The notes below the pieces were generated by a model. That model did no database searches, was not told the origin of the DNA, and saw only the letters and a list, made by a program, of their open reading frames with translations. DNA of 64,000 nucleotides, taken from NCBI GenBank assembly GCA_017416855.1, contig JAFQAZ010000001.1, forward strand, positions 1 to 64,000, given 5' to 3'. The position numbers were made by a program, and so were the translations under genes. Below, piece by piece: positions 1 to 64,000 of the stretch (position 1 is the first letter of the stretch; the number at the start of each line of letters is the position of its first letter). Origin of the DNA: Clostridia bacterium. GTDB taxonomy: Bacteria > Bacillota > Clostridia > UBA1381 > UBA9506.

Positions 1-11
1 CCGGAACAAAC

Positions 12-38
12 TTAGGCAGAACATAATGTTCTGCCTAA
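12..38. terminator. Perfect palindrome upstream of tRNA-Asn
   Basis: A perfect inverted repeat (AGGCAGAACA, 3-base loop, TGTTCTGCCT, plus two flanking A/T pairs) lies just before the tRNA. There is no long T-run, so it may be a processing hairpin or the end of an upstream unit outside the window. Confidence 0.4.
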
Positions 39-44
39 ACATAT

Positions 45-120
45 TCCTCGATAGCTCAGTCGGTAGAGCCCGCGGCTGTTAACCGCGTTGTCGTTGGTTC
101 GAGTCCAACTCGGGGAGCCA
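45..120 (+). tRNA. tRNA-Asn (anticodon GTT), CCA encoded
   Basis: The cloverleaf is complete. The acceptor stem TCCTCGA pairs with TCGGGGA (one T-G wobble). The D-loop holds AGCTCAGTCGGTAGAG, the anticodon loop CTGTTAA has anticodon GTT, and the T-arm contains GGTTCGAGTCC. The discriminator base is G117, as expected for Asn, and CCA is encoded at 118-120. No second copy of its 3' end was seen downstream, so nothing shows that an element integrated here. Confidence 0.97.
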
Positions 121-121
121 G

Positions 122-156
122 AAAAAAGCGTACTGAAAATTTCAGTACGCTTTTTT
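122..156 (+). terminator. Rho-independent terminator after tRNA-Asn
   Basis: The stem AGCGTACTGAAA / TTTCAGTACGCT is followed by six T's starting about 20 bases after the tRNA CCA. The A-run on the 5' side makes it potentially bidirectional. Confidence 0.85.
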
Positions 157-157
157 C

Positions 158-345
158 AACGATATAAATTCCTGACGGAATTTGCGATATACCTTCGGTG
201 CGATATATTACTGCGTAATGTGATATGTCCCTTCGGGACGAGTTGAAGGAATTTATAGCATATCGCAATCGAACAAGGTGAGATTATATCGAATTTGCGA
301 AGCAAATATATCGCACGAGCGTTAGCGAGTATATCACCTAAATAT
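158..345. repeat. Tract of short hairpins joined by gatata/tatatc words
   Basis: Non-coding tract with at least six short palindromes in a row, for example CCTTCGG, ACTGCGTAAT, CCCTTCGGGA, TTTGCGAAGCAAA and GCGTTAGC. They are separated by recurring gatata, atatcg or tatatc words and flanked by gaatt/aattc. Several have UUCG-like tight loops. It resembles short palindromic repeat mosaics in clostridial genomes and shows no coding potential. From 346 to 525 I see only AT-rich sequence. Confidence 0.5.
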
Positions 346-525
346 ATATGTCATCTAAATCATTCGCTTCTTTCAATGGTTTAAGAACTTTTTGCAAAAA
401 ACAGTTTGGAAAAAAAGATAGATGCCAAGCGATTTTGAACCAGCCTTGAACTAACGACAACATATAATTCAAAAAATTGAACTAAAAATGTAAAACAAGA
501 ATTATAGGATACAAGTTTAAAACAC

Positions 526-541
526 CGTGTATGTTGACACG
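526..541. promoter_or_regulatory. Candidate operator for the LacI-type regulator
   Basis: The inverted repeat CGTGT-N6-ACACG overlaps the -35 hexamer of the GH116 promoter. LacI-family repressors usually bind such short palindromes at their own operon promoter, and the regulator gene is the second gene of this unit. The assignment is an inference. Confidence 0.45.
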
Positions 542-561
542 ATTTTTTACAATGATATAAT
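534..561 (+). promoter_or_regulatory. Promoter of the GH116-lacI unit
   Basis: TTGACA (534-539), 16-base spacer, TATAAT (556-561): both hexamers are consensus. The ribosome site GGAGGT (580-585) stands 6 bases before the ATG at 592. Confidence 0.8.
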
Positions 562-591
562 TAAAATAAATCATAATTTGGAGGTAATGTT

Positions 592-3117
592 ATGAAATAT
601 GTTGATCAATATACAAAGGAAATATCTTTTCCGTTAGGTGGAATTGGAACAGGGTGTATAGGGTTAGCCGGTGACGGCAGGCTTATTGACTGGGAAATTT
701 TTAACAGACCTGCAAAAGGCACTATAAACGGATATTCACATTTTGCCATAAAAGCCATAAAGGGCGGAAAACCAATCACTTATGTTCTTTGTGGTGATAT
801 TTTAAAAGATTATACAGGCAGCTACAGAGATATATTACATTCAGGTTATGGTTTTGGTCCGCATTTTTCAACACTGGGGGGACTTCCTCATTTTTCAAAT
901 ATTGAATTTAACGGAGAATTTCCGGTTGCAAAGATAAACTATCATGATGATAATTTTCCGGGAAAAGTATCATTGACGGCATTTAATCCTTTTATACCAA
1001 ATGATGCTAAAAACTCGAGCTTGCCGGCGGCATTCTTTCAAATTGAAATATTTAATACGTCAGATGAAACTATAAAATATCAGCTTGCAACATCTGTGCG
1101 TAATCCCTTTGGAAAGTCCTATAATAAGGCAAAGGAAACAGGAAATTATACAACGATTTTCATGAAAAATGCAGAGCTTGCGCCAGATGATCTTAAATAC
1201 GGAGATATGACAGTAGCGACGGACTGTGAGAAAGCATATACACAAAGCTACTGGTACAGAGGCAGATGGCAGGACGGTATAGTTAGCTTCTGGTCTGATT
1301 TTAATAGCGTAGAGAACATAAAAGAAAGAAATTATGATACATACAATGATTACGATACATCGTCCCTTGTTTCGGAAGTCGAAATCAAACCGGGTGAGCT
1401 TAAGAAAATTAAAATTGTATTGTCATGGAATATACCATACACCTATAATTACTGGAATGAATGTAGAAATGAAGATGGTACACATAAAGCCTGGAAAAAT
1501 TATTATGCCACGGTTTTTGAAAATTCGTTTGATACTGCAAAATATGCACTTGACAATTGGAACGACTTATATAAAAGAACAATGCAGTTTAAAAATGAAT
1601 TGCACAGTATGACTTTGCCTCAAGAGGTAATTGACGCAGCTTCTGCAAATTTATCAGTACTGAAATCACCTACCGTTTTAAGACTTGAAGATGGTTCTTT
1701 CTATGGTTGGGAGGGAGTCCATGTTGATTCTGGTTCTTGCGAAGGAACTTGTCAGCATGTGTGGAATTACGCTTATGCTTTGTGCTTTTTATTTTCGGAG
1801 CTTGAACGTTCAATAAGAGATTTAGAGTTTAAATACTCGACAGATTTTGACGGCAGAATGGGATTCAGATTACAGCTTCCGATTGGGAGGAAAATGAGTC
1901 AACGCAGAGCCTGTGTTGACGGACAAATGGGAGCTGTTATAAAGTGCTACCGCGAATGGAAAATATCCGGTAATGACACATGGCTTAATGATAACTGGGA
2001 GAACATCAAAAGAGTCCTTGAATACGCATGGAGCAGTGACAACTGTGATTTATGGGATTACGATAAGGACGGAGTGTTGGAAGGACGACAGCACCATACA
2101 CTTGATATGGAATTGTTCGGACCGTCTTCATGGCTTGAGGGTTTTTATCTTGCGGCACTAAAAGCGGCAGCTGAAATGGCAGAGTATCTTAATGATTTGG
2201 AAAAGGCAAAAGAATACCGCGAAATGTTTGAAAAAGGATATAAATGGACAAAAGAGAATCTTTTTAATGGAAAATACTTCATCCATAAGTGTGACATATC
2301 CGACAAGAGTATAGTAGATAAGTTCGGTGCTTGTGATGAATATTGGAACGAAGAGGTAAAGCAGATAAAATACCAGATTTGTGAAGGTTCAATAATTGAT
2401 CAGGTTCTTGCACAGTGGCATGCGGATTTGCTGGGATTGGGAGATATATTTGATAAAGAACAGGTGAATGCGGCACTTTCTAATATGATGAAAAACAATT
2501 ATAAGGAAAGTATGAGGTATTTTGCAAATCCATGGAGATTGTTTTCATTAAATGATGAATCCGGAACGGTTATATGTGACTATCCGGATGGCGTAGAAAA
2601 GCCGAGAATTCCGGTTCCTTACTGCGAAGAAACAATGACCGGATTTGAGTATTCTTTTGCAGGACTTTTATGCTCAAGAGGAAAAATTGATGATGGATTA
2701 AAGGTTGTTAAGGCTGTACGTGACAGATTTGACGGTAACAACAGAAATCCCTGGAATGAATTTGAGTGTGGAAGCAATTATGCACGTGCTATGGCAAGTT
2801 ATGCACTGATTCCGATATTAAGTGGGTTTGAATTTGATATGCCACATCATCATATCGGCTTTAATCCCTGCAAAGTAAATGATTTCAAGTGTATATGGAG
2901 TCTGGCTGATGCTTGGGGGAATTTTGAGGTTAATAACAATACTGTGAGAATCAATGTATATGAAGGTGAAATTAATCTTAAATCATTGAGCTTGAAATTT
3001 TGCAACAAAATTTCAAACGTAAAAATTGATGGAAAAGACATTGATTTTGAGTTCGAAAATGGTATAATATATTTTAAGGAAACAAGTCTTTCAAAATATG
3101 TGGAGATTATATTATGA
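592..3117 (+). CDS. GH116-family glycoside hydrolase (beta-glucosidase/glucosylceramidase-like)
   Basis: An 841-residue protein with no signal peptide, so probably cytoplasmic. The N-terminal opening FPLGGIGTGCIG followed by DWEIFNRP is typical of GH116 (GBA2-like) enzymes, which pair an N-terminal beta-sandwich (about 1-330) with an (alpha/alpha)6 barrel (about 340-800). Candidate catalytic residues are Glu384 in the CEGTCQHVWNY stretch (nucleophile position) and Asp505 in HTLDMELFGPSSW (acid/base position), assigned by alignment from memory. Family members cleave beta-glucosides or beta-xylosides. The gene ends in an ATGA overlap with the LacI-type regulator. The segment is visibly more AT-rich than the genes after 5100, which may mean transfer. 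The natural substrate is unknown. Confidence 0.85.
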   Translation: MKYVDQYTKEISFPLGGIGTGCIGLAGDGRLIDWEIFNRPAKGTINGYSHFAIKAIKGGKPITYVLCGDILKDYTGSYRDILHSGYGFGPHFSTLGGLPHFSNIEFNGEFPVAKINYHDDNFPGKVSLTAFNPFIPNDAKNSSLPAAFFQIEIFNTSDETIKYQLATSVRNPFGKSYNKAKETGNYTTIFMKNAELAPDDLKYGDMTVATDCEKAYTQSYWYRGRWQDGIVSFWSDFNSVENIKERNYDTYNDYDTSSLVSEVEIKPGELKKIKIVLSWNIPYTYNYWNECRNEDGTHKAWKNYYATVFENSFDTAKYALDNWNDLYKRTMQFKNELHSMTLPQEVIDAASANLSVLKSPTVLRLEDGSFYGWEGVHVDSGSCEGTCQHVWNYAYALCFLFSELERSIRDLEFKYSTDFDGRMGFRLQLPIGRKMSQRRACVDGQMGAVIKCYREWKISGNDTWLNDNWENIKRVLEYAWSSDNCDLWDYDKDGVLEGRQHHTLDMELFGPSSWLEGFYLAALKAAAEMAEYLNDLEKAKEYREMFEKGYKWTKENLFNGKYFIHKCDISDKSIVDKFGACDEYWNEEVKQIKYQICEGSIIDQVLAQWHADLLGLGDIFDKEQVNAALSNMMKNNYKESMRYFANPWRLFSLNDESGTVICDYPDGVEKPRIPVPYCEETMTGFEYSFAGLLCSRGKIDDGLKVVKAVRDRFDGNNRNPWNEFECGSNYARAMASYALIPILSGFEFDMPHHHIGFNPCKVNDFKCIWSLADAWGNFEVNNNTVRINVYEGEINLKSLSLKFCNKISNVKIDGKDIDFEFENGIIYFKETSLSKYVEIIL

Positions 3118-4022
3118 AAGACCTTAAAATAACAACCTCTCAGATTGCAAAGATATGTAATGTTTCGCAAGGTACAGTTGACAGAGCTTTGAATAACAGA
3201 CCTGATATTAAGGCTGAAACAAAGCAGAAGATTCTTGATGTTGCAAGGCAATATGGTTATCGTGAATATATCAGTACACGCCCTGACAAAATTGTGGGAC
3301 AAATAGGAATTGTTGTATTTAATTTAAACAACGAATACTTTTCAGAACTTATAACTGAAATTGAATATGTTTTAAGAGAAGAAGGACTCGGAGCTGTTAT
3401 AATGATGAGCCATTATGACGGACAATATGAGATAGAATGTATTCGCAATTTATATAATATGGGAGTGAAGGGGATTATTCTATGCTCCGTGAACAATGGA
3501 GTTGAATTTCAAAATTATCTGAAACTTTTTGATATACCTATTGTTGCTGTAGGAAACAGAGTTGAATCATTACCTTATGTGGGAATTGATGATTTCGCTG
3601 CAATGAGGGAAATGACAGAAAAAGTTCTAAGAGATAAGCCTGAAAATATTATCTATTTTTCACCTGCACTCAATTTTTCTGATGCTTATGCACAGAGAAG
3701 AAGATATGAAGCATTTCTGAGCGTTGTGGGTGATGAGAAGTATAGTGTTGTAACGAATATAGAAGATATAAAAGAATCTTATGATGAAAAAACTTCAATT
3801 ATATCATCTAATGATTATTATGCACTCAAGGTGTATTTCAAAACAAGCAATGTAAAGGTTGTTGGGTTTGATAATATAAAAGCTATTGACAAGTACAAAA
3901 TAGATATTGATTCTGTTGGTTATTCTGTGGCTGAAATTGCAAATGCGGCAGTAGAGATTATAATGTGCAACGGAAAGGAAAGTGTTATTGTAAAACACTT
4001 TATTGCAGAACATACAGTATAG
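3114..4022 (+). CDS. LacI-family transcriptional regulator
   Basis: 302 residues. The N-terminal LacI-type helix-turn-helix (about 6-30, TSQIAKICNVSQGTVDRALN) is followed by a hinge region and a periplasmic-binding-like sensor domain starting with GIVVFNLNNEYF (about 63 onward). It is slightly shorter than the usual 330-345 residues, mainly at the C-terminus. The start overlaps the stop of the GH116 gene by 4 bases, so the two are translationally coupled. It probably represses the unit through the palindrome at 526-541 until a sugar released by or related to the GH116 substrate binds. The effector cannot be told from sequence. Confidence 0.9.
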   Translation: MKDLKITTSQIAKICNVSQGTVDRALNNRPDIKAETKQKILDVARQYGYREYISTRPDKIVGQIGIVVFNLNNEYFSELITEIEYVLREEGLGAVIMMSHYDGQYEIECIRNLYNMGVKGIILCSVNNGVEFQNYLKLFDIPIVAVGNRVESLPYVGIDDFAAMREMTEKVLRDKPENIIYFSPALNFSDAYAQRRRYEAFLSVVGDEKYSVVTNIEDIKESYDEKTSIISSNDYYALKVYFKTSNVKVVGFDNIKAIDKYKIDIDSVGYSVAEIANAAVEIIMCNGKESVIVKHFIAEHTV

Positions 4023-4110
4023 TTTAAAGTTATATCTGAATAACCGGCATCTAAATCGTTCACTGATTCTAAGCTTTGATATATAAGGGACAAAATTTTT
4101 ATATTGGATA

Positions 4111-4162
4111 TTGGCGAAAAAACTTGATAAAACATATAAAATCGTGTATTTTGTAACGATTT
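4111..4162 (+). promoter_or_regulatory. Weak promoter with an inverted repeat before the small ORF
   Basis: TTGGCG (4111-4116), 18-base spacer, TATAAA (4135-4140). The inverted repeat AAATCGT-N10-ACGATTT (4139-4162) overlaps the expected start site. It shares the CGTGT word with the operator at 526-541, so common control is possible but speculative. Confidence 0.35.
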
Positions 4163-4207
4163 AGATTCAAATCTAAATGGTATGTATGGGAACGAAAGGA
4201 GAAAAAT

Positions 4208-4300
4208 ATGTATCTGGTTCGTAATGATTATAATCACCCATCATTTATCTGCTATGTTGAAGCATTGAATAATGTATATAACTCAAGAAAAAGCTGGTAG
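4208..4300 (+). CDS. Small ORF, 30 residues, unknown
   Basis: A 30-codon frame beginning MYLVRNDYNHP and ending SRKSW. The ribosome site AAAGGAG is well placed before the ATG. Its TAG stop overlaps the GGAGG of the next gene (ATG 4312), which suggests translational coupling. No signal peptide or known domain is visible. It may be a regulatory leader peptide or the remnant of a longer gene. Function not recognised. Confidence 0.4.
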   Translation: MYLVRNDYNHPSFICYVEALNNVYNSRKSW

Positions 4301-4311
4301 GAGGAATTACA

Positions 4312-4941
4312 ATGGCACTAATTAACTGTCCTAATTGTGGCTATCCGTTAAATTTATTTGAAATTAAAGATAATGAAAAGAGTAAAAATAAAAACTTATT
4401 TAAGAAGAAATGGTTTTGGGTTTCAGCTATATGTTTTGTGTTGTTAACTTCAATAGTATTGTTTGCATCAAATAATGCAAGAACTGAAAACTACAATATA
4501 GAGATATGTACTGCGGTGGATGAAATAATGGCTGTGTCTGCTGATACTGAAAATGTCGGTAATCAGATATGTTCTGTGTGGAATAATGCAATTTGGGGCA
4601 AGAGTAATGAAAATACTGCTAAATATACAAGCACAGCAAAAGATTTCAATGAGGCTTTAAGTAATTTATTTGCTGATGAAGAGTTTATAAACAAGATTAC
4701 AGCCATTAGAAATAAGCAAAGCGAAATTGACACTTATCTTGGAAAACTTAAAAACCCTCCTGAAAAATTTGAAGACGCATATGATGAATTTAAAGAATTA
4801 TATTATGCTTACTCTGATTATGTGGATTTTGTAATTTCGTGCAAAGGTAGTTATAATACATATACAGAAGATTTGTCTAAAAAGAGTTCGGTATTAATGG
4901 AAAGTTATAGAGAGATAAAAGTAGAATTGCTTGGTGAATAG
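4312..4941 (+). CDS. Zinc-ribbon-like single-pass membrane protein, unknown
   Basis: 209 residues. The N-terminus has one CPNC knuckle (residues 6-9), a half zinc-ribbon of the kind found in short-ribbon membrane proteins. A basic stretch KNKNLFKKK precedes one transmembrane helix (about 36-52, WVSAICFVLLTSIVLFA). The remaining 150 residues are hydrophilic, helix-rich and presumably outside the cell, with no cysteines that look catalytic. It is AT-rich like the upstream genes. The ribosome site AGGAGG overlaps the stop of the small ORF. Function not recognised. Confidence 0.6.
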   Translation: MALINCPNCGYPLNLFEIKDNEKSKNKNLFKKKWFWVSAICFVLLTSIVLFASNNARTENYNIEICTAVDEIMAVSADTENVGNQICSVWNNAIWGKSNENTAKYTSTAKDFNEALSNLFADEEFINKITAIRNKQSEIDTYLGKLKNPPEKFEDAYDEFKELYYAYSDYVDFVISCKGSYNTYTEDLSKKSSVLMESYREIKVELLGE

Positions 4942-4958
4942 ATTTTTTTGTCCCTAAC

Positions 4959-4986
4959 TTGACAAAATCATAGAATAAACTATACA
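4959..4986 (+). promoter_or_regulatory. Promoter of the HtrA-like gene
   Basis: TTGACA (4959-4964), 16-base spacer, TATACA (4981-4986). It leaves a 5' UTR of about 140 bases before the coding region at 5133. No recognised riboswitch was seen in that UTR. Confidence 0.6.
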
Positions 4987-5132
4987 CTGCATATAAGCTT
5001 ACAAATTTTGAAGGCAGTCACAGAACAGCTTTTCCTTGAGTGAAGCTCTGGAAAAAAATAATTTTTGACTCTCTTCGATGATACAAGCATAGCATTGAAG
5101 TAAATACAGTAAAGACTAAGGAGAGGATTTTT

Positions 5133-6242
5133 ATCAAGTATAGGAAAATATGGTTAAGTGTCCTGTTGGCGGTACTGTTTTTGGGCGGCACGGTTTTTGC
5201 ACAAAACAGCACGAAGGTTTATGTGAACGGAATGCGTGTAGATGCGAAGGTGATTATGGATAATGGCACCACTTATGTTCCTCTGCGAGCAGTCGGGGAA
5301 TCTTTGGGCGCTAATGTTTCCTGGGATGCGGCCACTTCTACTGCCTATGTAACAATGACAGAAGAAGATGTAATCGCCAAGCTTGTGGCCGATGCGAGTC
5401 CCAGCGTGGTTGCAATTGTTGGTAATTATGCGGGAACGGGCTCAGCTTATCAGTATAACAACCCCACGGTGCACGGTAGCGGTGTTATTTATAAAAGTAA
5501 TGGTTATATTATAACCAATGCCCATGTTGTGGATGAAATTAAAAATTTAACGGTGGTTATGAATGACGGAACCACCTTGCCGGGGAAGGTCCTGTTTTCA
5601 GATACGGATGCAGATCTGGCTGTGGTAAAGGTGGAGAAACTGGGCTTGCGGCCAATTGCCATGGCGGCACCGGAAACGGTGGTTTCCGGTAAAACAGCGA
5701 TTGCCATCGGTACGCCTATTTCTCTTTCTATGCGCAACACTGTCACCAAAGGTATTGTCAGCGGTTGTGATGTTTCTCTGACCGGTTCTTACTATAAATT
5801 ATTGCAAACCGATGCAGCCATTAACCCAGGGAATAGTGGCGGCCCGCTATTAAACTCCAAAGGCGAGCTGATAGGCATTAATTCCTCTAAGTTTGTCAGC
5901 GCTGAAATTGATAATATCGGCTTTGCCATTCCTATAGACACGGTACAATATGTTATTCAGCAATTTGAAACCAACGGTTATATTATGAGACCAAGCTTTC
6001 AGATTGAATTTGATGAACCATGGGAAACAAAAATCGGCTTGCCTACCCAAAAGGGCATAACGGTCAAAAAGTCTTCGGTATCTCAGCTTGCTGTCGGGGA
6101 TGTAGTCACTGCGATCAACGGTATAGCAGTGCATAGTGTGGCAGATTGGAATGAAGCATTAAAAGATACGTATAGCGGCAGAGCCATCACGGTTTCCTAT
6201 CAACGGAACAATGTGGCGGCTGAAACAAAAATAAACGGATAG
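5133..6242 (+). CDS. Secreted HtrA-type serine protease with N-terminal copper-amine-oxidase-like domain
   Basis: Predicted 369 residues from an AUC start. The order is signal peptide (basic KYRK, hydrophobic core, cleavage after TVFA), copper-amine-oxidase-like N1 domain (VNGMRVDAKV...YVPLRAVGESLGA), trypsin-like S1C domain and a C-terminal PDZ domain. The triad is clear: His in TNAHVVD, Asp in DTDADLAVV, Ser in NPGNSGGPL. Start choice: the first usual codon in frame is TTG at 5166, but that would cut the signal peptide in half and has no ribosome site. AAGGAG (5118-5123) sits 9 bases before ATC 5133, and no ATG, GTG or TTG lies in frame between the stop at 5079 and 5166. It should degrade misfolded exported proteins at the cell surface. 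Confidence 0.85.
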   Translation: MKYRKIWLSVLLAVLFLGGTVFAQNSTKVYVNGMRVDAKVIMDNGTTYVPLRAVGESLGANVSWDAATSTAYVTMTEEDVIAKLVADASPSVVAIVGNYAGTGSAYQYNNPTVHGSGVIYKSNGYIITNAHVVDEIKNLTVVMNDGTTLPGKVLFSDTDADLAVVKVEKLGLRPIAMAAPETVVSGKTAIAIGTPISLSMRNTVTKGIVSGCDVSLTGSYYKLLQTDAAINPGNSGGPLLNSKGELIGINSSKFVSAEIDNIGFAIPIDTVQYVIQQFETNGYIMRPSFQIEFDEPWETKIGLPTQKGITVKKSSVSQLAVGDVVTAINGIAVHSVADWNEALKDTYSGRAITVSYQRNNVAAETKING

Positions 6243-6253
6243 GAGAGAGTATA

Positions 6254-8140
6254 ATGAAAAAAAGAATGATTGTAATGGTCCTGGTGTTTTCCCTGCTGGC
6301 ATCTCTTTGCGGTGTGTCTGCTTTTGCAGAGGAAAAAGATGTAGAAATTAAATTCAGCGTGGGTGATGATACCCTGCTGATTAATGGTGAGTCTGTAACT
6401 GTTGCTAAACCCTATGTGGTGGGAGACGGTGTAACGCTGGTTCCTGTTCGTGTGATTACAGAAGCATTTGGAGCCACAGTAGGTTGGGACGGGGAAACAC
6501 AGACCGTAACTCTGACCTATCCCGATGTCAACATTATTCTGCAGATTAAAAATCCTGTTGCCGAGGTTAATAAGCGGGCTGAAACCCTGCTGGCAGCGCC
6601 GGAGCTTACCAATGGTTATACCATGGTGCCCCTTCGTTTTATTTCTGAAAACTTTGGTGCTCAGGTTTCCTATGATAATGATACCAGAGCCATTACCGTC
6701 ACCAAAACAGCAGATGGCGAAGGCTCTATGGTTGTGGGCATGAATGAAAGTAAGTTTATTGGTGACAGCTACTATGGCTGGCGAATGGAAAACCCCAAGA
6801 ATATGCAAATGACCTGGCGTAGCTTTGATGGCAGCGAGATGGAATTCAGCTATGATGACAGTAACTGGATCGGCATTATGCTGCAGGCAAAACCGGAAGA
6901 GTATGATTTTGAAGAATCCTTCTCTGAATGGAAATCCTCTTTCCAAGGGTATTCTACTCTTGTGAAAGCAGATAAGGATACCGCAACAACCGGTAAAAAA
7001 GTAATGCATTTTCAGTTAAAAGATAAAACGGATTTTATGGATATGTACGAAATTGAAACCGAAAAGTATCTTTATCTGGTAGAGGGAAGTTTTCAGAATG
7101 ACAATAAAGAGTTAAAAGAGGAAGCCCTTCGGATTTTATCCACGTTTGAGACGACTTTCGAAAGTACAGACACCTATGACCTATCCAATGTGAAGGATGG
7201 GGTACGCAAATTTGAAGCAGAGACGATGAAAGTGTCCATCTCCGTTCCTCAGGAGTTTTATATGCAGTCGGATGAAGACTCCGAAAATTCCTTTGTATTT
7301 ATGAGCGGTGAAGCAGAGAATGATTCTGCTATTCATATGGAAATCTATTCCAAGGACAATGTAAAGAGTGCACAGGAACTGGCAGTTTTCGATCAGACAA
7401 GAAATAAAAAGACTCTTAACGAAGAGATTGTGGTGGCCTTTGATGATGAAGTTAAAGAGCAGGCATATGATCATTTTGTTGCCAATGTATACACCTATGA
7501 GTTTAAAACCTCGGATCAGAATCTGTATGTAAAAGATGCTTTCTTTGAAAAAGGGGAATATGTTTATAACATTGCAGTGCACGTGCAGCTTCCTAATGAA
7601 GAAAAAGAGGCATATGCCGATAGAATTATTAATAGCGTGACAGCTGAAGAGGTCGATTTTAATGAGGTAGGGAGCATTCTGCTGAACAATGTGGCACCGG
7701 AAGGGGTAACGAAGGTTGAGGACTTGAATAAATGCACTTTAGAAATGCCGAAGTCCTTTATGGAAATATCTGCTTCTAAAACAGGCATTGTATACACCGA
7801 TATTACCTCCGGAACAGCGTTTGTTGCCACTGTGTTAACGGATGATGAATATAATTATACAAAAGTCAGAAATGAATTAAAAGAAACGGAAACCATGCAA
7901 AAGAAAATGGAGGGCGTTACCATCACCAAAACACTGGAAGAGGCAAGCGTCGGCAACAAGAAGTTTCTTAAGCTGTGCTTTAAAACCGTAGAAAATGAAG
8001 CGACAATTTATACAGAGGTGCATGCCATAGCGCATAGTGGGATGGCATACCTCTTTATGGCGGTATATCCCGAGCTGGGTTATTCTGCATATGCAAGAGA
8101 AACTGTGGGAAATATTTTAAAATCCGTGAATTTTAAATAA
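6254..8140 (+). CDS. Secreted protein with two copper-amine-oxidase-like domains
   Basis: 628 residues with a signal peptide (MKKRM, hydrophobic core, cleavage near VSAFA-EE). Two copper-amine-oxidase-like N1 repeats follow (about 40-95 and 100-155), marked by VPVRVITEAFGA and VPLRFISENFGA. These repeats are common in Firmicute surface proteins and carry no oxidase activity. The remaining 460 residues contain what look like two or three related beta-rich units of about 140 residues, each with a late 'YVYNIAVH' or 'YLFMAVYPE' strand. Their function is unknown. It lies 11 bases after the HtrA-like gene and probably shares its transcript. Confidence 0.7.
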   Translation: MKKRMIVMVLVFSLLASLCGVSAFAEEKDVEIKFSVGDDTLLINGESVTVAKPYVVGDGVTLVPVRVITEAFGATVGWDGETQTVTLTYPDVNIILQIKNPVAEVNKRAETLLAAPELTNGYTMVPLRFISENFGAQVSYDNDTRAITVTKTADGEGSMVVGMNESKFIGDSYYGWRMENPKNMQMTWRSFDGSEMEFSYDDSNWIGIMLQAKPEEYDFEESFSEWKSSFQGYSTLVKADKDTATTGKKVMHFQLKDKTDFMDMYEIETEKYLYLVEGSFQNDNKELKEEALRILSTFETTFESTDTYDLSNVKDGVRKFEAETMKVSISVPQEFYMQSDEDSENSFVFMSGEAENDSAIHMEIYSKDNVKSAQELAVFDQTRNKKTLNEEIVVAFDDEVKEQAYDHFVANVYTYEFKTSDQNLYVKDAFFEKGEYVYNIAVHVQLPNEEKEAYADRIINSVTAEEVDFNEVGSILLNNVAPEGVTKVEDLNKCTLEMPKSFMEISASKTGIVYTDITSGTAFVATVLTDDEYNYTKVRNELKETETMQKKMEGVTITKTLEEASVGNKKFLKLCFKTVENEATIYTEVHAIAHSGMAYLFMAVYPELGYSAYARETVGNILKSVNFK

Positions 8141-8368
8141 ATGGGAAAGATGAAAATGGATGTTATTGTGGGCGGTAAATACCGTCACTATAAAGGGAAT
8201 GAATATATTGTGCTGGCAATAGCCAACCATTCGGAAACAGAAGAAGAGATGGTGGTCTATCAGGCACTGTATGGCGAACAAAGGGTTTGGGTGCGTCCTA
8301 AATCGATGTGGCATGAAACGGTTACATTGCAAAACGGCGAACAGGTGCTCCGTTTTCAGTTGCTATAA
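8141..8368 (+). CDS. DUF1653 family protein
   Basis: Up to 75 residues. The core GGKYRHYKGNEYIVLAIA...VVYQALYGEQRVWVRP is the DUF1653 signature, a small beta-barrel-like family of unknown role. The frame opens directly after the stop of the preceding gene. ATG codons at 8141, 8150 and 8156 are all possible starts, and 8156 (MDVIVGGKYRH) best matches the usual family length. It ends just before a strong terminator and is probably the last gene of the HtrA-like transcript. Confidence 0.8.
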   Translation: MGKMKMDVIVGGKYRHYKGNEYIVLAIANHSETEEEMVVYQALYGEQRVWVRPKSMWHETVTLQNGEQVLRFQLL

Positions 8369-8371
8369 TAA

Positions 8372-8405
8372 AAAGAAAGAGATTCATGATTGAATCTCTT
8401 TCTTT
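8372..8405. terminator. Bidirectional terminator
   Basis: A perfect 15-bp stem (AAAGAAAGAGATTCA) with a 4-base loop and A/T-rich flanks on both sides. It serves the convergent plus-strand DUF1653 gene and minus-strand araC gene, whose stop codon lies inside the stem. Confidence 0.9.
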
Positions 8406-9154
8406 TTCTTTATATCAGAAGGGGAATAGCCCCTTTCTTTTTTATAAGCTGTTGAAAAATATTTCGGATCATTAAAGCCGCAAAGCGGAGCAATTTCCGA
8501 AATGCTGTAATACTGTGACTGTAAAAGCTCGTCGGCCAGTGAAAACCGCAGATTCTGAATATATTTTAAAGGTGTCATCTGCATATTTTCGTAAAAAATA
8601 TTCCGGAAATAGGTTTCGCTCACGTGGGTCATTTCTGCCAGCTGATGCACGGTTAAATTTTCATTGGTATAGTTTAAATGAATATATTCCAGAGTGTTGC
8701 GGAAGCTTTTCATGATGGTGGACTGACTGTCTTCCGCCTGCAAATGCATCAGTTCTAAAATTTTATAAAAGGATGCGGTGACAGAAAACAGATATCCCGG
8801 CAGCTTGTTGGTACATTTTCTGTGCATATTCTGAAACAAATCTACAAACAAATCTACATTTTTAGGGGTGAAAATTTCAATTTCCTTTGATTGGTTGTTT
8901 GAGGTAAAGTGAATCACATACACATGCTCATCCCGGTTGGCCTTGTGGAGATATTGCACATAAGCGGGCACATAGGCAATGTCTCCCTTCTTGGCATGAT
9001 AGTTTTTATCCCCCACCACAAAATCTGTATCTCCCTGTATACGGATAGACAGGGCGTCATAAGGGCGGATGTCTGACAGGGCAGTTCGTTTTCCCCAACT
9101 TAATTCAAAAACCGAAATGATTTCGGGGTGTAGGGGCGGGTAATCGTAAATCAT
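8384..9154 (-). CDS. AraC-family transcriptional regulator
   Basis: 256 residues. The N-terminal cupin-like sensor (about 1-110) contains the KKGDIAYVPAYVQYLHKA strand pair. Two C-terminal helix-turn-helices (about 155-250) include LTVHQLAEMTHVSETYFRNIF and SISEIAPLCGFNDPKYFSTAYKKERGYSP, the AraC signature. It is transcribed away from the sugar operon starting at 9304 and is its likely activator. The inducer is probably a sugar or glycoside handled by that operon (inference from position). Confidence 0.9.
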   Translation of the reverse strand: MIYDYPPLHPEIISVFELSWGKRTALSDIRPYDALSIRIQGDTDFVVGDKNYHAKKGDIAYVPAYVQYLHKANRDEHVYVIHFTSNNQSKEIEIFTPKNVDLFVDLFQNMHRKCTNKLPGYLFSVTASFYKILELMHLQAEDSQSTIMKSFRNTLEYIHLNYTNENLTVHQLAEMTHVSETYFRNIFYENMQMTPLKYIQNLRFSLADELLQSQYYSISEIAPLCGFNDPKYFSTAYKKERGYSPSDIKKKKEIQS

Positions 9155-9176
9155 AGCATTTCACTCCTTATTTTTG

Positions 9177-9205
9177 ACTATATCACAAAGTAATATAATT
9201 GTCAA
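9177..9205 (-). promoter_or_regulatory. Promoter of the araC gene
   Basis: On the minus strand: TTGACA (9200-9205), 17-base spacer, TATAGT (9177-9182). Confidence 0.75.
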
Positions 9206-9240
9206 TTTTGTTTCGAAATTTAAACCTTTTGTTATGTAAT

Positions 9241-9269
9241 TTGGGTTTAGTTTAAAGAAATGTTATTAT
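9241..9269 (+). promoter_or_regulatory. Promoter of the sugar operon
   Basis: TTGGGT (9241-9246), 17-base spacer, TATTAT (9264-9269). The weak -35 fits a promoter that needs an AraC-type activator. AAAGGAG precedes the ATG at 9304. Confidence 0.5.
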
Positions 9270-9303
9270 AAGATAAAAGAAAAAGGGTAAAGGAGAATGA
9301 AAA

Positions 9304-10335
9304 ATGGCCATTAAACATACGGCGGTGAGCTACTACGGCTTAGGCTATGTAGAGCACGCCATAAAAGACTTTGAAGAAATGAAGGAGCACGGTTGCGATA
9401 CCGTTATTTTAGCAATTACCGAGTTTGATATGGACTTCTGGTTTCCCAACATCAACAACATTGTAAAAGCTGCCCACGACTTGGGTCTGCGTGTTCTGGC
9501 AGATACCTGGGGTATCGGTAAATATTTCGGGGGTGAGCAGGTGAGCCTGTTTTTGCAGAACAACATTCATCATCGTCAGGTTTCGGCTTACACCGGTGAA
9601 GTATTAAATGCTGCGTGCTTTAACACCAACTCTTTCCGTGATTATTTTAAACGCATTTGCGTAAAACTGGCAAGAGAAACAGAGGTTGACGGGTTCTTCT
9701 GGGATGAGCCCCACTATGCTTACCCCAAATCCTATGCCTCCATTACCGGTGGTGCCGGTGATGACTGGGCTTGCAGATGTCCTGAATGTATGAAAAAGTT
9801 TGAAGAGTATTACGGCTATGAAATGCCTAAATTTATGAATGATGATGTAAAACAGTTCAGATGGAGAGAGGCGCTCTTTACTCTTTCTGACGTTTCTAAA
9901 ACCTTAAAAGAAATTAACCCCAACTTAGAAATTACCTGCTGCGTACATGCCACCTTGAATTCTTACTATGTAACGGAGCTCCGTGGCTATGATAACTGGG
10001 AAATGGTTGCGGCCTGCCCCTATTTCGATGTCTTTTCTACCACCATCATCAACTGGAGTCTGCCGGAAAGCTTCTTCCGTGAAATCACCCAGCGCACCGT
10101 TGCCATGGCGAAGAAATATGGCAAGCAGTCCGAGCGCTGGATTATGGGCTACAACAAACGCCCCGATGACTTTTCGCAGATTGACAAGGTTGTGGATATG
10201 TACGAAGAGCTGGGCGTTGACCGTCTGGCCACCTGGACCTATCGCGGTGGCTATGGCACCGTTGTGGCGGCCGAGGATGCTCTGGAGCTTTGGGATAACA
10301 TCGGCAGAAACTATAAAAGGGTGTTGAAGAAATAA
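9304..10335 (+). CDS. TIM-barrel glycoside-hydrolase-like protein, family unknown
   Basis: 343 residues, no signal peptide. The pattern is that of a (beta/alpha)8 hydrolase: HGCDTVILAITEFDMDFW near strand 1, GLRVLADTWGIGKYFGG, then VDGFFWDEPHYAY (about 135-148), where the Asp-Glu pair at a strand end looks like a catalytic acid. A CxxC pair (CRCPECMKKFEEYYG, about 157-171) is the motif often seen in GHL-type putative hydrolases. Later strands are ITCCVHAT and WIMGYNKRPDDF. I cannot name the family. As first gene of a sugar operon it probably acts on an imported oligosaccharide or glycoside. Confidence 0.6.
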   Translation: MAIKHTAVSYYGLGYVEHAIKDFEEMKEHGCDTVILAITEFDMDFWFPNINNIVKAAHDLGLRVLADTWGIGKYFGGEQVSLFLQNNIHHRQVSAYTGEVLNAACFNTNSFRDYFKRICVKLARETEVDGFFWDEPHYAYPKSYASITGGAGDDWACRCPECMKKFEEYYGYEMPKFMNDDVKQFRWREALFTLSDVSKTLKEINPNLEITCCVHATLNSYYVTELRGYDNWEMVAACPYFDVFSTTIINWSLPESFFREITQRTVAMAKKYGKQSERWIMGYNKRPDDFSQIDKVVDMYEELGVDRLATWTYRGGYGTVVAAEDALELWDNIGRNYKRVLKK

Positions 10336-11066
10336 TGATTAGTGAACAGTATTATAAAGGAATCACCCATTGCCTTGAAACTATTTTAAAAACACAAAAA
10401 GAAAAGATGGAGCAGGCGGCTAAGGTGGTGGCTAATGTCATTAAGCAAGACGGTATTATTTATATGTTCGGCTGTGGACATTCTCATTTAATCGCCTTGG
10501 ATAATTTTTATCGGGCAGGTGGTCTTGTAAACGTGAGTGCTGTGCTGGATACAGACTTAATGCTTCACAACGGGGCCGCCAAAAGCAGTGCCATGGAACG
10601 GATGGAGGGTATTATGCCTCATGTTTTAAAACGCTATTGCATCACCCCGAAGGATATGCTATTTGTCTTTTCCACATCAGGTATTAACGGCGCTCCGGTG
10701 GATGCGGCGAAGTATGCCAAAGAGCAGGGCATTCCCTGTATTACCGTATCGTCTATGGCTTATAAAGAAGAAACATCCCGCCATTCATCAGGCAAGCATC
10801 TCTATGACTTTGCCGATGTGAGCATTGATAACTGTGTGCCCCATGGTGACGCGGTGATGCACATTGACGGTATTGAAACGCCTATGGGTTCTGTGTCAAC
10901 AGCGGCATCTTCCTTCATCACTCAATCTGTGTTAATGGAAGGGGCGTCTCTGGCGGCAGAAGCCGGCGCGAAACCGCCGGTGTATTTAAGCGGTAACATT
11001 GAAGGCGGTGCCGAATTTAACAAAAGCCTCATTGAGGCCTATCTGCCCCGCGTTAAGCACTTATAA
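10335..11066 (+). CDS. SIS-domain protein (UPF0309-like sugar isomerase/phosphosugar-binding)
   Basis: 243 residues. A single SIS fold is shown by IIYMFGCGHSHLIALDNFYRAGG (about 37-59) and the serine-rich phosphosugar loop FVFSTSGINGAPVDAAKYA (about 110-128). The overall shape and length match the UPF0309 group of bacterial SIS proteins. Such proteins isomerise or bind ketose/aldose phosphates. The start overlaps the previous stop by one base (TAATG). It may act on a sugar or amino sugar phosphorylated by the PfkB kinase next door. Confidence 0.75.
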   Translation: MISEQYYKGITHCLETILKTQKEKMEQAAKVVANVIKQDGIIYMFGCGHSHLIALDNFYRAGGLVNVSAVLDTDLMLHNGAAKSSAMERMEGIMPHVLKRYCITPKDMLFVFSTSGINGAPVDAAKYAKEQGIPCITVSSMAYKEETSRHSSGKHLYDFADVSIDNCVPHGDAVMHIDGIETPMGSVSTAASSFITQSVLMEGASLAAEAGAKPPVYLSGNIEGGAEFNKSLIEAYLPRVKHL

Positions 11067-11077
11067 GGAGGTACAGC

Positions 11078-11917
11078 ATGGCAAAAATAGCGGTTATAGG
11101 ATTAATCGGAACATCCACCTTTATGTGTGTTGACCACTTTCACGACAAGGGCGAAACCCTCATTGCTCATTCTGTTTTTAACGAAGTGGGGGGCAAGGGG
11201 AGCAATCAGGCCATTGCCGCGGCACGAATGGGTGCCGAGGTTTCTTTCCTGGCGGCCATCGGTGATGACGACGGCGGCAGGGAATGCTTGCAGGTGACCA
11301 AGGAAAATGGCGTAAACCCCGTTTTTAAAACAAAAGAAGGAAAGGGAACCACCTTTGCCTTTATTCTAACGGATAAAAACGGCGAAAACCGTGTAACGGA
11401 ATTTGAAGGGGCGGAGCTTTCACCGGAGGATGTATTAGATTTTGAAAAACAAATTGCAGAGTGCGACATTCTGCTTCTCCAGCATGAGGTTCCCGATGAG
11501 GTGAATGCCAAAGCCGTAGAGCTTGCTGCGAAATATAATAAAAAAGTGATTTTAAACCCTGCGCCGGCAAGAGAAGGCGCCGACCGGTATGCAGAGCATC
11601 TTTTTGCGGTCACCCCCAATGAGCAGGAGGCTACGCTTTTAGATAAAAGCAAGTTTAAAAACTGTATCACAACCTTGGGGAGCGAAGGTTGCGACATTAA
11701 CGGTAAAATTAAAATTCCCGCCATAAACGTTAAGGCAGTAGATACCACAGGAGCAGGGGATACCTTTAACGGTGTACTCTCTGTGTGCCTTGCAGAAGGG
11801 ATGGATATAGAAACGGCCTGCCGTTATGCGGTCACGGCTTCGGGCATAAGCGTTGGCGGTCAATATGTCATTAACACTATTCCCTACAGAAAAGATATTG
11901 AATTAAAACTACAATAG
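11078..11917 (+). CDS. PfkB/ribokinase-family carbohydrate kinase
   Basis: 279 residues. The substrate-binding glycine motif is GGKGSNQAIAAARMGA (about 38-53). The C-terminal signature DTTGAGDTFNGVL holds the catalytic base Asp at its GAGD (about 225-237). NPAPARE is typical of ribokinase relatives. It is shorter than true ribokinases (about 305 residues), and the lid region is compact. An AAGGAGG ribosome site precedes the ATG. It presumably phosphorylates the sugar released by this operon. The exact sugar is unknown. Confidence 0.88.
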   Translation: MAKIAVIGLIGTSTFMCVDHFHDKGETLIAHSVFNEVGGKGSNQAIAAARMGAEVSFLAAIGDDDGGRECLQVTKENGVNPVFKTKEGKGTTFAFILTDKNGENRVTEFEGAELSPEDVLDFEKQIAECDILLLQHEVPDEVNAKAVELAAKYNKKVILNPAPAREGADRYAEHLFAVTPNEQEATLLDKSKFKNCITTLGSEGCDINGKIKIPAINVKAVDTTGAGDTFNGVLSVCLAEGMDIETACRYAVTASGISVGGQYVINTIPYRKDIELKLQ

Positions 11918-11929
11918 GAGGAAACAAAA

Positions 11930-12622
11930 ATGAATGTAATGCAGGAAAAACTTGCGTTTTTGCTGGATAAATATTCAGTAGAAGCAAAAGCAACGCTTTT
12001 GAATCGGGACGTTGTGGCCGTTGACGGTGCAGAAACACCCCTTTTGTCTCACTGCTTGGAACGTCGGTTCATTGAACTGAAAAATATGGTATTGAATAAC
12101 ACCTTATCAGGCGTAAGTGTTATGCGTGTGGCCAGAATTATTCACAAGGGTGCCGATATAAACGTCGCTCTTTACCGTGAATTTGATTTGTGCCAATGGA
12201 TTTTGGGAGAGATCATCTGTCAGGTAACCGCTTTTCAGAACGGCAATGTGTTAAATGTGATTGCCACCACCAAAAGCGGTATTGTGTGCACAATCGAAAT
12301 TTCAGCTACCTTAGCAGATGATATGGAGCCCATTGACAAGCACGAGATTATTGCCGAGCACGGCATTGGCTGTGATGTGGTGGTAGATGCCCAGCTCAAG
12401 CAAGATTCTGTCTATGTGTTTGGTGATACAAAACAAAAATTTACAGATGTAGACTTTGAACTTTATGGTCTTTCCATAGAAGATATTGCGATTGTTCGTT
12501 CTGCTTTCTCGTTAGCACAGAAGAAAAATGGTGCCGAACATATAGAAGCTGATTGCTACCTGAACAAATTAGTAGCGGCGGCAGAAAAATCGGCAGAGCG
12601 TTGTGAAAGGGTGGTGTTGTAA
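11930..12622 (+). CDS. Protein resembling the C-terminal domain of Gfo/Idh/MocA oxidoreductases
   Basis: 230 residues with no Rossmann GxGxxG at the N-terminus. The stretch YREFDLCQWILGEIICQVTA (about 83-102), followed by VLNVIATTKSGIVCTIEISA, mirrors the 'hDiDLlrwllGe...V.Af' and 'a.l.f.nG..gtle.s' segments of the Gfo/Idh/MocA substrate domain. The final helix (AAAEKSAERCERVVL) resembles the terminal helix and strand of those enzymes. I read it as a free-standing substrate-domain relative that may pair with the full oxidoreductase encoded directly after it. The similarity is seen by eye only. Confidence 0.5.
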   Translation: MNVMQEKLAFLLDKYSVEAKATLLNRDVVAVDGAETPLLSHCLERRFIELKNMVLNNTLSGVSVMRVARIIHKGADINVALYREFDLCQWILGEIICQVTAFQNGNVLNVIATTKSGIVCTIEISATLADDMEPIDKHEIIAEHGIGCDVVVDAQLKQDSVYVFGDTKQKFTDVDFELYGLSIEDIAIVRSAFSLAQKKNGAEHIEADCYLNKLVAAAEKSAERCERVVL

Positions 12623-12623
12623 G

Positions 12624-13700
12624 ATGAAACCGTTAAAAATTGCTATGATGAGCATGACTCACGGCCATACCAGAAAATATTATCAGGTGTTAAAAGAAAA
12701 CCCAAAACTTGACTGGGTTGCGGTTTCCACCGCCAACGATGAAGTAAAAGAAATCTTTTTAAACAGCGTTGACGGCATCCCATGTTATGATAGTGAGCTT
12801 GCAATGCTTGATGCTCATCCTGAAATTGAAGCGGTGGTGTTAGCCAGCGAAAACAGCGACCATCTGCGTCAGATGAAGCTCTGTGCCGAGCGCGGTATTC
12901 ACATTTTATCAATGAAAATCCCTACCTTTGATATGGATGAATATGAAGAAATGATTAAAATCGTAGAAGAAAACGGTCTGGTGTGCCAGATTGAGCTGGA
13001 AATGCACTATAATCCTGTCATTGCCCGCTTGAAAGAGCTGGTGAAGAACAAGGAAATCGGCGATATTAAGGCCTTTAATGCCACCAACATCACTCTCTCC
13101 CCTGTGTGGGCCTTCCCCTGGCAGGGCGTGCCGGAAAAGAGCTATGGCAAGCGTGTTTCCATTAAAGAAGGCGATCATAGATTCCGTGGCGGTGCTCTGT
13201 GTGACCATCCCCACATTTTTGATATGATCCGTCATATGACCGGCAGCGAATTCGACACCATTTATGCTGAAGTGGCGCCGAATATTCGTCCTGATCTGGA
13301 AGAAGAGGATATGCTTTCTGTTATCGGCCGTATGAAAGACGGCACTATCTTTTCGTTAGACCCCTCCTGGTCTAAAATGGAGAACCGCTTAAAGGTCCCC
13401 GGTCCCGGTTGGGAGGTGTTCCCCAAACGTATGGAAGTGAACATTACCCTCCACGGTGAAAAGGGAACGGTGATGGCGGATTGCTTTGGTCCTAATGTAT
13501 ATCACAGCGGCCTGCCCAACGATCGTTACACAGTACAGTATACCTATTTTGATGAGTGGGTTGGTCTTATTGACGAATTTGTGGATAACATCCGCAACAA
13601 CAAAACGCCTCTCATTAACTTAAAGTGGCACAAAAAGACCGTAGAGGCTATGAACGCATGCTACGAAAGCATTGCCACCGGTCAGCCGGTGAAACTGTAA
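12624..13700 (+). CDS. Gfo/Idh/MocA-family oxidoreductase
   Basis: 358 residues from ATG 12624. An in-frame GTG at 12603 would overlap the previous gene by 20 bases and lacks a better ribosome site. The N-terminal Rossmann-like part (IAMMSMTHGHTRKYY) does not have the usual GxGxxG; it has MTHGH instead, like some atypical members. The substrate domain has GGALCDHPHIFDMIRHMTGSEF, matching the HxxD catalytic region. It probably oxidises or epimerises a sugar. The neighbouring kinase, SIS protein and C-terminal-like partner suggest one pathway for an unusual sugar acid or amino sugar. Confidence 0.82.
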   Translation: MKPLKIAMMSMTHGHTRKYYQVLKENPKLDWVAVSTANDEVKEIFLNSVDGIPCYDSELAMLDAHPEIEAVVLASENSDHLRQMKLCAERGIHILSMKIPTFDMDEYEEMIKIVEENGLVCQIELEMHYNPVIARLKELVKNKEIGDIKAFNATNITLSPVWAFPWQGVPEKSYGKRVSIKEGDHRFRGGALCDHPHIFDMIRHMTGSEFDTIYAEVAPNIRPDLEEEDMLSVIGRMKDGTIFSLDPSWSKMENRLKVPGPGWEVFPKRMEVNITLHGEKGTVMADCFGPNVYHSGLPNDRYTVQYTYFDEWVGLIDEFVDNIRNNKTPLINLKWHKKTVEAMNACYESIATGQPVKL

Positions 13701-13715
13701 AGAATACCAAACGGG

Positions 13716-13753
13716 AGGCTGTAGCAAAATAGTTATTTTTCTACAGCCTTTTT
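13716..13753 (+). terminator. Terminator of the sugar operon
   Basis: The stem AGGCTGTAG / CTACAGCCT ends in a T-run. It belongs to a family of similar CTGTAGC hairpins also found at 31181 and 49739. Confidence 0.8.
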
Positions 13754-13807
13754 GTATACACAAATATATATCCTCTTGCATATAGTATAGCAGGAGGTGA
13801 AACAATT

Positions 13808-14224
13808 ATGATTAACATTAGTTGTGATTGCAAAAACGATTGCACAACCTTAGGTGTTATTGCCAGTATCATCATTGGCATTATTACCGGCATTCTGCGG
13901 TATACGGCTGTCATTACCGTTACGCCGGCCTTTTTGTGGGTGGCTCTGGGTGTTGCTGCTGTATATCTTGCCGTGTTGCTGTTTAATGCCGGCAGATACC
14001 GCACCGGCGGACGCTTTTGTCGTTGCCGGAGCCTAAAAACGCTCCTTTTCAGCATTCTGGGTGCGGCGCTGACCTCTGTTATCCTGCTGGCGGTTGCCTT
14101 TGCTGCGACCAGCGTTTTAGGCGCTATTATAACCGGGCTTTTATTAACTTTCCTTTCCGTGATTTTTACCTCCACGGCCTGCCTGGTTTTCTGTACTGCA
14201 GATTGCTCTGACGAAGAAAACTGA
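13808..14224 (+). CDS. Four-helix membrane protein, unknown
   Basis: 138 residues, with a cysteine-containing N-terminus (CDCKNDC) and C-terminus (CTADCSDEEN) bracketing four predicted transmembrane helices (about 15-32, 38-60, 78-100 and 105-128). A very strong ribosome site (AGGAGGTGA) precedes the ATG. There is no close family I recognise, and the flanking genes do not suggest a pathway. The paired terminal cysteines might bind metal or form disulfides. Confidence 0.6.
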   Translation: MINISCDCKNDCTTLGVIASIIIGIITGILRYTAVITVTPAFLWVALGVAAVYLAVLLFNAGRYRTGGRFCRCRSLKTLLFSILGAALTSVILLAVAFAATSVLGAIITGLLLTFLSVIFTSTACLVFCTADCSDEEN

Positions 14225-14233
14225 CGAAAAAAT

Positions 14234-14280
14234 CCCCGTTGCGGCTTCGTTCCGACCGCAACGGGGACATTTTTATTTTT
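14234..14280. terminator. Bidirectional terminator
   Basis: The stem CCCCGTTGCGG / CCGCAACGGGG (14234-14244 and 14256-14266) is followed by ACATTTTTATTTTT. It separates the convergent membrane-protein gene and the TRIC-type gene. Confidence 0.88.
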
Positions 14281-14938
14281 CATTGTCTGTTTCTTCAAGG
14301 CGTATTTTCGGCAGGCTCCAGAGAAATTTTGTAGCGAGCATTCTGATGGCGACCACCGAAACCAGAGAAAGCATTGTTGCCAGAATTAAATCATCTGTAT
14401 TCTGGCGCAAAATGCAGTATAAAAGACTTCCGAAAATAGAAGCCAGTGCATAAATATGTTTTTTTAAAATATATGGGGTGGTATCGGTTAAAATATCGCG
14501 GAAAATTCCGCCGCCAACACCGGTGAGCATGCCTAGCATAACAGAAAAAAACAAATTGTCTGAAAAGCCGCGCACAAAGGACACCTCTGTGCCCATCACA
14601 GAGAATGCCGCCAGGCCAACAGCATCAAACAGGTTATTGATTTGTTCAATTTTCAAAGAAAGCCGGTCGAAGTGACGGCGCTGAACATACGCAATGATAA
14701 ACACAAACACAGAAGTCAGCAGGGCAATTAAAATAATCGGCAGGTTTGAAAAAATTGCCGGTGGAATCTGGCCAATTAATAAGTCCCGCACAACGCCGCC
14801 GCCAACGGCAGTAATGCCGCCGATAAAAACAACACCGAAAATATCAAGCTCTGCTTTAATGGCAACCAATGCCCCGGAAATGGCAAAGGCAATGGTGCCG
14901 AGAATCTCTAAAACGTGCAGTAGTTCGGTTGAAATCAT
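14273..14938 (-). CDS. TRIC/UPF0126 family cation channel-like membrane protein
   Basis: 221 residues with seven predicted helices in two repeats. Each repeat carries the glycine-rich family signature: GGITAVGGGVVRDLLIGQIPP (about 40-60) and GMLTGVGGGIFRDILTDTTPY (about 127-147). Bacterial TRIC homologues form trimeric potassium-permeable channels, and the bacterial role is poorly known. It is 23 bases downstream of the prsW stop, so it is probably the last gene of the hpt-prsW transcript. Confidence 0.92.
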   Translation of the reverse strand: MISTELLHVLEILGTIAFAISGALVAIKAELDIFGVVFIGGITAVGGGVVRDLLIGQIPPAIFSNLPIILIALLTSVFVFIIAYVQRRHFDRLSLKIEQINNLFDAVGLAAFSVMGTEVSFVRGFSDNLFFSVMLGMLTGVGGGIFRDILTDTTPYILKKHIYALASIFGSLLYCILRQNTDDLILATMLSLVSVVAIRMLATKFLWSLPKIRLEETDNEK

Positions 14939-14961
14939 CCGGCGACCTCCTGTTGATGTAA

Positions 14962-15843
14962 TTACATTTTTTCAATGTCTGCGATTTCAAGACTACCGGT
15001 GGATAAAAAAGGATATTTTTTCAAAAGCATCCCAAGAACAAAACGCTCCTGCGGTGCATCAGAGGCAGACATTTTTTTTATTTTGCCAAAGCAGTAAACA
15101 TATAAGACGATGATAAAAGCATAAAAAGCAAGAACACCGATTCCGGAATCCAAGGTGCAACAAAAATCGTATAAACCATGTGCCAGAACAGGCATTAAAA
15201 GGCTCAGAATCATCTGGCGCTTGCCGGAAATTTCGGTGCGGCTCTGCACAATGCCTTCTGCCTTCAACTGACGTTCTATGGTACCGGCTTTGTCGGCAAT
15301 GTGCCAGAAACTGTAATGATAGCCCATCAAAACGGCAAAGAACATATGGCCGGGAACAGATAAAATACCGCGCATTATGGCATTAATCCACCCATTTTCC
15401 AGTACATAAAAAATATTTTCAAAGGCCGCGAAGCCAATGGAGATGAAAACGGCATAAATCAACCCATCAAACAGAGAATTGAATTCTTTGTTTCGTTTTG
15501 TAGCGTATAACAGCACAAACCATTTGCAGCCTTCTTCTATGAGAGCTACCCCAACAAAGTACTCCAGAAAATGATACAGGTAAAACACGTCATCGCTGAT
15601 GAACTCGATTCCCCGGCTGTCGATGAAAATATAATCAGTAAATAACGCATCGAGAACGCCGGAAAAAGTCACTTCCATCAGTGCAGCGGGTATACAGCAG
15701 GCCACTCCAAAAAGCAACAGGCGGATTAGCAACCCAATGGGTTCTTTTTCCACTCTGTCTTTCTTGAACACATAAATGCAAAGAATGATGGCAGGTAAAA
15801 GTGCTGCAAACACCAGCAGCCCATTATACATCGCTGCAAACAC
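14962..15843 (-). CDS. PrsW-family intramembrane metalloprotease
   Basis: 293 residues with about eight transmembrane helices. The family motifs are present: EEGCKW (about 124-129), the second Glu-containing motif FAAFENIFYV, and PGHMFFAVLMGYHY with its metal-binding His. PrsW cleaves anti-sigma factors such as RsiW in Bacillus; its substrate here is unknown. The start overlaps the end of hpt by 20 bases, which suggests translational coupling, though the two functions are unrelated. Confidence 0.9.
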   Translation of the reverse strand: MFAAMYNGLLVFAALLPAIILCIYVFKKDRVEKEPIGLLIRLLLFGVACCIPAALMEVTFSGVLDALFTDYIFIDSRGIEFISDDVFYLYHFLEYFVGVALIEEGCKWFVLLYATKRNKEFNSLFDGLIYAVFISIGFAAFENIFYVLENGWINAIMRGILSVPGHMFFAVLMGYHYSFWHIADKAGTIERQLKAEGIVQSRTEISGKRQMILSLLMPVLAHGLYDFCCTLDSGIGVLAFYAFIIVLYVYCFGKIKKMSASDAPQERFVLGMLLKKYPFLSTGSLEIADIEKM

Positions 15844-16405
15844 CTTCCTCTGTGTTATATTCTGCTATGTAAGGCAGGTTGCGGTAATATTCTCCACAAT
15901 CCAGACCGTAACCAATCACAAAAAGATCAGGAATGGTAAATAAGCTCATATCCGGATCAAATGCCGCCGTGCGTCGTGAAGGTTTATCCAACAGCGTAAC
16001 AACCTTAACCGAAAGAGGATTCCGCTCCTTTAACATGGGAATCAGCTTAGAAAGAGTTTGACCGGTATCCACAATATCTTCCACTATAATCACATGATAT
16101 TCGCTGATGTCGTGCTCTAAATCCATCAGAATTTTCACGTCGCCAGAAGATTCTGTGCTGTTATAATAGCTTTTTGCAATCATAAAGTCCATTTCACATG
16201 GAAGTGTGATAGCACGGCATAAATCGGCAAGGAACACAAAGGAGCCTTTTAAAATGCTGACCAACAAAAGAGGTTTGCCCTCATATTCCCGACTAATCTC
16301 GGCACCTGCTCTGGCAATGGCCTCCTGCACAGCTTTTTCATCAATTAAAACCTTTTTAATGTGTTTGTTAAATTCATCTTTTGTTGTGATGCCCGGCATG
16401 CACAA
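15824..16405 (-). CDS. hpt: Hypoxanthine phosphoribosyltransferase
   Basis: 193 residues. The PRPP-binding motif VIIVEDIVDTGQTL (about 105-118), the SILKGSFVF loop and the C-terminal DLFVIGYGLDCGEYYRNLPYI segment are all standard for HPRT. It salvages hypoxanthine and guanine to IMP and GMP in the cytosol. The start may be the ATG at 16405 or the second methionine (MPGI) at 16399. Confidence 0.95.
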   Translation of the reverse strand: MCMPGITTKDEFNKHIKKVLIDEKAVQEAIARAGAEISREYEGKPLLLVSILKGSFVFLADLCRAITLPCEMDFMIAKSYYNSTESSGDVKILMDLEHDISEYHVIIVEDIVDTGQTLSKLIPMLKERNPLSVKVVTLLDKPSRRTAAFDPDMSLFTIPDLFVIGYGLDCGEYYRNLPYIAEYNTEEGVCSDV

Positions 16406-16429
16406 GCCCCCCCAAAAAAACTATTGTTA

Positions 16430-17011
16430 TTAACCGTCTTTTAATTCTTTAACTGTTCTGATTTCTTTCACCGGTGCTTCGATATATCCCAGTAAATCGT
16501 CAACATTATCACTGACAAAAAACAGCTCCAAACAGTTTTCTTTAATAAAATTCTTGCTGATGGCATCGTGCATAACCTGCACCAGACCATCATAATAACC
16601 ATTGATATTATAAACAGCAATGGGCTTATTGTGCCGGCAAAGCTGCTTTAATGTCAAAATTTCGAAAAATTCTTCATAGGTTCCGATGCCGCCCGGCGTT
16701 ACAAGAAAGGCGTCGGCGTTATCTTCCATAATCTGCTTGCGCTCGCGCATGGTGTCCGGTTCAATTAATTCGTTGCAAAAATCACAAATTTTTTCAACGG
16801 ATTCATCCCCGAAAAATTTGGGAATGACACCTAAAATATATCCGCCACCGGCATGAACGCCACGAGCAGCAGCACCCATTAGTCCGTTGCCGCCACCGCC
16901 AAACACCAACGAATGTCCACGACGGGCCATTTCAGCGCCTAAGGCTTCTGTTTTATCAATATAGTTCTGATCAATGGTGGGCGATGCCGCACCGTATACG
17001 CAAATTCTCAT
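16430..17011 (-). CDS. LOG-family nucleotide hydrolase (TIGR00730 type)
   Basis: 193 residues. The Rossmann-like LOG motifs are present: FGGGGNGLMGAAARG, MRERKQIM and PGGIGTYEEFFE. LOG proteins hydrolyse nucleoside 5'-monophosphates to ribose 5-phosphate plus a base and are often misnamed lysine decarboxylases. It lies between the HAD and hpt genes, a context of nucleotide salvage. Confidence 0.92.
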   Translation of the reverse strand: MRICVYGAASPTIDQNYIDKTEALGAEMARRGHSLVFGGGGNGLMGAAARGVHAGGGYILGVIPKFFGDESVEKICDFCNELIEPDTMRERKQIMEDNADAFLVTPGGIGTYEEFFEILTLKQLCRHNKPIAVYNINGYYDGLVQVMHDAISKNFIKENCLELFFVSDNVDDLLGYIEAPVKEIRTVKELKDG

Positions 17012-17034
17012 ATAATCTCTCCTTGTTCCTGATT

Positions 17035-17682
17035 TTAATTTAAGGTTAAAAGCTCTGAAAAATCGTTTATATAATAATCTGTTATAGCTTTAATTTCTTC
17101 AGTATATTCCGCAGAAGATTCATCAAACACACCGCAAACGGGCATGCCGGCCTCTTTAGCGGTTTTATCTGCATTGAAATTATCATCCAGAAATAATATT
17201 TCTTCAATAGGCTTGCCGATTTTTTCTGCTGCCATCCGGTAAATGGCCGGGTCGGCCTTGGTGGTGCCAAAATCCTCGCAGGACCAAACATTTTCAAACA
17301 AATCAAATATGTCAAGACGCTTCAGGCATGGATCCAGCGTTACGTGGGGGCTGGCCGTAAGCACATGAAGGCCGGCGCCCCTAGACTTTAATTCCTTCAG
17401 TACCTCTATCACATTTTGTTTTGCCGGAATATGATAGACATATTCGTGGTAAGCGTAGGCTCCCATTTTCTCCAGCAGTTCGTCTTCCGGCATAGTAAGG
17501 CCTAAGGTTTTAAAATACTTCGCTGTGCCCTTAAAGCCCAGAGGAGTAATGATTTTCACCAGGTCCTCGCCGTAGGCAATGTTATTTTCATCTAAAATCT
17601 GCTTCATCATAGATACATAGGCAGGCATAGAGTCTACCAGCGTTCCATCAAAATCAAACAGATATGTTGTATACTTCATCAT
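17035..17682 (-). CDS. HAD-superfamily hydrolase (phosphoglycolate-phosphatase-like)
   Basis: 215 residues from ATG 17682. Motif I is LFDFDGTLVDS, motif II is the Thr in VLTASPH, and motif IV is LFLDDNFNADKTAKEAGM. The helical cap is between motifs I and II. An upstream in-frame start at 17766 would run 60 bases into the Na/Pi transporter gene; AGGTG just before 17682 supports the shorter form. The substrate is probably a small phosphate ester, not specified by sequence. Confidence 0.88.
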   Translation of the reverse strand: MMKYTTYLFDFDGTLVDSMPAYVSMMKQILDENNIAYGEDLVKIITPLGFKGTAKYFKTLGLTMPEDELLEKMGAYAYHEYVYHIPAKQNVIEVLKELKSRGAGLHVLTASPHVTLDPCLKRLDIFDLFENVWSCEDFGTTKADPAIYRMAAEKIGKPIEEILFLDDNFNADKTAKEAGMPVCGVFDESSAEYTEEIKAITDYYINDFSELLTLN

Positions 17683-17704
17683 ATTCACCTGGTTGTCGTT
17701 TTGC

Positions 17705-19465
17705 TTATGCAATATAATACTTTTGCTTATACGTTTCGTAAAGCTCGCTGAATTCTGTCTGTTCACCGCTCTTTAACTGGTTTAAATATTCGTGGGTTTC
17801 AAAGGTGTCGTTTGCAATTTCAATAAAGCATACGGCTATGTTGGAGCAATGGTCAGAAATTCTTTCGTAGTTGGTTAATAAGTCAGACAGAATAAAGCCC
17901 AGCTCCATGGTGCAATCGCCTTGGCGCAAACGGGAAATGTGACCGTTTTTGATTTTTCTCTTTAAACGGTCGATCACCTGCTCTAAAGGCTCAACACGGA
18001 ATGCGGCAGATAAATCATCTTCGGCCAAGGCTTTAACCGCCAAGTCCAGAATTTCTTCAACTGCTGCAGAAATCACAGCAATATCCTTTGTTGCCTGCTC
18101 GGAGAAAGAAATTTTCTTTGTGTGAATTTCCTGTGCGGTTTCAGCAATGTTTAACGCGTGGTCAGAAATTCGTTCAATATCGCCAATGCAATGGAGCAGT
18201 TCGGTGACTACCTTGCTATCCTTTGTTGACATTTGCTGAGAGGCAACTTTTAATAAATAGGTGCTGGTTTTATCTTCGTATTTATCAATTTTCGTTTCTA
18301 ATTCTTCAACCTCTTTAAAAATTTCGGGGTCAAAATTCTTCATCAACAAGGTTGCTTTTTCAAGAGATACCGCAGAAATAACGGCCATTTCGCAAACTAA
18401 ACCACGACATTTTGCTACAGCAAAGGAGGGCATTTTTAAGAATCTGTCATCCAAAGCAGCAAACACATCGGCTTCTTCTTCCTCTTCTTTTTTACCTTTA
18501 ATTGTTGCAACGGCCAGCTTTTCAATTAAAGAAGAGAAGGGAATCAGAATAACAGTTGACACAATATTAAATAATGTGTGCACAAAGGCAATACCTAAGG
18601 CACCAGCCGCAGCGTCCATAAATGCAAAATTTAATGCCCAATCCAACAGGTAGAACACACCAACCACCACCACAACACCAATCATTTTAATGTACAGGCA
18701 GCACATAGCCACGCGCTTGGAATCGGTGTTGCCGCTGATGGAAGAAATAATTGGGGTAACGGTTGTACCGATATTCTGCCCCAAAATAACCGGAATAGCC
18801 GTGGAGTAGGGAATCACACAGGAGATGGAAAGGGCCTGCAGAATACCAACCGATGCAGAAGAGGACTGGATAATCGCCGTAAAGATAAGACCCACCAAAA
18901 TACCCATGATGGGATTGGAGAACATGGTGAGAATGCTCTTAAAGGTCTCGTTATCTCTCAGGCCTTCCATCGCACCGCTCATAGCATCCATGCCAAACAT
19001 TAAGATGGCAAAACCGATTAAAATCGTACCGGTGTTCTTGCGATTGTCATCTTTGGCAGTAGCCGTCATTAAAAAGCCAATTGCGGCCAGAATCGGGGTA
19101 AAGGATTCCGGTTTGAACAAGCGGATGAGAATAGCAGTACCTTTAATATCAGCGGTACTCAAGAGCCAGGCCGTAACGGTGGTACCAATGTTGGCACCCA
19201 TAATCACGCTGATGGTTTGTCCCAGCTTCATAATACCGGAGTTTACAAAACCAACCAGCATAACGGTTGTGGCAGAAGAAGACTGAATGATTGCCGTGAC
19301 CACAAGACCAAGGAGAAACCCTCTCCATCTTTTAGAGGTCATTCTGGCCAGCACAGATTCCAACTTGCCGCCGGCTAAGCTTTTTAAGCTGTCACCCATT
19401 AAATCCATGCCGTATAAGAACAGGATTAAACCGCCTATTAAACTCAAAATCGGAAAAATGAACAT
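17705..19465 (-). CDS. Na/Pi cotransporter (NptA/PhoU fusion type)
   Basis: 586 residues. The first half has two inverted transmembrane repeats with the hallmark QSSSATT (about 61-67) and QSSSAS (about 198-203). The second half (about 355-580) is a PhoU-like helical bundle. Such fusion proteins import phosphate with sodium or adjust phosphate export and are common in Firmicutes. It lies upstream of the HAD gene on the same strand, 22 bases apart. Confidence 0.93.
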   Translation of the reverse strand: MFIFPILSLIGGLILFLYGMDLMGDSLKSLAGGKLESVLARMTSKRWRGFLLGLVVTAIIQSSSATTVMLVGFVNSGIMKLGQTISVIMGANIGTTVTAWLLSTADIKGTAILIRLFKPESFTPILAAIGFLMTATAKDDNRKNTGTILIGFAILMFGMDAMSGAMEGLRDNETFKSILTMFSNPIMGILVGLIFTAIIQSSSASVGILQALSISCVIPYSTAIPVILGQNIGTTVTPIISSISGNTDSKRVAMCCLYIKMIGVVVVVGVFYLLDWALNFAFMDAAAGALGIAFVHTLFNIVSTVILIPFSSLIEKLAVATIKGKKEEEEEADVFAALDDRFLKMPSFAVAKCRGLVCEMAVISAVSLEKATLLMKNFDPEIFKEVEELETKIDKYEDKTSTYLLKVASQQMSTKDSKVVTELLHCIGDIERISDHALNIAETAQEIHTKKISFSEQATKDIAVISAAVEEILDLAVKALAEDDLSAAFRVEPLEQVIDRLKRKIKNGHISRLRQGDCTMELGFILSDLLTNYERISDHCSNIAVCFIEIANDTFETHEYLNQLKSGEQTEFSELYETYKQKYYIA

Positions 19466-19509
19466 AATATCCCCCTACCCATTTTTTCTTATTTTAATAT
19501 ATACCGAAA

Positions 19510-20769
19510 TTATCCTATTTTAATCATATCTCTTAAACGGAGCAATGTCAATCTTTTTCTCATGTACGGAGAAAATTTTGTACAATTTTCGAATAATTTT
19601 TCGTTTTTACCAATATCTGCCACCGTTATTTTGCATCCGGCCCGCTTCATAGCCTCCTTGCAGGTTTCGTAAGAGGGTACACTCTTAATAATTTCTACAA
19701 TTTGAGGCCATTTATTCTTTAAGTCATCTTTATCCACATCATCAATGATGTTTTCCGGCTCGTTCAGATTGCGAACCTCTTCTGCCATTTCGCCATAAAA
19801 GGCATACACTTCCTCCCAGTTAACGATTTCATTTTGGGTGTCAATGGTCTCTTTTTCTGCAAGCTCCTGATAAAATTTCAGCATAGCCAGCGTGCAAACG
19901 CCAATGTCATCGCCGTGGAAATTGGGCAGAATGCCGTCACGCAGTTCCACACATTCAATCAGATGGGAAATAATGTGTTCGCTACCACTGGCAGGACGGG
20001 AATTTTGTGCAAAGCTCATTCCAATGCCGGTTTTTAAAAGTGCTTCAAAAATTTTGCCGGCGGTATATTCATCGTTGGCGGTTACCTTATCAGCCATTTC
20101 CATGAGCTCATCCACGGCATCCCGGGTTAAAGAGGCAATTTTTTCGCAGTAATATTCTCCTGTTAACAGTGTGGATATCTGCCAGTCCACCAACCCTACA
20201 TATTTGGCTACCATATCGCCAAAGCCAGCTGATTTCAGTTCGCCCGGTGCCGCTGCCAGGATTTTAGTATCGCCAATAACCACCTCGGGGCTTTTGGCGG
20301 CATAGGTTGCTTTGAATCCGTTGCAGACAATGGGAGAGCCGTAAGAAGCAAAGCCATCCATTGAGGGGGCTGTTGCAAAAATGCACAGTTTTTTATCCTG
20401 TCTGGCGGCGGCCAGACGGCAAATGTCGTTTAAGGAACCTGTTCCGACTGATAGCACAGAAATATCCTTGCCGGCAATTAAGGCTTCCACGGCTTCTACC
20501 TCTTCCATAGTGGCAAGACGCAGATTTTCATACAGCTTGTAAGTCACAGAAAAGTCCTTCAGGCTTTTCGTAATGCCCTCTGCCGCCTTCATGGTGTTTT
20601 CATCGGCTACCAGCAGAAGATTCTGTGAAAAACCGTTTCTCTTTAAAATTTCACCCACCCGATGAACAGCACCGGAGGAAATTTCAATATCGCAAATGGC
20701 GGTTTCGTGTTTTTTGCCACAGTCACAGCCCTGTTTAAAGTCTGCAATAATGTTCAGAATGTTTGACAT
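19510..20769 (-). CDS. sn-Glycerol-1-phosphate dehydrogenase (AraM/EgsA type)
   Basis: 419 residues of the iron-containing-alcohol-dehydrogenase fold. Seen are the NAD-binding loop SVGTGSLNDICR (about 105-116), TAPSMDGFASYGSP, and candidate metal ligands Asp in AGFGDMVAKY, His in SGSEHIISH and His in NFHGDDIGV. The enzyme reduces dihydroxyacetone phosphate to glycerol-1-phosphate, which in Bacillus feeds heptaprenylglyceryl phosphate. The C-terminal extra of about 60 residues is typical of bacterial AraM. A separate promoter lies at 20817-20845. Confidence 0.9.
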   Translation of the reverse strand: MSNILNIIADFKQGCDCGKKHETAICDIEISSGAVHRVGEILKRNGFSQNLLLVADENTMKAAEGITKSLKDFSVTYKLYENLRLATMEEVEAVEALIAGKDISVLSVGTGSLNDICRLAAARQDKKLCIFATAPSMDGFASYGSPIVCNGFKATYAAKSPEVVIGDTKILAAAPGELKSAGFGDMVAKYVGLVDWQISTLLTGEYYCEKIASLTRDAVDELMEMADKVTANDEYTAGKIFEALLKTGIGMSFAQNSRPASGSEHIISHLIECVELRDGILPNFHGDDIGVCTLAMLKFYQELAEKETIDTQNEIVNWEEVYAFYGEMAEEVRNLNEPENIIDDVDKDDLKNKWPQIVEIIKSVPSYETCKEAMKRAGCKITVADIGKNEKLFENCTKFSPYMRKRLTLLRLRDMIKIG

Positions 20770-20816
20770 AGTTTATCTCTCCAAAATGTTATTTATATCG
20801 AATGTAAACCAAGAAA

Positions 20817-20845
20817 ATTATACCATATTCAAAGGAAAAAGGCAA
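20817..20845 (-). promoter_or_regulatory. Promoter of the glycerol-1-phosphate dehydrogenase gene
   Basis: On the minus strand: TTGCCT (20840-20845), 17-base spacer, TATAAT (20817-20822). The -35 lies in the 3' arm of the agcS terminator. Confidence 0.6.
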
Positions 20846-20868
20846 CTTCCATCAGGAAATTGCCTTTA
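20834..20868 (-). terminator. Terminator of agcS
   Basis: The stem AAAGGCAATTTCC / GGAAGTTGCCTTT, with one mismatch, is followed by a T-rich tail on the minus strand, just past the agcS stop. Confidence 0.75.
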
Positions 20869-20874
20869 AAATTT

Positions 20875-22389
20875 TTATAGTCTTTTTTCTTCCTCTTCCT
20901 GCACATTTGGGAAAGCGGAAAGCATCGGTTTAATGTCTTTGTGTTTTAAGTTTCTGTCTACATAGTTTCTTGTAATCTTAACCACCAGACCGGAAAGGGC
21001 AAGCACACCAATCAGGTTAGGCACCATCATCAGGCCGTTAAAGGTATCGGAAATATCCCAGGCGAGAGAGGAGGTTAGCAGAGCACCTAAGAAAATCATA
21101 ATCAGGTGGATCACCTTATAAAGCGTTGTTGACTTTGTGCCGAAGAGATATTCCCAGGCCTTTGAGCCGTAATGATCCCAGCCTAAAACTGTTGTAAAAG
21201 CAAACATTAAAATGGCAATGGCGATAAACCGCTCACCCCACACGCCAAAGATAGTGGAAAAAGCCTTTGCCACAAGGTTTGCATCGGTTGCGCCCTGCAT
21301 CAGGGCACCGGTATGTAAGTCGATGACACCAGAGGTCAGAACAACCAATGCTGTCATGGTGCACACCACCATAGTATCGGCAAACACCTCAAAAATACCC
21401 CAAAGGCCCTGACGGACAGGTTCCACAACGTTGGAGTTAGAGTGTACCATAACGGAGGAACCAAGACCGGCCTCGTTGGAGAATACCCCTCGTTTACAAC
21501 CTAAGGTTACAATTTCTTTCACAGCAATACCGGCAACACCGCCCCAAACAGCAGGGCCGGTAAAGGCATATTTAAAGATAGCGGCAAATGCCGGGCCAAC
21601 GGTGCTGTAATTAACACCAATCACAATAAGGCTTCCTAAAACAAAGAGAATCACCATAAAAGGCACAATCTTTTCAGCAAAAGCAGCAATTCGTTTTAAG
21701 CCACCCAGAATAATCAGTGCCGCAATGACAACCAGCACAATGCCGATGATCAGATGATACATTGTCACATCGCCAAAGGGAATTGCTTCTAAAGAAGAAA
21801 TTTTGAAGGCATCTACCATATTCACAACAATTTTGTTAATTTGTCCCATAGCACCGATGCCAAAAGATGCTAAAATGCAAAAAACAGAGAACAGTACCGC
21901 CAGAGTTTTACCAATCCATTGACAGCCCTTCATACGGCCAAGACCGTCTCTTAAGTAATACATCGCGCCACCGGACCACTCGCCGTTTGCATTTTTTCTT
22001 CTGTAATAAATACCAAGAACATTTTCGGAATAGTTTGTCATCATACCGAGAAATGCTGCAATCCACATCCAGAATACCGCACCTGGTCCACCACCTACAA
22101 TAGCCGCGGCCACACCGGCAATGTTCCCGACACCAATGGTTGCGGCAAGAGCTGTACAAAGGGCCTGAAACTGGGAAATGGATTTGTCTTTTACATGCCC
22201 CGAAACATCCTTGTGGAAAATCTTGCCGATGGTTTCAGCAAACCAGTGTTTAATATGTGTAACCTGAAAAACACCGGTCATTACTGTCATAATCAGACCC
22301 GTCGCCAGGAGCAGGTATAAACCGTTCCCCCACACAAAATTGTTGACCTCGGTATTAAAACCTGTCAATGCCTCAAAAAAGTTTACCAT
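20875..22389 (-). CDS. agcS: Sodium:alanine/glycine symporter (AGCS family)
   Basis: 504 residues with about eleven transmembrane helices. The AGCS signatures are present: ATIGVGNIAGVAAAIVGGGPGAVFWMW (shown here as a family hallmark at about 85-111), GGAMYYLRDGLG and FSNEAGLGSS. It imports glycine or alanine with sodium. The tandem glycine riboswitch and terminator directly upstream argue for glycine as substrate. The usual outcome of this arrangement is control of uptake or efflux in step with glycine level. Confidence 0.93.
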   Translation of the reverse strand: MVNFFEALTGFNTEVNNFVWGNGLYLLLATGLIMTVMTGVFQVTHIKHWFAETIGKIFHKDVSGHVKDKSISQFQALCTALAATIGVGNIAGVAAAIVGGGPGAVFWMWIAAFLGMMTNYSENVLGIYYRRKNANGEWSGGAMYYLRDGLGRMKGCQWIGKTLAVLFSVFCILASFGIGAMGQINKIVVNMVDAFKISSLEAIPFGDVTMYHLIIGIVLVVIAALIILGGLKRIAAFAEKIVPFMVILFVLGSLIVIGVNYSTVGPAFAAIFKYAFTGPAVWGGVAGIAVKEIVTLGCKRGVFSNEAGLGSSVMVHSNSNVVEPVRQGLWGIFEVFADTMVVCTMTALVVLTSGVIDLHTGALMQGATDANLVAKAFSTIFGVWGERFIAIAILMFAFTTVLGWDHYGSKAWEYLFGTKSTTLYKVIHLIMIFLGALLTSSLAWDISDTFNGLMMVPNLIGVLALSGLVVKITRNYVDRNLKHKDIKPMLSAFPNVQEEEEKRL

Positions 22390-22421
22390 GTTTTTTCCTC
22401 CTCTTTTGGGCTAAATAAAGC

Positions 22422-22454
22422 AAAAAACGGAGTTTTTGCATAACAAAAACTCCG
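22422..22454 (-). terminator. Expression-platform terminator of the glycine riboswitch
   Basis: On the minus strand, CGGAGTTTTTG / CAAAAACTCCG (22444-22454 and 22428-22438) is followed by TTTTTTGC. The GGAG of its stem can alternatively pair upstream, giving a switchable structure between the aptamers and the agcS start. Confidence 0.8.
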
Positions 22455-22482
22455 CACAAAAAAGCCGTCTAAAACCTTTTTT

Positions 22483-22655
22483 CTCCGTCCTTTTGCCTGA
22501 GAGATTAACCCCATAGAGGTTTTACACCTTCGGCATCCTTTTGATTCTTTTTAAGAATCGGACTTCTCCGGAGTGCTATCTGTGAACAGTCATTGCTGTC
22601 GCGCCTGAGAGCATTACTCCTTCGGCAAGGCATTTTCGCCTTTCTCCTGCACACT
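22483..22655 (-). ncRNA. Tandem glycine riboswitch (gcvT type)
   Basis: Read on the minus strand, two aptamers follow one another. The first runs from GGAGAAAGGCG through GCCGAAGGAG to CTCTCAGGC. The second runs from CCGGAGAAGTCC through GCCGAAGGTG to CTCTCAGGC and AAAGGACGGAG. The repeated GCCGAAGG and CTCTCAGGC blocks are the conserved glycine-binding core. The second aptamer leads straight into the terminator before agcS. Confidence 0.95.
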
Positions 22656-22684
22656 TCACTTAGCTCAAATATTAAATTATACAT

Positions 22685-22713
22685 AGTATACTCTTGTTTT
22701 TGCAGTTTGTCAA
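22685..22713 (-). promoter_or_regulatory. Promoter of the riboswitch-agcS unit
   Basis: On the minus strand: TTGACA (22708-22713), 17-base spacer, TATACT (22685-22690), about 30 bases before the first aptamer. Confidence 0.85.
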
Positions 22714-22732
22714 GGGTTTTGCATAAAACTGT

Positions 22733-23611
22733 TCAGCGAATCAAACCTTCTCTTAAAATTTCCGATTCTTCCTTCAGAATTCTTTCACCGTCGAACAGGA
22801 AGCCGCCGGTGTCTTGGCCGGTTTTACCGCCATTTTTAAGGTAAGCCTTCATGGCACGACGCATGCTGGTGTCTTCCGGCAGATTATCGGGATTGCCATC
22901 GTAATACACCCCAAATAATCGCCAGCATTCAGAAAAGCTCGGATCGTCAAAATGCTGAAACAGTACATAGTCCTTAGCAAAGGCAAAGGTGTTGGAATTT
23001 TCTTTAAACACGGTGCCGCGATAGTCGGGATTGAGCAGCCAGGAACAGCAACGAAAGGCCGTATATTCCCCGTGGGTGTGTTCAAAAAAGTCGTATGCCA
23101 GTTTATAGGATTTCATCACATCTTCATAGTAAAGAGGGCCGCAGGAGGGAATGTGAACATCCAATGCATACACGCCATTTTTATATTTACGGCGGATGAA
23201 ATGCAACCGGCCCAGATGAAAGATAACAGCCTCGTAAAAGTTTTCAAACCAGGTAAACACAAAGGTACCCCAAATGCCTTTTACTTCTTTACATTCAATG
23301 AGCTTGTTCACAATGTCGTGAGCCGTTGCCCAGAAAATATCCTCCTTAACACCGCGCTGCAAATAGCGGTCCCGGGCCATGTCGGCGCAGGAACACAGCA
23401 AAACCATTTCCAGAGTATAAACGTGGACACCTAAGGGTTCGGCAAATTGCTCCGCCTTCTTAGCGATATCAGAAAAAGGACGGTGCCAGATAATCATTTC
23501 TACCAGTTCTTGATATTCTTCGGTATCTTTAACCTTTTCATAAGCTTCTATGAGAACCGGCACAGCGTCTGCCGGCATATTTGTTTTTTTCGCAAATTCC
23601 TGAATGTCCAT
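22733..23611 (-). CDS. DUF5596/GNAT-like acyltransferase-domain protein
   Basis: 292 residues. The N-terminal half is helical. The C-terminal half has YALDVHIPSCGPL (about 148-160), then HTHGEYTAFRCCSWLLNP (about 183-200), which fit the pattern of the two-part 'acyltransferase domain-containing' proteins of Clostridia. No strong catalytic residue is evident. The family's substrate is not known to me. It stands alone between the riboswitch promoter and the deacetylase gene. Confidence 0.5.
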   Translation of the reverse strand: MDIQEFAKKTNMPADAVPVLIEAYEKVKDTEEYQELVEMIIWHRPFSDIAKKAEQFAEPLGVHVYTLEMVLLCSCADMARDRYLQRGVKEDIFWATAHDIVNKLIECKEVKGIWGTFVFTWFENFYEAVIFHLGRLHFIRRKYKNGVYALDVHIPSCGPLYYEDVMKSYKLAYDFFEHTHGEYTAFRCCSWLLNPDYRGTVFKENSNTFAFAKDYVLFQHFDDPSFSECWRLFGVYYDGNPDNLPEDTSMRRAMKAYLKNGGKTGQDTGGFLFDGERILKEESEILREGLIR

Positions 23612-23665
23612 CGTAATCCTCCCAAAGCGTTATCAGATTTTTCTTGTCCTGCAATTTCTAAAAGA

Positions 23666-24409
23666 TTAACGGTCTAACAGAACCTCTTTGTTGGTGCCGT
23701 AAAAAATATCCTCTTTTCCGCTTATAAGGCGGCAAAATTCTTCAAAGCCTTCCCAACCATCGGACCGCATATCAAATTCATAAGCGTGGCCCCAGATGTA
23801 AAGCAGAGCTGGCTCATCGGTTTCGAGGTCTAAAAACCGTTGTGCGGTTTCCATCATCACGTCCCAGTTTCTATGGGGATATAAGGTGCCCTGCAGACGG
23901 TGCAGGTCTTTTGGTACGGAAAAGCTGCCGGTGGTGGCAGTACAACGGGCATAGCGGATGCCGGTGTGGTTTTTGATTAATTCAATCGACCTGTCATCCA
24001 CAAATCTGTCTCCAATGGGGTAGGCCATACCGCACACTTCATAACCCATCATGTCTGAAAGCGCCAATCGGTCTTCTTCTACCTGACGAATCACCTCTTC
24101 GTCAGAAAAATCAATGAGCCGGCGGTGATTTATAGTATGGGCCGCAATTTCGTGCCCCTGATAAATGGCCTGTATGTTCTCTTTAGGTAAACGGTAGTGT
24201 GTCACATGGCCTGGCTCATCCGTTCTGCCATCGTGCCATACCCATTTTCCATCCTTTTGTATGAATGCATTTTCGTCCCCGAACCGGCCGGAAGAAAGGT
24301 TAAAGGTGGCCTTTAACCCATATGTATTTAAAATTTCAATCAAACGAATGTCTTGCGTTACGCCATCATCAAAGCTGAAAGTAATGGCTTTTGTTTTTCC
24401 GTTAAACAT
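23666..24409 (-). CDS. Polysaccharide deacetylase family protein (NodB fold)
   Basis: 247 residues without a signal peptide. The metal-binding motif 1 is TFSFDDGVTQD (two adjacent Asp), and motif 2 is HEIAAHTINHRRL (H-x4-H). Later motifs are AYPIGDR and LYIWGHAYEFD. The lack of a signal peptide suggests a cytoplasmic substrate such as an acetylated sugar or oligosaccharide rather than cell-wall chitin or peptidoglycan. Confidence 0.88.
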   Translation of the reverse strand: MFNGKTKAITFSFDDGVTQDIRLIEILNTYGLKATFNLSSGRFGDENAFIQKDGKWVWHDGRTDEPGHVTHYRLPKENIQAIYQGHEIAAHTINHRRLIDFSDEEVIRQVEEDRLALSDMMGYEVCGMAYPIGDRFVDDRSIELIKNHTGIRYARCTATTGSFSVPKDLHRLQGTLYPHRNWDVMMETAQRFLDLETDEPALLYIWGHAYEFDMRSDGWEGFEEFCRLISGKEDIFYGTNKEVLLDR

Positions 24410-24512
24410 AAGTGTTCCTCCTGTGTTAGCTTCAAGAATATTGTATCACAAGCAACTGCCGGTTGCAAGTCTTTGCGAAAAATCGTAAAGTGTTTCATGG
24501 GAAACACAGAGA

Positions 24513-25193
24513 CTATAAGACAACCGGCACAAAATCGTTTATGACCACATTGCCGGGCGTAACGTTGCAATCTAACGCCAACACCTTCACACCGGCACGG
24601 GCGGCCGCCCGCAAGGCCTCGCCAAAAGCAGGATGTGTTTCGTCATTGGGTGAAAATTGTGTAATGCCCTTCATTTGAATCACAAACACAACCCAGGCGC
24701 AAAACCCTGCCTCTTTGGCGGCAATCAGCTCGTTAAGGTGTTTAACGCCCCGTTCTGTGGGAGCATCGGGGAACAGAGCAACATTGTCTTTTTCCAATGT
24801 AACGCCTTTTACTTCAATGAAATGTTTCTGTCCGTCCGCTTCTGCATAAAAATCAAACCGGGAATTTTTAAAGGAGGTTTCCGGTTTAAGCAACGTACAG
24901 TTTGTGAAGAAATTACCGGCTTTTACCCATTCAAAGAATAAACGGTTGGGCGCCTGGCTATCCATATTAATCAGCCGGTCGCCTTTATACACCGACACCA
25001 AATCATATTTTGTTTTGCGCTCCGGCTTCTCTGATTCTTCCAACAAGACGGAGGCTCCCGGCACCAAAAGCTCCCAGCACCGACCGGTGTTTTTTACGTG
25101 GGCTACTACAGAAAGGCCATCTATATCCACATGGGCAATAAAACGGTTGGGGCGACTTTCGAAGATTGCCGGACAAATGTTTTTATAATGCAT
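24513..25193 (-). CDS. sfsA: SfsA family DNA-binding protein/nuclease
   Basis: 226 residues. Typical features are the N-terminal RPNRFIAHVDIDG, HVKNTGRCWELLVPG, FYAEADGQKHFIEVKGVTLE with the nuclease-like Glu-x-Lys, and FPDAPTERGVKHLNELI. The family was named for sugar fermentation stimulation; a nuclease activity is proposed for E. coli. The gene is divergent from rubrerythrin. Confidence 0.95.
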   Translation of the reverse strand: MHYKNICPAIFESRPNRFIAHVDIDGLSVVAHVKNTGRCWELLVPGASVLLEESEKPERKTKYDLVSVYKGDRLINMDSQAPNRLFFEWVKAGNFFTNCTLLKPETSFKNSRFDFYAEADGQKHFIEVKGVTLEKDNVALFPDAPTERGVKHLNELIAAKEAGFCAWVVFVIQMKGITQFSPNDETHPAFGEALRAAARAGVKVLALDCNVTPGNVVINDFVPVVL

Positions 25194-25318
25194 AGCCTGT
25201 TTCTCCTACTGTTTTTTTGCATTGTACCACGGTCTTTTTCGTTTGTCAATAAAATTGGTATAGAAAGACAAAAATGGGATAAAATAATAAAAAATTATAC
25301 CGAAAGGATGTCAGAATA

Positions 25319-25852
25319 ATGAATTTGGAAGGAACAAAAACTGAACAAAATCTGCGTACCGCTTTTGCCGGAGAATCTCAGGCACGAAATAAATATACCT
25401 ATTTTGCCGAAGCGGCCAAAAAGGAAGGGTACGAACAAATTGCCGAGATTTTCCGTCTTACGGCAGATAACGAAAAGGAGCACGCCAAAATATGGTTTAA
25501 ACTGCTGGGGGGTATAAAAGATACGAAAGGGAATCTGGAAAACGGTGCCGACGGTGAACACAGCGAGTGGACAGAAATGTATGCTGAATTTGAAAAAACG
25601 GCTAGAGAAGAGGGCTTTGAGTCCATTGCCAAGCTGTTTGCCCAGGTAGGTGCCATTGAAAAAGAGCACGAGGAACGCTACAGAGCCCTGATTGCCAATC
25701 TGGAAAAGAAAGAAGTATTCAAAAAACCGGAAGAACAAATATGGATATGCCGGAATTGCGGGCATATTCACAAAGGCGCCGAGGCCCCGGTGGTTTGCCC
25801 GGTGTGCGCCCATCCCCAGGCGTATTTTGAACTAAGAAGCAAGAATTACTGA
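25319..25852 (+). CDS. rbr: Rubrerythrin (classical order)
   Basis: 177 residues. The ferritin-like diiron domain is N-terminal, with [27 protein letters not shown] and [11 protein letters not shown] supplying the Glu/His ligands. The rubredoxin-like domain is C-terminal ([10 protein letters not shown]...[11 protein letters not shown]). It reduces hydrogen peroxide in anaerobes using electrons from NAD(P)H via rubredoxin. No PerR-type box like those at 41113 and 51456 was seen upstream. Confidence 0.95.
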
Positions 25853-25993
25853 TCAAAAGGGGATGTAAAAAAAGTCCAGACCGCAAAAAGGCAGGAAAAC
25901 AATAACGATGGATAGGCAATTCAGTACAAAATTGGTAAAGCAATGTTGAAAAATTTCATTTTATTCAATTTTTCTATATTTTAAATCCTTTTT

Positions 25994-26070
25994 GCTACGA
26001 ACAAACTTCACCGCTTGCAGTACCATCGTACAGCTTCGGGACTCAGTTTGTCCATTCTGGAACGTTTTTT
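25994..26070 (-). repeat. Dispersed repeat, copy A
   Basis: On the minus strand it reads TGGACAAACTGAGTCCC, GAAGCTGTAC, GGTACTGCAAGCGG, TGAAGTTTGTTC. It is closely related to the copies at 40046 and 49783. It lies in the 276-base gap after rubrerythrin, which otherwise holds only AT-rich sequence and the terminator at its end. Confidence 0.7.
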
Positions 26071-26088
26071 CCTAGCCCCTCAAAATAC

Positions 26089-26125
26089 AAAAGGCGATGT
26101 AAAAAATTTTTTTACATCGCCTTTT
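26089..26125. terminator. Bidirectional terminator
   Basis: AAAAGGCGATGTAAAAAA pairs perfectly with TTTTTTACATCGCCTTTT. It is placed just past the minus-strand gene ending at 26129. A related half-site, GGGGATGTAAAAAA, lies at about 25859. Confidence 0.85.
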
Positions 26126-26128
26126 AGC

Positions 26129-27457
26129 TTATTTCTTGCGGGAAGAAATTAAATTCTTAATCACATAGACAAAAACCACAAACACCAGCATCATAGAGGC
26201 ACCCTGAATCCATTTAATGGCGCCTTCCGGACAAAACCAGGAAAAGAAGGAATCAGCAAAATTAAAGCTGTCCATCAGAGCGGAGAAAAAGGTCAGAAGC
26301 GACAGCATAAAGAGAGAGCGGTCCAGAGCGTTATCACGTTCCTGCTGTTTCCTTTCGTTGGCTGTTTTACGGAGTTCGCTTAATGCGGCTAAAGGCTCCC
26401 GCACATCGGCAAACATTGCTTTTAAAGCAAAGGCTTCAGATAAGCGATGGTATAAATTCTGATATTGCGGCACTTCTGTCACCCGGGAAAACACGAAATC
26501 ATTTTCAAATTCATAAAGCCGTTTCTGGTGTTCCTCCAGAACTTCCAGATTGTTATAGGTACCGATGCCGAGTTGGGTCAGCATCATAAACAGCACATAT
26601 TTCTGATGCAACAGAAAAACATACATAAATACATATTGCTGGTTAAAGTTTTTGAAAAAAACATCGTGCACAAAGCTTTCGTGCCCTGCAGGACGTGCCA
26701 GACAGATAGCGGCTTCCGGGGAGATGCCCCAGGTGATTTCCCGCGCAGCACGGTAGATCTCCTGCTGTTCGGCCTCCGGGTTTTTGTTATAGACAAAATC
26801 CTCGCTGTAGCACCGTCTCAGATAATACAGCTCTTTGGCATAATCCTCCTGTTCAGGAACATCCAGATAGGTCAGGGTGTTGGCCCGCTCAGTGGAAGGA
26901 TTGGCATAAAAGAAAAAGTCAAGGGGCAAGGTTTTGGCAAAGTCTGCCGTCAGTTCTTTGGTTAAGTCCAGCAAGGTGGCTTCTTTGCCGACTAGGGGGT
27001 CGCCGTTTTTGTCAAGAGGCACAACCTTTTCGCGGGAGACTTTTTTCAGATAGTATTCTGCCGTGGCAATCCACATAGGGTCATTCTCTGTAAATTGCAT
27101 TTCAAAAGCCAGAATACCCACGCCGGTGCTGAAGCAGTAAAGGTGGATTTGTTTTAAAAGAAAAGTAAACCGCGTCTCGGTATTTTGAAAAAAGTGAGGT
27201 GTTGTGGCATACAGGGCTTCTTCTCCAGCTTTTTTGTGCACAAAGTGAAAGCACTGACATCTTTCGGGATTTTTGCTGTCAAATTTATCTGCAACATATT
27301 TAAGCATATATAAATTTTTGTCGTGTGCCAGTTGCCAACCGGTATGATTGTTCAGCTGATCCACTAAAGAACGGTAGGCGTTGTTGCCGTTATAGCGAAA
27401 GGGGATAAAAAGATAAGAAGAATTCCTGAATTGGCATACGGTCTCTATGGTTTCCAT
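26129..27457 (-). CDS. Membrane protein with CorA-like topology, unknown
   Basis: 442 residues. A long soluble N-terminal part (about 1-300, alpha/beta) leads to a helical, partly coiled-coil region (VLEEHQKRLYEFEND to SELRKTANERKQQERDN). Two transmembrane helices close the C-terminus (about 375-395 and 412-432). This layout recalls CorA-type magnesium channels, but the GMN motif is absent, so I do not call it CorA. It has its own promoter and no linked genes. Confidence 0.5.
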   Translation of the reverse strand: METIETVCQFRNSSYLFIPFRYNGNNAYRSLVDQLNNHTGWQLAHDKNLYMLKYVADKFDSKNPERCQCFHFVHKKAGEEALYATTPHFFQNTETRFTFLLKQIHLYCFSTGVGILAFEMQFTENDPMWIATAEYYLKKVSREKVVPLDKNGDPLVGKEATLLDLTKELTADFAKTLPLDFFFYANPSTERANTLTYLDVPEQEDYAKELYYLRRCYSEDFVYNKNPEAEQQEIYRAAREITWGISPEAAICLARPAGHESFVHDVFFKNFNQQYVFMYVFLLHQKYVLFMMLTQLGIGTYNNLEVLEEHQKRLYEFENDFVFSRVTEVPQYQNLYHRLSEAFALKAMFADVREPLAALSELRKTANERKQQERDNALDRSLFMLSLLTFFSALMDSFNFADSFFSWFCPEGAIKWIQGASMMLVFVVFVYVIKNLISSRKK

Positions 27458-27490
27458 AATGCTCTCCTTATGTGTGAATTGATATGTTAA

Positions 27491-27519
27491 AATATATCAT
27501 AAATTGTCAAAGAAGTCAA
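27491..27519 (-). promoter_or_regulatory. Promoter of the CorA-like gene
   Basis: On the minus strand: TTGACT (27514-27519), 17-base spacer, TATATT (27491-27496). Confidence 0.6.
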
Positions 27520-27557
27520 CAAAGAGACCAAAGGTAGAAATTAGCGGTAAATTTATC

Positions 27558-27585
27558 TTGCGTTTTATTCGGAGCGTGGTATAAT
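27558..27585 (+). promoter_or_regulatory. Promoter of the SLH-cyclophilin gene
   Basis: TTGCGT (27558-27563), 16-base spacer, TATAAT (27580-27585). Confidence 0.65.
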
Positions 27586-27621
27586 AATAGTGAGGATATC
27601 AATGAAAACAGGAGGGAACAT

Positions 27622-28878
27622 ATGAAAAAGATATTATCAATTCTGCTGTCGGCGTGCTTGCTCTTTAGCTGTTCGGTTATGGCGTTTGCCCAGGAGTTTA
27701 CTGATATTGCCGGACATTGGGCAGAAGAAGACATTAAAGAGGCTCAGCAGGCAGGCATTGTCAGCGGTGATGGAAACGGCTTGTTCCGGCCCAATGATGC
27801 CATTACCCGCGCAGAATATTTTAAAATGCTCACAGCCACCATGGCGGAATTGCTTGCAATAGAGATTCCCAAAGGCGGTGAGGGTGCTTTGCATTGGGTG
27901 GCTGATTACTACAGCTTTGCGATGCAGGCCGGTTTGTATGATTTTGATTTCGGTAATGTGGTGCAGACCAAAAGCGGCGAAGTAGAGCCGGCTGTACTGG
28001 AACTTGGAAATGCAGATTATCCCATAGAGCGCTGGGAAATGGCGTTTCTGATTAACGGCATCTTTGAGGCTCTGGAGCTGAAGATTGACGGAGCAGATGG
28101 AAAGCTTAACGATGCGGCCGCTGTGGCGAAATATACGGAAAACATTCAAACAGCTATTTATAACTGCGCAAAGGCAGCGATTATCAAGGGGGATGAAAAT
28201 TCAAATTTCAACCCGGCGAAAAATGGCACCCGGGCAGAAGCCGTGGTTATGATTAAACGGTTTTTAGAGGGCTTGGTTGTCATTGCAGGCGAACAGACAT
28301 TAACAGAAAAAACAGAGGAGGAAGAAACAGTGTTTAATCAGGCAGTAAAAACTTACACAGAAGCAGAAATTCCGAAGGACAAGGTAAAAGTTAAATTTAC
28401 AATGGCAGACGGTGCAACCTTCACAGCGGAATTATATCCCGAATATGCACCTCAGACGGTGGCAAACTTTGTGGCGTTGGTAAAAGACGGATTTTATAAC
28501 GGTTTAACCTTCCACAGAATCGTAGACGGTTTTGTGGTACAGGGCGGAGACCCCAAGGGTGACGGTACCGGTGGCGCAGAAAATAATATTTATGGTGAAT
28601 TTGCCGCTAACGGCTGGAATAAAAATACCCTGTCTCATGAAGAGGGCGTGCTCTCTATGGCCAGAAGCAACATGCCCGATTCTGCCAGCTCCCAGTTCTT
28701 CATTTGCATTGGCGATTGCAGCGGCTTAGATGGCATGTACGCTGCCTTTGGTAAAGTAGTGGAAGGCATGGATGCAGTGAAATTCTTAACCAAGGTAGAA
28801 AGAACCATGGGCTTTGACGGTGCACTGTCCAGCCCGAAAGAACCGGTTGTTATGAAAACTGTTGAAATTGTGAAATAA
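27622..28878 (+). CDS. Cell-surface SLH-domain cyclophilin (peptidyl-prolyl isomerase)
   Basis: 418 residues with a signal peptide (MKKILSILLSACLLF, cleavage near AFA-QE). SLH-type repeats occupy the N-terminal half: FTDIAGHWAEEDIKEAQQAG...FRPNDAITRAEYFKML, a degenerate middle unit, and AIIKGDENSNFNPAKNGTRAEAVVMIKR. The cyclophilin domain (about 255-415) keeps the catalytic FHRIVDGFVVQGGDP, the SMARSNMPDSASSQFFI block and the FGKVVEGMD strand. It should fold exported proteins while anchored to the cell-wall polymer. The start is the ATG after GGAGGGA. Confidence 0.9.
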   Translation: MKKILSILLSACLLFSCSVMAFAQEFTDIAGHWAEEDIKEAQQAGIVSGDGNGLFRPNDAITRAEYFKMLTATMAELLAIEIPKGGEGALHWVADYYSFAMQAGLYDFDFGNVVQTKSGEVEPAVLELGNADYPIERWEMAFLINGIFEALELKIDGADGKLNDAAAVAKYTENIQTAIYNCAKAAIIKGDENSNFNPAKNGTRAEAVVMIKRFLEGLVVIAGEQTLTEKTEEEETVFNQAVKTYTEAEIPKDKVKVKFTMADGATFTAELYPEYAPQTVANFVALVKDGFYNGLTFHRIVDGFVVQGGDPKGDGTGGAENNIYGEFAANGWNKNTLSHEEGVLSMARSNMPDSASSQFFICIGDCSGLDGMYAAFGKVVEGMDAVKFLTKVERTMGFDGALSSPKEPVVMKTVEIVK

Positions 28879-28892
28879 AAGAATAAAGGCTG

Positions 28893-28938
28893 AACATAAA
28901 AACGGCTGTGGAGAGTCTGCCACAGCCGTTTTTATGTT
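28893..28938. terminator. Bidirectional terminator
   Basis: AACATAAAAACGGCTGTGG pairs perfectly with its complement (28920-28938) across an 8-base loop, between the convergent SLH-cyclophilin and oxidoreductase genes. Confidence 0.9.
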
Positions 28939-28942
28939 GTGT

Positions 28943-30205
28943 TTATAACAAATTTTTGGAGTATTCTTCTAAATCAATGACCTTGCCGGTTAATCGTGAC
29001 TCTTCAGCTGCAAACGCAATCAGATGGCTGATGTAAGAGGTGCGGGCAGAACAAATGCCTTTGCTGGCCGGCTCATCGTTGAAATATTTCATAGCATCAT
29101 CCATAATGCCGATATCGCCACCACCGTGACCGGCGTTAATATGTTCACCGATTTTTGCCAATTCATACAGGGTGTGTTCTCTGGTTTCAAAGGAATATAC
29201 ATCAATGGTGGCTTCGCCCATTACAGCGTGCAGCTCACCTTTGGTACCGAAAATGTGAATATAACGGCCACCTTCGTTAAAGCCGTTCATTGAAAAGCTG
29301 GCGGTAATGCCGCCTTCAAATTCCATATTCACAACCTGGTGGTCAACCACATCGTTGCCGGCATCATAAACACAAACGCCATAGCGACTGGTTTTAAGTT
29401 CTTCTAAAATTTCTTCGTTCGTCATTTTTCCAAAGGAATAGCCTTTATACCACAAAGAATCATCCAGATAAACCTTTTGGGCATTGTAGACACAGGTTTC
29501 GGCGTGAGGACAACCGTCTGAGCATCGATGGGGTGCACCTGCAGGCTGGTTTTCTTTGCAGAAATGTGTTAAAGAGCCGAAGGACTGTACCTTTTTGCAT
29601 TCCTTACCAATGAGCCATTGCAACATATCAGTATCGTGACAGCTTTTGGCTAAAATCATAGGGGAAGATTCAGCGGCACTTTTCCAGGAACCACGCACAA
29701 AGCTGTGTGCCTGATGCAGGTTGCCTACATTTTCAAAGTGAGAAACAGACACAACATCACCAATCTCGCCGCGGTCTAAAATTTCTTTGATGGTATACCA
29801 GAATTTCGTGAACCGCAGAACGTGACAAACAATAATTTTAACGCCTTTTTTCTCAGCGGCTTCCACAATTTTTTTGCAATCCTCCGGTGTGGTGGCCATA
29901 GGCTTTTCCAGAAGAAGATGATATCCCTTTTCAATCATGGCAAGGGCTTGCTCTAAATGCATGGCATCCTGCGTGGCAATTACGGCAAAGTCAGCCATTT
30001 TGGGCTGAGCGGCAATTTCTTTCCAGTCGTTATAAATTTTGGGATTATCTGCCTTGTGTTTTTCAGCGGCAAAATTTTGCCGTTTTTTGTTGGGATCGGC
30101 AATGGCCACAATTTCTAATGCTTCAGGATGAAGGTCAGCGGCATAATCGCCATAAATGGAGCCACGGCCGCCATAACCTAAAATAACTGCTTTTAACTTT
30201 TTCAT
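28943..30205 (-). CDS. Gfo/Idh/MocA-family oxidoreductase
   Basis: 420 residues from ATG 30205, preceded by GGGAGGAA. An in-frame start 24 bases upstream has no ribosome site. The Rossmann motif GYGGRGSIYG (about 9-18), the EKP motif LLLEKPMATTPEDC, and the substrate-domain AKSCHDTDMLQWLIG are all present. A cysteine cluster at about 235-255 (CSDGCPHAETC), seen in some family members, could bind zinc. Divergent from an AraC regulator that likely controls it. Substrate unknown. Confidence 0.9.
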   Translation of the reverse strand: MKKLKAVILGYGGRGSIYGDYAADLHPEALEIVAIADPNKKRQNFAAEKHKADNPKIYNDWKEIAAQPKMADFAVIATQDAMHLEQALAMIEKGYHLLLEKPMATTPEDCKKIVEAAEKKGVKIIVCHVLRFTKFWYTIKEILDRGEIGDVVSVSHFENVGNLHQAHSFVRGSWKSAAESSPMILAKSCHDTDMLQWLIGKECKKVQSFGSLTHFCKENQPAGAPHRCSDGCPHAETCVYNAQKVYLDDSLWYKGYSFGKMTNEEILEELKTSRYGVCVYDAGNDVVDHQVVNMEFEGGITASFSMNGFNEGGRYIHIFGTKGELHAVMGEATIDVYSFETREHTLYELAKIGEHINAGHGGGDIGIMDDAMKYFNDEPASKGICSARTSYISHLIAFAAEESRLTGKVIDLEEYSKNLL

Positions 30206-30334
30206 AAGGATTCCTCCCGCAATTGACAAATTCTTTATTTGTTGCTATTATAATAGCATAAATAAAATGAAATGTATATATGAAAAAATATAAAATAGTT
30301 ATAATTTTATATACAATAAGGTGGCGGATGGAGC

Positions 30335-31171
30335 ATGATTTATGAAGGGACAATGGTAGAAGATAGCTTTACAATAACGACGATATATACCGCCTTTGAG
30401 CGGCTTTTTCCTGAGGATTATGCCTTCAAAGGGGAATATCATAATTTTTACGAACTGGTGGTTGTAACAGATGGTGAGTTGGGGGTGGCTGCCGGTAGTG
30501 ATATTTTAACCTTGAAACAAGGGCAGGCAATTTTGCACGAGCCTATGGAATATCACAATGTGTGGAGCGAGAACAAAACAACGCCACACGTGTTTATCTT
30601 CAGCTTTCAGGCGGTGAATATGCCCGGCTATCAGAACAAAGTTTTTCAGATAGAAGATGTGCAGGCGGTGCCTCGGGTGTTGCAGGCCATCCATTCCGGG
30701 TTTGAAGTGGAAGAAGATTATAAAATTGCGAAAAAATATGCGGGAGATGACACAAGCTGGCAGAGTGCTGTAAAAAATCTCGAATTGTTTTTATTGCGGT
30801 TGCTTTCAAAAGAAGCAGAAAAGCAAGGAAGCAGATTACAATCTCCTATGGCAAAGAATTATGCCAGAGCAATGTCTGTTCTGGAAAATCACATCCATCA
30901 GAACCTTTCGGTGGGTGAGATTGCTCGCCTGTGCAATATGAGTGAGATTTCCCTGCAAAAAACCTTTTCGAAATATGCAGGGATAGGGGTGAGGCAGTAT
31001 TATAACCGGCTAAAAATTACAGCTGCCACACAAATGCTGCAAGCGGGTGTGGCGGTGAAAGAATGTGCGAAATTGTTGGGGTTTGCCAACCAGAACTATT
31101 TCAGCACAGTGTTTAAACGAATTACGGGAACATCACCTGCCGACTATAAAAGAGAGATAAAGAGTCAGTAA
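30335..31171 (+). CDS. AraC-family transcriptional regulator
   Basis: 278 residues. Cupin-type sensor at the N-terminus (ELVVVTDGELGVAAGSDILTLKQG, HEPMEYHNVW), and the double helix-turn-helix at about 180-275 with LSVGEIARLCNMSEISLQKTF and ECAKLLGFANQNYFSTVFKRITGTSPADYKR. It is divergent from the Gfo/Idh gene. The start ATG 30335 lies after a weak ribosome site (GATGGAGC). Confidence 0.9.
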   Translation: MIYEGTMVEDSFTITTIYTAFERLFPEDYAFKGEYHNFYELVVVTDGELGVAAGSDILTLKQGQAILHEPMEYHNVWSENKTTPHVFIFSFQAVNMPGYQNKVFQIEDVQAVPRVLQAIHSGFEVEEDYKIAKKYAGDDTSWQSAVKNLELFLLRLLSKEAEKQGSRLQSPMAKNYARAMSVLENHIHQNLSVGEIARLCNMSEISLQKTFSKYAGIGVRQYYNRLKITAATQMLQAGVAVKECAKLLGFANQNYFSTVFKRITGTSPADYKREIKSQ

Positions 31172-31180
31172 TAACAGGTA

Positions 31181-31225
31181 AAAAGGGACTGTAGCAAATC
31201 ATCCTTTTGCTACAGCCCCTTTTTA
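31181..31225 (+). terminator. Terminator of the araC gene (CTGTAGC family)
   Basis: AAAAGGGACTGTAGCAAA pairs, with one mismatch, with TTTGCTACAGCCCCTTTT. It is also usable on the minus strand for the lipoprotein gene ending at 31233. Confidence 0.8.
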
Positions 31226-31232
31226 AGGTAAA

Positions 31233-31937
31233 TTACTCAATTTCGCTTTGTCCCAGATCAATCAGCCATGTACCGTTTTCGTTGCAAGCAACAAAGTTTT
31301 CTTTGTAAGTTTCGGTTTTGATTTCAATACTATCAACGGTCGCCTTCATAGAGGAGAGTATTTCAGACATAACAGCGTTCATAATGTCTTCTTCAGAAGA
31401 GGAATTGGTCACTTTGCCGTCGACAAATAATTGTCCGATAAGAGCGGCTATTTTCTCATCGCTGAAGGTGTTACCCATAGCGGTTTCAAAAATGCTGTCG
31501 AAATCGCCCAGCTCCGGCAGGGTAATCTCGGCAGATACAATATAATTTTTACCATCTTTTTTGGTTTCGTTGATGGTATAATCTGCATTTGCCATCATTT
31601 TATCAAATACATATTCTATTATCTCAGCTAAAGGTTCTTTATATGCGGCCATTTCCGGAGATTCTGTAAGAAGATTTTCGATCAACACATTTACATCCAG
31701 CTGTGAAAACAGTTCTTCGTATCTTTCAGGATTAACAACCGTTTTCCGCATACTGTCAACATCAAGATCAATCAGTGATTTTATAAAGTGTTCAGCCGCT
31801 TTTGTAGCCGCTTCTTCGTTGGTTTCGGCACTGTTTTCGATGCTGGAGGGTGCTGTGCCGGCATCAGAACTGCCACAACCTGCCAACAGACTTACAGAAA
31901 AGAGAAGAACCAAAACAACAGATAATACTTTTTTCAA
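31233..31937 (-). CDS. Lipoprotein of unknown function
   Basis: 234 residues with a type II signal peptide: MKKVLSVVLVLLFSVSLLAGC, lipobox LAGC with Cys at residue 21. A linker rich in Ser/Thr/Ala follows. The mature part (about 45-234) has helices then strands and resembles the DUF4878/DUF5105 group of NTF2-like lipoproteins (AATKAAEHFIKSLIDLD). It is exported and membrane-anchored. No linked gene points to a role. Confidence 0.8.
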   Translation of the reverse strand: MKKVLSVVLVLLFSVSLLAGCGSSDAGTAPSSIENSAETNEEAATKAAEHFIKSLIDLDVDSMRKTVVNPERYEELFSQLDVNVLIENLLTESPEMAAYKEPLAEIIEYVFDKMMANADYTINETKKDGKNYIVSAEITLPELGDFDSIFETAMGNTFSDEKIAALIGQLFVDGKVTNSSSEEDIMNAVMSEILSSMKATVDSIEIKTETYKENFVACNENGTWLIDLGQSEIE

Positions 31938-31975
31938 TATAACCGACTCCTTTTAAATGTATTGCGTATATAAAA

Positions 31976-32004
31976 ATTATAACACCTTTTTGAATGGGTG
32001 TCAA
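31976..32004 (-). promoter_or_regulatory. Promoter of the lipoprotein gene
   Basis: On the minus strand: TTGACA (31999-32004), 17-base spacer, TATAAT (31976-31981). Both hexamers are consensus. Confidence 0.85.
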
Positions 32005-32068
32005 CGAAGGAAAAAGATTATACAGGGGACATTTGTTCTTTGAATCCGGTGTATTTTATGCTGCTGAA

Positions 32069-32305
32069 TTATCCGAAATCGTGGCGGAAACCGGTATTTA
32101 AATGGTGTTTTTCGAATAAGCACACAATCTCTTCAATAGCGTTAAAATCGTCAAGCACTTCGTTCATCAAAATTTGCTGGACTTCGGATATTAAGCACAA
32201 GCCGATGGTTTCTGCTTGCTTGGGAAGATCAATAAATTTTTCTTCTAAAAGCTCTGTAAACTGTTCTGCAATGATATGGGCGATGAGTTCGTTTGTAGCG
32301 GACAT
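32069..32305 (-). CDS. Small helical protein, unknown
   Basis: 78 residues, acidic and helix-rich (MSATNELIAHIIAEQF...EEIVCLFEKHH), no signal peptide. A good ribosome site (AAGGAG) and a strong promoter precede it. It is divergent from two small XRE regulators, so it may be their target. I do not recognise the family. Confidence 0.65.
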   Translation of the reverse strand: MSATNELIAHIIAEQFTELLEEKFIDLPKQAETIGLCLISEVQQILMNEVLDDFNAIEEIVCLFEKHHLNTGFRHDFG

Positions 32306-32341
32306 ATTTTTCTCCTTTTCCTTGTACGATAAAAGACTTTT

Positions 32342-32380
32342 TATAGCCTATATAGTATCATATATAGCCTACCTTGTCAA
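32342..32380. promoter_or_regulatory. Minus-strand promoter with direct repeats (candidate XRE operator)
   Basis: On the minus strand: TTGACA (32375-32380), 17-base spacer, TACTAT (32352-32357). The word TATAGCCTA occurs twice (32342-32350 and 32363-32371), with a TATATA core between. Both copies overlap the promoter, as expected for a regulator site. Confidence 0.6.
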
Positions 32381-32427
32381 TATGAATAGAGTATAGTTAA
32401 TCTATGAGTATGGGATGAGGTGGTATC

Positions 32428-32670
32428 ATGAATACATATAATGCTGTGAAAAACAGATTATTAGCACTGTGTGAAGAAAAGAACATAACAATTAATAAAT
32501 TGGCAACATCATCAGGTGTTGCACCATCAACAGTAAAAAATATTTTATATGGAAAGAGTCAAAACCCCGGGATTGTTACGTTAAAGTTGCTGTGTGATGG
32601 ATTGGAGATTTCGTTGGCAACATTTTTCAGCACAGAAGAGTTTGCTAATCTTGAACAGGAAATGAAATAA
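32428..32670 (+). CDS. Small XRE-family regulator
   Basis: 80 residues forming one Cro/CI helix-turn-helix: ITINKLATSSGVAPSTVKNILYGKSQNPGIVTLKLLCDGLEISL. It has no effector domain. It is first of a two-gene unit with another XRE protein and is divergent from the small gene at 32069-32305. A ribosome site (GAGGTG) precedes the ATG. It probably represses the divergent promoter or its own. Confidence 0.88.
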   Translation: MNTYNAVKNRLLALCEEKNITINKLATSSGVAPSTVKNILYGKSQNPGIVTLKLLCDGLEISLATFFSTEEFANLEQEMK

Positions 32671-32688
32671 AGTCAAGAGGTGGCTTTA

Positions 32689-32889
32689 ATGTATTTCAAA
32701 AGACTATATGAATTACGGATTGACCATGATTTAACACAACAACAGGTTGCAGATTATTTGACTTGTAATCGGCAAGTATATGCCCGTTATGAAAGAGGTT
32801 TGCGTGAGATACCGGTTTCAATGGTAATTAAATTAGCAGAATTATATCAAGTATCAACAGATTATTTGTTAGAAGTGAAAAACAATTAA
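32689..32889 (+). CDS. Small XRE-family regulator
   Basis: 66 residues with an XRE helix-turn-helix, LTQQQVADYLTCNRQVYARYERGLREIPVSMVIKLAELYQVSTDYLL. ATG 32689 was preferred over an in-frame GTG at 32680, because AAGAGGTGG would then overlap the start codon. It lies 18 bases after the first XRE gene. Two consecutive stand-alone helix-turn-helix proteins suggest a heteromeric or counter-acting switch. Confidence 0.85.
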   Translation: MYFKRLYELRIDHDLTQQQVADYLTCNRQVYARYERGLREIPVSMVIKLAELYQVSTDYLLEVKNN

Positions 32890-32902
32890 TATAAATATAA
32901 AA

Positions 32903-32938
32903 AGCCTTGTAAAAGAATTTTTTACAAGGCTCATTTTT
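32903..32938. terminator. Terminator between the XRE pair and the GH3 operon
   Basis: AGCCTTGTAAAA / TTTTACAAGGCT with a short loop, followed by CATTTTTATTTTG; A-rich on the other side, so it may serve both strands. Confidence 0.85.
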
Positions 32939-32961
32939 ATTTTGTCTACAATCGTTTTTGA

Positions 32962-34611
32962 TTATTCATCCAGTTTAAGAGGTGACTTACCCACAAACTT
33001 CAAATCGCCGTAAAGACCGCGGACAAAGGCTTTCTGCATTTCCGGTGCCATGGAGTAAAGGTTTACAAACACATTGGCATCGTCCATAAAATTATAGTGA
33101 ATGTGGGGATAGCCCAAAGACACGCCGACAGATTTTTCCACGCCATAAATCAAAGCTCTTTGCAGAGAGAAAAATTCATCCCCGTAAAAGCTGGGGTAAC
33201 CCTTTGGCTCGTGGAAGCCGATGTAACCGGCATAAACCAGCAAGTCATATTCTTCTGCCACTTCTTTAGCATCCACAAAGCTCTCAAGCCTGCGGCGAAC
33301 CAGTACCTCGGCACCGTATTTTTCAAATTCTTCCTTCATGGGGGCTAGGTCATCTGCTGTTCTGTCTACATGAGAATATACAATAATGGCAACCTTTTTA
33401 ATTTTGTTTCTGTCAAAGGGCAGCTGATTGTCTCTGTCGCAGACTAAGGTCGCACTGGATTCTGCCAGCTTGCGGGTGAGAACTCTGGTTTCTTCGGTGG
33501 CTTCTTCTGCCGTGTAATCGCAGGTTCTGTAGCCATCAAACAAGCCAAGCTTTGCTTTTAAATTTAAAACGCGCTGGCAGGCATCCTCAATTCTTTCAAT
33601 AGAAACGGTACCTTTTTTCACTTCTTCTTCAATCATATCCACCGCATCGGCACGGGCACCTAAGAGCATATCGTTACCGGCCTTAATAAACTCGGCATAG
33701 AGCCTTGAGCCGTTATAGAAGCTGGTGAAGCCGCCCATATTTACGTCATCGGTGATAACAACGCCTTTAAAGCCCATTTTGCCTTTTAATAGCTCGGTGA
33801 TGATTTTATAGGAAAGTCCGGCGGGAACATATCTCTTGCCCACTCTGGTGTCATCTGCTGCCGGGAAGCCGTGGGCACCCACCATAACAGAATCTACACC
33901 GGCATCAATGAGAGCCTGGAAAATACGTCCCTGATCCTTTTCCCACTCTTCCATAGAAATGTTGATGTTGGTGGTAACAATGTGGGAATCGCGCATTTCA
34001 ACAGGGTCACTGCCGGGGAAGTGCTTGGCAGTTGCCGCCACATTGCAGGACTGCAGACCTTTCATATAACCAATGCCGCAACGAATGATATCATCGGTGT
34101 AGTTGGAATATTGACGGACAATACAGCTGGCAAGTCGGTTTTGTTTATCCAGAATTGGTGACCAAATCCAGTCGGTGCCGCAGAGAGACATTTCACGGCC
34201 GATGGAACGGCCTACGTTAAAAGCGGCATCTTCATCAGCAGAAGCACCTATGGCAAGGCCTTTTGGGTATACACTTAAATCCGTTGCCGTGCCTCTGCCC
34301 CAGGCGTCGTTGGCAGCAATCATGGGAATTTTGGCGTGCTTGCGGATGTTTTCATACCAGGCAAGAAGCTCTTTTGAGTTAAAACTCACATTTTCTTTAT
34401 AAAAATCAGCGTTTACATGGTTAACATCCAACGTGCCGTGGAGCCAGATGCCGCCATACTGATTTTCTTTTACCATACGGATGGCATCCTCCGGGTCGCG
34501 GAGACTGTCATAAGCGGTATCGGGATCCTGCATCAAATCGCTTTGCTTCACAATAATCAGTTGGGCAATCTTTTCCCGTAGGGTCATGGTTTTGATATCG
34601 GGCATATTCAC
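32962..34611 (-). CDS. Glycoside hydrolase family 3 (NagZ-like beta-N-acetylhexosaminidase)
   Basis: 549 residues, no signal peptide. KHFPGSDPVEMRDSH (about 188-202) is the GH3 N-acetylglucosaminidase signature with its Asp-His dyad. The nucleophile Asp lies in GVVITDDVNMGGF. The C-terminal 180 residues are an alpha/beta sandwich-like extension. The start is taken as GTG 34611 (AAAGGA 8 bases upstream); ATG 34605 is the alternative. It is co-transcribed with an AraC regulator and an AGE epimerase, suggesting breakdown of N-acetylhexosamine-containing glycans or muropeptides. Confidence 0.88.
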   Translation of the reverse strand: MNMPDIKTMTLREKIAQLIIVKQSDLMQDPDTAYDSLRDPEDAIRMVKENQYGGIWLHGTLDVNHVNADFYKENVSFNSKELLAWYENIRKHAKIPMIAANDAWGRGTATDLSVYPKGLAIGASADEDAAFNVGRSIGREMSLCGTDWIWSPILDKQNRLASCIVRQYSNYTDDIIRCGIGYMKGLQSCNVAATAKHFPGSDPVEMRDSHIVTTNINISMEEWEKDQGRIFQALIDAGVDSVMVGAHGFPAADDTRVGKRYVPAGLSYKIITELLKGKMGFKGVVITDDVNMGGFTSFYNGSRLYAEFIKAGNDMLLGARADAVDMIEEEVKKGTVSIERIEDACQRVLNLKAKLGLFDGYRTCDYTAEEATEETRVLTRKLAESSATLVCDRDNQLPFDRNKIKKVAIIVYSHVDRTADDLAPMKEEFEKYGAEVLVRRRLESFVDAKEVAEEYDLLVYAGYIGFHEPKGYPSFYGDEFFSLQRALIYGVEKSVGVSLGYPHIHYNFMDDANVFVNLYSMAPEMQKAFVRGLYGDLKFVGKSPLKLDE

Positions 34612-35423
34612 TAAAAACAGTCCTTTCGTTTGTGTTTATTTTTATATCCGCCGGGGGCAATACCGAATTTCTTTTTAAAGGCGCGAGAAAAGTAAACCGG
34701 GGTTATGAACCCGCACTTTTCACAAACGGTTGAGATTGTTAAACCGGTGGTTTCCAAAAGCTCCGCTGCGTAGTCAAGACGAAGATTGACAAGATAGGTT
34801 TTAAAGGTTACACCAAACTTTTTCCTAAACAGCATACTGAAATAGGTGGGGGTGTAATGTAATAAATCCGCCACCTCTTGTTCGGTCAATTGCTGTGTAA
34901 AATGGCTGTGAATATAAATAATGGCAGGGCTGAAACTATCTTCTTCAGCTGCAGAATCGTTGGCATGGGAAAAAAGCTTTAGCACCAGCCATTCAATCAT
35001 ATTCTTTAAATAGGTACTTGCAGGCAGGGGCTCCATTGGCTTTTGGGAAAGTGCCAGAATGGAAAAAAGAGTTTCCCTGAAAGCAGACAGCATCTCCCCT
35101 TCTAAATGTATAATCAGGGGTATTTTTGTCATATCGGCATATTTCCACACATCGTCTGACACAAAGTGTCGGGGAAAGGTTAAGTTGATAATGTCTGCCG
35201 GCTCGCCTGCGGAAGAATACTGATGGATACAATTGGGCGACAAAAAGGTAATATCTCCTTCTTTGAGCACCTTGGTTACCCCATTGCACATTTGCCGAAG
35301 TTTGCCGGATAGTATTAAGGTAATTTCAAATCCGTTGTGGTCGTGGAGCTCATAGCTTTTCAGCCGCACCGTCCATATTTTTGCAGCGTTATCGGTTTGC
35401 GGTTGCTTTTTTCTCTCGCTCAT
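34611..35423 (-). CDS. AraC-family transcriptional regulator
   Basis: 270 residues: a cupin-type N-terminus (DHNGFEITLILSGKLRQM, LKEGDITFLSPNCIHQYS) and a C-terminal double helix-turn-helix (LTEQEVADLLHYTPTYFSMLFRKKFG and ISTVCEKCGFITPVYFSRAFKKKFGIAPGGYK). The start overlaps the AGE gene stop by 4 bases and the stop overlaps the GH3 start by one base, so it is embedded in the operon. It is probably an activator of this same operon. Confidence 0.9.
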   Translation of the reverse strand: MSERKKQPQTDNAAKIWTVRLKSYELHDHNGFEITLILSGKLRQMCNGVTKVLKEGDITFLSPNCIHQYSSAGEPADIINLTFPRHFVSDDVWKYADMTKIPLIIHLEGEMLSAFRETLFSILALSQKPMEPLPASTYLKNMIEWLVLKLFSHANDSAAEEDSFSPAIIYIHSHFTQQLTEQEVADLLHYTPTYFSMLFRKKFGVTFKTYLVNLRLDYAAELLETTGLTISTVCEKCGFITPVYFSRAFKKKFGIAPGGYKNKHKRKDCF

Positions 35424-36571
35424 GACATATAGGTTAAAATATCACCATTTTCGGTTAAGGACATCATACCAAAGAGCATACGGGGCAGGTGGAAGGGGCC
35501 TTTTAAAATAGTGCCCTTATCGGAATTAACCACATTGCCGTCTTTGTCTATCTCTGTGTACCATTCGCCGTTTTCGTGGTCGGCAAAATGAGCGAAGGAG
35601 AATTCTTCAAGCTGTTTGGCGATGCGTAAATATTTTTCGTTTTTAGAGATGTTATAGCCTAAATGATAGGCGACAATGGCTTCGCACTGAGGCCACCAGA
35701 TATAATTGTTTAAGTCAGGATCATTAATACCTGTCACGACCAAAGAAATCTCTTTTTCAAAGCCTTCCGGCAGGGCGTAGTCTAACAGTTTAAAGCCAAG
35801 AGCACGAATTTCATCGTCGTTTTGCACTTCGCCTTCACAAAGGACAAACCAGGCAGCTTCGTAAACATGGCCGGGGCAGGTGTAGTCAAGCTGAGGCGGT
35901 TGTAACTGCGTATCGGTAATGGGCAGGTATTCACGAACTACTTTTTCCTCATCGGAAATATGACCGCCGACAATCATCTGCCGGATGGTTTCTTTAGCCA
36001 AAGCATCGTATTTGGGATCGGCTTTTCCCTCAGCTTCCGCGGCGTTGCGCATAAACTGAGCCAGATTAAGCATAATCATCTCGATGCCAAAGCAACGGTA
36101 AGGAATCGTATCGCCGGGGAAGGGCACTTTAGTTTCGGGATTCTGATAGAATGTATAGCAAATGTCAAAGAATTTTTCGGCTCTCTGCCAAACTTCCTCC
36201 TTATGACAAATGCGATAATACTGAGCACAGCCAATAGCGGCAAAGGCCTCACTATAATAGAGCTGTCGATAGTGTTCGTTGCCGCCATCCCGGTCGCAGG
36301 TAAAGGGCAGGGTGCCATCGGGACGGGTGCATTTATCTAAAAAGGAAAATAATACTTCGCAGGCCTCTAAATATTCGGGCTTAGGCTCTGCTAAGCGGTA
36401 TGCCAAAGAAAAAGACCATAGAGAACGACCCACGAACCAAACATTTTTTGTGGTGTCTTTAATGTTGCCGGTTTTGTCGAGACAGGTAATAATACCGCCT
36501 TTCTCCCGGTCAAGCGCGTGGTTCACCCAAAAGGGCATAACTTCTTCCAGTAAATATTTTCTATAATTCAT
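35420..36571 (-). CDS. AGE-family epimerase/isomerase
   Basis: 383 residues from ATG 36571 (GGAGGTG upstream). The (alpha/alpha)6 barrel of N-acylglucosamine 2-epimerases is shown by VWFVGRSLWSFSLAYRLAE (about 45-63), FAAIGCAQYY, PGHVYEAAWFVLCE (catalytic His region, about 255-268), NYIWWPQCEAIVAYHLGY and FADHENGEWYTEIDKDGNV. Family members interconvert GlcNAc/ManNAc, glucose/mannose or epimerise cellobiose. With the GH3 hexosaminidase, a GlcNAc-type substrate is plausible but not proven. First gene of its operon. Confidence 0.9.
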   Translation of the reverse strand: MNYRKYLLEEVMPFWVNHALDREKGGIITCLDKTGNIKDTTKNVWFVGRSLWSFSLAYRLAEPKPEYLEACEVLFSFLDKCTRPDGTLPFTCDRDGGNEHYRQLYYSEAFAAIGCAQYYRICHKEEVWQRAEKFFDICYTFYQNPETKVPFPGDTIPYRCFGIEMIMLNLAQFMRNAAEAEGKADPKYDALAKETIRQMIVGGHISDEEKVVREYLPITDTQLQPPQLDYTCPGHVYEAAWFVLCEGEVQNDDEIRALGFKLLDYALPEGFEKEISLVVTGINDPDLNNYIWWPQCEAIVAYHLGYNISKNEKYLRIAKQLEEFSFAHFADHENGEWYTEIDKDGNVVNSDKGTILKGPFHLPRMLFGMMSLTENGDILTYMS

Positions 36572-36593
36572 ATAAGCACCTCCATTTGCTTTC

Positions 36594-36622
36594 ATTATAC
36601 CACTGTAAAGATTGTAACGCAA
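36594..36622 (-). promoter_or_regulatory. Promoter of the AGE-araC-GH3 operon
   Basis: On the minus strand: TTGCGT (36617-36622), 17-base spacer, TATAAT (36594-36599), 22 bases before the AGE start codon. Confidence 0.7.
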
Positions 36623-36730
36623 TGACTTTTTTTATGTTGCTTTGTGATGTAAAGTCAGGAAAAAACGGCTAAAAGTTCAGAAAAATAAAAGAAAATAAAG
36701 AAAACAAGAATAAACTTTTTTTATGGTACA

Positions 36731-36772
36731 AAAAAAGACACTACAACAAAATCTCTTGTTGCAGCGTCTTTA
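36731..36772 (-). terminator. Terminator of the glycosyltransferase pair
   Basis: AAAGACACTACAACAA pairs with TTGTTGCAGCGTCTTT with a few mismatches. On the minus strand it is followed by a T-run, 18 bases past the GT-C gene stop. Confidence 0.7.
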
Positions 36773-36789
36773 GAGTCAAAAACCATATA

Positions 36790-38364
36790 TTAGTTAACAC
36801 GGTAAACATGACATTCATTTAAAAAGTAAACATGGGAATATCCCGGCCGGCCGGTGGCGGCGGTGATAATCTCCATCAGCGCGTCGTTTTCCTGGCCGTT
36901 GTTGATAAACACAAAAAAGCCTTTGGAACAATCTTTACCTCTTATAATGGATTGGATATTTTCTTCAGTACATTCTAAATCTTTTGCGACGTAAGATTCA
37001 TCAAAAATAGAAAACAGTAAAATATCGTCCAAAAATCGGTTTTCGTTGGAATTAAACAAATACAAAGCCGGCAGGGTTCGGTTCTCTTCTGCCATTTTGA
37101 CCATGCGGGTTCTGTTTTTAAACACAACCTCCGGCTCCAGCTCCAACCGTTTGGGGGCGGTGGTTAGCAACAAAAGAAAAATCAAAAAGCCAACAGAACA
37201 GATTTTTTCAGATAAAACGGTGCGCATCCAGATGAACAGATAGTAAAGCACAGCTAAAAAAATCAGTCCGCAAACCGGCATAATATACCGGAGCTCAATC
37301 CAGGGAGAAGCGGCAGCAACAGCCAGGGAATAAACTGCTGTTGGCACCCACACCGTTCTTGAATCAACAGCGTTGGGATTGCTGTATGTGCGGTGCTTTT
37401 TTCTATAGCGCATAAAGAGATAGATAACGCACATAACAATAAGGGCCACCAGCAAGGTCTTGTGAAAGGTGAACAAATGCAGTTTTTTCCAATAAGCTAA
37501 CAGATTTTTCAAAAACAGCTGTTTGTTCTGCAGATTGTGAATGGCATTTTGCCCCTGATAGCCAAAAAACATATGAAAAACAGAATGGGGAAAAATAATC
37601 AGGGAACAGATGCCGGCTATCGCCATCGCGATGGTGTATTTAACCAATAAAGGATTTTTGTTTTCACGGAAAAACCGGATAGCAAACAAAAGAAACATAC
37701 CTGCCAGAAAGAACAGATAGTAATAATGGGTTAAGGAACCCAGAAGAGCTACAATGCCAATGAGCACCATAAGTCCGGTATTTTCTTCGTCCTCTGTTAA
37801 GCGGAGATGCAGATAGGTTGTGAGCACAATATTCAGCGTGCTGAGTGTATACATCCGGATGTACAGCATATTGGTGAGAGAAGACATTGTAACAGCAGAG
37901 AGAAAAGCCACAATCAGGGCTTTTGCTTCAGTGTGAGTCTGGCCGCGGAATAACCGCTTGCCGATTAAGTACATAAAAACGGTGATAAACAGATACAGCA
38001 CGATGTTGATTATCAGGCCCGGCCATTTGGAATAATGTCCGCCGTCCCAGAACATAGCAATTCTGAGCAGAAGGTAATATAAGGGGGGATGCACATCGTT
38101 TTTCTGATTTTCATAAACAGGGCGGAAATCAGTTTTTTCATCCTCCTGCAAAGAGAGGTAGTCTTCATAATAGTCGTTTGAGTGCCAGATATCATAAAAA
38201 TCTTCATTGGCCTGAATTTCAACCCGGTCATAGTTTGCAAGGCCGAGAGAATACGCTTCGTCCATATGGAGATAAGATTTTTGCTCTCCCCAGAAAACAA
38301 AGAAAAGACTTTGCAATAATAAAATTATGATAAGAGAAAAAATTTCTATTTTTCTGTACTTCAT
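36790..38364 (-). CDS. GT-C (family 39-like) membrane glycosyltransferase
   Basis: 524 residues from ATG 38364 (GGGAG upstream). About eleven transmembrane helices. The acidic motif HMDEAYS in the first extracellular loop and DVHPPLYYLLLRIA are typical of the PMT/ArnT superfamily. These use polyprenyl-phosphate-linked sugars on the outer face of the membrane. The gene follows a DPM1/GtrB-type GT2 that would supply the lipid-linked sugar, so the two probably decorate a cell-wall polymer or surface protein. Confidence 0.82.
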   Translation of the reverse strand: MKYRKIEIFSLIIILLLQSLFFVFWGEQKSYLHMDEAYSLGLANYDRVEIQANEDFYDIWHSNDYYEDYLSLQEDEKTDFRPVYENQKNDVHPPLYYLLLRIAMFWDGGHYSKWPGLIINIVLYLFITVFMYLIGKRLFRGQTHTEAKALIVAFLSAVTMSSLTNMLYIRMYTLSTLNIVLTTYLHLRLTEDEENTGLMVLIGIVALLGSLTHYYYLFFLAGMFLLFAIRFFRENKNPLLVKYTIAMAIAGICSLIIFPHSVFHMFFGYQGQNAIHNLQNKQLFLKNLLAYWKKLHLFTFHKTLLVALIVMCVIYLFMRYRKKHRTYSNPNAVDSRTVWVPTAVYSLAVAAASPWIELRYIMPVCGLIFLAVLYYLFIWMRTVLSEKICSVGFLIFLLLLTTAPKRLELEPEVVFKNRTRMVKMAEENRTLPALYLFNSNENRFLDDILLFSIFDESYVAKDLECTEENIQSIIRGKDCSKGFFVFINNGQENDALMEIITAATGRPGYSHVYFLNECHVYRVN

Positions 38365-38377
38365 GATGTGGCTCCCA

Positions 38378-39313
38378 TCATTCGTTTTTTTCTTTAACAA
38401 TATAAACAGGCCGCTGTTTCACCTCAAGATATGTTTTGGAGAGGTATTGACCGATGATGCCCATTGAGAATAACTGAATACCGCTGACCAGCACAATAAT
38501 GCACACAAGAGAAGGCCATCCTGAGGTAGGATCGCCAAAAATCAGGGTTTTGGCAATAATAAAAATTATGGCTAAAAATGCAATAATGCAAAAAAACAGC
38601 CCCAAAAAGGAAGAAAGAACAAGGGGCATAGTGGAAAAGGCGATAATGCCTTCCAAAGCATATTTGCAAAGCTTCCAGAAGGACCATTTGGTTTCGCCGG
38701 CCACCCGTTCAACATTTTCATATTCAATCCATTTTGTTTTAAAGCCTACAAAACTGAACAGGCCTTTTGAATAGCGGTTATATTCTTTTAAGGAAAGTAT
38801 GGCATCAACCACCTGACGGGTCATCAGCCGATAGTCTCTGGCCCCATCCACCATTTCCACGTGGGAAATTCTGTTGATGATTTTATAGAAGCGTCTGGCA
38901 AAAAAACTGCGGATTGCCGGCTCACCTTTGCGGGTTACGCGGCGCGTGCCCACAGAGTCAAAACCTTCTTCTTTAATAGCGCTCAGCATGGTTTTTAATA
39001 GTGAAGGGGGATCCTGCAAATCGGCATCCATCAAGGTGACATAATCCCCTGTGGAAGTCTCCAGACCAGCCAGCATAGCAGCTTCTTTTCCAAAATTTCT
39101 GGAAAAGGAAATATATTTAATTTTGTTGTCTTTCTGACGTAAGGTTTTTATAACGGCAAGAGTGTCATCGGTGCTGCCGTCATCCACCAGTATGTATTCA
39201 AACTCTGTATTTTCATCAAAGTCCTGTTTTCTGACCTTTTCCATTTCATAATAGAAAAGCGGCAGAGATTTTTCTTCGTTATAACAGGAAATGACGATTG
39301 AGATCTTTTCCAT
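38378..39313 (-). CDS. Polyprenyl-phosphate glycosyltransferase (GtrB/DPM1-like GT2)
   Basis: 311 residues from ATG 39313 (GGAGGAA upstream). GT-A domain with VDDGSTDDT and DADLQDP (metal-binding DxD region), FSRNFGKEAAMLAGL, and KEYNRYSKGLFSFVGF. Two C-terminal transmembrane helices (about 235-260 and 270-295) match GtrB. It transfers a sugar from a nucleotide donor to undecaprenyl phosphate. It is 13 bases upstream of the GT-C gene. Confidence 0.9.
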   Translation of the reverse strand: MEKISIVISCYNEEKSLPLFYYEMEKVRKQDFDENTEFEYILVDDGSTDDTLAVIKTLRQKDNKIKYISFSRNFGKEAAMLAGLETSTGDYVTLMDADLQDPPSLLKTMLSAIKEEGFDSVGTRRVTRKGEPAIRSFFARRFYKIINRISHVEMVDGARDYRLMTRQVVDAILSLKEYNRYSKGLFSFVGFKTKWIEYENVERVAGETKWSFWKLCKYALEGIIAFSTMPLVLSSFLGLFFCIIAFLAIIFIIAKTLIFGDPTSGWPSLVCIIVLVSGIQLFSMGIIGQYLSKTYLEVKQRPVYIVKEKNE

Positions 39314-39406
39314 TCCGTATTCCTCCAGACAGGAGAGATTACCACGACATCGTGGTTTTGAGCTTTGTAAAAATAGAAACTTATGCATTGCACATAATTA
39401 ATAATC

Positions 39407-39435
39407 ATTATAGCATAATCAGAAAAAAGAGTCAA
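39407..39435 (-). promoter_or_regulatory. Promoter of the glycosyltransferase pair
   Basis: On the minus strand: TTGACT (39430-39435), 17-base spacer, TATAAT (39407-39412). A small hairpin (CCACGAC/GTGGT type, near 39340-39357) lies in the 5' UTR. Confidence 0.75.
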
Positions 39436-39466
39436 GGACGGGGTTTTTACTCAATATGTAAAGCAT

Positions 39467-39506
39467 AAAAAGCAGACATCCGCTTTTTAACGAATGTCTG
39501 CTTTTT
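39467..39506. terminator. Terminator-like hairpin
   Basis: AAAAAGCAGACAT / ATGTCTGCTTTTT with a 14-base loop. It is isolated from genes. It may stop minus-strand transcripts before they reach the glycosyltransferase promoter. Confidence 0.7.
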
Positions 39507-39639
39507 GTATAACGAAAACCACGCTAAGCCTGCGTGGTTCAATAGAGGTTAACCGATAAACAAAAATAAATCAAAAAGAAACAAACCAAAATTTAATTGA
39601 ATAATAAAATGAGAATTTTGGCAACAATTTTTTTGTTAT

Positions 39640-39850
39640 GCCAAGCCGCCCCTGTGTATACCCATTCTGGGCACGCGAGGGGAGGTGGGTCGGCGCTAGC
39701 CGAGCCGGAGGGGTTGTTAACTCTTTTAGTTTTGTATGCCCTGCCGGGCGGGCCTACTTTTGATTGCAAAAGTAGCAAAACAAAGGGGGAGTTTCGATTC
39801 TCCCCCTTCAACCCCCTCAAAACGACACAGGGGCGCTGCCCCTGGACCCC
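39640..39850. repeat. GC-rich hairpin cluster, probable dispersed repeat
   Basis: Five short hairpins follow each other: GGTCGGC/GCCGAGCC, GCCC/GGGC, CTACTTTT/AAAAGTAG, GGGGGAG/CTCCCCC and AGGGGC/GCCCCT, the last with the ending CTGCCCCTGGACCCC. It is much richer in GC than its surroundings. Long frames on both strands here have no resemblance to proteins. Similar blocks recur in clostridial genomes (from memory). Confidence 0.45.
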
Positions 39851-39983
39851 TATGACAAAGAAGTACACAATTCACACAACCCTATTTATGGGTAACTAGT
39901 AATAATTGTATGGCTGGCAGGCCAATAAAAAACGCACTTGTGCATAGCCAGTAAAAGGTAGGACTATGCCCGAAAATGAAATA

Positions 39984-40002
39984 CCCCCCGTTATACGGGG
40001 GG
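39984..40002 (-). terminator. Terminator of the BFD-ferritin-rubredoxin operon
   Basis: CCCCCCGT / ACGGGGGG with a 3-base loop, followed on the minus strand by TATTTCATTTT. It is the first strong hairpin downstream of the rubredoxin gene. Confidence 0.65.
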
Positions 40003-40045
40003 ATATTTATTTATGGGGTGTACAGCTGTGGATTTTTACAAACCC

Positions 40046-40130
40046 GGCTGGACGAAAAATGATACAGATTGAAAAAACTGAATCCGAAGCTGTACAAAGG
40101 TACTGCGAGCGGTGAAGTTTGTTCAAAGTA
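40046..40130 (+). repeat. Dispersed repeat, copy B
   Basis: Reads GGCTGGACGAAAAATGATACAG, then AAACTGAATCC, GAAGCTGTAC, GGTACTGCGAGCGG, TGAAGTTTGTTCAAAG. It matches copy A (minus strand, 25994) and copy C (49783) almost word for word. A CTACAGCC block follows at 40161-40168, similar to the 3' arm of the CTGTAGC hairpins. Confidence 0.75.
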
Positions 40131-40173
40131 CAAATTTATTTGTACGGTCTGTACATTTTTCTACAGCCATATT

Positions 40174-40329
40174 TTATTCAGCGTCGAATGCATCCTTACC
40201 CAAACCACAAACGGGGCATACCCAATCTTCGGGTACATCCTCCCAAGCCGTTCCGGCAGCTACACCGTTGTCGGGATCGCCCAGTTCAGGATCGTAAACG
40301 TATCCGCAGGGACAAACAAATTTATTCAT
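40174..40329 (-). CDS. Rubredoxin with a CxC first knuckle
   Basis: 51 residues: starts [18 protein letters not shown], then [16 protein letters not shown] and the second knuckle [11 protein letters not shown]. The family normally has CxxCGYVYDP at the first site; here there is only one residue between the cysteines (Cys6, Cys8). The rest is an ordinary rubredoxin of usual length. AGGAGG precedes the ATG. It carries electrons to rubrerythrin-type peroxidases. It is the last gene of the BFD-ferritin-rubredoxin operon, 23 bases after ferritin. Confidence 0.9.
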
Positions 40330-40352
40330 GGTAAAAACCTCCTTTTTTTATA

Positions 40353-40865
40353 TTATAACACCAGAGACGGTGCTGTATACACTCTGGCAGCATATTCTGC
40401 ATCCAGAGAATAGAGACCTTTGGAATCGTTGCCGAAGAGTTCCATTTTTTTGATCATATCTTCAGCATTCTTTTCTTCTTCCAGCTGTTCTTTTACAAAC
40501 CAGTCTAAAAACTGCATAGTTCTGAAATCTTTTACCTCATAAGCGGCAGCATAAATATCATTAATCAGGCTGGTTACATACTGTTCGTGCTCTAAACCGA
40601 ATTTTAAAGGAGCCATTAAAGCGTCCAACTTTTTATCCGGCTGCGCGATAGCGCCTAAAGAAGCGTTTTCGCCGCAAAGCTGGAGATATTTTAAGAAGAG
40701 CATTGCGTGGTCGCGTTCCTCCTGAGCCTGCACCATATACCAGTTGGCAAAACCGTCTAAGCCTTGCTGTTCATAGTAAATAGAGAAATCTAAATACAAA
40801 TAGGCGGAATAGAGCTCCTTGTTAATCTGGTCATTTAATAATGCAGAAACTTTTTTATCTAACAT
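40353..40865 (-). CDS. ftn: Ferritin
   Basis: 170 residues from ATG 40865 (GGAGGATG upstream). The ferroxidase ligands are visible in NKELYSAYLYLDFSIYYEQQ, AQEERDHAMLF and EQLEEEKNAEDMI. It matches non-haem bacterial ferritins that store iron in a 24-mer shell. It sits between the BFD-like protein and rubredoxin, so the operon handles iron storage and redox together. It is under the double PerR/Fur-type operator at 41113. Confidence 0.95.
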   Translation of the reverse strand: MLDKKVSALLNDQINKELYSAYLYLDFSIYYEQQGLDGFANWYMVQAQEERDHAMLFLKYLQLCGENASLGAIAQPDKKLDALMAPLKFGLEHEQYVTSLINDIYAAAYEVKDFRTMQFLDWFVKEQLEEEKNAEDMIKKMELFGNDSKGLYSLDAEYAARVYTAPSLVL

Positions 40866-40884
40866 TTTTTCATCCTCCTGTTTT

Positions 40885-41091
40885 TTATTGAGCATTGCCA
40901 CTCATAATATTTGAAATAACATCTAAAATCTTTTGGTAGCAACCACCGCAACCAGTGGAACAATTGGTGACTTTCTGCACACTTTCAAAAGCAGAAAGCA
41001 CATTATCAAAGCTTGTGTTCTGATGTAGGGCATCAGCAATGTCATTATAACTCACTTGTTTGCAATGACAAATGGTATAGTTTTCTACCAT
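40885..41091 (-). CDS. BFD-like [2Fe-2S] protein
   Basis: 68 residues from ATG 41091. The cysteine pattern CHCKQV (Cys-x-Cys) and NCSTGCGGCYQK fits the BFD-like [2Fe-2S] domain. In other bacteria, bacterioferritin-associated ferredoxin reduces the stored iron so that it can be released. Its position directly before ferritin supports that role. AAAGGTGG precedes the start. Confidence 0.85.
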   Translation of the reverse strand: MVENYTICHCKQVSYNDIADALHQNTSFDNVLSAFESVQKVTNCSTGCGGCYQKILDVISNIMSGNAQ

Positions 41092-41112
41092 ATAAACCAC
41101 CTTTCTTAAAAA

Positions 41113-41143
41113 TGTAATTATTTCATTTTTGTAATGATTACAA
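41113..41143. promoter_or_regulatory. Double Fur/PerR-type operator of the BFD-ferritin-rubredoxin operon
   Basis: Two boxes: the perfect 7-1-7 palindrome TTGTAATGATTACAA (41129-41143) and TGTAATTATTTCA (41113-41125), 3 bases apart. The arrangement is the near reverse complement of that upstream of perR. The boxes lie just downstream of the -10, where repression is effective. Confidence 0.85.
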
Positions 41144-41147
41144 TTAT

Positions 41148-41176
41148 ATTATAACAACAGTTTTATCGTTTGTCAA
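41148..41176 (-). promoter_or_regulatory. Promoter of the BFD-ferritin-rubredoxin operon
   Basis: On the minus strand: TTGACA (41171-41176), 17-base spacer, TATAAT (41148-41153). The sequence CTGTTGTTATAATA is shared with the perR promoter. Confidence 0.88.
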
Positions 41177-41218
41177 TAGGTTTTAAAAAATTTTTTAAGT
41201 TAATTTAAACGGTATTAT

Positions 41219-42655
41219 TTATGAATTAACTGAATATTCCTTTCTAAAGCCATGAGCACCGAATATTTGCCATTTGCCCACGCCAAGTCTTTGCATAATT
41301 GCGTTTCTTTCTTCCAAACATAACTTTGGATCGGTATCAACAGAGGTCATCAGTATGGGAGCATACTGGTTATATTCAGCTTGTTCTGCAGTTAAACCAT
41401 GTGTATTAATATAAATATCTCCTGTAATCGCAATGTGTTTTGAATAGTCTATCAGCACAATCTCGCCGGGCAAATGTCCGCCTTTGCCTTCATAAACCTC
41501 AAAATGCAATTCTTCAAAGTCAAAAAAACCAATTTGAGTCAGCGGTTCGGTCAGATTCTGGACATCATTCCCCAGCACGGTTATTTTTTGAGGATTTACC
41601 GCCTGGTATGAGGTGAGAATTTTACAGATGTTTATATATGGCTTATGGAGAGGATTTGATTCTCGGTATCCGTTTTTACCGTCAAATTCATTTTTAAGAC
41701 ACGCTGCAGTTTTGGAACTGGCGAGAATCTTGTCAAAAATGGGTAATAATCCGCAATGGTCAACATCAGCATGGGTTACAAGTAGTGTCTTTTCCATTGT
41801 GTCAAATCCGGGCAGTATTTTTTTGAATACATTAACCATCTCGTCTGTATAGCAAGCATAACCACTGTCTACAAACAACACCTTGTCATTGCTTTTTATG
41901 ATGATGGTATTGCTGCCGCAAGGCGGTTCAACAAGGGTGATTTCGGTATGTTCTGTTATCTTGTGTGTGCTGATGCGTGGATTGAAGTTTTTTCCTTTTG
42001 AGGCACCCAGAAGTTCTGCAAATTTGCTGATGCTGTCAAAGGTACGGTAAGGGGACAATCCTTGCTCATCAAGTGTTTGCATTGCCAGATTAACATGAAC
42101 CAAAAGTTCTCGGCTTATATCCTCTGAAAGTCCCATAATCTGTGATAAACCCAAAACATAGGTATGATAAAAGATGCTATTGTCATAAACCTTTTCAGAA
42201 CTGTTATAGTCTATCACACGAACCTTACAAAGCTTTTCGGCCTCTTTTAAAAATGCAGAAATCTTATCAAAATCATCAACATATAAGCCCATTTTAAAAT
42301 ATTGATAATCGGTTCCGTTTTCCTGAGAGCTGATGTAAGAAATGTTGAAATTAAATTCATTGATAAGGGTTAATACATTGGTAACACTTCCCGGAACATC
42401 ACGGAGACAGAATTCGATTAGAACAATGCTTGTTTTGTTTGTGTTGCTTTGTAGATATCCGATTTTTTCGAGTTCTACATCTGCTTTTTTTAATTGCTCT
42501 TCCGTACCTTCTGCATCAATAAACAGGGTGTGTGAATCGACCGCTTTATTGTAGCTTACGCGAGTAATATTAATTCCCAAAAGGGAAAAGCATTTGCTGG
42601 CCTTTAAAAAGGCACCGATATGATTGGGCATAGAAGTTACATAGGTTTTTTTCAA
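41219..42655 (-). CDS. Double ACT domain-metallo-beta-lactamase-fold hydrolase fusion
   Basis: 478 residues from TTG 42655 (AGAGGTG 5-6 bases upstream; GTG at 42664 lies inside the ribosome site). Two ACT domains come first: KKTYVTSMPNHIGAFLKASK (about 1-70) and SIVLIEFCLRDVPGSVTNVLTL (about 80-150). A linker helix follows. The metallo-beta-lactamase domain (about 235-475) has LLVTHADVDHCGLLP, an HxDxDH variant of the HxHxDH motif, then GKGGHLPGEIVLID and ITGDIYINTHG. ACT domains usually bind amino acids, so the hydrolase may be amino-acid regulated. The substrate is unknown; a thioester or lactone is possible. Confidence 0.75.
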   Translation of the reverse strand: MKKTYVTSMPNHIGAFLKASKCFSLLGINITRVSYNKAVDSHTLFIDAEGTEEQLKKADVELEKIGYLQSNTNKTSIVLIEFCLRDVPGSVTNVLTLINEFNFNISYISSQENGTDYQYFKMGLYVDDFDKISAFLKEAEKLCKVRVIDYNSSEKVYDNSIFYHTYVLGLSQIMGLSEDISRELLVHVNLAMQTLDEQGLSPYRTFDSISKFAELLGASKGKNFNPRISTHKITEHTEITLVEPPCGSNTIIIKSNDKVLFVDSGYACYTDEMVNVFKKILPGFDTMEKTLLVTHADVDHCGLLPIFDKILASSKTAACLKNEFDGKNGYRESNPLHKPYINICKILTSYQAVNPQKITVLGNDVQNLTEPLTQIGFFDFEELHFEVYEGKGGHLPGEIVLIDYSKHIAITGDIYINTHGLTAEQAEYNQYAPILMTSVDTDPKLCLEERNAIMQRLGVGKWQIFGAHGFRKEYSVNS

Positions 42656-42750
42656 GTGGATCACCTCTTTTTTATATCCGGTCTCACGTGGAGAATTGGT
42701 TGTGCTTCTTTAGGGGGATGTTTTCAAAAAAATGAGCGTTAATTTATATA

Positions 42751-42789
42751 AAGACGAGAGTTTCTGCAAGTTCAGCAAACTCTCGTCTT
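42751..42789. terminator. Hairpin between the two fusion genes
   Basis: AAGACGAGAGTTT / AAACTCTCGTCTT with a 13-base loop lies 7 bases beyond the XRE-cupin-ACS stop. The T-run is better on the plus strand, so read-through to the ACT-hydrolase gene is likely partial. Confidence 0.6.
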
Positions 42790-42795
42790 TTGGTT

Positions 42796-45099
42796 TTATT
42801 TATTCAGTTTTTCCATATCGTTTTTACGGATTTCCACACGTCTGACCTTACCGCTGATGGTTTTAGGCAGTTCATCCACAAACTCAACGATTCTGGGGTA
42901 TTTGTAAGGAGCAGTGTGGGTTTTAACGTATTCCTGAATTTCTTTTTTCAGTTCATCTGTGCCGACGGTGCCTTTAACAAGGACGATGGTAGCTTTTACA
43001 ATCTGACCGCGCACTTCATCGGGAACAGGTGTGATGGCACATTCTAAAACATAAGGAAGCTCCATGATAACACTTTCAATTTCGAAGGGACCAATACGGT
43101 AGCCGGAGGATTTGATAACATCGTCGATTCTGCCCACATACCAGAGGTATCCGTCTTCGTCCATGGTGGCCTGGTCGCCCGTATGATAGTAACCGTCATG
43201 CCAAACTTCGTTTGTTTTTTCTTCATCAAGGTAATAACCGATAAAGAGTCCGCAGGGAATGTTGTCTTTTACACGGATGCAGATTTCACCGGTGTCACCG
43301 GTTTTGCACTCATTGCCGTCGGGGTCTAAAATCACAACGTCATACAAGGGACTCGGTCTGCCCATGGACCCGATTTTCGGAGTGGAACCAACAAAATTGG
43401 CAATGGAAAGGGTGGTTTCGGTCTGGCCGAAGCCTTCCATAATGGTAAGACCTGTTGCTTTCTTAAACTGATTGAACACTTCAGGGTTCAATGCTTCGCC
43501 AGCGGTTGTTGCATATTCAATAGAAGAAAGGTCGTATTTTGACAAATCTTCTTTAATGAAGAAGCGATACATGGTAGGCGGTGCACAGAAGGTTGTGATG
43601 TGATATTTTGCAAACATAGGCAGAATATCTTCAGAATGGAAGCGATCAAAGTCATAGGTGAATTGTGCTGCTTCGCACAACCACTGACCGTAGAGCTTAC
43701 CCCAGAGCGCCTTGCCCCAACCGGTGTCGGAGATGGTGAAGTGAAGTCCATCGGGGTTTACATTATGCCAATGCTTGGCAGTGGGGTAATGCCCCAGAGC
43801 ATATTTATAAGAATGGGTTGCGATTCTCGGATATCCTGTTGTGCCTGATGTAAAGAGCATCAGCATGGGATCATTACCGCAGGGGGTGTTTTCTGTACGG
43901 TAATAATGTGTGCTGAAGCGTTCCATTTCTACGTTAAAGTCATTCCAGCCTTCTTTTTGTCCGCCTACCAACACCTTAATCATACCGGGATAGCCTGCTG
44001 CTGCCTTTTCAGCTTCAACAGAAACGTCGCCGTCGGCCGTGCAAACAATAGCCTTTACCTTGGCGGCTTTGTATCTGTAATCAAAATCGTGTTCTACCAG
44101 CTGATTGGTTGCCGGGATGGCGATAGCGCCGATTTTATGCAGAGCCAGCATACAGAACCAGAACTGATAATGACGCTTAAGCACCAACATAACGGTGTCG
44201 CCTTTTTTGATGCCTAAGGATTCAAAATAGTTGGCGGTTTTAGCGGAGTATTTTTTCATATCGCTAAAGGTGAAGCGGCGGTCTGTCTTGTCGTTTGCTA
44301 CCCACATCATAGCCAGTTTATCGGGAGTTTTCTCGGCAATGGCATCCACGCAGTCAAAGGCAAAGTTGAATTTGTCTTCGTTTTTAAAGGAAATGCCGTT
44401 GAATACGCCGTTTTCGTCGTAAGAGGATTCAATGAAGTTATCGGCAACTGTTTTTGCCGCAATCTTTTCAGCTTTGGCGGTTTTGGCAGCAATGAAAGGT
44501 GCTTCGGGATATTCTTCACTTACCTGACCGTCTTGAGGATTCAGTACCACAGCGTGGAATTCACAGCCGCCTTCTGAAACGGCAATCATACCATGGGGAA
44601 TGATACTGTTATAGAAAATGGAGTCACCTTCATTTAAAATGTCAACGTGATTGCCCACCTGAACCTTTAAAGAACCTTTTACAATGACGTCAAATTCCTG
44701 ACCGTTATGTGAATCCAGTTTAATGGGTGCATTTTGTTCTTCAGCGAGGTAGGGGAATTTAACCAAGAAGGGCTCAGCCAGCTTATCTTTGAATTTAGGG
44801 GCTAAGTTGTTATACACAACGCCTTTCTTTTTGATGATTTTAAGACCTTCGCCTTTTCTGACAATGGCGAAAGAGGTTAAGGTTGAGCTTGTGCCCTCCA
44901 AAAGGTCAACAACCTCAACATCGCAGGCCTTGGCACATTTGTAAATAAAGGTAAAGCTGAAATCGGTTTCGCCTTCTTCTAACAGAAGGTAGTCTTCAAC
45001 GGTTACGCCGGTAAGCTTTGCCAGCTGTTCGGGGGTGTAACCCTTTGCTTCTCGCAGGTCTCTGATTCTGCCTGCCACTTCTTTCAGATTGTAATCCAT
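42796..45099 (-). CDS. XRE-cupin-acyl-CoA synthetase fusion
   Basis: 767 residues. The XRE helix-turn-helix is at about 8-65 (LREAKGYTPEQLAKLTGVTVEDYLLLEEGE). The cupin is at about 110-190 (GQEFDVIVKGSLKVQVGN, DSIFYNSIIPHGM). The ANL-superfamily adenylating domain covers about 240-760, with the P-loop LFTSGTTGYPR (about 416-426), EGFGQTETTL, YHTGDQATMDEDGYLWYVGRIDD and the catalytic Lys in PKTISGKVRRVEIR. The synthetase resembles medium/branched-chain acyl-CoA synthetases. A T-box leader and strong promoter precede it. The XRE-cupin pair looks like a small-molecule-sensing regulator joined to the enzyme. Confidence 0.85.
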   Translation of the reverse strand: MDYNLKEVAGRIRDLREAKGYTPEQLAKLTGVTVEDYLLLEEGETDFSFTFIYKCAKACDVEVVDLLEGTSSTLTSFAIVRKGEGLKIIKKKGVVYNNLAPKFKDKLAEPFLVKFPYLAEEQNAPIKLDSHNGQEFDVIVKGSLKVQVGNHVDILNEGDSIFYNSIIPHGMIAVSEGGCEFHAVVLNPQDGQVSEEYPEAPFIAAKTAKAEKIAAKTVADNFIESSYDENGVFNGISFKNEDKFNFAFDCVDAIAEKTPDKLAMMWVANDKTDRRFTFSDMKKYSAKTANYFESLGIKKGDTVMLVLKRHYQFWFCMLALHKIGAIAIPATNQLVEHDFDYRYKAAKVKAIVCTADGDVSVEAEKAAAGYPGMIKVLVGGQKEGWNDFNVEMERFSTHYYRTENTPCGNDPMLMLFTSGTTGYPRIATHSYKYALGHYPTAKHWHNVNPDGLHFTISDTGWGKALWGKLYGQWLCEAAQFTYDFDRFHSEDILPMFAKYHITTFCAPPTMYRFFIKEDLSKYDLSSIEYATTAGEALNPEVFNQFKKATGLTIMEGFGQTETTLSIANFVGSTPKIGSMGRPSPLYDVVILDPDGNECKTGDTGEICIRVKDNIPCGLFIGYYLDEEKTNEVWHDGYYHTGDQATMDEDGYLWYVGRIDDVIKSSGYRIGPFEIESVIMELPYVLECAITPVPDEVRGQIVKATIVLVKGTVGTDELKKEIQEYVKTHTAPYKYPRIVEFVDELPKTISGKVRRVEIRKNDMEKLNK

Positions 45100-45157
45100 T
45101 TTTTTTGCTCCTTTCTGTTCCGTCGCTTTTTACAAGCTGTCACGGCTTTGAATAAAA

Positions 45158-45430
45158 CAAAAAAACCCGTCTCAAAATTGCTTTTGAGACGAGTTGTATA
45201 ACCCGCGGTACCACTCAAATTACGGAATGAAATTCCGTCACTTACCGGACTCTATCAAGCCCTTTGCCTTAACGCAGCATTACGGAAGGAGTCTACTCAC
45301 AATACGCTTTCGGTCCTCCGACTCAGAAGTGATGGGCCATTGGAAGGCTTTGTCATTGGCTCGCAGCAACCGCCAACTCTCTCAAGACTCTGCTATCCGA
45401 CCGTCTTCGTCATAGTCGTTTTTTGTGATA
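45158..45430 (-). ncRNA. T-box leader of the XRE-cupin-acyl-CoA synthetase gene
   Basis: On the minus strand: a long stem I, then the T-box core GAGTGGTACCGCGGGTT (+ strand 45199-45215) and a terminator CTCGTCTCAAAA / TTTTGAGACGGG with seven T's (45158-45196). The base after TGG is T, which predicts a tRNA with discriminator A (Leu, Val, Ile, Phe, Ala and others), not Gly or Ser. The specifier loop reads AGTCGGAG opposite ATAGCA. GUC (Val) is the best in-register reading; UUC (Phe) nearby cannot be excluded. Confidence 0.9.
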
Positions 45431-45446
45431 TTCAAATTTATAATGT

Positions 45447-45475
45447 ATTATACGCCTTGAATTTTGAAATGTCAA
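45447..45475 (-). promoter_or_regulatory. Promoter of the T-box/XRE-cupin-ACS unit
   Basis: On the minus strand: TTGACA (45470-45475), 17-base spacer, TATAAT (45447-45452), immediately after the upstream gene's stop. Confidence 0.88.
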
Positions 45476-45498
45476 TAGTTTTTTTAAAAATTTTTAAT

Positions 45499-47958
45499 TT
45501 ATTTTTTCAGACCTAACATTTCTACCGATTCGTCGCGCATTTTATATTTTAAAATTTTACCGGCGGCATTCATGGGGAACTCGTTGACAAACACAAAATA
45601 TTTCGGCACCTTGTGTCTTGCAATGGAGGCGTTACCAAATTCCTTCATTTCGCTTTCGTCTGCGGTTTCACCCTTGTGCAGAATAATCCAGGCACAGCAT
45701 TCCTCGCCGTATTTTTCATCGGGCACACCCACCACCTGCACATCGCGCACCTTGGGGTTGGTGAGATAGAATTCCTCAATTTCGCGGGGGTAAAGGTTTT
45801 CACCGCCACGGATGATCATATCCTTTAATCGGCCGGTTACTTTATAATATCCATCTGTGGTGCGGCAACAGATATCGCCGGAATGAAGCCAGCCCTCTTT
45901 ATCAATAGCCTGGGCGGTGGCTTCGGGCATTTTGTAATAACCCTTCATAATGTTAAAGCCACGGGCAACAAATTCACCGCTTTCGCCGTCGGGGAGCTCT
46001 TCGCCGGTTTCCGGGTCAATAATCTTACATTCAACACCGGGGAAAGCGCTTCCTACTGTTTCCACACGATGGTCAATGTCTTCATTTACTTCGCCCATAG
46101 TACAACCGGGAGAAGCCTCCGTCTGGCCGTATACAGAAATGATTTCTTTCATATTCATTTCATCTGCCGCACGGCGCATTAAGTCTGCCGGACAGTTGGC
46201 GCCGGCCATAATACCTGTGCGGATGTAAGAAAAGTCTGTTTTTGCAAAATCAGGATGGTTAAACATGGCAATAAACATAGTGGGCACACCGTTAAAACAG
46301 GTAATGTGCTCATCGTTTACGCAAGCCAGCGATGATTTCGGCGAAAAATAGGGAATGGGGCACAGGGTGCCGCCGTGGGTCATCATAGAGGTCATGGAAA
46401 GCACCATGCCAAAGCAATGGAACATGGGCACCTGAATCATCATGCGGTCGGCTGTGGATAAATCCATTCTGTCGCCAATGGTTTTGCCGTTGTTTACAAT
46501 GTTGCGGTGGGTCAGCATAACACCCTTGGGGAATCCGGTAGTACCTGAGGTATACTGCATGTTGCATACATCATCGGGCTTTACCAAAGAGGCACGTCTG
46601 CGAACTTCTTCACGGGGAACCAGAGAAGAACGGGACAGCATTTTTTCCCAGGTTAAGCAACCGGGCATGGAAAAGCCTACCGTAACAACATTGCGCAAGA
46701 AGGGGAGATTCTTGGAATAAAGCGGTTCTCCCGGTGTCAGGGTTTCCAGTTCGGGGCACAGCTCCTGAATGATTTCTTTATAGTTAATATCCTTGCAGTA
46801 TTCAATCATCACCAAGGTGTGTGTGTCAGACTGCTTCAGGAGGTACTCAATTTCGTGGATTTTATAGGCGGTGTTCACCGTAACTAAAACGGCACCAATT
46901 TTGGTAGTCGCCCAGAAGGTGATAAACCATTCAGGCACATTGGTAGCCCAAACAGCCACATGGTCACCGGCTTTCACGCCTAAGGAAATTAAAGCAGCGG
47001 CACATTCATCCACATCCCGGCGGAACTGTTCATAAGTTCTGGTGTAATCCAGTGTTGTATATTTAAAGGCATACTGGTCGGGATATTTTGCCACCATAGT
47101 ATCCAGCACATCAGAGAACGTAGCATCAATAACATCATACTTTTTCCACACAAAGGTGCCGGTTTTGGCTCTGTTATAATAGGCACGGTCAAAGCTTTTC
47201 TTTTCTCTTTTCAAAGAAGAGATATAGTTGGCAAAGTGGGTGAGCACAATGTCAGCATCGTTAATGTCTTCGTTCCAGGCGGCACAAATAAACCCGTCAA
47301 AATTCAGGGAAGAAAGAGCATTGATTAAGTTTTCAACAGGAAGCTCGCCTTCGCCGATTAAAACGGTTTTACCGTCCTTCATATCCCCGAGACGAACATA
47401 TTTAATATAGGCACCCAGGGTTTTAATGGTAGTTTCAGCGGTTTCGCCGGCACCGAAATACGTGCTGCGCACATTCCAGGCGGCACCAATAGCGGCCGAA
47501 GAGAAAAAGTTGATGATGTCAATCACTTTTTCAGTGTTGGCAAGGTAACCCGCCGTTTCAAATAAAATACCCACATCGGCTTTTTCTGCACGCAGGACAG
47601 CCTGGGAAAGCTTTTCTTTTAATCTATCAAAAGAGGTTTCTTCTTCTACACGGACAATAATGTTGGAAACGCCTGCATTGGCGGCCATATCCACATATTT
47701 TGCTACGGTTTCAGCTGTGGTCTCCTCACTTTCGATGGGGAAGGGCATGCGGAGAGCTGCCACGGAAAGTCCACGGTTAATCAACTTTCTTTTGGCGTCG
47801 GGGGTGCGATCGCGACGCAGAATGCTGTCGTGATGCTGATTCCGTTCCTTTAAAGCATCATAAATTTCGAACCCTGCAAAACCATAGTCATACGCATAGC
47901 GGCAAACATCAAGAAAGGAAGAACGGGTTACGTTTTTGGTTGAAAAAACAATTTTCAT
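45499..47958 (-). CDS. TIM-barrel (sugar isomerase-like)-acyl-CoA synthetase fusion
   Basis: 819 residues. Residues 1-255 form an AP-endonuclease-2/sugar-phosphate isomerase-like TIM barrel (YGFAGFEIYDAL, GVSNIIVRVEEET, ADVGILFETAGYL, YIKYVRLGDMKDG, IGEGELPVENLI). Several usual metal-site residues are not evident; NVRSTYFGAG stands where D-x-x-H is expected. Residues 285-815 are an ANL adenylating enzyme: YTSGTTGFPKG (about 468-478), VYGQTEASPG, LHSGDICCRTTDGYYKVTGRLKDMIIRGGENLYP, and the catalytic Lys in AAGKILKYKM. It starts 5 bases after the LeuA-like gene and is under the Leu T-box. Confidence 0.85.
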   Translation of the reverse strand: MKIVFSTKNVTRSSFLDVCRYAYDYGFAGFEIYDALKERNQHHDSILRRDRTPDAKRKLINRGLSVAALRMPFPIESEETTAETVAKYVDMAANAGVSNIIVRVEEETSFDRLKEKLSQAVLRAEKADVGILFETAGYLANTEKVIDIINFFSSAAIGAAWNVRSTYFGAGETAETTIKTLGAYIKYVRLGDMKDGKTVLIGEGELPVENLINALSSLNFDGFICAAWNEDINDADIVLTHFANYISSLKREKKSFDRAYYNRAKTGTFVWKKYDVIDATFSDVLDTMVAKYPDQYAFKYTTLDYTRTYEQFRRDVDECAAALISLGVKAGDHVAVWATNVPEWFITFWATTKIGAVLVTVNTAYKIHEIEYLLKQSDTHTLVMIEYCKDINYKEIIQELCPELETLTPGEPLYSKNLPFLRNVVTVGFSMPGCLTWEKMLSRSSLVPREEVRRRASLVKPDDVCNMQYTSGTTGFPKGVMLTHRNIVNNGKTIGDRMDLSTADRMMIQVPMFHCFGMVLSMTSMMTHGGTLCPIPYFSPKSSLACVNDEHITCFNGVPTMFIAMFNHPDFAKTDFSYIRTGIMAGANCPADLMRRAADEMNMKEIISVYGQTEASPGCTMGEVNEDIDHRVETVGSAFPGVECKIIDPETGEELPDGESGEFVARGFNIMKGYYKMPEATAQAIDKEGWLHSGDICCRTTDGYYKVTGRLKDMIIRGGENLYPREIEEFYLTNPKVRDVQVVGVPDEKYGEECCAWIILHKGETADESEMKEFGNASIARHKVPKYFVFVNEFPMNAAGKILKYKMRDESVEMLGLKK

Positions 47959-47963
47959 TTGGT

Positions 47964-49352
47964 TTATTCCTCCTCGAAGACAATTTTGTTCAGAGCGTTG
48001 ATATAGGCTCTGATGCTGGCAGCCACAATGTCAGTTGAAATGCCGTTGCCGGAATAGAGCTTACCGTTATTTCTGAGGCGAACCAGGGCAGAACCCAATG
48101 CTTCCTTGCCTTCAGTAACGGACTGAACCTGAAAATCGTCCAGCTCATAATGATAGCCGATGCACTGTTCGATAGCGCGGAAGGCAGAGTCAATGGGGCC
48201 GTCACCGGTGCTGACACCGCAGATACTTTCGTCGTTGCAAACTAAGGTAACTTGCGACATAGAGCCGGTTACATTACTGCTTGAAGTGGTGTAGCTTTTC
48301 AGGTGATAGGTAGAAGGAGCCTGCATAGCGGAGCTTGCAATCAAGGCTTCCAACTCTTTGGCGCCAACAGTATCTTTCTTTTCGCAAATCTGAATCAGGG
48401 CTTTTTGCACGTTGCCACAATCCACGTCGGAAAGGTCATAGCCTAACACAGAAGCGGCCTGAGCGATTTGTGCGATGGTGCTGTCAGCATCCAGCAGAAT
48501 TTTTTTCTTTTCACTGACAGAAGCCTGGGTTTCATAAGATTCGTGGTTAATGCTTGCCAGCATATCGTCAATGCTTGCATGAATTTTAGTATTGTTTAAG
48601 TTAATTTCCGCATCCAACTGAGCTGAGCAAGCGCTCATAGCATCAGAAATTTCGCCGGAGAGCAGAATGTCCTTGCCGGCCATAGCGCATTTGAGGCCGG
48701 CTGCGCCTACACGGATGGAAGCAAAGGCAGAAGCAACAGCCATACTGATACGGTCAGAAACCTGTACATAAACAGGAACAGAAACAGCTTCTTCCACGGT
48801 TTCTACTAATGCGGCAATTTCTTCAGGCAGAGAAACCCCTGCATCGTCACAAAGAGTAATGATGCCGGCGCCGTTTGCCACGGCTTCTTTTGCGGCGGCA
48901 ATCAGAAAATTAATGTCAGCACGGGTGGCGTCCAGGGCAGAAAATTCCACATCGCCACACAGGGCTTTGGCTGCTTTGACCAGCTCACCGATTTTAGCAA
49001 GCATTTTATCGGATTTTAAATGATAAATATATTCCATTTGCACAGTAGAGGTAGGCAGTTCGACCTGCAAACGGGGCTGCTTTGCTTCTTTGATGCAGTC
49101 CCAGGCGGCAGCTACATCCTCGGCAGTAAAGCCTACAGGGATGGCCAGAACGGCATTCTGCACCTTCTGTGCAATGGTTTTATAAATAATGGTATCTTCA
49201 CGCAGGTTTTTAATGGGAGCTAATTCAATCGCGTCAGCACCCAGATTATCCGCGCAAGCAGCAATGGCTGTTTTTTCACGGAATAATAGTGCGACTTCAC
49301 GGTCCTCCGAAAGCTTTTTAAGCGTAATGTCGGCAATGTTGATTTTTTTCAT
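47964..49352 (-). CDS. 2-Isopropylmalate-synthase-like protein lacking catalytic metal motifs
   Basis: 462 residues from ATG 49352 (AAAGGAG upstream). The N-terminal TIM barrel is recognisable by DVEFSALDATRADINFLI (about 137-154) and IITLCDDAGVSLPEE. The C-terminal LeuA regulatory domain is well kept: STGDGPIDSAFRAIEQCIG, ALGSALVRLRNNGKLYSGNGISTDIV, AYINALNKIV. However, the usual TLRDGEQ opening is replaced by TLKKLSEDREV, and the HCHNDLG metal motif by YVQVSDRIS. It is therefore probably not a true LeuA enzyme. The Leu T-box upstream ties it to leucine supply. Confidence 0.8.
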   Translation of the reverse strand: MKKINIADITLKKLSEDREVALLFREKTAIAACADNLGADAIELAPIKNLREDTIIYKTIAQKVQNAVLAIPVGFTAEDVAAAWDCIKEAKQPRLQVELPTSTVQMEYIYHLKSDKMLAKIGELVKAAKALCGDVEFSALDATRADINFLIAAAKEAVANGAGIITLCDDAGVSLPEEIAALVETVEEAVSVPVYVQVSDRISMAVASAFASIRVGAAGLKCAMAGKDILLSGEISDAMSACSAQLDAEINLNNTKIHASIDDMLASINHESYETQASVSEKKKILLDADSTIAQIAQAASVLGYDLSDVDCGNVQKALIQICEKKDTVGAKELEALIASSAMQAPSTYHLKSYTTSSSNVTGSMSQVTLVCNDESICGVSTGDGPIDSAFRAIEQCIGYHYELDDFQVQSVTEGKEALGSALVRLRNNGKLYSGNGISTDIVAASIRAYINALNKIVFEEE

Positions 49353-49402
49353 GTTGAAAGCTCCTTTCAATTTCGGTATATAAATAAGATTATTTTTATT
49401 AA

Positions 49403-49680
49403 CAAAAAAACGCTTCCATCCCTTTGTTGATTCAAAGAGACGAAAACGTTACAATTACATAGTTTCCGCGGTACCACTCTTTTTCATCCGTTTCGGATGC
49501 CCTTTCGATGCTAACACATCTTTACTCTGTTACGGGAGTTCCCGTCTGCCCCTACTAAAAGTTCACGGCAGCCGCTCCGCGGTGAGTTCTGCAAACCTTT
49601 CCCAATGCCTCGCACCAACCGGCATCTCTCTCAAGGCGAAAGAATTTTGCGTACTATTCCGCATCACTGCGTTTATGATG
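49403..49680 (-). ncRNA. T-box leader with CUC (Leu) specifier
   Basis: On the minus strand: stem I with AGTA bulge motif opposite GAACTCA, giving specifier CTC (Leu) at 49584-49586. The T-box core GAGTGGTACCGCGGAAAC lies at about 49463-49480, and a terminator ACGTTTTCGTCTCTTTG / CAAAGGGATGGAAGCGT with a T-run at 49403-49450. The base after TGG is T, matching the A discriminator of tRNA-Leu. Uncharged tRNA-Leu should allow read-through into the LeuA-like and TIM-ACS genes. Confidence 0.95.
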
Positions 49681-49686
49681 AAATGT

Positions 49687-49715
49687 ATTTTACCATATCG
49701 TTTTTCTCTTGTCAA
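49687..49715 (-). promoter_or_regulatory. Promoter of the Leu T-box operon
   Basis: On the minus strand: TTGACA (49710-49715), 17-base spacer, TAAAAT (49687-49692). Confidence 0.85.
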
Positions 49716-49738
49716 GAGTTTTTTAAAAAAAAATATAA

Positions 49739-49781
49739 AAAAGGGACAGTAGCAAATGATTATTTCGCTACAGCCCCTTTT
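49739..49781. terminator. CTGTAGC-family hairpin
   Basis: AAAAGGGACAGTAGC / GCTACAGCCCCTTTT, imperfect, with flanking A and T runs. Similar hairpins stand at 13716 and 31181. The repeat copy C begins right after it. Confidence 0.6.
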
Positions 49782-49782
49782 G

Positions 49783-49959
49783 GGCTGGACGAAAAATAGT
49801 GCAGATTGGATAAACTGAATCCCGATGGCGTACAGCCGTCAACGTCAGCCACTCACGCTTTCAGCGTTTGTGGGACGTTTTGCCATAGGCATTGTTACCC
49901 AAAACAAGTTTTGGACAATGCTCTAAAAGGTACGCCGAGAGGTGAAGTTTATTCAAAGC
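49783..49959 (+). repeat. Dispersed repeat, copy C, with internal insertion
   Basis: Matches copy B at both ends (GGCTGGACGAAAAAT...CAGATTGGA, AAACTGAATCCCGA; and GGTACGCCGAGAGG, TGAAGTTTATTCAAAG) but carries about 90 extra bases in the middle, which contain further small palindromes (ACGCTTTCAGCGT, CAAAACAAGTTTTGG). From 49960 to 50108 I see AT-rich sequence ending in TTGTTACAGCCC, again like the 3' arm of the CTGTAGC hairpins. Confidence 0.65.
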
Positions 49960-50108
49960 ATACAGCATTTTATATTAGATATTCGCACAATTGCGGATTT
50001 CCACCATGGCTTTTTGTTCTTTTGTTTATATTGGTTAAGCAAAATACTGATTTTATAGTCTTTTTACCCTTTGTGTGATCTGCGCATTTTGTTACAGCCC
50101 TTTGCTGT

Positions 50109-51275
50109 TCAGATTTTATCATCTACCTGAATCACAACGCTGAAGCGGCTGTCTTTAGACTTGATTTTTTCTTTAATGGCAACCACGGCCGTTTCCCGTT
50201 CTGTGGGTTTAAGGCAATATGGCACTTCGAGGTCGAAAATCAGGTTGATGTTCTGTTCGCCGTCGGTTATGCGAAAATCGTGGAGTCCGAATACCGGATT
50301 CACTTCGTGAACGCAAGAGAGAGCCATCTGCTTGAGTGCATCCACTTTTTCATTCCCTACGCTGATGGGATCCATATGAATCACAATATGGACACCGAGC
50401 TCTCTTTGAATTTCTTTTTCCGTTGCATCAATCACTTCGTGAATTTTAACAATGTCCACATCCACCGGCACCTCAGCGTGGACAGAGGCCATACGGCGGC
50501 CGGGACCGTAATCGTGGATAATCAGGTCGTGAACCCCCTCAATACCTTCCTGCCGGAGCAGCATAGTATAAATGTTTTCCACCAGTACAGGATCCGGTGG
50601 TGTGCCCAGCAAAATTGTTATGGTGTCCCGGGCGATGCCGAACCCTGTCAGCATAATCAAAACAGAAATGATAATACCCATAATGCCGTCTACGGGCAGG
50701 GGCAGAAACAGGCCTGAAAAAGTGGCAACAACCACGCCACCGGTGGCGAAAACATCGTTTAAGCTGTCCTGTGCGGCGGCACGAATAACCATAGACTGAA
50801 TTTGCTTGCCGATATAACGATTTGCAACAAACATCCATAGCTTCACCAGCATCGAAAACACTAAAATGCCAATGGTTAACCAGCTGAAGGTTGTTTGCCC
50901 GCTGTGAAGAATTTTATCAAAAGAGCTGCGCAAAAGCTCAAAGCCTACCATCATAATAATAAAGGAAACAATGAGGGATGCAATATATTCAAACCGTCCG
51001 TGGCCGAAGGGGTGTTCCTCATCGGCGTGTTGGTTGGCGGCAACTGTTCCGATTAAAGACACTAAAGATGAGCCCATATCAGATAAATTGTTAAAGGCAT
51101 CGGACATAACGGCCATCGAGCCACTCAAAAGACCGATAATCAGTTTGAGAATAAACAGCAGCAGATTAGCGATAATGCCCAGAATACCGGCCAGTCTGCC
51201 GTAGGCCGCACGAACAGTTGGCTCAGAGACTTCCGTATAATTTTTAATTGTTTTGGCAATTAACAGCTTAATCAA
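50109..51275 (-). CDS. Cation diffusion facilitator transporter
   Basis: 388 residues with six transmembrane helices. Metal-site motifs are SDAFNNLSD (about 57-65, DxxxD), DEEHPFGHGR, and AAAQDSLNDVFAT in helix 5. The C-terminal cytoplasmic domain (about 210-385) includes GVHDLIIHDYGPG and VHIVIHMDPI, extended by a second ferredoxin-like unit (about 310-385). It exports divalent metals such as zinc, iron or manganese. It is divergent from perR, so it may take part in the metal/peroxide response. Confidence 0.93.
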   Translation of the reverse strand: MIKLLIAKTIKNYTEVSEPTVRAAYGRLAGILGIIANLLLFILKLIIGLLSGSMAVMSDAFNNLSDMGSSLVSLIGTVAANQHADEEHPFGHGRFEYIASLIVSFIIMMVGFELLRSSFDKILHSGQTTFSWLTIGILVFSMLVKLWMFVANRYIGKQIQSMVIRAAAQDSLNDVFATGGVVVATFSGLFLPLPVDGIMGIIISVLIMLTGFGIARDTITILLGTPPDPVLVENIYTMLLRQEGIEGVHDLIIHDYGPGRRMASVHAEVPVDVDIVKIHEVIDATEKEIQRELGVHIVIHMDPISVGNEKVDALKQMALSCVHEVNPVFGLHDFRITDGEQNINLIFDLEVPYCLKPTERETAVVAIKEKIKSKDSRFSVVIQVDDKI

Positions 51276-51307
51276 AAACCATCTTCCTTTACCATAATGT
51301 TTTGTTT

Positions 51308-51337
51308 AGAATACTACATTTATAGTTGGTTTGTCAA
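51308..51337 (-). promoter_or_regulatory. Promoter of the CDF transporter gene
   Basis: On the minus strand: TTGACA (51332-51337), 18-base spacer, TATTCT (51308-51313). Confidence 0.6.
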
Positions 51338-51422
51338 TGCTAACTTGCCTATGCATTAAAAAGGTATAAAAGCCGACAAATTTCGATTTTCAAAAAATTT
51401 TTGAAAATAATTCAAAAAAGTG

Positions 51423-51451
51423 TTGACAAATGGGTTTTCTGTTGTTATAAT
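51423..51451 (+). promoter_or_regulatory. Promoter of perR-reverse rubrerythrin
   Basis: TTGACA (51423-51428), 17-base spacer, TATAAT (51446-51451). Both hexamers are consensus. Confidence 0.9.
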
Positions 51452-51455
51452 AAAT

Positions 51456-51486
51456 TTGTAATCATTACAAAAGTGAAATAATTACA
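51456..51486. promoter_or_regulatory. Double Fur/PerR-type operator of perR
   Basis: TTGTAATCATTACAA (51456-51470, perfect 7-1-7 palindrome), AAG, then TGAAATAATTACA (51474-51486). Placed 4 bases after the -10. It matches the ferritin-operon operator almost base for base and implies autoregulation by the protein encoded next. Confidence 0.88.
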
Positions 51487-51507
51487 AATAAAAAAGGAGG
51501 TGCTGCA

Positions 51508-51906
51508 ATGACATCAGCAGAGATTCTTTCCAGTCGTGACATTAAGCCCTCGCTGCCAAGAGTTTTAATCTTTGATTATCTCAGGCAGCACCGGACGCAT
51601 CCAACGGTGGATGAAATTTATTCTTCTTTATCCGTTCGAATGCCAACCTTATCCAAAACCACGGTATATAACACCGTGAAGCTGCTTTCTTCAGCGGGAA
51701 TCATTAAAACCATTACCATTGAAGAGCAGCAGGCACGTTACGATGCCTGCACCGACCTCCATGGTCACTTTCTCTGCACCGATTGCGGTGGCGTATTTGA
51801 TTTTGATACGTCTCTTCCCGACAGCCGGTTGCCTCACGGGTTCTCAGTAGCCACACAGGAAGTGTATTACACAGGAACCTGCCACCATTGTAATAAAAAT
51901 AAATAA
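51508..51906 (+). CDS. perR: Fur-family peroxide regulator (PerR-like)
   Basis: 132 residues. The winged helix (about 12-80) has HPTVDEIYSSL and LSKTTVYNTVKLLSSAG, the Fur-family recognition helix. The metal-sensing domain has HGHFLCTDCGGVFDF, supplying one CxxC, and the C-terminal TGTCHHCNK, supplying a second CxxC for structural zinc. It is compact compared with Bacillus PerR (145 residues). Its neighbour, a reverse rubrerythrin, and the palindromic boxes favour PerR over Fur. Confidence 0.88.
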   Translation: MTSAEILSSRDIKPSLPRVLIFDYLRQHRTHPTVDEIYSSLSVRMPTLSKTTVYNTVKLLSSAGIIKTITIEEQQARYDACTDLHGHFLCTDCGGVFDFDTSLPDSRLPHGFSVATQEVYYTGTCHHCNKNK

Positions 51907-51935
51907 AAAACTATATTTAAAGGAGATTGAAAACT

Positions 51936-52523
51936 ATGAAAAAATTTGTATGTTCTGTTTGCGGTTATGTTCACGAGGGCGATAGCGCTCCCGAAAAATG
52001 CCCGGTATGCAAGGTTCCGGCAGAAAAGTTTAAAGAAATGGAAGAAGGCGCTGCTTTGGCTGCTGAGCACGAATACGGCGTATATGGCAAAACCGTAAAG
52101 AACAACCCTGATATTTCTGAAGAAGATAAGAAATTTATCTTTGAACAGTTAATGGCAAACTTCAACGGTGAATGTGCCGAAGTTGGTATGTATCTCTGCA
52201 TGGCTCGCATCGCACATCGTGAAGGTTACCCTGAAGTTGGTCTTTATTGGGAAAAAGCAGCTTATGAAGAAGCTGAACACGCAGCAAAATTTGCTGAACT
52301 GTTAGGCGAAGACTTAGAGCCCAATATGAAAGCTACCACTAAGGACAACTTAAAGTGGAGAGTTGATTGTGAATATGGTGCAACCCAGGGTAAATTTGAC
52401 CTGGCTTCCTGCGCTAAGAAAAACGGCCTGGATGCTATCCATGACACCGTGCACGAAATGGCTCGTGACGAGGCTCGCCACGGTAGAGGTTTAGAGGGTC
52501 TCTTAAAGAGATATTTCAAATAA
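51936..52523 (+). CDS. Reverse rubrerythrin
   Basis: 195 residues from ATG 51936 (AAGGAG upstream; TTG 51927 is inside the spacer). The rubredoxin-like domain comes first ([25 protein letters not shown], about 3-28), the opposite of classical rubrerythrin. The ferritin-like diiron part follows, with [31 protein letters not shown] and [16 protein letters not shown]. In Clostridium acetobutylicum, such proteins are a main PerR target and reduce peroxide and oxygen. Same transcript as perR. Confidence 0.93.
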
Positions 52524-52536
52524 GAACAGAAGTATA

Positions 52537-52567
52537 AAAACGGGTTGAGCATTGCTCAACCCGTTTT
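52537..52567. terminator. Bidirectional terminator
   Basis: AAAACGGGTTGAGC / GCTCAACCCGTTTT with a 3-base loop, between the convergent reverse-rubrerythrin and DAHP-synthase genes. Confidence 0.9.
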
Positions 52568-52584
52568 ATTATGCCGGTGGCCAA

Positions 52585-53613
52585 TTAAAGCACATCGGCC
52601 AGTTCGTAAATGAGTTTTTCGGTCTTTTCCCATCCGAGGCAGGGGTCTGTTATGGATTTACCGTAGGTACATTCTTCCGGTTTTTGTGCGCCATCTTCAA
52701 TGTAGCTTTCAATCATCAGGCCCTTGACAATCTTTTTAACATCATCAGAATGGCGGCAGCTGTGCAGAACCTCTTTTGCGATTCTGGGCTGTTCCGTCCA
52801 TTTCTTTCCGGAGTTGGCGTGGTTTGTATCGATAATAACCGCGGGGTTTTTAAGACCGGACTGTTCATAAATTTCTGCCAGATGAATCAAGTCTTCGTAG
52901 TGATAGTTCGGCATAGCCTGACCGTGCTTGTTGACATAACCTCTTAAAATAGCGTGGGCAAGAGGATTGCCATGGCTTTCGACTTCCCAGCCTCTATATA
53001 TAAAGGTGTGAGAGTGCTGCGCAGCAGTAATAGAATTCATCATAACAGATATGTCACCTGCGGTGGGGTTTTTCATACCAACGGGAATATCCAGTCCGCT
53101 TGCGGTTAATCTGTGCTTTTGGTTTTCCACCGATCTGGCACCGATGGCAACATAGGACAACAAATCAGACAAATATCTGTAATTTTCGGGGTAGAGCATC
53201 TCGTCGGCACAGGTAAAGCCTGTTTCATTTATGGTTCTGATGTGCAGATTACGGATGGCGATAAGCCCCTTTAACATATCGGAGCCTTTATTGGGATCCG
53301 GCTGATGCAGCATGCCTTTATAACCGTCCCCTGTTGTTCTCGGCTTATTGGTGTAGATTCTCGGAATGATAAAGATTTTATCCGATACCTTTTCTTGCAC
53401 TTTCCGCAGACGTAAAATGTAATCAATCACGCTGTCGTCATGGTCTGCCGAGCAGGGACCAATGATGAGTAGGAGTCTATCGTCTCTTCCCTCAAAGATA
53501 GCCTTGATTTCCGTATCTCTTTTTTCTTTTAATTGTTCATGCTTATATAATAAGGGAAACTGTTCTTTTATCTCCATAGGGATTGGTAATTTGCGTTTGA
53601 ATTCCATGTTCAT
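52585..53613 (-). CDS. aroF: 3-Deoxy-7-phosphoheptulonate synthase (type I)
   Basis: 342 residues, usual length for the AroF/G/H type. LLIIGPCSADHDD, PRTTGDGYKGMLHQPDP, GARSVENQKHR, SGLDIPVGMKNPT and IDTNHANSGKKW supply the PEP, metal and E4P sites. It catalyses the first step of aromatic biosynthesis, joining PEP and erythrose 4-phosphate. No regulatory domain is fused. It is the last gene of the operon that begins with pheA. The start is the ATG after AGGAGGAAA. Confidence 0.95.
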   Translation of the reverse strand: MNMEFKRKLPIPMEIKEQFPLLYKHEQLKEKRDTEIKAIFEGRDDRLLLIIGPCSADHDDSVIDYILRLRKVQEKVSDKIFIIPRIYTNKPRTTGDGYKGMLHQPDPNKGSDMLKGLIAIRNLHIRTINETGFTCADEMLYPENYRYLSDLLSYVAIGARSVENQKHRLTASGLDIPVGMKNPTAGDISVMMNSITAAQHSHTFIYRGWEVESHGNPLAHAILRGYVNKHGQAMPNYHYEDLIHLAEIYEQSGLKNPAVIIDTNHANSGKKWTEQPRIAKEVLHSCRHSDDVKKIVKGLMIESYIEDGAQKPEECTYGKSITDPCLGWEKTEKLIYELADVL

Positions 53614-53631
53614 GTTGTGTTTCCTCCTGTA

Positions 53632-54489
53632 TTATTTTTTATCAAATAATGCTCTGCGCTTGGTTGAATGACGCATCATGTCTCTCATGCCGTCAATATC
53701 TTCTGTTTTGAGCATTGTTTTCAGTTCGTTAAATTTGTCTATAAACAGATCCATTTGTTCTAAAAGAGCATCCTTATTTGCCACAAAGAGCTCGCTCCAC
53801 ATCTGGTCATTTATCCGTGCGATACGGGTCAGGTCTCTGAAGGAGTCACCCGTAAACTTTTCCATATTTTCTTTATCGTTGCAGGTCATCAGCGTGATGG
53901 CGATGCAATGGGTAAGCTGTGAAAGAAATCCAATCATTTCATCGTGCTCTTCCGGAGAAAGGGTAGTCACGTTTGAAAAACCCAGCAGTCTTCCCAGTTC
54001 AAGACAGGTATTGATGGCTTCCGGCGTGTTTTTCGCGGTGGGGGTAACAATATAGTTTGCACCGGCAAACATTTTGTCGGTGCTGTTTTCAACTCCTGAA
54101 ACCTCGCGGCCGGCCATGGGGTGAGCGGCGATGAACTCCACATCATCCCGCAATATATCCTGGATTTTATATACAATGCTTCTCTTTACACCGGTTACGT
54201 CGGTTATGATAGCACCGCTTTTCAAAAGGTGCTGATTCTGCTCAATCCACTCTACAAAAATGTGAGGGTACAAAGCAAAAATCACAAGGTCGGCCTCGCC
54301 GATCATTTTTTTATCCGGTTCTGTTGAGCCTTCATTAATAATCTGCTCGTTAAGCGCATATTCTATAGAGCTTTGCTCTTTGGTGATAGCGCTGATGTGG
54401 AAGCCGAACCGTTTCAAAACTCTTGCGTAGCTACCACCTAAAAGTCCCAGTCCCACGATTAATATTTTTTTGCTTACATCTACAATCAT
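53632..54489 (-). CDS. tyrA: Prephenate dehydrogenase
   Basis: 285 residues. The NAD-binding motif GLGLLGGSYARVL is at the N-terminus; the catalytic His is in AHPMAGREVSGVE, and LSPEEHDEMIGFLSQLTHCIA lines the helical dimer part. There is no C-terminal ACT domain, unlike many Firmicute TyrA proteins, so feedback control must act elsewhere. It oxidises prephenate to hydroxyphenylpyruvate. Its start overlaps the aroA stop by 4 bases. Confidence 0.93.
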   Translation of the reverse strand: MIVDVSKKILIVGLGLLGGSYARVLKRFGFHISAITKEQSSIEYALNEQIINEGSTEPDKKMIGEADLVIFALYPHIFVEWIEQNQHLLKSGAIITDVTGVKRSIVYKIQDILRDDVEFIAAHPMAGREVSGVENSTDKMFAGANYIVTPTAKNTPEAINTCLELGRLLGFSNVTTLSPEEHDEMIGFLSQLTHCIAITLMTCNDKENMEKFTGDSFRDLTRIARINDQMWSELFVANKDALLEQMDLFIDKFNELKTMLKTEDIDGMRDMMRHSTKRRALFDKK

Positions 54490-55688
54490 TGTAATTCTAC
54501 CTCTGCTCCAAGTTTTTCTATATCCTCAAAAAATCCGGGATAGCTTTTTCTGACGGCCTCAATACCGGCAATTTCACCGCCGGTTTGAGAAAGAATTACC
54601 GACATAGCCATAACAATTCTGTGGTCGTTGTGGCCGTCTAAAACAACACCGTTGTATTTAAGTTTCTGCTTTGGCACAGTAACCATATTGTCACCAAAAA
54701 CAAGACCACCACCCAGCTTTGCCAGTTCCTCGTGCATCGCCGCACCTCTGTCGCTTTCCTTTGCCTTTAATCTGTCTGTGCCTGTAAAAACGGCGCCATT
54801 TTTCAAGGCGGCCAGGGCAAAAAGCACAGGGCCTAAGTCGGGGCAATCGGAAATATCGAGGGTTGGTGTTCCGGCGGATATTTTTTCAAAATAATCCTGA
54901 TACACTCTGTCGCCCTGAAGACTATCCGGCTTGAGATTATTTATTTCAATTGCTGAGCCATTATAATTGAAGGCGTCCAGAAAGGCGGCGTTGGAATAAT
55001 CCCCTTCGATTCTGCCGGAATATGCCTGCAGCTTTGATTTTTTAACCGCTATGGTGTATTCATCTGTAAAGTCCACATTTGCGCCGAAGGATTTCAGGGC
55101 AGAAATGGTCAGGTTGATATAAGACCGGCTTTCAAAGGGCGGAATAATCTCAATTACAGAGTCTGCACCCAGGTATACAAGAGCGAAGATGAGTCCTGTT
55201 ATAAACTGACTGCTGATGTCGCCTCGTATTTTATAGTTTCCGCTTGTCAAACAACCGCAAACCGTGACGGAATTTTCGTCTTTTTTAAAAATAAAACCCT
55301 TTTCGCGACAGAGCTCTTCATATACATCAAGCGGTCTTTCTAAAAGGCGCTTGCTGCCTTTTAACGTGATTTCTTTTCCCAAACACAGAGCGAGAGGGAT
55401 AAAAAATCGCAGGGTACTGCCGCTTTCTCTGCACTCTAAAACAGGGCTTTCTGCATTCGTAAAGCATTCGGGATTTACAGTAACAATGTCATTCTCTGTA
55501 GTGATGTCTGCCCCCAAGGCTTTCAGGCAATCGATGCTGGCCAATATATCTTCACTGTAATCAACGCCGGAGAGAGAACAGGTTTGGCCGGATAAAGTGG
55601 CGCCGATCAAATACCGGTGCGCCATGCTTTTTGATGGGGGAGCGCTAATGGTTCCTTTCAGGCTACAAGGTTTAAATTTTGCGTTCAT
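54486..55688 (-). CDS. aroA: EPSP synthase (3-phosphoshikimate 1-carboxyvinyltransferase)
   Basis: 400 residues. Seen are PPSKSMAHRYLIGATLS near the N-terminus, ESGSTLRFFIPLA, the C-terminal RLKAKESDRGAAM and DGHNDHRIVMAMSV. These are the shikimate-3-phosphate and PEP contacts. SGSTLRFF replaces the NAGTA(T/M)R motif of class I enzymes, which is nearer to class II-like sequences. It joins PEP to shikimate 3-phosphate in the sixth shikimate step. Confidence 0.95.
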   Translation of the reverse strand: MNAKFKPCSLKGTISAPPSKSMAHRYLIGATLSGQTCSLSGVDYSEDILASIDCLKALGADITTENDIVTVNPECFTNAESPVLECRESGSTLRFFIPLALCLGKEITLKGSKRLLERPLDVYEELCREKGFIFKKDENSVTVCGCLTSGNYKIRGDISSQFITGLIFALVYLGADSVIEIIPPFESRSYINLTISALKSFGANVDFTDEYTIAVKKSKLQAYSGRIEGDYSNAAFLDAFNYNGSAIEINNLKPDSLQGDRVYQDYFEKISAGTPTLDISDCPDLGPVLFALAALKNGAVFTGTDRLKAKESDRGAAMHEELAKLGGGLVFGDNMVTVPKQKLKYNGVVLDGHNDHRIVMAMSVILSQTGGEIAGIEAVRKSYPGFFEDIEKLGAEVELQ

Positions 55689-55689
55689 A

Positions 55690-56118
55690 TTATCTACCTT
55701 CTGTCAGAAAATCAATGGCTTCCAGATAGCCGTCTGTGCCATGACCTGTAATGGTCTTTATGCAGGCAAGCCTGATGTAGCTTACCTGTCTGAAATCTTC
55801 CCGTTCCTCAACCTTTGAAATGTGCACTTCAACAGTGGGAATGTTAACGGATTTAACGGCATCTAAAATGGCAATGCTTGTGTGGGTATAAGCACCGGGA
55901 TTGATAACGATACCGTCTGCATTTCCGTAAGCCTTTTGTATTTCATCCACAAGGTCACCCTCGTGATTGGATTGATACAGCGTTACTTCAATGTTTTTAT
56001 TCTTACAATGTTTTTCTATTTTCTCGCAAAGGTCGGCATAGGTTTCTTTGCCGTAATGGTCCGGCTCTCTGATGCCTAACATATTCAGGTTCGGTCCGTT
56101 GATAACAAGAATTTTCAT
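55690..56118 (-). CDS. aroQ: 3-Dehydroquinate dehydratase, type II
   Basis: 142 residues. Typical type II features are ILVINGPNLNMLGIREPDHYG with the active-site Tyr, NPGAYTHTSIAILDAV, and EVHISKVEEREDFRQVSYI with the catalytic His. It forms a dodecamer and converts 3-dehydroquinate to 3-dehydroshikimate. The start overlaps the AroE-AroK stop by 4 bases. Confidence 0.96.
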   Translation of the reverse strand: MKILVINGPNLNMLGIREPDHYGKETYADLCEKIEKHCKNKNIEVTLYQSNHEGDLVDEIQKAYGNADGIVINPGAYTHTSIAILDAVKSVNIPTVEVHISKVEEREDFRQVSYIRLACIKTITGHGTDGYLEAIDFLTEGR

Positions 56119-57362
56119 TTGATCAGCTCCAGTCGTTTGGTCAGAATATAGTCGGCTTCGGCCTCGGGCGTTGTCATATCGGGCACCGTGACGTCGGCGG
56201 TTTTTTTGTAAATGCCGATTCTTTCGTTATAAAGCTTTGCAAGTTTATCTTCTGTGTTGGATAACGGTCTGTCATCGGTTGCTCTCAGCCTCTTAAGGTC
56301 TGCATCAATGAAGAAGAGTTTGCCGTTTTGCTTGAGGCAATGTACATTTTCTTCTCTTAAAATAGCACCGCCGCCTGTGGAAATGATGCGGGCGCTTTGA
56401 GCAGAGGCGTCCCGTATAACCTCTGCTTCTAAAACTCTGAAATATTGTTCGCCTTTCTGACTGATGAGGTCTTTGATGGCGCAGCCTGCGCGTTTTACAA
56501 TTTCTTCGTCAGTATCAATAAAGGTAAAACCTTCGATGTTGAGCAGTTTTCCGATGGTGCTTTTGCCACTGCCGGGCATGCCTGTGAGCACGATGTTTTC
56601 TTTTGCAGAAAGAACAGAACGGAACACCTGGTCGGCAGTTTCTTTAGGAATTTTGGTATTCAGGAATTTTTCAACGGCGACAACCGCCTGCATCACCAGC
56701 ATATAAAGACCGCATTCTGCTTTGATGCCTTTTTTCTTGGCGTCGGATACAAGGTTAGTGGTGAGGGGGTTATAAACCGCATCAACCACACCTTCTAAAT
56801 TGCTGAAAGGTGAAATGTCAATGGGTTTTGCATCACAATCGGGATACATACCCGAAGGGGTGGTGTTGATGATTATTTCTGCATTCTGATGACCGGCAAT
56901 GGCATCTTCATAGGTGATGCAGTTTTCTTTTTTGCTTCTGCTGACAACTAGAACATCAGAAGCGCCCAGATCCCGGGCAACAATCTGTGCTGTTTTACTT
57001 GTCCCACCCGTGCCCAGAACAAGAACCTTTTTGCCTTGTAAATCAAGACCGATTCTTTCAATCAGGGCTTTCATTCCGTAGTAATCCGTATTATAACCGT
57101 ATAATTTACCATCCTTGTTAACAATGGTGTTCACGGCGCCGATTCTTCTGGCAATATCGCTTATGGAATCAAGGTAAGGAATCACCGTTTGTTTATAGGG
57201 AATGGTTACGTTAATTGCTTCAAAATTCTTGCTCTCAAAGAAGGGTTTGATTTCCTCCTCTGTAAGCTCTATGAGTTCGTAATCGTAATCGGCTAGTCTT
57301 GCATGAATCTCCTTTGAAAAGCTGTGAGTCAGCTTTTTGCCGATACATCCGTATGGTTTCAT
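56115..57362 (-). CDS. aroE-aroK: Shikimate dehydrogenase-shikimate kinase fusion
   Basis: 415 residues. AroE part (about 1-250): GKKLTHSFSKEIHARL, NVTIPYKQTVIPYLD with catalytic Lys, NTDYYGMKALIE with Asp, and the NADP loop VLGTGGTSKTA. AroK part (about 255-415): Walker A GMPGSGKSTIGKLL, DTDEEIVKRAG, STGGGAILREENV and DDRPLS. The fusion performs steps four and five of the shikimate pathway in one protein. Stop/start overlap with aroQ is 4 bases. Confidence 0.95.
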   Translation of the reverse strand: MKPYGCIGKKLTHSFSKEIHARLADYDYELIELTEEEIKPFFESKNFEAINVTIPYKQTVIPYLDSISDIARRIGAVNTIVNKDGKLYGYNTDYYGMKALIERIGLDLQGKKVLVLGTGGTSKTAQIVARDLGASDVLVVSRSKKENCITYEDAIAGHQNAEIIINTTPSGMYPDCDAKPIDISPFSNLEGVVDAVYNPLTTNLVSDAKKKGIKAECGLYMLVMQAVVAVEKFLNTKIPKETADQVFRSVLSAKENIVLTGMPGSGKSTIGKLLNIEGFTFIDTDEEIVKRAGCAIKDLISQKGEQYFRVLEAEVIRDASAQSARIISTGGGAILREENVHCLKQNGKLFFIDADLKRLRATDDRPLSNTEDKLAKLYNERIGIYKKTADVTVPDMTTPEAEADYILTKRLELIK

Positions 57363-57405
57363 TTTGTTATCACCTCAGTTAATCTGCTCTGTGTGCCGCT
57401 ATATT

Positions 57406-58422
57406 TCAGCAGTCTGAAAGACAGCGCTTTGCCATGTTGATGACCTCGTTACAGTTCATTGTTTTCAGCTCGAAACTTCCGATGTCGGGAACCAGGGTGA
57501 TGGTTACCATATCTCCATCAGCTTTTTTATCATGGAAGGCCGCTTCCGTAATGGCATCCCAATCAAATTCAATCATGTTATATAGTCTGCATTTTTTCAG
57601 GACTTCAATCACCCTCGGTCTGATGCCTTCGCCGCACTTGGGAATCAGCCCCAAGGCAACACATTCGCCGTGATAAAGCTCTGACATATGTCCGCTGCTT
57701 TCGATGCCATGGCCAACGGTGTGGCCGAAGTTGAGGATTTTTCTGAGGCCGGATTCTTTTTCGTCCTGCTCCACAACGGTCTTTTTGATGTTAAGAGAAC
57801 GAATGATAATTTCATCAATGTTTTCATTGATATCTTTATGTTCGAAGATATCAAACAGTTCTTTATCAGAAGTCAGAGCCATTTTAATGGCTTCGGCAAG
57901 ACCGTTTGAGATCTGTCTTTCAGGAAGCGTCTTTAACAGCTCCGGATCAATTAAAACCTTTTTAGGCTGATAAAAAGCGCCCACAATGTTTTTAACACCG
58001 CCAAAATTGATGGCAGTTTTGCCACCGATAGAAGAATCAATTTGCGAAAGAAGGGTGGTTGGGATGTTGTAAAAGTCAACCCCGCGCATATAGGCAGAGG
58101 CAACAAAGCCCGAAAGGTCGCCCACAACACCGCCGCCCACAGCGACAACACAATCTTTTCTTGAAAAGTTGTCAGCAAGCATTTTCTGCAGAAGGTCTCC
58201 GAAAACGGCAAGGCTTTTAGAGTCTTCACCCGAGGGAACGGTGCAGATCACCGGTTTTTTACATTGTTTTGCAACCGTTTCTGCATATTGTTCGGGAACG
58301 CCGGAATCGGTTACAATCAGAACTCGTCTGTTTAAATTCAAATGCTTTCCGGCTTCTTGTAAAATGCCTCTTTCAACAATGATATCGTAACTGTTATCCT
58401 TTAAATTTAAATGTATATTCAT
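57406..58422 (-). CDS. aroB: 3-Dehydroquinate synthase
   Basis: 338 residues. The NAD and substrate loops are present: PSGEDSKSLAVFGDLLQKML, VAVGGGVVGDLSGFVAS, YNIPTTLLSQIDSSIGGKTAINF, LNFGHTVGHGIESSG and YHGECVALG, containing the zinc-binding Glu and His residues. It cyclises DAHP to 3-dehydroquinate. It lies 9 bases after the pheA stop. Confidence 0.96.
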   Translation of the reverse strand: MNIHLNLKDNSYDIIVERGILQEAGKHLNLNRRVLIVTDSGVPEQYAETVAKQCKKPVICTVPSGEDSKSLAVFGDLLQKMLADNFSRKDCVVAVGGGVVGDLSGFVASAYMRGVDFYNIPTTLLSQIDSSIGGKTAINFGGVKNIVGAFYQPKKVLIDPELLKTLPERQISNGLAEAIKMALTSDKELFDIFEHKDINENIDEIIIRSLNIKKTVVEQDEKESGLRKILNFGHTVGHGIESSGHMSELYHGECVALGLIPKCGEGIRPRVIEVLKKCRLYNMIEFDWDAITEAAFHDKKADGDMVTITLVPDIGSFELKTMNCNEVINMAKRCLSDC

Positions 58423-58431
58423 CGGTCTACC

Positions 58432-59520
58432 TCATATTTCGATGTGCGGCGCAAATGTGCCTGCTATTTTAAGCTTGTCGCACACGTTGTTTAGTTCTTC
58501 GATCATTTTTCGTCCGTCTTCGGTGTCTGTAGCACCGTCAATTTCAATATAGAAATAATACTGCCAGGAATGTTTCTTTAAAGGTCTGCTACGAAGAGCT
58601 GTCATATTATATCCGTATTTTCCTATAATGCTGATGGCGTTGGCCAAAGAGCCTGCTTCGTGCTTAACGGTGAACATCAGAACAGAATTGGAAAGGGAAG
58701 GGGATGTGGCACGAACCTTTGAAAGAACAGCAAAACGGGTGGTGTTCTCACCGCTTTTGTTGATGTTTGCTTCTAAAACCTTAAGGCCATAAATTTCTGC
58801 TGTTTCAACACTTGCAATAGCGCCCAGGGATTTATCCTTCATTTCTGCAACAGTTTTAGCGGCAACAGCTGTGTTGTTTGCTTCCTCCGTGTCAAAGCCT
58901 TTCAGTTTGATGTATTCGTGGCACTGTGATAATGCCTGGGAATGGCTTGTCACCTTCTTGATGTCTTCTACAGTTGCATCGGGAAGGCCAAGAAGATTCT
59001 GATGAATTTCCAATTCATAGATTCCGTTTATGAAAAGCCCGCCAGAGAAAATCAGGTCAATTGTTTGTCCCACTTCGCCGGCATAACTGTTTTCGATGGG
59101 GAGCACGGCAACATCTGCCTCGCCGGTGACTACGGCATTATAAGCTGATTTAAAATCACGATAAGAGATTCTGTTGCTGCCTTCGAAGATCCTGCCTGCC
59201 GCAATGTGGGCAAAAGCTCCGGGCACACCGCTATAGGCTACCTTTAAGCCACTTTGCATTCTGTATTGATATGCTCTTGAAACAGACATCAGGTGTTTAA
59301 TATAGTCTATGTAATAACTTTTCAGCACATCATCTTCAATCATCGCGGCGTTTTTCTCAACGACAGCATCCTCACGTTTTTGGTCAAGGATAGGCAATCC
59401 GAATTCTTTCTTGTGCTCAAAAACCATTTCAGCAGCTCTCATTCTTTCTACAAAAAGTGCCGCCATTTTTGAATCAACCTCATTAATGATTTTTCTCGCT
59501 TCGTCTAGTTTGTTCGCCAT
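58432..59520 (-). CDS. pheA: Chorismate mutase-prephenate dehydratase
   Basis: 362 residues from ATG 59520 (GAAAGGAAGG upstream; a start 33 bases further up would lie in the attenuator). Chorismate mutase is at about 1-85 (DEARKIINEVDSKMAALFVERMR), prephenate dehydratase at about 95-275 (YSGVPGAFAHIAAG, PIENSYAGEV, TSHSQALSQC, NTTRFAVLS), and the ACT domain at about 285-360 (FTVKHEAGSLANAI). The Phe-binding ESRP is LRSRP here, a variation. First gene of the aromatic operon, behind a Phe/Tyr attenuator. Confidence 0.96.
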   Translation of the reverse strand: MANKLDEARKIINEVDSKMAALFVERMRAAEMVFEHKKEFGLPILDQKREDAVVEKNAAMIEDDVLKSYYIDYIKHLMSVSRAYQYRMQSGLKVAYSGVPGAFAHIAAGRIFEGSNRISYRDFKSAYNAVVTGEADVAVLPIENSYAGEVGQTIDLIFSGGLFINGIYELEIHQNLLGLPDATVEDIKKVTSHSQALSQCHEYIKLKGFDTEEANNTAVAAKTVAEMKDKSLGAIASVETAEIYGLKVLEANINKSGENTTRFAVLSKVRATSPSLSNSVLMFTVKHEAGSLANAISIIGKYGYNMTALRSRPLKKHSWQYYFYIEIDGATDTEDGRKMIEELNNVCDKLKIAGTFAPHIEI

Positions 59521-59539
59521 TTTCAGCCTTCCTTTCAAA

Positions 59540-59575
59540 ATAAAAAACCTCACTTGTTTGTTACAAGTGAGGTTT
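59540..59575 (-). terminator. Attenuator terminator before pheA
   Basis: On the minus strand, AACCTCACTTGT / ACAAGTGAGGTT (59563-59574 and 59546-59557) is followed by TTTTTATTTT. The upstream strand AAACCTCACTTGTAAC can instead pair with GTTACTTGTGAGATTT inside the end of the leader-peptide gene, giving an antiterminator. Confidence 0.92.
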
Positions 59576-59612
59576 GAACATTGTCTGATAGCGTTAAATG
59601 ATTTAAACTGCT

Positions 59613-59720
59613 CTAAAATCTCACAAGTAACTTTTTCATAGCAAAAAAAGCATAGCTAAAGTAAAAGACTACGCTAAAGCTAAAGAAATATTTACCTGCG
59701 TTCATAAGAGCCAAGTTCAT
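59613..59720 (-). CDS. pheL: Phe/Tyr-rich leader peptide of the aromatic operon
   Basis: 35 codons. Start ATG 59720, with GAAGG 8 bases upstream. Between codons 11 and 26 there are 7 Phe and 3 Tyr codons (KYFFSFSVVFYFSYAFFA); an eighth Phe is the last codon. The stop TAG (59613-59615) overlaps the antiterminator strand. A ribosome stalled for Phe or Tyr would leave that strand free and let the antiterminator form; complete translation would cover it and favour termination. The symbol pheL is by analogy with enterobacteria. Confidence 0.92.
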   Translation of the reverse strand: MNLALMNAGKYFFSFSVVFYFSYAFFAMKKLLVRF

Positions 59721-59752
59721 ATTCATTACCTTCAAATTCATAATTTTAAGTT

Positions 59753-59781
59753 ATTTTATCACTCTTGGAGCGGTTTGTCAA
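59753..59781 (-). promoter_or_regulatory. Promoter of the pheL-pheA aromatic operon
   Basis: On the minus strand: TTGACA (59776-59781), 17-base spacer, TAAAAT (59753-59758), about 25 bases before the leader start. Confidence 0.88.
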
Positions 59782-59852
59782 GATAAAATCGGCAAATAGT
59801 CGCGTTTTTCCCCTGCGGTTTTGTATGAATCAAAGAATTTTTCCAAAAACTG

Positions 59853-59881
59853 TTGACAAGATAGTTTCTTTGTGCTATCGT
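59853..59881 (+). promoter_or_regulatory. Promoter of the nicotinamidase-nadE unit
   Basis: TTGACA (59853-59858), 17-base spacer, TATCGT (59876-59881). Confidence 0.65.
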
Positions 59882-59932
59882 GAAGCAGAAAAATGTTTCT
59901 TTCCTATTTAAAACAGAAAGGGCAGGATTGAT

Positions 59933-60460
59933 ATGAAAAAGCTACTGATCGTTGTGGATATGCAAAAGGATTTTGTAGACGGTGCCTTGGGTACGCCTGA
60001 AGCAGCAGCCATTGTTAATAATGTGGTGAATAAAATTGAAAGCTTTGATGGAGATATTATTGTAACCTATGATACTCATCCTGAGCATTATATGGAAACA
60101 CAGGAGGGAAAGAACCTCCCCGTTTCTCATTGCATCAAGGGTACGGCAGGCTGGGAACTGGATAGCAAGGTGGAGTCTGTGCTTGGTAAAAAGAAATATA
60201 AAGCCATTGAAAAACCAACCTTTGGTTCAACGGAGCTACCTTTATATATAAAAGAAAAATACAATCCCAATGAAATGGAGATTGAGTTGATTGGGCTTTG
60301 CACTGATATCTGTGTGGTATCCAATGCTCTTTTGCTGAAGGCAAACTTCCCTGAAACGAAGATAAGGGTTGATGCAGGCTGCTGTGCAGGGGTAACGCCT
60401 GAGAGCCATCGGGCAGCTCTTGCAACAATGAAAATGTGTCAGATTGACGTGATTGAATAA
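59933..60460 (+). CDS. pncA: Isochorismatase-family hydrolase, probable nicotinamidase
   Basis: 175 residues. The triad is Asp9 (IVVDMQKDF), Lys in AIEKPTFGS and Cys in GLCTDICVVSNALLL. The family's metal-site residues are Asp and His in YDTHPEHY. Directly followed by nadE, which makes nicotinamidase (nicotinamide to nicotinate) the best reading over other isochorismatase-like functions. AAGGG-type ribosome site. Confidence 0.82.
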   Translation: MKKLLIVVDMQKDFVDGALGTPEAAAIVNNVVNKIESFDGDIIVTYDTHPEHYMETQEGKNLPVSHCIKGTAGWELDSKVESVLGKKKYKAIEKPTFGSTELPLYIKEKYNPNEMEIELIGLCTDICVVSNALLLKANFPETKIRVDAGCCAGVTPESHRAALATMKMCQIDVIE

Positions 60461-60481
60461 TAAGATTGGCGGTGAATGTAA

Positions 60482-61213
60482 ATGTTTAATGCAGAAAAAG
60501 TAAAAAATGAATGCGTTGCGTGGATACGCGAGTTTTTTGAACAGAACGGCAAGGGGTGCAATGCCATTGTTGGTATTTCAGGCGGTAAAGACAGCTCCGT
60601 TGCGGCGGCTCTTTGTGTTGAAGCGTTGGGAAAAGACAGAGTTATCGGTGTTCTGATGCCTCAGGGTGTGCAGCACGATATTGATATGGCTCATTTGTTG
60701 GTGGAACATCTGGGCATTAGGCACTATGTTGTGAATGTTAAAGAAGCGGTGGATGGTATTCTAAAGAACCTGCCTGCTGAGCTGAACATAACGGCTCAAA
60801 CGGTGCAGAATATTCCCCCTCGAATCAGAATGTCTACTTTATATGCGGTTTCTCAGAGTGTTAACGGCAGAGTGTGCAACACCTGCAACCTATCTGAGGA
60901 TTGGGTAGGCTATTCCACAAGATACGGGGATTCGGTGGGGGATTTTTCGCCCATGTCTCATTTGACGGTGACTGAGGTCAAGGCAATTGGTCATTGCTTA
61001 GGCTTGCCGGAAGTTCTGGTCGAAAAAACACCTATTGACGGTTTGTGTGGTAAAACAGATGAAGAAAACCTGGGATTTACTTATGCTGAGTTGGATGTGT
61101 ATATCAGAACCGGCAAAATTGATGACCCGGCAAAGAAGGAACTGATCGACAGAAAACATCGGGCCAATTTGTTTAAATTAGAATTAATGCCCAGCTTCAA
61201 GCCGGAGCAGTAA
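60482..61213 (+). CDS. nadE: NAD+ synthetase, ammonia-dependent
   Basis: 243 residues. The PP-loop is VGISGGKDSSVAAALC (about 31-46), and later motifs are CNTCNLSEDWVGYSTRYGDSVGDF and LVEKTPIDGLCGKTDEENLGF. Without a glutaminase domain it uses ammonia to convert deamido-NAD to NAD. Coupled with the nicotinamidase upstream, it forms part of a nicotinamide salvage route. Confidence 0.93.
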   Translation: MFNAEKVKNECVAWIREFFEQNGKGCNAIVGISGGKDSSVAAALCVEALGKDRVIGVLMPQGVQHDIDMAHLLVEHLGIRHYVVNVKEAVDGILKNLPAELNITAQTVQNIPPRIRMSTLYAVSQSVNGRVCNTCNLSEDWVGYSTRYGDSVGDFSPMSHLTVTEVKAIGHCLGLPEVLVEKTPIDGLCGKTDEENLGFTYAELDVYIRTGKIDDPAKKELIDRKHRANLFKLELMPSFKPEQ

Positions 61214-61311
61214 GATTTTCGATGGCTGCCGGAGAAGAGGGTGTTAACCACAACACCTAGTGGTTAACATAATCGGGCAACACAATAGTAGTAAAAGTGC
61301 ACAAATAAATT

Positions 61312-61357
61312 AAAAAACCGCGATGAAAGTTTGTTAAATTTTTTATCGCGGTTTTTT
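61312..61357. terminator. Terminator of the nadE unit
   Basis: AAAAAACCGCGAT / ATCGCGGTTTTTT enclosing an AT-rich loop. A separate hairpin, TGTTAACCAC/GTGGTTAACA, lies just upstream at about 61243-61270. Confidence 0.88.
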
Positions 61358-61367
61358 GTGTAAAAGC

Positions 61368-61396
61368 TTGCGAAATGCATTTATTTAGTGTATAAT
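61368..61396 (+). promoter_or_regulatory. Promoter of the S10 ribosomal operon
   Basis: TTGCGA (61368-61373), 17-base spacer, TATAAT (61391-61396). Confidence 0.8.
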
Positions 61397-61399
61397 TAA

Positions 61400-61798
61400 A
61401 GGGCTGTGACATGACATACGATGAAGCGGGAGGTTGCCGCCAGAGGGCGGGTTTTTCCGTGGAGAATGTCCGATTCAAGAAACCGGGCGACTAGTCATAC
61501 GCAAATGGAGTAAAAAAGTACTCACCAAGGCGGATTTTTCTGCCTTTTTGTCCTTTTTTGATTTCGTTTGTGTTCGGGATTCCAATGAGGATGACCGCAA
61601 AAAAGCGTGACGAGCCCAGAAACATATTGGTTTTTGGGTTTTATTTATGGCAAAGGGTGAAACACCCGGCTGTGTGTACGCTTTTTGAGAGGAGCTCGAG
61701 GTTTAAAGGGAGCTCCGGCGAGCCGTTTCTTCATGCACAGACAAAATCTTGCTTCCTTATTATATAGGAAGCGCAAATTCAAAAAGGAGGAAAACAAA
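61400..61798 (+). ncRNA. Structured leader of the S10 operon with internal terminator
   Basis: About 400 bases of 5' UTR containing GC-rich pairable blocks (GCGGGAGGTTGCCGCC, GAATGTCCGATTC, AACCGGGCGACTAG), then a terminator AAGGCGGA / TCTGCCTT with a T-rich tail (61527-61559). Beyond it lie further hairpins, such as GCTTCCT/AGGAAGC (61751-61772) just before the rpsJ ribosome site. No frame in it has convincing coding features. It probably mediates ribosomal-protein or growth-rate feedback; the family is not identified. Confidence 0.65.
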
Positions 61799-62110
61799 AT
61801 GGCACAGAGTCAGAAAATCAGAATCAGATTAAAAGCATACGATCATGTTCTTTTAGATCAGTCTGCTGAAAAAATCGTAGAAACAGCCAAGAGAACAGGT
61901 GCAAAGGTTTCCGGACCGATTCCCCTGCCCACCAAGAAAGAGGTTGTTACCATTCTGCGTGCTGTTCACAAGTACAAAGATTCCCGTGAGCAGTTTGAAA
62001 TGAGAACCCATAAGCGTTTAATTGACATTCTGCTGCCCACCAACAAGACAGTTGATGCTTTGATGAGAATTGAACTGCCTGCCGGTGTGGACATCGAAAT
62101 GAAATATTAA
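61799..62110 (+). CDS. rpsJ: Ribosomal protein S10
   Basis: 103 residues: [59 protein letters not shown]. Standard length. The start is the ATG after AAAGGAGGA; an upstream in-frame extension to 61685 is not plausible. First gene of the S10 operon, also involved in antitermination through NusB contacts. Confidence 0.98.
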
Positions 62111-62238
62111 GCAATTCGCAAACCGGAAAGCCTTTGCCGGGTGAGTAAGGTTTGTTAAAAGGCACTGCTGCTTAGGTGGCGGGTCATGTTCTCCCGAAAG
62201 GGCGAACCAATAACCATTATTTCTTAGGAGGTGCTTTT

Positions 62239-62871
62239 GTGAAGAAAGCGATTTTAGGCAAAAAGCTCGGCATGACACAGCTTTTTGGCGAAGACGGCGT
62301 TTTAATTCCCGTTACCGTCATTGAAGCCGGTCCGTGCAGAGTCATCCAGAAGAAAACCGCTGAAAACGACGGCTATGAAGCTGTTCAGATCGGTTTCGAG
62401 GAGAAAAAAGAAAAACATACCAGCAAGCCTATGCAGGGTCATTTCAAAAAAGCCGGCACCGGTTATATGAGATACCTGAAGGAATTCAAGCTGGACAATG
62501 CAGCTGAAATGAATGTGGGCGATGAAATCAAGGCAGACATTTTTGCTGAAGGTGATGCAGTTGATGTAACTGGCATCAGCAAAGGTAAAGGTTTTGCCGG
62601 TACCATCAAACGTTGGGGAACCCATCGTGGTCCTATGACTCACGGTTCCGGTTACCACAGAGGCCCCGGTTCAATGGGCGCCTGCTCCACACCCTCCCGT
62701 GTTATGAAGGGTAAGAGACTGGCAGGTCACCTGGGTGTTGAAAAGGTTACTGTTCAGAATCTGGCCATCGTTAAAATCGATGCAGAAAAGAACATCCTGG
62801 CCATCCGCGGTGCTGTTCCCGGTCCTAAGGGCGGTTTAGTTGTAATTAAGAATTCTGTAAAGGCTCGCTAA
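62239..62871 (+). CDS. rplC: Ribosomal protein L3
   Basis: 210 residues from GTG 62239 (TAGGAGGTG upstream). [20 protein letters not shown] is the family N-terminus, and [13 protein letters not shown] with [14 protein letters not shown] the conserved L3 loop that reaches the peptidyl-transferase centre. The 128-base gap after rpsJ is longer than usual and may hold structure. Confidence 0.97.
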
Positions 62872-62899
62872 GCGACCTGAATCGAAAGGAGGAAGTATC

Positions 62900-63523
62900 A
62901 TGCCGAACGTGGTATTATACAATATGGAAGGCAAAGAAGTTGGCAACTACGAATTAAACGATGCTGTATTTGGTATTGAACCCAATGAAGCTGCTGTTCA
63001 TTCTACTGTTGTTGCTTATCTTGCTAATCAAAGACAAGGCACACAGAGTGCTTTGACTCGTGCTGAAGTTCGCGGCGGCGGCGCTAAACCCTGGAGACAG
63101 AAGGGCACAGGCCGTGCTAGACAGGGTTCTACCCGTGCTCCCCAGTGGACAGGCGGTGGCGTTGTATTCGCTCCGAAGCCGAGAAGCTACGCAATGAGCG
63201 TAAACAAAAAGATCCGTGCACTGGCTCTGAAATCTGTTCTGTCAGCCAAAGCTAAGGATCAGGAAATCATGGTGCTGGATGAAATTACAGTACCGGAAAT
63301 CAAAACCAAGCAGATTGCAACTATGCTTGACAATCTGAAGGTTAGCGGCAAAGCGTTAATCGTTCTGCCGGAAAAGAACGAAGCAGTATATCGCAGTGCT
63401 AAGAATATTGAGGGTGTTAAAACCAGCTTTATCGGCACACTGAATGTATATGATCTGCTCAACTGCGGCACTGTTATCATCGCTAAAGCTGCTGCTGACA
63501 AGTTAGGGGAGGTGTATGCATAA
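62900..63523 (+). CDS. rplD: Ribosomal protein L4
   Basis: 207 residues: [20 protein letters not shown], then the long loop [23 protein letters not shown] and the C-terminal strand set. In some bacteria L4 regulates the S10 operon. Ribosome site AAAGGAGG, ATG 62900. Confidence 0.98.
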
Positions 63524-63816
63524 TGACATATGCACATGATATTATCATCAGACCGATCATTTCCGAACAGAGCATGGATCAGCTGGCTGAAAAGAAATAC
63601 ACCTTCGAGGTGAAGAAGTCAGCTAACAAAATCGAAATCAAAAAAGCGATTGAAGAAATTTTCGGTGTGAAAGTTGAAAGCGTTAACACGCTGAACATGA
63701 TGGGCAAAATGAAGCGCATGGGTCGCTATGAAGGCAGAAGAGCAAGCTGGAAAAAAGCTATCGTTAAGCTCACTGCTGACAGCAAAACCATCGAATTCTT
63801 CGAAGGCATGGCGTAA
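63523..63816 (+). CDS. rplW: Ribosomal protein L23
   Basis: 97 residues: [25 protein letters not shown] and [25 protein letters not shown]. It lies at the polypeptide exit tunnel. The start overlaps the rplD stop by one base (TAATG). Confidence 0.98.
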
Positions 63817-63849
63817 GCCCACATTATTTTAGTATAGGAGGAAAAAAGG

Positions 63850-64000
63850 ATGCCTACAAAAAAGTTTAATCCTACCTCTCCTGCCAGAAGACATATGACT
63901 GTTTCCGACTTTGCGGAAATCACCAAGAGTGAGCCTGAACGCTCCCTGCTGGTGCCCCTTTCCAAGAACGGCGGTCGAAACAGCTATGGTAGAATCACTG
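63850..64000 (+). CDS. rplB: Ribosomal protein L2, cut by the window end
   Basis: The first 50 codons are present: [20 protein letters not shown] and [18 protein letters not shown] are typical of L2. The frame is open to the edge. AGGAGG precedes the ATG. Confidence 0.96.

Follow-up and report, generated by a model that had tools for sequence, protein, structure and literature searches.

The stretch of DNA analyzed here, 64,000 nucleotides from a Clostridia bacterium (the window), carries an aromatic operon on its minus strand in which the genes pheA-aroB-aroEK-aroQ-aroA-tyrA-aroF follow a short leader region (Table 1). Together these genes cover nearly the entire route from the first step to prephenate, plus the Phe and Tyr branches. 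A promoter, a 35-codon leader and a terminator had been placed ahead of pheA in an earlier note on this DNA, and all three are present. The same note had matched the mixed Phe and Tyr codons of the leader with an operon making both amino acids, which agrees with the occurrence of pheA and tyrA in a single gene run. A mechanically compiled list of open reading frames begins the leader at an in-frame ATG further upstream (42 aa); this start was dropped for the ATG at 59720 (stop codon TAG at 59613), which is favored by the Shine-Dalgarno sequence and by the alignment.

Table 1. Leader region and genes of the aromatic operon, in window coordinates
Feature	Coordinates	Strand	Description	Basis
Promoter	59753..59781	-	Sigma-70 type; TTGACA -35 box, 17-nt spacer, extended -10 TG-A-TAAAAT	Consensus scan, 11/12 match
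Shine-Dalgarno	59729..59733	-	GAAGG, 8 nt 5' of the leader ATG	Sequence; nearly invariant in type A alignment
Leader ORF	59613..59720	-	MNLALMNAGKYFFSFSVVFYFSYAFFAMKKLLVRF; 35 codons + TAG, 8 Phe and 3 Tyr	Kept in 20 other loci
Strand 1	59685..59700	-	CGCAGGUAAAUAUUUC; partner of strand 2, carries the first control codons Tyr-Phe	Pairing in 21 loci
Inner hairpin	59649..59675	-	AGCGUAGUC ... AGCUAUGCU; within the ORF, belongs to the 1:2 structure	Kept pairs
Strand 2	59620..59631	-	GUUACUUGUGAG; alternative partners strand 1 and strand 3	2:3 pair conservation
Strand 3	59560..59571	-	CUCACUUGUAAC; pairs with strand 2 as antiterminator and also forms the terminator 5' arm	Pairing, folding
Intrinsic terminator	59545..59575	-	Strands 3 and 4; 13 bp, -17.7 kcal/mol	T tract down to about 59537
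pheA	58432..59520	-	Chorismate mutase-prephenate dehydratase, first gene of the operon	Pfam CM_2 and PDT
aroB	57406..58422	-	3-Dehydroquinate synthase	
aroE-aroK	56115..57362	-	Shikimate dehydrogenase-shikimate kinase fusion in a single gene	
aroQ	55690..56118	-	Type II 3-dehydroquinate dehydratase	
aroA	54486..55688	-	EPSP synthase	
tyrA	53632..54489	-	Prephenate dehydrogenase	Pfam PDH_N, PDH_C
aroF	52585..53613	-	DAHP synthase, final gene of the run	Pfam DAHP_synth_1

The leader RNA contains strands with alternative and mutually exclusive pairings. Strand 2 pairs either with strand 1, around the inner hairpin, or with strand 3, which can instead join strand 4 in the terminator. The calculated energies in the window (kcal/mol) are -25.5 (1:2 hairpin), -16.2 (2:3 hairpin) and -17.7 (terminator). 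The earlier note had described an antiterminator strand that overlaps the leader stop; the strand exists, but it ends 5 nt short of the stop, and only together with a UUU extension does it adjoin the stop codon. Because the stop begins 5 nt after strand 2, a ribosome positioned at the stop would cover strand 2. The inner hairpin could possibly act as an RNA polymerase pause hairpin. When compared with shuffled sequences, the leader region folds better than all of them (z -4.3, 0/200), and so does the segment 3' of the ORF. Shuffling the bases of the ORF gives a mean of 5.4 Phe/Tyr codons, with 10 or more in 3/500 shuffles. As judged by sequence comparison, the decisive evidence against chance is the conservation of the leader in 20 other loci.

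An Rfam scan returned nothing credible over the leader, either at the gathering thresholds or at E values up to 10. This included the covariance models of Phe_leader (RF01859) and the Leu/phe leader (RF01743), neither of which matched at either setting, and the T-box model (RF00230), which had no match in 59530-59790. The top-scoring family over the leader was PyrR, at 26 bits versus a cut-off of 54, and was set aside as probably a chance match to a terminator-like structure. Elsewhere in the window, Rfam places a glycine riboswitch (22475-22581, minus strand), an S10-Clostridia ribosomal protein leader (61412-61493, plus strand) and a Gut-1 RNA (157-231, plus strand).

The earlier note had called for a search of related genomes, and we carried this out through the first gene of the operon. 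A PheA search of species-representative genomes gave 80 loci, 20 of which carry the leader of the window, nearly always directly 5' of pheA. This form is referred to as type A. Boxes resembling TTGACA and TATAAT lie upstream of most type A leaders. Across the 34 aligned codons pN/pS is 0.52, and at ten aligned control codons (11-13, 15, 19-21, 23, 25, and 26) about 97% of cells encode Phe or Tyr, the exceptions being AAC, AAT, TGT, CGT, and TTG, once each among 20 rows. The codon run, whose absence from relatives with the same operon the earlier note had named as evidence against its reading, is thus kept at nearly every control position. Whether a position is Phe or Tyr is also conserved. The end of the ORF is not fixed, giving lengths of 29-42 codons, and up to strand 2 the length differences are multiples of three, except in L055.

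The RNA pairings are conserved to a similar extent across the 21 loci. The pairs of the 1:2 stem are kept in 95.2% of cells, those of the inner hairpin in 97.4% (three pairs with two-sided changes), and those of the terminator in 98.1% (two such pairs). Taken together, the three structures keep 96.7% of cells with eight pairs changed on both sides, a level matched by 0/500 shuffles. The antiterminator (2:3) is kept in 98.1% of cells versus 22-52% when the strands are slid by one to three bases. Covariation backs this helix only weakly, because most of its pairs hardly vary. In the PheA tree, type A forms essentially one group apart from L055; its members are close relatives, and therefore the conservation reflects in part recent shared ancestry. 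Because every anatomical element is present and conserved, and because the codon run persists in relatives, the reading of this region as a leader-peptide attenuator is supported by the sequence comparison.

To place the ribosome on the leader, we used a stall simulation of our own design: with a control codon in the ribosomal A site and the first free base set at P-site +17, the RNA 3' of the ribosome was folded as far as strand 3 extends. Under these simulated stalls, all 21 leaders fold the antiterminator for nearly every control codon, two codons of L063 being the clear exceptions. Without a ribosome, the full fold contains the terminator in 19/21 leaders, and the antiterminator is favored in the other two (L038 and L107). 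The 1:2 stem is absent from the full-length minimum-energy fold in five loci, including L038 and L107.

Taken together, the region has its own promoter, an ORF with a Shine-Dalgarno sequence, a cluster of codons for the end products and an intrinsic terminator, and by computed pairing and folding it has an antiterminator that excludes the terminator and becomes available when a ribosome occupies the control codons. Our current hypothesis, which we hold with high confidence, is that the region controls the aromatic operon by ribosome-mediated transcription attenuation and senses charged tRNA-Phe and tRNA-Tyr. When both charged tRNAs are ample, the ribosome would pass the Phe and Tyr codons and reach the stop beside strand 2. 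With strand 2 covered by the ribosome or bound to strand 1, strands 3 and 4 would form the terminator, and transcription would end ahead of pheA. If one or the other charged tRNA runs low, the ribosome would stall on the Tyr and Phe codons 11-26 and open the 1:2 hairpin, the freed strand 2 would pair with strand 3, and RNA polymerase would enter the operon. We infer from this that the leader is translated, that ribosome and polymerase are coupled, and that both Phe and Tyr are sensed.

A second leader, unrelated to type A, was found in about 41 other loci of the PheA set. This type B leader is short, has the core ..KFYFYYF.KGCPSF.. and is typified by the peptide MNNNKFYFYFYYFNKGCPSFVKTEN (example, L036 1625-1812). 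Its usual site is about 1.2 kb 5' of pheA, before the aroF that precedes pheA. It stands directly before pheA in L056, L062, L128, and L129, and by eye before an aminotransferase-like gene in L127. In the type B antiterminator, the bases encoding KGCP, AAGGGCUGCCCG, have their pairing partner, CGGACAGUCC, at the terminator 5' arm. This pairing is kept in 98.5% of cells (46 matches), with four pairs showing two-sided changes. In the run before KGCP, Phe/Tyr codons make up 78% in frame; the other two frames give 32% and 19%, and shuffled sequences 40%. Type B runs hold 5-9 Phe/Tyr codons, and the roughly 10 of type A are spread out. Phe and Tyr swap positions among type B members and the richness stays, as would be expected if either amino acid serves. 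Two loci have tandem type B leaders, two before one operon (L096 692-1012 and L079 1559-1886). Further Phe-rich leaders with a terminator-like stem lie before DAHP synthase genes in L099 (about 1765-1940), L012 (130-310), and L015 (230-390); these fit neither model well, those of L012 and L015 being distantly type A-like.

The swapping of Phe and Tyr in type B bears on the possibility that the ribosome is arrested by the aromatic peptide itself, with Phe, Tyr, or another ligand as the trigger, and that this stall sets the same RNA switch. The type A peptide would suit such an arrest, as it is kept position by position, including which residues are Phe and which are Tyr. However, much of this conservation falls in paired bases, and the members are close kin. 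The scrambled order and retained richness of type B fit codon reading better than a fixed arrest sequence. We therefore regard nascent-peptide arrest as improbable. A still more doubtful proposal is that the ORF encodes a small membrane protein, co-transcribed by chance, with the terminator acting as a plain 5' attenuator or being a leftover. The peptide does resemble a single hydrophobic segment with a basic end, but its codons double as RNA strands whose pairing partners lie in one another and in the terminator, its end varies in length as described above, the leader was seen only before aromatic operons among the loci examined, and in type B an unrelated peptide takes its place.

The attenuator reading is also favored by loci in which T-boxes, sensors of uncharged tRNA, occupy the position of the leader. 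The earlier note had contrasted leader peptides with T-boxes, and in some sister loci T-boxes do stand in place of the leader. One such T-box precedes pheA in L031 (2680-2928), whose PheA is 88% identical to that of the window. Rfam places others before aroF in L065 (1551-1803) and L087 (1607-1858), and two more were recognized by motif in L091 and L074 (about 1640-1930). In our own alignment, the specifier triplet of L031, L065, and L087 is probably UUC (Phe). In the window itself, T-boxes occur only at 49433-49676 and at 45182-45422, both on the minus strand and both upstream of a gene resembling a ligase or synthase, and the source genome has about five to six. That the leader is itself a T-box, a metabolite riboswitch, or the target of an RNA-binding-protein attenuator, with the ORF incidental, is hardly credible: T-boxes are common in the source genome and precede pheA or aroF in some relatives, but no Rfam family, T-box included, reaches its cut-off over the leader, and what is conserved is a reading frame preceded by a Shine-Dalgarno sequence.

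In several further relatives the leader is decayed or absent. The terminator is kept and the type A leader is broken by in-frame stops in L035 (386-499) and L048 (about 2800-2950), only a terminator-like stem is found in L032 (upstream of 3001), and the leader is absent from L042 and L058. In all five, an ACT-domain gene lies directly upstream of pheA. The L031 T-box and the decayed cases fall inside or beside the type A group in the PheA tree, and the four leader labels require 8 changes on this tree versus 26 in shuffles. The number of exchange events is uncertain because branch support is modest. PheA is only about 32-50% identical to that of the window in 7/9 genomes of the same genus, and that of other genera and families reaches 84-88%. 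The greater similarity of PheA in other genera and families than within the genus may reflect transfer or replacement of the aromatic operon.

For a wider view, genomes were scanned with the type A model (R1) and the type B model (R2). R1 matched in 4/95 genomes of the order to which the window belongs and in 9/391 genomes sampled from the class, spread over several families; R2 matched in 2/95 and 5/391, respectively. Phylum-wide samples (about 300 genomes each), scanned with strict filters and a fast pre-selection that may miss rarer or divergent leaders, gave no match except the leader of the window itself. Among the weakest matches, two resemble true but distant members, L124 ahead of a DAHP synthase gene and L121 ahead of aroF, L122 is the decayed leader of L035, and L123 has no aromatic-gene context of that sort. 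By their titles, the records of related genomes appear to derive from Clostridia of the gut, chiefly that of ruminants.

Firmicutes are usually held to sense amino acids for biosynthesis by T-boxes, riboswitches, and RNA-binding proteins. Leader-peptide attenuation of aromatic synthesis may have arisen at least twice, in unrelated sequence families, within one Firmicutes class, swapping with T-boxes and plain read-through among close kin, a proposal for which we consider the chances evenly balanced. If true, it would imply functional coupling of ribosome and RNA polymerase in these Clostridia, or synchrony through pausing at the inner hairpin. Leader families that trade with T-boxes at the same operon provide a natural series on the gain, loss, and replacement of a sensor, which also bears on transcription-translation coupling in uncultured gut Clostridia. 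In addition, the leaders can be used to annotate aromatic operons now missed by Rfam.

The closest known parallel is the enterobacterial pheA attenuator (PheL, RF01859), in which a promoter, a short Phe-rich leader, strands 1-4, and a terminator precede pheA. The leader described here has the same layout, but unlike PheL it mixes Phe and Tyr codons, belongs to another phylum, and would control a whole shikimate-to-Phe/Tyr operon. The view in the earlier note that this mechanism is rarely described for Firmicutes has to be tempered, as His leaders, a Lactococcus Leu/phe leader, and an Acholeplasma aroF uORF have been published. Predictions of His leader peptides exist for bacilli (PMC2965389) as well as for B. 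cereus, Peptostreptococcaceae, and Erysipelotrichales (PMC9413887); these leaders likewise represent leader-peptide transcription attenuation alternating with T-boxes, but have histidine codons, his genes, and other sequences and lineages. The Acholeplasma uORFC-13-1 motif also has a uORF and a terminator before the DAHP synthase gene aroF, with Phe incorporation proposed as the signal (PMC8632094). That motif, known from Acholeplasma and environmental sequences, is described as having one or more Phe codons supplied by a U run, whereas the present leaders contain several Phe/Tyr codons each (5-9 or about 10) and occur in another class. The Leu/phe leader that Rfam lists for Lactococcus lactis (RF01743, PMC2864571) is by name also a Firmicute peptide leader, from a different organism and without an Rfam match here. 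Ribosome-mediated transcription attenuation has been demonstrated experimentally for the bmrB leader of Bacillus subtilis (PMC4191407), which is the same type of mechanism in a Firmicute but responds to antibiotics and not to an amino acid. For Enterococcus and Streptococcus, structure-only attenuators have been listed upstream of Phe/Tyr supraoperons (PMC1173090). No published Phe/Tyr leader in Clostridia was found in the openly licensed literature, and within what is searchable there both Phe/Tyr families look undescribed. The mechanism is thus already known, and the novelty lies in two families of Phe/Tyr leaders that are found here and there in several families of a single class and trade places with T-boxes.
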